This document shows, in pieces, positions 1-14,964 of a stretch of 14,964 nt of DNA (positions are counted from its first letter, which is position 1; the number at the start of each line of letters is the position of its first letter). The notes beneath the pieces were generated by a model. The model made no database searches, had not been told where the DNA came from, and saw only the letters and a list, made by a program, of their open reading frames with translations. A program made the position numbers and the translations under genes. Source of the DNA: Deltaproteobacteria bacterium RIFOXYA12_FULL_61_11 (GTDB lineage Bacteria; Bdellovibrionota_F; JAHFAK01; YA12-FULL-61-11); contig MGSU01000069.1 of NCBI GenBank assembly GCA_001799195.1, positions 1-14,964 on the forward strand. The letters are read 5' to 3'.

Positions 1-616
1 CGATTTCCTCTATGGTTTGATGAGCTTGAGCGAGGAGGCGACCGGAGGGAACGATCCTGTCGACGAGTCCGAGACGGAGTGCTTCGGCTGCTGTGATGGT
101 ACGACCGCTCAGCAGGAGCTCCAGGGCCGCACCGAGTCCTATCAAGCGGGGGAGACGTTGAGTACCTCCCGCGCCGGGTAGCAGTCCCAGCATGACCTCG
201 GGGAGAGCCAACATGCTCGTTGGAGCATCGCTGATCAGCCTTGCTCTGCAACTCAACGCCAGTTCCAAACCACCCCCGAGACAGGCTCCATCGATGGCAC
301 AGACGGTCGGGAGTTCCAAACGTTCCAGCTCGGTCATCAATTCCTGGACCTGCCGGCTGGCGCTCTCAGCCGCCTCTTCGCTGCCGAAACGGCACACTTC
401 CTCGATATCGGCTCCGGCGATGAAGTTGCCGGGTTTGGCACTGCGGAAGATCAATCCATGTACATTCCGGTTGCGCACTTCCTCGAGGAGTTCTGTCAAA
501 GCTTGGTAGAGCTCTGCTCCGAGCGTGTTGATCGTGGAGTTCGGTGTGTCGAAAGTCGCGGTGAGGATGCCCGCGTTGTCGAGTTCGGTGATCAGGCTCG
601 GGCTGAGTGCTTGCAT
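1..616 (-). CDS. fadJ: Fatty-acid oxidation complex alpha subunit (FadJ/FadB-like), enoyl-CoA hydratase N-terminal part, runs off the left edge
   Basis: Reading from 616 towards 1 gives 205 residues with no stop, so only the N-terminal domain is present. It is a crotonase-fold enoyl-CoA hydratase domain. It has the FIAGADIEE oxyanion-hole segment (about 65-73), GGGLELALSC (about 114-123, Glu118) and PEVMLGLLPGAGGTQRLPRL (about 139-158, Glu140). Glu118 and Glu140 align with the two catalytic glutamates of FadB/FadJ hydratases. The full-length family has a second 3-hydroxyacyl-CoA dehydrogenase half, which would lie outside the window. The ATG at 616 has GGAG nine bases upstream and lies 37 bases after the thiolase stop, as expected for a fadIJ operon. 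A single-domain enoyl-CoA hydratase is the main alternative. The thiolase neighbour and the PGAGGTQRLPRL signature favour the multifunctional subunit. Hydration of trans-2-enoyl-CoA in the cytoplasm is the expected role. Confidence 0.85.
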   Translation of the reverse strand, partial: MQALSPSLITELDNAGILTATFDTPNSTINTLGAELYQALTELLEEVRNRNVHGLIFRSAKPGNFIAGADIEEVCRFGSEEAAESASRQVQELMTELERLELPTVCAIDGACLGGGLELALSCRARLISDAPTSMLALPEVMLGLLPGAGGTQRLPRLIGLGAALELLLSGRTITAAEALRLGLVDRIVPSGRLLAQAHQTIEEI

Positions 617-653
617 GACGCGATACTCCGTGTCCTTGAGGGCGGAGGAACGT

Positions 654-1937
654 TCAATCGGTCTCGACGACCAGGGAAGTTCCCATGGCACCGGCGGCGC
701 CGGAGGTGAGCAGGGCATAGTGCAGCGAGGTCCGGCGCAATTCTCGCAAACTGCGGAGGATCATCCTGCATCCCGTGGCGGCATAGGGGTGACCCAAGGC
801 GATGGAGCCTCCGTAGGTATTGAGTTTCTCGGGATCGATTTCGCCGATCGGTGTGCCTCCACCGAGGTGTTCATCGGAGAAGGTCTTCGAATCAAAACAG
901 TGTTGCACCGCGAGCACGGCTGCGGCTGATGCCTCGTGGAGGTCTATCAGATCCATGGAGGAGTATGGGACTGTACAGGTTTCGAAGAGTTTCCGGGTGG
1001 CAAAGACCGGCCCGAGCAGCGGTTGGACGTCGGGATCCGAGGCGATGGTGGCATGATCGACCAGGTAGCCAAGGGGCCGGTATCCGAGCGCCTTGGCGTG
1101 ATCCTCGCGCATCACCAGCACCGCCGAAGCGCCGTCGGTCAGGGGAGTGCTGTTGCCGGAGGTGACCGTCCCGAAGGTCGGATCGTGGAGGGGGGTGAGC
1201 CGGGCGAGCTGTTCGAGGTCGGTATCCAAGCGGATGCAACCGTCGACAGTGATCATGGTTTCGCCGTTGTAGACCGGGGCGAGCTCTTCCGCGAAGCGCC
1301 CTTCCCGTAGTGCAGCCCCTGCCAAACTGTGGCTGCGGAAGGCGAACTCGTCCTGGGCCTTCCGTGAAATGCTGTATTCTTTGGCCAGGTTCTCCGCATG
1401 CTCACCCAGGCTCAGGCCGGTGGAAGGCTCGAGGAATTGGAGGGGTTTGGGAAAGAAATCTCTGGGGTCGAGGTGCCTCAGGCTGTGGAACTTGCGCAAG
1501 CGAGTACCGCTTTTTGAAAGCTCGTGCAGAGCGGTGATGAGTTTACTCGGGAAGGGCACAGGCGCCATGGACAAGGCTTCCACTCCCCCACAGATGACCG
1601 CGCGGGCTTTCCCTGCGAGAATCTGCTGGGCCGCGTTGATCACGGTCTGGAAGGAGGAGATGCAGGCCTGGTTCAAGGTATAGCCCGGGATACTGGTCCC
1701 CAGACCGAGCCTGAGGACCACCTCACGGCCGATATTTGGCGCGATCACCGGAGGAGCGCCGCAGGAGAAGATGACCTCGTCGACCACCCCCGGGGGCAAA
1801 TCGGTGGCCTGGACCAATTTCGCGACCACCTGTTGGGCAAGGTCGATAGCGCTCAGTCCAGAGTACTCGTCGAAGGACTCGAGGAAGGGGGTACGGTACC
1901 CGTCCACGACGGCGATGCGTTGTTGCACGGTGCCCAT
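654..1937 (-). CDS. fadI: Acetyl-CoA C-acyltransferase (FadI / trifunctional-beta-like thiolase) with altered second active-site position
   Basis: The product is 427 aa, close to the roughly 436 aa of FadI. Thiolases cleave 3-ketoacyl-CoA with CoA in the last step of beta-oxidation. Visible landmarks are NQACISSFQT (about 89-98) with nucleophile Cys92, the GNSTPLTDGASA segment (about 261-272), LHEASAAA with His334, and GGSIALGHPYAATG (376-389) with His383. The region around Cys92 resembles the mitochondrial trifunctional-protein beta subunit, which separates FadI from FadA types. Near the C-terminus, where thiolases have CAAGG with the acid/base Cys, this protein reads SGAAGAMG, putting Gly413 in that place. 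The HEAF motif is also HEAS. Activity may therefore differ from canonical thiolases. The ATG at 1937 is preceded by GAGG at a six-base spacing. It is the first gene of a two-gene unit with the fadJ-like gene. Confidence 0.9.
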   Translation of the reverse strand: MGTVQQRIAVVDGYRTPFLESFDEYSGLSAIDLAQQVVAKLVQATDLPPGVVDEVIFSCGAPPVIAPNIGREVVLRLGLGTSIPGYTLNQACISSFQTVINAAQQILAGKARAVICGGVEALSMAPVPFPSKLITALHELSKSGTRLRKFHSLRHLDPRDFFPKPLQFLEPSTGLSLGEHAENLAKEYSISRKAQDEFAFRSHSLAGAALREGRFAEELAPVYNGETMITVDGCIRLDTDLEQLARLTPLHDPTFGTVTSGNSTPLTDGASAVLVMREDHAKALGYRPLGYLVDHATIASDPDVQPLLGPVFATRKLFETCTVPYSSMDLIDLHEASAAAVLAVQHCFDSKTFSDEHLGGGTPIGEIDPEKLNTYGGSIALGHPYAATGCRMILRSLRELRRTSLHYALLTSGAAGAMGTSLVVETD

Positions 1938-1988
1938 GGGTCCCTCAGTTTACCTATGAATTGAGCATGTTGCAAAAAAATTAGGGGC

Positions 1989-2017
1989 ATACTACGCAGC
2001 AAAACCAGGGGTTGCAA
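1989..2017 (-). promoter_or_regulatory. Candidate promoter for the beta-oxidation operon
   Basis: On the minus strand TTGCAA and TAGTAT are separated by 17 bases. Each matches four of six consensus bases. A transcript from here would have a leader of about 45 bases before the thiolase ATG at 1937. The boxes are weak, so this is only a candidate. Confidence 0.3.
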
Positions 2018-2065
2018 GGGAAAAATGGAAGAAGTCGGCACGCCCACCTCTGGGGCGAGTTCGGA

Positions 2066-2095
2066 TTGACCGGGGCGCTCACTCTCAGCTACCAT
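2066..2095 (+). promoter_or_regulatory. Candidate promoter for the 198-aa lipoprotein gene
   Basis: TTGACC (five of six bases) and TACCAT (four of six) are spaced 18 bases apart. The predicted start near 2102 gives a leader of about 30 bases before the ATG at 2132. The same CTACCATG string serves as the -10 region of the next gene's candidate promoter (2804-2809), which lends both some support. Confidence 0.4.
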
Positions 2096-2131
2096 GACGA
2101 CGCACGTTCGACCTGGAATCCGGAGGCTGTC

Positions 2132-2728
2132 ATGAGAGGCTCATCATCGATCATCGCATTGTCCTGGGGGCTGGTCTTGATCGGTTGCCCCTTCGCCGAT
2201 CGCCTCTCTTGCGGGGGAGTCCCGCTCGAAGAAGCCAGCGTCAAGGGTACCTCGCTCCCCATGGTCCCTCGCCTGGAGAATCAAGTCCTCGCGTATTACG
2301 GCTTGCCCTGTCCGATCGAGAGCTGCCAGCTCGGAACCACCGTCGCCGAACTCCAGGCACTCGCCAAGGCCCAGATGTTGCCGGCCGGTGAGATCGTCGT
2401 CGTCGAGAAGGTCTCGCTCTCGGGAGAGATCCCTCCCCCTGTACTCGAACGAGAGGTCGGGACGCGGCTCAATTTCGAGGTCAAGGTACTCTCTCCTCTG
2501 GTGTTCCGATTTTCCCGGGAACGGCGGATGGCGATTATTATTCTGAATGCAGGCGATAAAGAAGCCGCTGCCAAAGCGGTGCTCTTCGAGTATTTGAAGA
2601 ACCAGGGGCTCCGTATCGATGGCCCGATCATGACCCGTTACCTGCAACCGCCTCTCGGTCCCGACCCCAATGCCTACGATCGCAAGATCATGGTGCCCGT
2701 CGTCGCTATCGCGACCGTGAAACCCTAA
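2132..2728 (+). CDS. Putative lipoprotein, possible GyrI/SOUL-like ligand-binding fold
   Basis: The product is 198 aa. The reading frame is open further upstream, but the ATG at 2132 has GGAGG five bases before it and begins a signal sequence, MRGSSSIIALSWGLVLIGC. LIGC fits a lipobox, so Cys19 would be lipidated and the protein anchored in a membrane facing the periplasm. After an N-terminal part of about 80 residues, the remainder (about 88-192) ends in a helix KAVLFEYLKNQGLRIDGPIM, then RYLQPPLGPDPNAYDRKIMVPV. A helix, the phrase 'GP...RY..P', then an acidic turn and 'xxVPV' resembles the end of GyrI-like effector-binding or SOUL haem-binding domains. I do not recognise a specific family, so the fold assignment is tentative. 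A hairpin follows the gene. Confidence 0.75.
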   Translation: MRGSSSIIALSWGLVLIGCPFADRLSCGGVPLEEASVKGTSLPMVPRLENQVLAYYGLPCPIESCQLGTTVAELQALAKAQMLPAGEIVVVEKVSLSGEIPPPVLEREVGTRLNFEVKVLSPLVFRFSRERRMAIIILNAGDKEAAAKAVLFEYLKNQGLRIDGPIMTRYLQPPLGPDPNAYDRKIMVPVVAIATVKP

Positions 2729-2742
2729 GGGAGGCCTTTCCT

Positions 2743-2774
2743 CTCCGGATCGGGGGACTCGCGCCCGACCGGAG
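2743..2774 (+). terminator. Strong stem-loop after the lipoprotein gene
   Basis: CTCCGG-A-TCGGG pairs with CCCGA-CCGGAG around a nine-base loop, giving 11 base pairs with one bulged A. It lies 15 bases after the stop at 2728. No T-run follows on the plus strand, so it may protect RNA ends or help factor-dependent termination rather than act as a classic intrinsic terminator. Confidence 0.4.
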
Positions 2775-2780
2775 TGGGTG

Positions 2781-2809
2781 TTGCATCGGGTCGACCGGTC
2801 GACTACCAT
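2781..2809 (+). promoter_or_regulatory. Candidate promoter of the propeller lipoprotein gene, with a perfect palindrome in its spacer
   Basis: TTGCAT and TACCAT (each four of six) are spaced by exactly 17 bases. The 14 bases next to the -10 box (2790-2803) form the perfect palindrome GTCGACCGGTCGAC. A repressor or MerR-type activator bound there would control this promoter. The predicted start near 2816 leaves a leader of about 42 bases before the GTG at 2858. Confidence 0.4.
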
Positions 2810-2857
2810 GGGGAGGAGCATCCTTGCTCGGTGGCTGGGTTCCATGAGGGTTGTAGT

Positions 2858-4669
2858 GTGGTCCGTTTCTTCCTCTTGTTGAGCGTTCTCAACCTCCTCG
2901 GTTGTGGCACTCCCTCGCAGAACGTCGCGGGTGGAGGGCTCGACGAGGACGATAGTCTTCTCCCCGGCGGGAGGGACAACGAGGTCAAGGTCGGGGGCTT
3001 CGATGACGAACTCGATCTCAGCCTGGACCAACTCCCGGGAAAGGATCCGGAACAGCCTACCTTGCAACCCGTGAGCCCCGATCCGACCAAACCTCCCGTG
3101 CTCGACCCTCCTCCTCTCGATCCGAGCAGCGACCCGGGCGATCCCCCGGATCCCAGCACGGACGGGTCAGACCCGGACGATCCGAGCAGCGACCCGGGCG
3201 ATCCCCCGGATCCCAGCACTGATGGGCCGGACCCGGGCGATCCGAGCAGTGATCCCGGAGACGTCAGCGACGATGTCCCGCCCCCGACCCATGACCGAGC
3301 CTTCTCGGCACTATGGCATCGCACCATCGACCAGGGGAAACCACTCGGCACGCTCGAGGTCCTGGTCGGGACGATCCTCCACACGTACGACTATGCCACA
3401 GCAAGTTGGCTCGCGCCGGTCGATCTCCTGGCTCCGGGACAGTGGGCCCAACTCAACGGCCCATTCGAGAACGAGGCCCTCCCCATCGATGCGGCCTATC
3501 TCCTGAACACGCGGCAACCACCCGTGCTCGAAGTGATCTCCTGGCACACCAGGTTCCGTTTCTTCCTCCTCGCAACACCGCGTCAGTGGAGAGAACCTTA
3601 CGACCTCACCTCCGAGGATTCCCTCTGGACAAAACCGCGCGGCCCCTTCGCCGAAGGTGCGTGTCCCCGCGTCGATGCGTCTTGGAACCGTGCTGACGGT
3701 ACAATCAACCACCAGCTCGTCCTGTGCGATACGGTGCTCTACCGCTACGACTACACCGCCTCGACCTGGTTGACCCCGATCGATTGGTCCATCTGGGCGG
3801 CCGGTGAGTACGCACCATCCAGTTCTGGGACAGCACCTCTCGAGTATGCCTGGCATCACCATACGACTGCCGAGGATCTTACCTATGTCCTGGCCGGGAA
3901 TCGCCTGTATCGCCTACACCATCCCACCTCGACCTGGCTTCCCCCACTTTCCACCGATACCGGGAGCTGGGCCGATACGGGTGCTCCTTATGAAACCGCC
4001 GCTACACCTCTCGATGCGGTTTGGGCTGAGGCGACCGGAACGGTGAGGGCCTTGCGCGGCTCCGTGTTGCACGTCCTTAATACCGATGGGACGTGGGAGG
4101 CGAGCGAAGACCTGTCCGCCGGAGCGTGGCACGATCCTCGGGCCCCCTTCGAGAGCACTCTCGAGCCGGTTGATGCCGCCGCCCGCTGCGCAGGAGACAG
4201 CGGGGACCAGCTCTGGGTCCTGAGAGGGACGACGTTGTACCGCAGAGAACTCCCGACCGGAACCTGGGCTACTGTTGAGAATCTGAGCACAGGTTCCTGG
4301 GCCGAGACCAATGCCCCCTTTGCCGGTACTGCCGACCCGATCGACGCCCTGTGGTGCGATGCCGGAGGTCAGTCAGGAGCTATCGGCGTGCTTCGCGGTA
4401 CGGTCTTTTTCTCCAAACCCTCGGTCGCAGTCGCCTGGACACCGCCCGTTCAGGTGACAAGTACCTGGTTCGCCGAACAGGGTGGGCCTTTCGATCTCGT
4501 CCTGACCGCGGTAGAGGCAGGGTGGAGACAAGAAGGACCGGGAGGACCAGTCCTGACCTTCTTGCGTTCGGGTATGCTCTATACCTTCGATGAAACGACC
4601 GCCGCCTGGATGGCCCCCCAGAACGTCGAAGTGCCGTTCTTTGCCTCTCCTTCTGCCCCGCTGCGTTGA
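2858..4669 (+). CDS. Large lipoprotein: acidic Asp/Pro repeat linker plus about eight propeller-like repeats
   Basis: The product is 603 aa if translation starts at the GTG at 2858. That start has GAGGG seven bases upstream and puts a lipoprotein signal directly at the N-terminus (hydrophobic FFLLLSVLNLLGC, lipobox LLGC, Cys16). The open frame reaches back to 2774, but the extra residues are not signal-like. Residues about 20-145 are low-complexity and rich in Asp, Pro, Ser and Gly, including a 20-residue tandem unit starting DPSSDPGDPPDPSTDG. Residues about 146-603 hold some eight units of 55-60 residues. Each has a 'PIDAxW' strand, a 'VLRGxxLYRYD' strand, a 'TW' and an 'LSxGxWxxxxAPFE' turn. 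This periodicity suggests a beta-propeller, with hemopexin-like repeats the nearest pattern I recognise. It is probably an outer-surface protein on an extended acidic stalk; partner or ligand is unknown. Confidence 0.85.
   Translation: MVRFFLLLSVLNLLGCGTPSQNVAGGGLDEDDSLLPGGRDNEVKVGGFDDELDLSLDQLPGKDPEQPTLQPVSPDPTKPPVLDPPPLDPSSDPGDPPDPSTDGSDPDDPSSDPGDPPDPSTDGPDPGDPSSDPGDVSDDVPPPTHDRAFSALWHRTIDQGKPLGTLEVLVGTILHTYDYATASWLAPVDLLAPGQWAQLNGPFENEALPIDAAYLLNTRQPPVLEVISWHTRFRFFLLATPRQWREPYDLTSEDSLWTKPRGPFAEGACPRVDASWNRADGTINHQLVLCDTVLYRYDYTASTWLTPIDWSIWAAGEYAPSSSGTAPLEYAWHHHTTAEDLTYVLAGNRLYRLHHPTSTWLPPLSTDTGSWADTGAPYETAATPLDAVWAEATGTVRALRGSVLHVLNTDGTWEASEDLSAGAWHDPRAPFESTLEPVDAAARCAGDSGDQLWVLRGTTLYRRELPTGTWATVENLSTGSWAETNAPFAGTADPIDALWCDAGGQSGAIGVLRGTVFFSKPSVAVAWTPPVQVTSTWFAEQGGPFDLVLTAVEAGWRQEGPGGPVLTFLRSGMLYTFDETTAAWMAPQNVEVPFFASPSAPLR
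3121..3260 (+). repeat. 60-bp in-frame tandem repeat (two full copies plus a partial third)
   Basis: Positions 3121-3180 and 3181-3240 differ at only five of 60 bases. A third copy begins at 3241 and decays after about 20 bases. The unit encodes 20 residues, so copy-number changes keep the reading frame and would lengthen or shorten the lipoprotein stalk. Confidence 0.95.
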
Positions 4670-4681
4670 CCGGCGCTCTGC

Positions 4682-4701
4682 CCCCCGCATTGCCGTGGGG
4701 G
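4682..4701 (+). terminator. GC hairpin after the propeller lipoprotein gene
   Basis: CCCCC and GGGGG flank a ten-base loop that may add one or two inner pairs. It lies 12 bases after the stop at 4669. No T-run follows, so intrinsic termination is uncertain. Confidence 0.3.
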
Positions 4702-4750
4702 ATCGCCAAGGACCTGACCAGTCGTTTCTTGCCTCGGAGTTATCGGCACT

Positions 4751-4764
4751 TCTTTTGCAAAAGA
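4751..4764. promoter_or_regulatory. Perfect 14-bp palindrome, possible operator
   Basis: TCTTTTGCAAAAGA is a perfect palindrome. It sits 80 bases upstream of the secreted-protein ATG at 4845, in a gene-free stretch. This size and place would suit a dimeric regulator, but no partner is known. Confidence 0.35.
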
Positions 4765-4844
4765 CCACGTAAGACCGCGTTGTTCCGGTCCAGGTGTACC
4801 TCCGGAGTCGCGGTCCAAGCTCTCGGTTGTTGGTGGAGACGACG

Positions 4845-5255
4845 ATGCGGCAACAACTCCTTCTCCTGTTCACGGGCTTCGTCCTGACGCTGACGGTTGT
4901 TCAAGCCGATCAAGGTGCGCTCGAGAGGCTCGCGGATCGCGGTTTGGACGTGCATCTCCTCGGCACGTCAGATCGCACCAAGGTCGCGTTGGAGGTGTTT
5001 ACCCGCATGGCAGATATCCTCGAGGCGGACGATCGCACCTTCTGCCCCCATATCATTATGACAGCCATCGAGGTCCAACCCGAGAAGAGCTTCGGCAGTC
5101 TTTTACTGCCGGTGAAAGACATCCTGAATGCGGTGACCTATCGCTACTATTACAACATTACCGACACCACCACGATAGACCTCGATGCCGCGGTGTGGGA
5201 CGAAGAGGCGGACTACGTTCTCTTCATGATCGCGAGGGTCTTAAACCTCGACTAG
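4845..5255 (+). CDS. Small secreted protein of unknown function
   Basis: The product is 136 aa. The ATG at 4845 has GGAG eight bases upstream and starts a clear Sec signal peptide, MRQQLLLLFTGFVLTLTVVQA, with likely cleavage before Asp-Gln. The in-frame ATG at 4794 would bury this signal and is rejected. The mature part of about 115 residues is mixed alpha/beta and acidic. It has a single Cys in RTFCPHIIM and an aromatic stretch TYRYYYNITDTTTIDLD. I recognise no family. It follows two other exported proteins on the same strand, but gaps of more than 100 bases and a palindrome upstream suggest its own regulation. Confidence 0.7.
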   Translation: MRQQLLLLFTGFVLTLTVVQADQGALERLADRGLDVHLLGTSDRTKVALEVFTRMADILEADDRTFCPHIIMTAIEVQPEKSFGSLLLPVKDILNAVTYRYYYNITDTTTIDLDAAVWDEEADYVLFMIARVLNLD

Positions 5256-5297
5256 GTCAAGGACTTCCTTACTTCCTGATTGTCACTCACGTCCTGG

Positions 5298-5326
5298 TTG
5301 TCATCTCCCCATCTGGTGGCTATGAT
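5298..5326 (+). promoter_or_regulatory. Sigma70-type promoter of the ABC-F gene
   Basis: TTGTCA and TATGAT each match five of six consensus bases and are spaced exactly 17 bases apart. The predicted start near 5333 gives a leader of about 26 bases before the ATG at 5359. The leader is too short for the attenuator seen before some antibiotic-resistance ABC-F genes. Confidence 0.75.
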
Positions 5327-5358
5327 GCCGCCCTGTACGATGTGCTCTGGGGAGCGGT

Positions 5359-7290
5359 ATGCCCCTGCTCCAGCTCAGCGGCGTCTCGAAGCGCTATCCA
5401 GGCCGGGAACTGTTCGCGGGAGTCAATCTCACCCTGTTGCCGGCGGACCGGATCGGCCTCGTCGGCGACAACGGTTCGGGTAAGACCACGATCTTGCGTA
5501 TGATCGCCGGTCATGGGGAACCCGATGAGGGCGAGATACACCGCGACCGCCGCAGTTCGATCGGGTACCTTCCTCAGGAGCTGACCCTTGACAGTCGCCG
5601 AACCGTGCTCGAGGAAACCTTGAGCGGGGCCGCGGAAATTCAGGATGCCGAGAAGCATTTGCATACCCTGTACGAGCGGGTAGGCACCACCGAGGAGGAT
5701 CTGTCCCTTCTCGCCGAAGTACAAACCTCCTATGAACAGGCCGATGGCTATCGCCTGGAAACCAGGGCTAAGCGTATACTTGCGGGACTCGGTTTTCCCT
5801 CCGAAGGTTGCGGCCGACCATGCTCGGAACTCAGCGGCGGTTGGCGCATGCGCGTCGAACTCGCCAAGCTCTTGCTCCGTAGCCCCGCGGTATTATTGCT
5901 CGACGAGCCGACCAATCACCTGGACATCGAAGCCCTGCGCTGGTTGGAGGAGGAACTCGGTCGCTATCCCGGAGCCTTGGTCTTGGTCTCGCACGATCGC
6001 TATTTCCTCAACAGTCTGGCAACCACGGTGGCTCACCTGCACGCACACAAACTGCGACTCTATCCGGGCAATTACGAGGTCTTCACCAGGAGACGGGCCG
6101 AGGAAGAGCTCCAACTTGAGCACAAGGCCTCCCAAGAACAGCGTCGTCGCCAGGAAATTGAACGTTTCGTCGAACGTTTCCGCGCCAAGGCGACCAAGGC
6201 CAGTCAGGTCCAGTCCCGGATCAAGCAGCTCGAGAAGATGGAACAGACCCAACTCCTCGAACGAGACGACCGGGTCCAGCGCTTCCGGTTCCCGCAACCC
6301 AAACCCAGTGGACGTAGTGTCGCCAGATTCGAGCGGGTCGCGCTGGCGTATGGAACCCATCAAGTCTACCAGGACATCGACCTGATCCTCGAGCGCGGAA
6401 CCCGCCTCGCACTCGTCGGTCCGAACGGGGCGGGCAAATCGACCACGATCAAGCTCCTGGCCGGCCGGCTCAGTCCCACCGCGGGGAAGGTCGAACTCGG
6501 TCACAATGTGTCCCGTTATTACTATGCTCAACATCTCATCGAGGAACTCGACCCCGGTGCCACCCCCTACCAGGAGTTGGTCCGGCTCATCCCTGATCGC
6601 AGCCAGACCGAGGTCCGTTCCATGCTCGGGGTCTTCGGCTTCCACGGGGAGCATGTGTTCGTACCCGTGTCGGAGCTCAGCGGAGGGGAAAAGGCCCGGC
6701 TCGCTCTCGCGAAAATCTTGGCACAGCCCCCGAACTTCCTGATCCTCGACGAGCCGACCAACCATCTGGACATGAAGGGCAAAGAAGCCCTGGAGCGGGC
6801 TCTCCAGGAGTATTCCGGAACCATCTGTTTCGTCTCGCACGACCGTTATTTCATCGACCGGCTGGCAACCTCGGTCCTCGAGATACGCGACGGCCGCTTC
6901 ACCTCCTATCCCGGCAACTATTCCGACTATCTCGCCAGCCTCGCCGCGGCGCAGTTGCAGGCTGGGCCAGTGCAAGGCCTAGACTCCGAAGTACCTGTCG
7001 TAGCCCCCGAACGCAAAGAGCGGAAACGAGCCGAAGCTGAGGTGCGTCATCGACGCTTCGCGGTACGGCGCGGAGTGGAAGCACGCCTGACAGGAGTCGA
7101 AGAAGCTTTGATGGCACTGGAGGCGAGGATCGCCGAGATCGACACCCTGCTTGCAGCTTCCACGACATATCGGGATACCGAGAAGGTCCGGGAGTTGGCC
7201 GAAGAGAAACGCCTCGGTCGGGAGCATTTGGCCCGACTCAACGCCGACTGGGAAGCTCTGGGCGAGGAACTGGCAGGACTGCAGGAATAG
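5359..7290 (+). CDS. ABC-F family ATPase (ribosome-associated, YheS/Uup-like)
   Basis: The product is 643 aa and contains two ATPase cassettes on one chain with no membrane segments, the mark of ABC-F translation factors. Cassette 1 has Walker A GDNGSGKT (36-43), signature LSGGWR (158-163) and Walker B VLLLDEPTNHLD (178-189). Cassette 2 has GPNGAGKS (354-361), LSGGEKARLALAK (440-452) and LILDEPTNHLD (461-471). Both catalytic glutamates (183 and 465) and both switch histidines (SHDRYF) are intact. The charged linker (about 245-300, ERFVERFRAKATKASQVQSR) is the helical hairpin that contacts tRNA in the ribosomal E site. Residues about 540-643 form a basic/acidic coiled-coil tail as in Uup and YheS. 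A housekeeping translation factor is likelier than a resistance protein, since the linker resembles that of YheS/ABCF3. GGGGAG precedes the ATG by four bases. Confidence 0.93.
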   Translation: MPLLQLSGVSKRYPGRELFAGVNLTLLPADRIGLVGDNGSGKTTILRMIAGHGEPDEGEIHRDRRSSIGYLPQELTLDSRRTVLEETLSGAAEIQDAEKHLHTLYERVGTTEEDLSLLAEVQTSYEQADGYRLETRAKRILAGLGFPSEGCGRPCSELSGGWRMRVELAKLLLRSPAVLLLDEPTNHLDIEALRWLEEELGRYPGALVLVSHDRYFLNSLATTVAHLHAHKLRLYPGNYEVFTRRRAEEELQLEHKASQEQRRRQEIERFVERFRAKATKASQVQSRIKQLEKMEQTQLLERDDRVQRFRFPQPKPSGRSVARFERVALAYGTHQVYQDIDLILERGTRLALVGPNGAGKSTTIKLLAGRLSPTAGKVELGHNVSRYYYAQHLIEELDPGATPYQELVRLIPDRSQTEVRSMLGVFGFHGEHVFVPVSELSGGEKARLALAKILAQPPNFLILDEPTNHLDMKGKEALERALQEYSGTICFVSHDRYFIDRLATSVLEIRDGRFTSYPGNYSDYLASLAAAQLQAGPVQGLDSEVPVVAPERKERKRAEAEVRHRRFAVRRGVEARLTGVEEALMALEARIAEIDTLLAASTTYRDTEKVRELAEEKRLGREHLARLNADWEALGEELAGLQE

Positions 7291-7375
7291 GGGTTGCCCG
7301 AGCAGGGGGTAACACTGCGGTTGCATTGTCGGAGAGATGGACCTACAACAGGATCACGGTGTGGGTCGAGGACCT

Positions 7376-7876
7376 ATGCAGCGAAAAAACTACCTGATCA
7401 ATAAAAGTTTTCAGCTCCGCTATCTGGGGTATGTGCTGAGTCTCCTGGCGACCTTGTTCCTGGTCTACGTCATGGTCATGGCTACCCTGATAGGCAGGAT
7501 GCGCGAAGCCAACGAGAAGCTCCTCGAGTTGGGCACCTTCAACGAACGCCTCCTCGGCAGCGCGGAGATGCGGCAGGAACCTACCGAGGAAATCAGTGGC
7601 AAATTCAAGGAATTGCGCCTCCTGGTCCAACGGAACACCGAGACCATCCAGGCAATCAACCTCTTCTCCGCCCTGTTCATGCTCTTCCTGGCCTTCGCGG
7701 TGGTGATGGTGGGCTTGGTCGTGACTCACCGTATTGCGGGGCCCTTGCACGTGTTGCGGTTGATGCTCGAAAAACTCCGGGACGGGGAAGAGTTGCCGGC
7801 GCGCTCGTTGCGGCACCACGACGAATTCCAGGATCTCTTCGAACTGGTCCGGCAACTCGCCCGGAAGAAGCACTGA
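7376..7876 (+). CDS. Two-helix membrane protein with a HAMP-like domain and no output domain
   Basis: The product is 166 aa from the ATG at 7376, which has GAGG four bases before it. An in-frame ATG at 7337 has its purine-rich sequence too close. The N-terminus MQRKNYLINKSFQLRY is typical of chemoreceptor-like proteins. Transmembrane helix 1 is at about 17-39. It is followed by a periplasmic helical segment of about 55 residues and helix 2 at about 94-116. A HAMP-like region starts at about 116 (HRIAGPLHVLRLMLEKLRDGEELP) and ends in a charged helix with HHDEFQDLFELVRQLA. The protein stops there, with no kinase, cyclase or methyl-accepting domain. It may be a scaffold or a stand-alone signalling partner. 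It lies 85 bases after the ABC-F stop and converges with the nucleotidase gene. Confidence 0.8.
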   Translation: MQRKNYLINKSFQLRYLGYVLSLLATLFLVYVMVMATLIGRMREANEKLLELGTFNERLLGSAEMRQEPTEEISGKFKELRLLVQRNTETIQAINLFSALFMLFLAFAVVMVGLVVTHRIAGPLHVLRLMLEKLRDGEELPARSLRHHDEFQDLFELVRQLARKKH

Positions 7877-7902
7877 AGACCTTTCCCGAGCCCGCTCACT
7901 CC

Positions 7903-9282
7903 CTACATTTCATGGGGCAACAAACGTCTCGGCGCGCGTAAGTAGGCCCGAGGTGAGAGCGCCAAGAGGTCGGTAACTCCCGGCATATACAAACAAGCAT
8001 AGCGTTCTACCTGAGCGGCGAAGAAACTCTCTTCGTTCCCGGCTCGCATCAATTCGTCCCAATAGCGATTGAAGCCCTGTTGGTACGTGACGATCAAGGT
8101 CCCGATCTCCTCGTCGAGAGCGGCGATGCTGCGGCTGAGCTTGTCGGCCGTTCCGCGCTCGAAGGTTTTTCGGTGATCCTTGGCCGAGGTGCGGAGTTCG
8201 AGCAAGGCTTCTTCCAAGGGCGCTTTCTGCAGCATCAGCGCGGTGATGCGTTCGTTGGTCGGTAGGAGGCGGCGCGTCGAAGCCAGGTCTTCGCTCAGTT
8301 CCTCGATAACGAGACCGGTCCTCCAGCCGCAATCTTTCTTGAGCCGGAGGATATCCCCGTAAATGTGGTCGCCGACGTAGAGGATCTCCTCGCCCTGGAT
8401 ACCGAGGCGGCGCTGGAGTTGGGAGGCGCTGCCCCCATGATAACAGCCGGTCAGAGGGCCTCCCGGGTCGTGGGTCATCTTGCCGTCGGCGGGGTCGACC
8501 CGCAGGAAGGGCACGTCGTCGGAGAAAAACCGGGGTTTCCCGGCACCGGTGACCACGAGGTCGAACAATTCCCGCCAATCGCGATAGTCGCTCAGCGAGG
8601 GGTTGAGGGTGTAATCGAGTAACAAGGCTGTGTAATCATAGTGCGAATTCGTCACCAGAAACAGCTTTTTGCCGTGATGCCGGTAGCGTTCGAGTCCGAC
8701 CGCGACGGCAGGATCGCGACGGATGAAGCTGGGCAGATCTTCGCGGACCGCTGTCTTGAGGGTGCCGTCGCGATGGACCTGATCCACCGAGGCGACCACG
8801 TCGTCAACCAGGGTACCATAGGGCGGCAGGCCCGCCGAGGGCCGGGCATCGTGCAGATCCACCAGGAGCGCGGCCAAGGAAACCACGGTCACGGAAAAGG
8901 CGGTATCCATGGCGAGATAGTTGGCATCGTTGAGATCGACATACGTACTCCAGTGACGCTTGGACTGGGTGCGGAAATCGATCTCGCGAGTCCCGTGATA
9001 ACTTTTGCGGATGCGTCCGAAGCGGTTGATCTTCAAAATGTCCCCGGCGTTCTTGTCGATGACCAGACCGCGGATGAAGCGCTCACGCTCGAACGGCAGG
9101 TCGTAGACCTCGACGGGATAGCCCCGCTGTTCCACCAACTGGCGTTTGACCAGCGTGTGTACCAGGCGTTCGAAACGCTCGACGTCGTAGAGGACCAGGG
9201 TGTGGTCCATATCGAAACCGAGATGGCTGATCTTGCGCAGGTTGATCGTCCGGTTCACGAAAACGTTGGTCATGGGCTCCAT
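7903..9282 (-). CDS. HAD-IG family 5'-nucleotidase (cN-II-like)
   Basis: The product is 459 aa from the ATG at 9282; a second in-frame ATG at 9273 is an equally possible start. HAD motif I is FDMDHTLVLY (23-32; nucleophile Asp24 and acid/base Asp26). Motif II is LFLVTNSHYDY (207-217, Thr211), motif III Lys is probably Lys249 in GAGKPRFF, and motif IV is YVGDHIYGDI (302-311, Asp305 and Asp310). The NRTINLRKISHLGFDMDHTL opening and overall length match the HAD-IG purine 5'-nucleotidase family related to eukaryotic cytosolic 5'-nucleotidase II. Members dephosphorylate nucleoside monophosphates such as IMP and GMP; the exact substrate here is unknown. The C-terminal 130 residues are helical and charged. 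It is cytoplasmic. The gene follows the secreted nucleotidyltransferase-like gene by 106 bases on the same strand. Confidence 0.9.
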   Translation of the reverse strand: MEPMTNVFVNRTINLRKISHLGFDMDHTLVLYDVERFERLVHTLVKRQLVEQRGYPVEVYDLPFERERFIRGLVIDKNAGDILKINRFGRIRKSYHGTREIDFRTQSKRHWSTYVDLNDANYLAMDTAFSVTVVSLAALLVDLHDARPSAGLPPYGTLVDDVVASVDQVHRDGTLKTAVREDLPSFIRRDPAVAVGLERYRHHGKKLFLVTNSHYDYTALLLDYTLNPSLSDYRDWRELFDLVVTGAGKPRFFSDDVPFLRVDPADGKMTHDPGGPLTGCYHGGSASQLQRRLGIQGEEILYVGDHIYGDILRLKKDCGWRTGLVIEELSEDLASTRRLLPTNERITALMLQKAPLEEALLELRTSAKDHRKTFERGTADKLSRSIAALDEEIGTLIVTYQQGFNRYWDELMRAGNEESFFAAQVERYACLYMPGVTDLLALSPRAYLRAPRRLLPHEM

Positions 9283-9388
9283 CCAGAAGGTTGCTGCCAC
9301 TTCCCTAGCGCATCTTGATCTCAGGGTCCAGAGGAGGTCCGTGGTTTCTGAGGTTCGCGTGGTAACAGGTCGAGAGTGGCGGGGGTAC

Positions 9389-10240
9389 CTACTTCTTGCG
9401 TGCAGCATCTCCTTGCAGACAGAGCTCGATGGTGAAGCTGCCGATCAAGCGTGCTTGGAGCGAGTCCCGCAGGGTGGCGTGGGCGGTCTCCAAGGAATTG
9501 TACACCTGGGGTAACAGCGTTCCGGTCACCCGGTCGAGAGCGGGTGAGGTCTCACAGGCTTCATTGCCTGGTCCAGAGGCTTGCCCCTGTTCTCCCGGGT
9601 GATTGAGCACGCGTTGGGCTTCGGCCAGGTGCTGCAGCACCGGACAGGGCAAGAGGAGGGTAAAACTCGGCGCCTCGTCTGCACTCTGTGGGAGGTGGAA
9701 GAGGAGCAGGCCTTTGGCCGATTTATGGCTAAAGGTAATGATCTCCTCGATGGCTTTTTCCTGGGTATAGCCCTTCAGGAACACCTGTAAGTCCAAACCC
9801 CGGTTGAAACTCCAGACGTCGAGCAGGGTAGGATCGAGCCCATGATCGTCGTGATGGAGTTCCCGGCGCAGATCCCCGGCAAAGCGGCTGCGTGCGCCAT
9901 ACCGCATGGGACCGAGGGGAATGAGATCGATGTCGCTGGTCGAGGAACTCGGTAGTTTGAACAAGGCTCCCTCGATGGTGCCGGCGTAAAAAGAAGATTT
10001 TGCGTTCAGGCGCTTGATCGTCTCGGCGAGTCGGAAGAGTCCTGCGACCATGGTCCGCAACCCCGGGTCGGGCCGCGGGGATCTCGAGAGCAGCATGAGG
10101 TCGAGCACGGTCAGTTCTTCGGCCGAGTGGATGGTGCGATAGGGGCGGAATTCCTCGGGGGCGCAGTTGTCGATCGATTCGGCCGGAGTGGGAAGAGGGC
10201 AGAGCCCTAAGGAGAGGAGGAAGAGAAGGAACCGGTGCAT
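9389..10240 (-). CDS. Secreted protein with a nucleotidyltransferase-like acidic motif
   Basis: The product is 283 aa. It starts with a Sec signal peptide, MHRFLLFLLSLGLCPLPTPA, with likely cleavage before Glu-Ser. The middle part reads FYAGTIEGALFKLPSSSTSD (84-103) followed by IDLIPLG. This resembles the pol-beta nucleotidyltransferase signature, a Gly-Ser/Thr turn followed by an Asp-x-Asp pair (here Gly87-Thr88, Asp103 and Asp105). A third acidic strand, GLDLQVFLKG with Asp150, lies at the expected distance. If so, this would be an exported nucleotidyltransferase-fold protein, which is unusual because these enzymes normally need cytoplasmic nucleotides. Cysteines at about 26, 199 and later positions could form disulfides. 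The ribosome-binding site is weak. I recognise no named family; the NTase reading is inference from the motif. Confidence 0.8.
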   Translation of the reverse strand: MHRFLLFLLSLGLCPLPTPAESIDNCAPEEFRPYRTIHSAEELTVLDLMLLSRSPRPDPGLRTMVAGLFRLAETIKRLNAKSSFYAGTIEGALFKLPSSSTSDIDLIPLGPMRYGARSRFAGDLRRELHHDDHGLDPTLLDVWSFNRGLDLQVFLKGYTQEKAIEEIITFSHKSAKGLLLFHLPQSADEAPSFTLLLPCPVLQHLAEAQRVLNHPGEQGQASGPGNEACETSPALDRVTGTLLPQVYNSLETAHATLRDSLQARLIGSFTIELCLQGDAARKK

Positions 10241-10270
10241 ATTCGGGAGCCTTCACGGTCAATGCCAAGA

Positions 10271-10299
10271 ATCCTAGCATGTATTGACACAGCGCGCAA
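10271..10299 (-). promoter_or_regulatory. Promoter of the secreted NTase-like gene
   Basis: On the minus strand TGCTAGGAT provides an extended -10 element (TGn plus TAGGAT). TTGCGC lies 17 bases upstream of TAGGAT. The expected start near 10264 gives a leader of about 24 bases before the ATG at 10240. Confidence 0.5.
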
Positions 10300-10343
10300 G
10301 CCGAGGTGCGGGATTGTTGCATGAGATCAGTCATGGGGGGACG

Positions 10344-10360
10344 AGGGGTCCTGTCGCCTC
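10344..10360 (+). repeat. 17-bp dispersed repeat, copy 1
   Basis: AGGGGTCCTGTCGCCTC occurs here and again, identically, at 12504-12520 in the same orientation. The two copies lie in the gene-free stretches on either side of the glycosyltransferase gene. This suggests a dispersed intergenic element or the ends of a lost insertion. Confidence 0.8.
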
Positions 10361-10366
10361 ACACAA

Positions 10367-10522
10367 CGACGCCGCTGCATCCTGCGCGTCGCTTGCAGGT
10401 CCGCATCCATGCGGCCACCCCCACCATGCTCATTCTTGCGCCCAATGGTGCTGCATCCTGCGCACCACCTGGAGGTGTGCTTCCTTGCACCCACCGTGGC
10501 GGGGGACCCCCGTCGGCGCCAC
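10367..10522. repeat. Array of small hairpins with shared loop sequence
   Basis: The gene-free stretch 10241-10582 contains a run of short inverted repeats. Hairpin 1 is CGACGC/GCGTCG (10367-10372 with 10386-10391). Hairpin 2 is CCGCAT/ATGCGG (10401-10406 with 10409-10414). Hairpin 3 is TGGTGC/GCACCA (10446-10451 with 10462-10467). Hairpin 4 is GTGC/GCAC (10477-10480 with 10487-10490). Hairpin 5 is GTGGCG/CGCCAC (10496-10501 with 10517-10522). Hairpins 1 and 3 share the loop CTGCATCCTGC although their stems differ base for base. Hairpins 2 and 4 have related ATCCAT and TTCCTT loops. It codes for nothing evident. It may be a structured RNA element or a recombination or protein-binding array. 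Confidence 0.7.
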
Positions 10523-10536
10523 CCCGATGAGGTTAC

Positions 10537-10567
10537 AAAAATGTTCAGCGATCCCCCCAAGACTGAA
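10537..10567 (-). terminator. Candidate intrinsic terminator of the glycosyltransferase gene
   Basis: On the minus strand, TTCAG pairs with CTGAA around a 14-base loop, followed after one base by ATTTTT. It begins about 15 bases after the TAA at 10583. The stem is short, so termination may be partial. Confidence 0.4.
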
Positions 10568-10582
10568 TGGTTACGGATTGTT

Positions 10583-12337
10583 TTACGGAGAGGGAAGAGG
10601 TGGGGGGCTGAACTCGCGGATATCATCTGGGGCCCGTCTCCTGACGAATACGGAAATCGTATGGCCGTCCGGAGTACGGTACTGGGAATAAAAGACAAAT
10701 AAGTCATTGAAATGGAGCAAAAAGCTTTCGAGGTTGGGATTAGGGAAAAGGTAGTCCCAGCTCCATGGATAGAGATACCCCCGTAGGTGGGTCAGGATCG
10801 CGGACGAGTCCAGAACGGAGAGTTCGAGTTCCTGCAGATGGACGAGCACGAATTCCGCGTGACTCACCAGCTCATTCACCTTGTGAGTGTTGAAGAAGAG
10901 ATGATCGACCTCGATGTCGGCATCGGCAAGCCGGAGCCAATAGTCGATGTAAGCGTCGAGGGGAGGAGGGTGAGCCGACTGGTCCATGCCGACGAGGAGC
11001 ACCTTTACCTTGGGAGAAGACCCAGCGAGGCGCCGGAGCTCCTGCGCAAGGGGGGTTCTCCACCGATGTGTGTCGGGTTGAGGGGGGCTCATGTATATGT
11101 TGGAGTACTGATAGGTGCGACGGCCATGTAGGTAGTACAGGTAGCTGTCGGGATGCCAACTCAGGAAAAAATAGTGCGCGAAGCCGAAGAGGATGAGCAG
11201 GGCGAGCACCGTCCGGCCACTCCACCCCTTACCGAGCGGTGCTCGGAGACCCAAGGCCAGGACGATACCCACGAGGGGCGCAAGGGGTAGGATGTAGCGG
11301 GCTTGTTTGAGCACGAGAACGATGGAGAACAGAGCTAAGTTTCCCAGAATGGTGATGAAAAGGGTGGAAAGATAGGGCACCGTGCGTCGCCGGAGGAACC
11401 ACAGAGAGGGGAGGAGGGCGAGGGCGTATACGGGACCTAAGCCATTGTGCCACCACAAGAAGAACAGGTACCAACTCATGGACAGGGGGGAGTACGGAGC
11501 GTCGGTCTTGGCCTGGGAGAAGAAGAGGTGCTCGGTTGATCCCACGTGTTCGCGGAACTGCTGAGCAATATCCGGCAGCGCCCTGAGCCACCAAGGAGCG
11601 GCGAGTATGAAGGCTGCCCCGAGGAAGAGGAGTATGTTGAGCCTGGGGGGAGCCCGAAACCACCTACCCGTCGTACGCGAGCCCAGTCCTCGAGCCAACT
11701 CGACCAGGATGATCGGGGTGACGAAGAAGAGGATCTGCCCTTTGCAGTGCATGCCCAACCCGAGCGCCAAGCCCGCGATGAAACTCCAACCCCGTTGCGA
11801 GAAGTGGTCGGACTTGATGAGACAGCACCAGGTTGCCAGGGCCATGGCGGTCATGGGGAAGTCGAGAGCATAGTGCCGAGAGGCCATGAAGATCAGCGGG
11901 GTCGTCGAGACGAAGAAGGCGGCGAGCACGCCGGTGGCGCGGTCTTGCAATTTCGCGGCGAGGCTGTAGCACGAGAGGATGAGGATGACGAAATACAACA
12001 ACATGGGGAGGCGGATCGCAAAATGCGAGCGGTGCAGCTCCAAGAAGAGGGCGCTGAGCCAATACGGCATTTGCGGCCACATGGTGTTCAGGCTGGCGCT
12101 GGGCGTGCTAAAAGCGTTGTACCAGAAGCGGAGCCTGTCGAGCGGTGCTTGTCCGGGGGTATTCCAGTTGTCGGCCAAGAGGTCGTGGAACCGCAGCGCA
12201 TTGGCAATATGGAGGGTGCTGTCGATACCCCGGATGGAGTAGTCTTCCCACCACCACACGCAAGTGGCGAGCATACTGCCTCCGATCAGGAGCAGCAGCA
12301 GGGTGCGGGCGGGAAAGGAGAAGGTCCGAGGTCGCAT
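10583..12337 (-). CDS. GT39/ArnT-like membrane glycosyltransferase (GT-C fold)
   Basis: The product is 584 aa from the ATG at 12337. The frame is open to a TTG at 12472, but the extra residues are Arg/Pro-rich and precede the first membrane helix, so the ATG is preferred. Ten or more hydrophobic helices span about 11-395, consistent with GT-C enzymes that use polyprenyl-phosphate sugars outside the inner membrane. After helix 1 the first loop has EDYSIRGIDSTLHIA, where Asp39 stands where the catalytic acidic residue of PMT/ArnT proteins lies. RHYALDFPMTAMALATW (154-170) and KQARYILPLAPLVG (344-357) are further family-like signatures. Residues about 396-584 form a soluble C-terminal domain I do not recognise. 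It probably glycosylates a lipid or a protein. Donor and acceptor are unknown. No lipid-A or O-antigen cluster is nearby. Confidence 0.85.
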   Translation of the reverse strand: MRPRTFSFPARTLLLLLIGGSMLATCVWWWEDYSIRGIDSTLHIANALRFHDLLADNWNTPGQAPLDRLRFWYNAFSTPSASLNTMWPQMPYWLSALFLELHRSHFAIRLPMLLYFVILILSCYSLAAKLQDRATGVLAAFFVSTTPLIFMASRHYALDFPMTAMALATWCCLIKSDHFSQRGWSFIAGLALGLGMHCKGQILFFVTPIILVELARGLGSRTTGRWFRAPPRLNILLFLGAAFILAAPWWLRALPDIAQQFREHVGSTEHLFFSQAKTDAPYSPLSMSWYLFFLWWHNGLGPVYALALLPSLWFLRRRTVPYLSTLFITILGNLALFSIVLVLKQARYILPLAPLVGIVLALGLRAPLGKGWSGRTVLALLILFGFAHYFFLSWHPDSYLYYLHGRRTYQYSNIYMSPPQPDTHRWRTPLAQELRRLAGSSPKVKVLLVGMDQSAHPPPLDAYIDYWLRLADADIEVDHLFFNTHKVNELVSHAEFVLVHLQELELSVLDSSAILTHLRGYLYPWSWDYLFPNPNLESFLLHFNDLFVFYSQYRTPDGHTISVFVRRRAPDDIREFSPPPLPSP

Positions 12338-12456
12338 CAGGCCCACCGGTTGGAGTTGAGGACCTAGCGCTGCACCGGGACGACGCTTTTCAGGTGTACG
12401 TACTCTTCCCGGTAAGCGCGACAAGCAGGACAGCCTCGCTATAGAACGTCCGCGGG

Positions 12457-12485
12457 AGGAATACAACGGCAAGGCGTGTATTCCT
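12457..12485. repeat. Perfect 9-bp inverted repeat upstream of the glycosyltransferase
   Basis: AGGAATACA and TGTATTCCT are perfect inverted copies separated by 11 bases. The dyad lies 120 bases upstream of the glycosyltransferase ATG, so it could be an operator for that gene or a hairpin in its leader. Confidence 0.5.
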
Positions 12486-12503
12486 TCAGTCTTGGGTGGG
12501 GCA

Positions 12504-12556
12504 AGGGGTCCTGTCGCCTCTCACCCTGTCCCTCGCCAAAAATGAATCTGGGGACA
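12504..12556 (+). repeat. 17-bp dispersed repeat (copy 2) plus REP-like hairpin
   Basis: It begins with AGGGGTCCTGTCGCCTC, identical to 10344-10360. Next, TGTCCC (12527-12532) pairs with GGGACA (12551-12556) across an A-rich spacer that includes AAAAATGAATCTGG. The arrangement recalls the repetitive palindromic elements linked to IS200-like (RAYT) transposases. No transposase is present in the window. The rest of 12338-12716 holds no convincing gene. Confidence 0.5.
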
Positions 12557-12621
12557 ATGCGGAGGGAATATTCGGCGAACTTTCAAGACGGGATTAGGGC
12601 CGGTAGAATAACGTCCAACTC

Positions 12622-12645
12622 GGATACTACTCCGGATACTACTCC
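12622..12645. repeat. 12-bp tandem duplication upstream of the RHH antitoxin
   Basis: GGATACTACTCC occurs twice in direct succession, 72 bases upstream of the antitoxin ATG. Ribbon-helix-helix antitoxins bind short repeated operators near their own promoters, so this is a plausible but unproven binding site. Confidence 0.5.
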
Positions 12646-12716
12646 GAATCTCATGACAGGCGATAGTACTTGGCCCCCGTGCATGCTGATAGGTACAGTG
12701 TATCGGAGGTGAGCCC

Positions 12717-12935
12717 ATGCGGGAGCATTATGATTTCTCCTCGATGAAGGGCGAGAAGAATCCTTATACTGCGAGACTGAAACAACCCATCACCATTCGT
12801 CTCGACAAGGACACCGTGAGCTATTTCAAATTGTTGGCAGGTGAACTAGGGATGCCCTATCAAAACCTCATCAACCTCTACCTGCGCGATTGCGCCCTCA
12901 ACCACAAGAAGCTGCAGCTCACCTGGGAACCTTGA
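12717..12935 (+). CDS. Ribbon-helix-helix antitoxin (BrnA/CopG-like), without a visible toxin partner
   Basis: The product is 72 aa. The start has a strong GGAGGTG seven bases upstream. The N-terminus, YDFSSMKGEKNPYTARLK, is the toxin-binding type of tail found in BrnA-like antitoxins. The core is a beta strand PITIRLDKDT (about 24-33) followed by two helices, VSYFKLLAGELG and PYQNLINLYLRDCA. This is the RHH fold that binds DNA as a dimer. Such genes usually sit beside a toxin of the BrnT/RelE-fold type. Neither the 378 bases upstream nor the 197 downstream encode one. It may therefore be an orphan antitoxin or a remnant, or it may regulate the next genes. Confidence 0.8.
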   Translation: MREHYDFSSMKGEKNPYTARLKQPITIRLDKDTVSYFKLLAGELGMPYQNLINLYLRDCALNHKKLQLTWEP

Positions 12936-12940
12936 GCAGG

Positions 12941-12984
12941 GTCGAAAACCACCTTGGACTTCGATCCTCCGAATCGTCCTTTCG
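12941..12984 (+). repeat. Dispersed TTGGACTTC repeat, copy 1
   Basis: The segment contains AAACCACCTTGGACTTCGAT and then CCGAATCG. Related copies lie at 13630-13660 (inverted) and 14231-14310 (two units). It begins five bases after the antitoxin stop. The rest of 12936-13132 shows no gene. Confidence 0.7.
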
Positions 12985-13074
12985 CAGAGAAATCCTCGGC
13001 CGACGCCCACCGCAGGACCAGAAGGTGTTGCGTTCCTTCATCCAGGCCTGGAGACCATTGGCGCAACTCCACCC

Positions 13075-13103
13075 CTGACAACCAAACCTGACCGTGCTAC
13101 TCT
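13075..13103 (+). promoter_or_regulatory. Promoter of the first hicBA module
   Basis: CTGACA (five of six) and TACTCT are spaced 17 bases apart, and TGC precedes the -10, giving an extended -10. The predicted start near 13110 leaves a leader of about 23 bases before the ATG at 13133. Confidence 0.5.
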
Positions 13104-13132
13104 ACGGTGGTGTTCCGTTTCGGAGACCGGCC

Positions 13133-13375
13133 ATGATATCCGAGTATATTCAAGCATGTCTCAGGCAAGCCAGCTATGAAATCCTGGCTGACGATCACAG
13201 CTTTTACGGAGAGATCCCTTGCTGTACCGGGGTCTATGCCAATGCGGCGACGCTCGAACTCTGCCGAGAAGAACTGCGCGACGTTCTCGAGGGCTGGCTT
13301 CTCCTTCGCCTGACCCAAGGGCTGGCATTACCCGTCGTCGACGGGGTCAACCTTGTTGCCCCGAAGGTCGCATGA
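13133..13375 (+). CDS. hicB: HicB-family antitoxin, module 1
   Basis: The product is 80 aa. The ATG at 13133 has GGAG seven bases upstream; the frame is open further upstream, but those residues lack family similarity. The core, EYIQACLRQASYEILADDHS followed by FYGEIPCCTGVYANAATLEL and CREELRDVLEGWLLLRLTQG, matches the HicB fold in which a partial dsRBD-like domain covers the HicA active site. It ends LPVVDGV, like a common short HicB subgroup with no C-terminal DNA-binding domain. Autoregulation would then need another factor. Its TGA overlaps the ATG of the toxin gene by three bases (ATGA), so the pair is translationally coupled. Confidence 0.88.
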   Translation: MISEYIQACLRQASYEILADDHSFYGEIPCCTGVYANAATLELCREELRDVLEGWLLLRLTQGLALPVVDGVNLVAPKVA

Positions 13376-13593
13376 CCCCCACCGGCAGAACCGTCAAGCG
13401 CCGCAACCTGATCTCAGCTCTTCGCCGAGCCGGTTTCCTCGGTCCGTTTACAGGCGGCAGGTATCAGTTCATGCTCCGTGGCGCAACTACTCTCGTTGTT
13501 CCCAATCCCCATCATGCCGACATCGGCCATGAACTCTTGCTGAGAATCCTCAAACAAGCGGGCATCAGTTGGTCGGAATGGGAACAACTATAG
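13372..13593 (+). CDS. hicA: HicA-family mRNA interferase, module 1, with the catalytic His replaced by Tyr
   Basis: The product is 73 aa and shows the dsRBD-like HicA pattern: VKRRNLISALRRAGF helix, then TGGRYQFMLRG, then LVVPNPHHADIGHELLLRILKQAGIS. HicA toxins cleave mRNA and carry a conserved His in a 'GG/GS-x-H' turn. Here that place is Tyr31 (codon TAT at 13462-13464), one C-to-T change away from His. The toxin may thus be inactive or weakened. The alternative is that another residue, such as His47 or His48, does the catalysis. Start ATG overlaps the hicB stop. The open frame extends upstream to 13219, but only the part from 13372 resembles HicA. Confidence 0.85.
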   Translation: MTPTGRTVKRRNLISALRRAGFLGPFTGGRYQFMLRGATTLVVPNPHHADIGHELLLRILKQAGISWSEWEQL

Positions 13594-13629
13594 GAAGTAG
13601 TACCAGTTCGGACGTACCTTCCTGGACGA

Positions 13630-13660
13630 TCGGAAAGGCGATTCGGTGGTTTGAAGTCCA
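13630..13660 (-). repeat. Dispersed TTGGACTTC repeat, inverted copy
   Basis: On the minus strand this reads GTTGGACTTCAAACCACCGA then ATCGCCTTTCC. It matches the copy at 12951-12984 over TTGGACTTC, CCGAATCG and CCTTTC with a few substitutions and one gap. It lies between the two hicBA modules. Confidence 0.65.
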
Positions 13661-13699
13661 ACTTAGAATTTCCTTGAATTTCCCAAACTTAGAATTTCC
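13658..13699. repeat. AT-rich direct repeat upstream of the second hicBA module
   Basis: AACTTAGAATTTCC occurs exactly at 13658-13671 and 13686-13699, with a related TTGAATTTCC between them. It lies about 55 bases upstream of the -10 box of module 2. It may be an operator or upstream activating element. The rest of 13594-13787 holds no gene. Confidence 0.6.
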
Positions 13700-13749
13700 C
13701 GACACCGGCGAAATAAGCAGATGAAACTCCCCCTGCTCATCCGAGGATC

Positions 13750-13758
13750 TGCTATACT
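13750..13758 (+). promoter_or_regulatory. Extended -10 promoter of the second hicBA module
   Basis: TGCTATACT combines the TGn extension with TATACT (five of six). No convincing -35 box lies at the right distance, as is usual for extended -10 promoters. The start near 13765 leaves a leader of about 23 bases before the ATG at 13788. Confidence 0.55.
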
Positions 13759-13787
13759 GCGAGACATGACTGTTTCGAGGCAACAAC

Positions 13788-14024
13788 ATGAAGATCCTCA
13801 ACTATCGCATCCACCTGAAAAAGGAACCCGAAGGGGGGTATACCGTGACCGTGCCCACGCTCCAGGGGTGCGTGACCTTCGGCGAGACGATCGATGAAGC
13901 GATCGTCATGGCGAGAGAAGCGATACTACTCTACGTCGAAAGCCTCGTGGTGCATGGGGAGAGGATACCAACCGAAGAAGATATCCTCGAAGCGACCATC
14001 TCCGTAGAAAGTGCTCATGCCTAA
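13788..14024 (+). CDS. hicB: HicB-family antitoxin, module 2
   Basis: The product is 78 aa. GAGG lies seven bases before the ATG. It shows the classic HicB core: NYRIHLKKEPEGGYTVTVPT, LQGCVTFGETIDEAIVMARE, then AILLYVESLVVHGERIPTEE. This differs in sequence from the module 1 HicB, so the two modules were probably acquired separately rather than duplicated. The C-terminal tail DILEATISVESAHA is too short to hold a DNA-binding domain. The 3' end overlaps the following hicA by eight bases, indicating translational coupling. The product should bind and block that HicA. Confidence 0.9.
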   Translation: MKILNYRIHLKKEPEGGYTVTVPTLQGCVTFGETIDEAIVMAREAILLYVESLVVHGERIPTEEDILEATISVESAHA

Positions 14025-14232
14025 ATTATTACCACTAACCCCGAAGACCCTCATCAGAATCCTCCTGGAACACGGGTTCGTTCTCGAGAGGTCCAGGGGG
14101 AGCCATCACCTCTACTACAACGCTGAAACAATGAGGCGAGTAGTTGTACCGATACACAAGAAAGCATTGCCCAAGGGGACACTCATGGCTATTCTCCACC
14201 AGGCTGGCTTGAATAAAGATGATGTTACCTGA
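14017..14232 (+). CDS. hicA: HicA-family mRNA interferase, module 2, intact active site
   Basis: The product is 71 aa from the ATG at 14017; an in-frame GTG at 14011 is a possible start two codons earlier. The sequence is a canonical HicA: LTPKTLIRILLEHGFVLER, then SRGSHHLYYN with the conserved His at position 30, then VVPIHKKALPKGTLMAILHQ. GSHH and 'HKKxLPKGTL' are the main family signatures. The predicted activity is ribosome-independent mRNA cleavage when HicB is lost. The gene starts inside the end of hicB. Confidence 0.9.
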   Translation: MPKLLPLTPKTLIRILLEHGFVLERSRGSHHLYYNAETMRRVVVPIHKKALPKGTLMAILHQAGLNKDDVT

Positions 14233-14310
14233 CCGGCAACCACGTTGCACTTTACTCCGTCCGAAGCCTGGGTCGGAAACCACGTTGGACTTCGATAGAT
14301 TCGCCCAAAA
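14231..14310 (+). repeat. Two tandem 40-bp units of the dispersed repeat
   Basis: The units 14231-14270 and 14271-14310 share CGGCAACCACGTTGCACTTT against CGGAAACCACGTTGGACTTC in their first halves, and then diverge. The second unit matches the copy at 12941-12984 over GTCGGAAACCACGTTGGACT and the next bases. The repeat begins at the hicA stop. Confidence 0.65.
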
Positions 14311-14349
14311 CTGTACTGTTGAAGCCTTACAGCACCGGGTTTCCTGGGC

Positions 14350-14377
14350 TTGACCTGGCCGGGAAGCGTTCTATGGT
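14350..14377 (+). promoter_or_regulatory. Promoter of the MBL-fold hydrolase gene
   Basis: TTGACC (five of six) and TATGGT (four of six) are separated by 16 bases. The start near 14384 places the in-frame ATG at 14373 upstream of the transcript and supports a start at 14433. Confidence 0.45.
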
Positions 14378-14432
14378 ACTTCCTCGACAGGGGGGAAGGT
14401 TTTTCCCGCCCGGCAACACGATGGAGCAACCC

Positions 14433-14964
14433 ATGTCCGGCACCTTCGATGTTTCCCTCGTTCTTCTCGCCCTTGCCACGGCCGGAACCGACCTTGCTTC
14501 CGCCCAGCAGCCCGGCAGCGTGCTCAGCGAAGGGAGGTTCGAGAACTGGCGGCCCTTCGACAAGGGGTTCCTCGACCTCGTGAAATGGCAATTCACCCGA
14601 GAGCGCCGCTCCTGGCCTTCCTGGATCGATGCCCCCCCGAGAACCATCCCGCCCGGGCGGAACGAACGGGGACACCTCTCGTGGACTTTTATAAATCATT
14701 CTACAGTGTTACTTCGTATTGACGGCCTAACCGTGCTGACCGACCCGATCTGGTCAGAGCGCGCCAGTCCGATCTCCTTCGCCGGACCGAAACGGGTACG
14801 GCCCCCCGGGGTGCGTTTCGAGGACCTGCCGCCGATCGACCTGGTCCTGCTCAGTCACGACCATTACGACCACCTCGATCTGCCGACCCTCACGTCTCTG
14901 CGACGCACGCACGCCCCCGTGGTCTTCACCGGGCTCGGGGTCGGCGCAAGGCTAGGGACCTTCG
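14433..14964 (+). CDS. RomA/NAPE-PLD-like metallo-beta-lactamase-fold hydrolase, runs off the right edge
   Basis: Only the first 177 residues are in the window. The ATG at 14433 has GGAG six bases upstream; in-frame ATGs at 14421 and 14373 lack support. A short hydrophobic N-terminus (about 6-25) may be a signal or membrane segment. It has no positive charges, so its role is uncertain. The family pattern follows: FENWRPFDKGFLDLVKWQFT, WTFINHSTVLLRIDGLTVLT, DPIWSERASPISFAGPKRVR and LLSHDHYDHLDLPTL (139-153). The HxHxDH motif (His142, His144, Asp146, His147) binds two metal ions. The TFINHSTVLL and SERASPISFAGPKRVRPPG segments are typical of the NAPE-phospholipase D / RomA-like branch, whose members hydrolyse phosphodiester or related bonds. 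The actual substrate is unknown. Confidence 0.9.
   Translation, partial: MSGTFDVSLVLLALATAGTDLASAQQPGSVLSEGRFENWRPFDKGFLDLVKWQFTRERRSWPSWIDAPPRTIPPGRNERGHLSWTFINHSTVLLRIDGLTVLTDPIWSERASPISFAGPKRVRPPGVRFEDLPPIDLVLLSHDHYDHLDLPTLTSLRRTHAPVVFTGLGVGARLGTF

Follow-up and report, generated by a model that had tools for sequence, protein, structure and literature searches.

Two copies of a 54-nt double-hairpin repeat inside a target-duplicated MITE next to a PMT_2 gene

The hairpins at positions 10367-10522 of the window (the whole 14,964-nucleotide stretch of DNA analysed here) are two copies of a 54-nt double-hairpin repeat, which occupy fixed positions inside a MITE. The MITE has inserted next to a PMT_2 glycosyltransferase gene with an 8-bp target duplication. 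Sequence and folding place five hairpins exactly where the original prediction had them. They are not five independent structures; they are the two repeat copies, hereafter units, plus a single hairpin (the fifth, about 10496-10522) that is part of the MITE core. The boundaries 10367-10522 hence miss the natural element, which runs from 10319 to 10574. Judging from sequence comparison, the units are probably non-autonomous, REP-like elements that depend on Y1/HUH (RAYT-like) transposases encoded by the same genome, that is, a variant REP/RAYT system mobilised as folded single-stranded DNA. The features are listed below, with a slash at the point of unit insertion and bulges in round brackets. 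CM denotes covariance model.

10311-10318, no strand: left copy of the target-site duplication, GGATTGTT; perfect match to 10575-10582 at zero offset
10319-10574, plus: MITE copy with both units, 256 bp; from 15-nt inverted ends, dispersal in the genome, boundaries and length classes
10319-10341, plus: left terminal inverted repeat, family form GTAACCCTTCAGTCTTGGGTGGGG; from genome matches to TTCAGTCTTGGG
10365-10418, plus: unit 1, 54 nt, at MITE site 1; CM R1 match 10365-10419, 79.0 bits; empty site CCTCACAC/CCCCACC
10367-10391, plus: hairpin A of unit 1, CGACGC (CGCT) GCA-TCC-TGC GCGTCG, 4-nt 5' bulge; from sequence, CM alignment and covariation
10399-10414, plus: hairpin B of unit 1, CCGCA TCCA TGCGG, directly after a GCAG tag; from CM alignment and covariation
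10442-10495, plus: unit 2, 54 nt, at MITE site 2; CM R1 match 10441-10495, 69.0 bits; empty site CTTGCGC/GTGGCGGG
about 10446-10467, plus: hairpin A of unit 2, TGGTGC (T) GCA-TCC-TGC GCACCA, 1-nt bulge; from sequence and covariation
10475-10492, plus: hairpin B of unit 2, GTGC..GCAC with a TCCT loop, after a GGAG tag; from CM alignment and covariation
10496-10527, plus: MITE core, GTGGCGGGGG...GGCGCCACCCC arms pairing with CCCCCACC and the left GCC/GGGGT; from RNAalifold of 20 empty copies
10552-10574, minus: right terminal inverted repeat; from inverted-repeat match and MITE boundary comparison
10575-10582, no strand: right copy of the target-site duplication, GGATTGTT; perfect 8 bp, abutting the PMT_2 stop codon at 10583-10585
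12478-12533, plus: second MITE of the same family, only the left end kept (terminal inverted repeat and GGGGTCCTGTCGCCTCTCACCC); from match to the MITE family

The carrier has the hallmarks of a MITE. It is short, lacks a transposase or other open reading frame, has many copies and is bounded by terminal inverted repeats and a target-site duplication. In the window copy, the terminal inverted repeats are about 22 nt long, the 8-bp duplication is perfect and 15-nt inverted repeats (10327-10341 and 10552-10566) enclose all of the hairpins. The ends have the form GTAACCCTTCAGTCTTGGG. Window positions 10300-10600 match about 40 places in the same genome (4.64 Mb in 342 contigs), the strongest with 85-95% identity over the aligned pieces. 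Allowing up to one mismatch, the terminal motif TTCAGTCTTGGG has 159 genome matches, compared with 8 for a reversed-pattern control, and these are often paired about 122 nt apart. We extracted 48 MITE copies from stretches of the genome, a partial census in which 22 of 48 have an 8-bp duplication with no more than one mismatch; when the ends were shuffled, the mean was 0.66 and the maximum 4. RNAalifold analysis of 20 empty copies revealed a perfectly linked pair in the MITE core (alignment columns 42 and 98), which is G-C in 12 copies and A-T in 8. IS66 elements have GTAA ends and make an 8-bp duplication. The MITE resembles this family in both respects, its terminal inverted repeats also starting GTAA. 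No autonomous partner was found in the genome; the only IS66 transposase over the Pfam cut-off (C91) sits at a contig end, where no matching terminal repeat was found.

The array is intergenic and lies between two co-directional genes, as originally described; the open reading frames put both on the minus strand. One of the two, assigned by Pfam, is the PMT_2 gene (10583-12472, minus strand, stop codon 10583-10585). The second MITE of the window is near the 5' end of this gene, which hence has MITE sequence at both ends. Elsewhere in the genome, at L046:1-345, two MITEs of different subfamilies are inserted next to each other, and the second has an 8-bp duplication of its own, CGGGAAGG. Further along the window, overlapping genes at 13094-13593 match UPF0150-like (HicB-like) and HicA toxin families and are likely to be a HicAB toxin-antitoxin pair. 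At 2774-4669 is a 631-aa protein with a low-complexity DPSSDPGDPPDPSTDG stretch, repeated W-containing segments and no Pfam match.

Each unit consists of hairpin A, with its 5' bulge and a cap that is mostly GCATCCTGC, then a G(G/T/C)AG tag, then hairpin B. The two window copies form a direct repeat of 46 nt (76% identity, starts 76-77 nt apart) that spans both hairpins. The tag lies directly 5' of hairpin B in 61 of 69 distinct units (GGAG in 52, GTAG in 7 and GCAG in 2) and the hairpin B loop is TCCN in nearly all. According to the original claim, the CGACGC and TGGTGC hairpins, the first and third of the array, have no stem pair in common. This is wrong: in register, three of the six pairs are changed (C-G to T-A, A-T to G-C and C-G to T-A, reading from hairpin 1 to hairpin 3) and three are the same. 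The claim of a shared loop is right in that both contain the string CTGCATCCTGC and wrong in that the first C is part of the stem in the second of these hairpins. What was taken for a conserved loop is a cap that itself contains a 3-bp stem, GCA-TCC-TGC; the asymmetric 5' bulge below it is 4 nt long in the CGACGC hairpin and 1 nt long in the TGGTGC hairpin.

Selection on structure, proposed from those two hairpins, holds well beyond them. A covariance model of 55 positions gave 97 unit matches in the genome at E≤1, most with E<1e-4, so the further copies that the original check called for do exist. Across the 69 distinct units, 79 cells carry two-sided changes, compared with 24.2 ± 3.9 after shuffling, and none of 500 shuffles reached 79. 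Paired cells made up 84.8% of the total, against 76.2% when shuffled (0 of 500 shuffles reached the observed value); the alignment was fitted to the covariance model, which biases this percentage upward, and the two-sided changes are many nonetheless. One pair of hairpin B serves as an example: CG in 28 units, GC in 17, UA in 17 and AU in 2. Sliding the partner columns reduced the covariation score from 0.214 to 0.051 or less. In the window, the 156 nt folded as single-stranded DNA scored better than 200 of 200 dinucleotide shuffles (z -3.0). These hairpins are genuine, and their structure is under constraint.

Comparison of MITE copies exposes the ends of the unit. Empty MITEs measure about 146-152 bp; alongside them are copies with one or two units, in which each unit adds 53-54 nt. 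At site 1, which is empty in L016, L046, L120 and others, the internal distance is 23 nt when empty and 76 or 77 nt when filled; at site 2 it is 3 nt and 57 nt respectively. No duplication of flanking bases was seen at unit insertion sites. The sequence 5' of these sites is weakly fixed, with only a C constant. The unit 1 type keeps to site 1 and the unit 2 type to site 2. A third site, GGCGCC/ACCCC, holds another unit type in L024 and L043. Units also occur inside the hairpin A loop of another unit, after CCTGC (L178, L179, L180, L181, L170 and L102). In L179 the internal distance of 130 is 77+53, a second unit being nested inside the first, and the other five are similar. Tandem units with a 54-nt period occur in L169 and L097, partly just past the apparent stop of another gene, and a few other open frames of putative genes contain units (L177, L172 and L099). 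The L169 arrays (871-978, 1687-1849 and 3442-3546; contig C287) keep an exact 54-nt period; some lie just past the apparent stop of a gene with a repetitive 3' end, and the contig is rich in other short repeats.

The presence of units is independent of the phylogeny and backbone of the MITE. We built a tree from 47 MITE cores with the units cut out. On this tree, presence of unit 1 required 18 changes (shuffled mean 15.5) and all four unit states required 22 (shuffled 21.5); the starred branches alone force at least six changes for the unit-1 group. Markers flanking both sites, G or A on the left and C or T on the right, are linked in 47 of 47 copies and form the compensating G-C/A-T pair of the MITE core. 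Each marker class contains all four unit states. Mean divergence is 7% for unit 1 and 25% for the MITE backbones, and the correlation between unit and backbone is weak (Mantel r 0.20, p 0.04). A 51-nt core of unit 1 is identical in the window, L010, L022 and L023, the backbones of which are unlike. Either the units precisely leave and enter, or very short conversion tracts copy them.

Transposases that might act on the units are encoded in the same genome, in line with the co-occurrence that the original check set out to look for. Twelve Y1 (IS200-like/RAYT) matches to PF01797 exceed the Pfam cut-off, and the translations show NHxH and YLxxN motifs, hence an HUH motif and a catalytic tyrosine. 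A reverse transcriptase, the other enzyme named in the original prediction, was not seen in the window. Several RAYT genes or remnants carry a unit in their 3' end (L041, L096, L173, L175, L176 and others). These units are in frame and at the same codon position in three RAYT groups, with ends at KKD- or QKD-stop; one such gene or remnant reads ...SDAAASCASPGGRHPCRHPDASKKD-stop. RAYT genes without a unit (L105, L106, L113 and L114) end ...SSDTSKKD-stop or ...SDAA(A/T)SKKD-stop. The unit-carrying protein L096:944-1795 matches PF01797 at 9.7e-10. Against NF047646 (REP_Tyr_transpos) it scored 30.4 bits, with an E-value of 3e-7 that is better than for IS200; the score is below the cut-off of 80, which marks the enzyme as a divergent relative. 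Searching PDB sequences with the RAYT protein turned up no relative. The outer ends of the RAYT genes are not built of these units. At L105, L106, L107 and L108, a conserved left end (CCCAGGTCGGACTTCGAAGC...CGCCGAC) and right end (...ACCGAGTCCGGC) lie outside the RAYT genes. This suggests that RAYT genes may themselves be mobile in this genome, unlike most domesticated RAYTs.

On our reading, the hairpins, folded in single-stranded (lagging-strand) DNA, would be recognised together with the tag by a RAYT-like enzyme. The transposase would cut the unit out precisely and paste it elsewhere without target duplication. Frequent targets would be other folded repeats, namely MITE core junctions, the hairpin A loop of another unit and the transposase gene 3' end. 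The MITE would move by an unrelated DDE-type transposition that duplicates its target, with the units as passengers. Pairing would then be kept by selection because the folded strand is the recognition target, with stem sequence free to drift. For this reading we count the copy number, covariation, 53-54-nt steps without duplication, nesting, units at RAYT 3' ends, the tag and independence from the MITE. Against it we count that the units are not in inverted pairs, that GGAG is the main tag, the sub-cut-off NF047646 score, the RAYT outer ends and the weak 5' flank.

Mobilisation of the units is what we infer from these comparisons, and short-tract gene conversion is its rival. Each unit type may have inserted once in an ancestral MITE, with scatter since then by gene conversion or recombination between copies, or by loss. 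The restriction of each unit type to one site fits inheritance and gene conversion as well as it fits re-insertion. The residual unit/backbone correlation also speaks for conversion, as do L010, which has both its unit and the CTCACAC flank in common with another subfamily, and the unit1/unit2 recombinant held by L099. In that recombinant MITE (L099:1614-1760), the 5' half of unit 1 runs directly into the 3' half of unit 2, with the junction at the GCATCCTGC cap that both share. However, the flank markers stay linked in every copy though every unit state occurs with both marker pairs, conversion tracts would need to end within about 9 nt of site 1, and L022 has a foreign unit with its own flanks on both sides. 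We regard gene conversion as the less likely course, though a serious one. Separately, a chimera at L101:1250-1500 has a MITE left end joined via two units to a RAYT gene tail, and looks as if recombination used the shared units.

A structured RNA between the two minus-strand genes (a regulatory element, terminator or mRNA stabiliser for which the array is conserved) is an improbable explanation. It would account for the strong folding, the covariation and the intergenic position between co-directional genes, and REPs elsewhere are thought to be transcribed (PMC3733652). Conversely, the element is dispersed and target-duplicated in unrelated places, its units are present or absent at random, and units also occur inside coding frames and inside each other. 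Rfam 15 had no family above the gathering score in the window; a permissive threshold gave only a weak chance match (E 1.5). Hence, where the original prediction offered an RNA or a single-stranded DNA recognition array of an undescribed family, the recognition structure is the better half and the undescribed RNA family finds no backing. GC-rich intergenic sequence folds readily, which might have yielded hairpins by chance. This is refuted by the 97 covariance-model matches, by a reversed-pattern control (0 matches, compared with 57 real) and by the covariation control (0 of 500). Other known arrays were dropped on anatomy: CRISPR for want of spacers, attC for want of an attC core, and retron and DGR for want of a reverse transcriptase in the window.

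Relatives yielded no copies. Covariance-model searches of one same-class relative and four outside genomes found no unit, and a DNA search of 40 relatives found no copies. A pattern scan of 84,980 species gave 0 exact matches for the RAYT-type unit, with the window's own lineage possibly masked. A loose pattern gave nine matches in the same 84,980 species, with CM E-values of 0.003 or worse. We attribute these nine loci to chance, given the poor E-values and that four of their genomes, searched whole, had no unit. No relative was thus found outside this genome, beside which the lineage had a single further genome of the same class.

The spread of REP sequences is a long-standing open question; RAYTs cut REPs in vitro, but movement in genomes is known only from glimpses in rare reads. 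In this one genome, a target-duplicated MITE provides many pairs of sites with and without a defined 54-nt unit. The mobile unit, its ends, the lack of duplication and independence from the carrier can therefore be read directly, and can be tested with one transposase and one substrate. Filled and empty copies, when compared, document the gain and loss of such repeats with unusual clarity. We suggest, tentatively, that 54-nt double-hairpin single-stranded DNA elements might enter and exit the same sites repeatedly and with precision (MITE junctions, unit loops and, in frame, the coding end of their own transposase) in a homing-like manner, the MITE serving as a reusable landing pad. Such behaviour, if true, is not described for REPs in the REP literature compared.

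The closest known systems are the GTAG REPs with their RAYT/TnpAREP REPtrons (PMC3733652, PMC8266576). REPs are already described as having GTAG tags, stems with compensatory changes, copies inside genes and overlaps with transposase genes (PMC3733652). E. coli TnpAREP depends on the GTAG motif and on an imperfect palindrome with a bulge (PMC8266576), with which the recognition of folded strands proposed here agrees. The units are likewise short palindromes, dispersed at high copy number in one genome and associated with RAYT genes, with a GNAG tetranucleotide just 5' of a hairpin. As in GTAG REPs such as E. coli REP, the imperfect palindromes are bulged, stem changes are compensatory and some copies are intragenic; as in REPtrons, Y1/HUH transposase genes carry the repeat, some with overlap of the gene 3' end. 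Unlike GTAG REPs, each unit has two unlike hairpins in fixed order around the tag, spanning 54 nt, instead of a lone REP or two REPs in inversion. GGAG is the prevailing tag, with exact GTAG in only 7 of 69 units, and units lie within a MITE and within the loops of other units. REPINs (PMC3116915) are also alike in compensatory changes and in that a two-palindrome unit is proposed as the mobile entity of the RAYT; their precise excision has been seen in population reads (Bertels and Rainey 2011, PMC3116915). However, REPINs are inverted REP pairs in one long hairpin, whereas hairpins A and B fold separately, differ in type and keep one fixed, same-sense order. Three departures keep us from claiming strict REP/RAYT membership: the predominance of GGAG as the tag, the lack of the REPIN inversion and a score short of the NCBIfam cut-off.

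Rickettsia palindromic elements (PMC10969869) are also palindromic repeats inserted in frame inside genes, and RPE-4/6 are CGTC REPs (PMC3733652). They differ in size (about 150 bp for the RPEs reviewed) and sequence, and the in-frame copies found here are concentrated in the transposase 3' end. The double-hairpin elements of Allomyces mitochondria (Paquin et al. 2000, cited in PMC2800124) are, by that description only, similar mobile two-hairpin units without target duplication; as cited there, they are mitochondrial and their transposase is unknown. Nothing in the literature compared combines a fixed pair of unlike hairpins around a tag with nesting both in a MITE and within other units and with many pairs of empty and filled sites.
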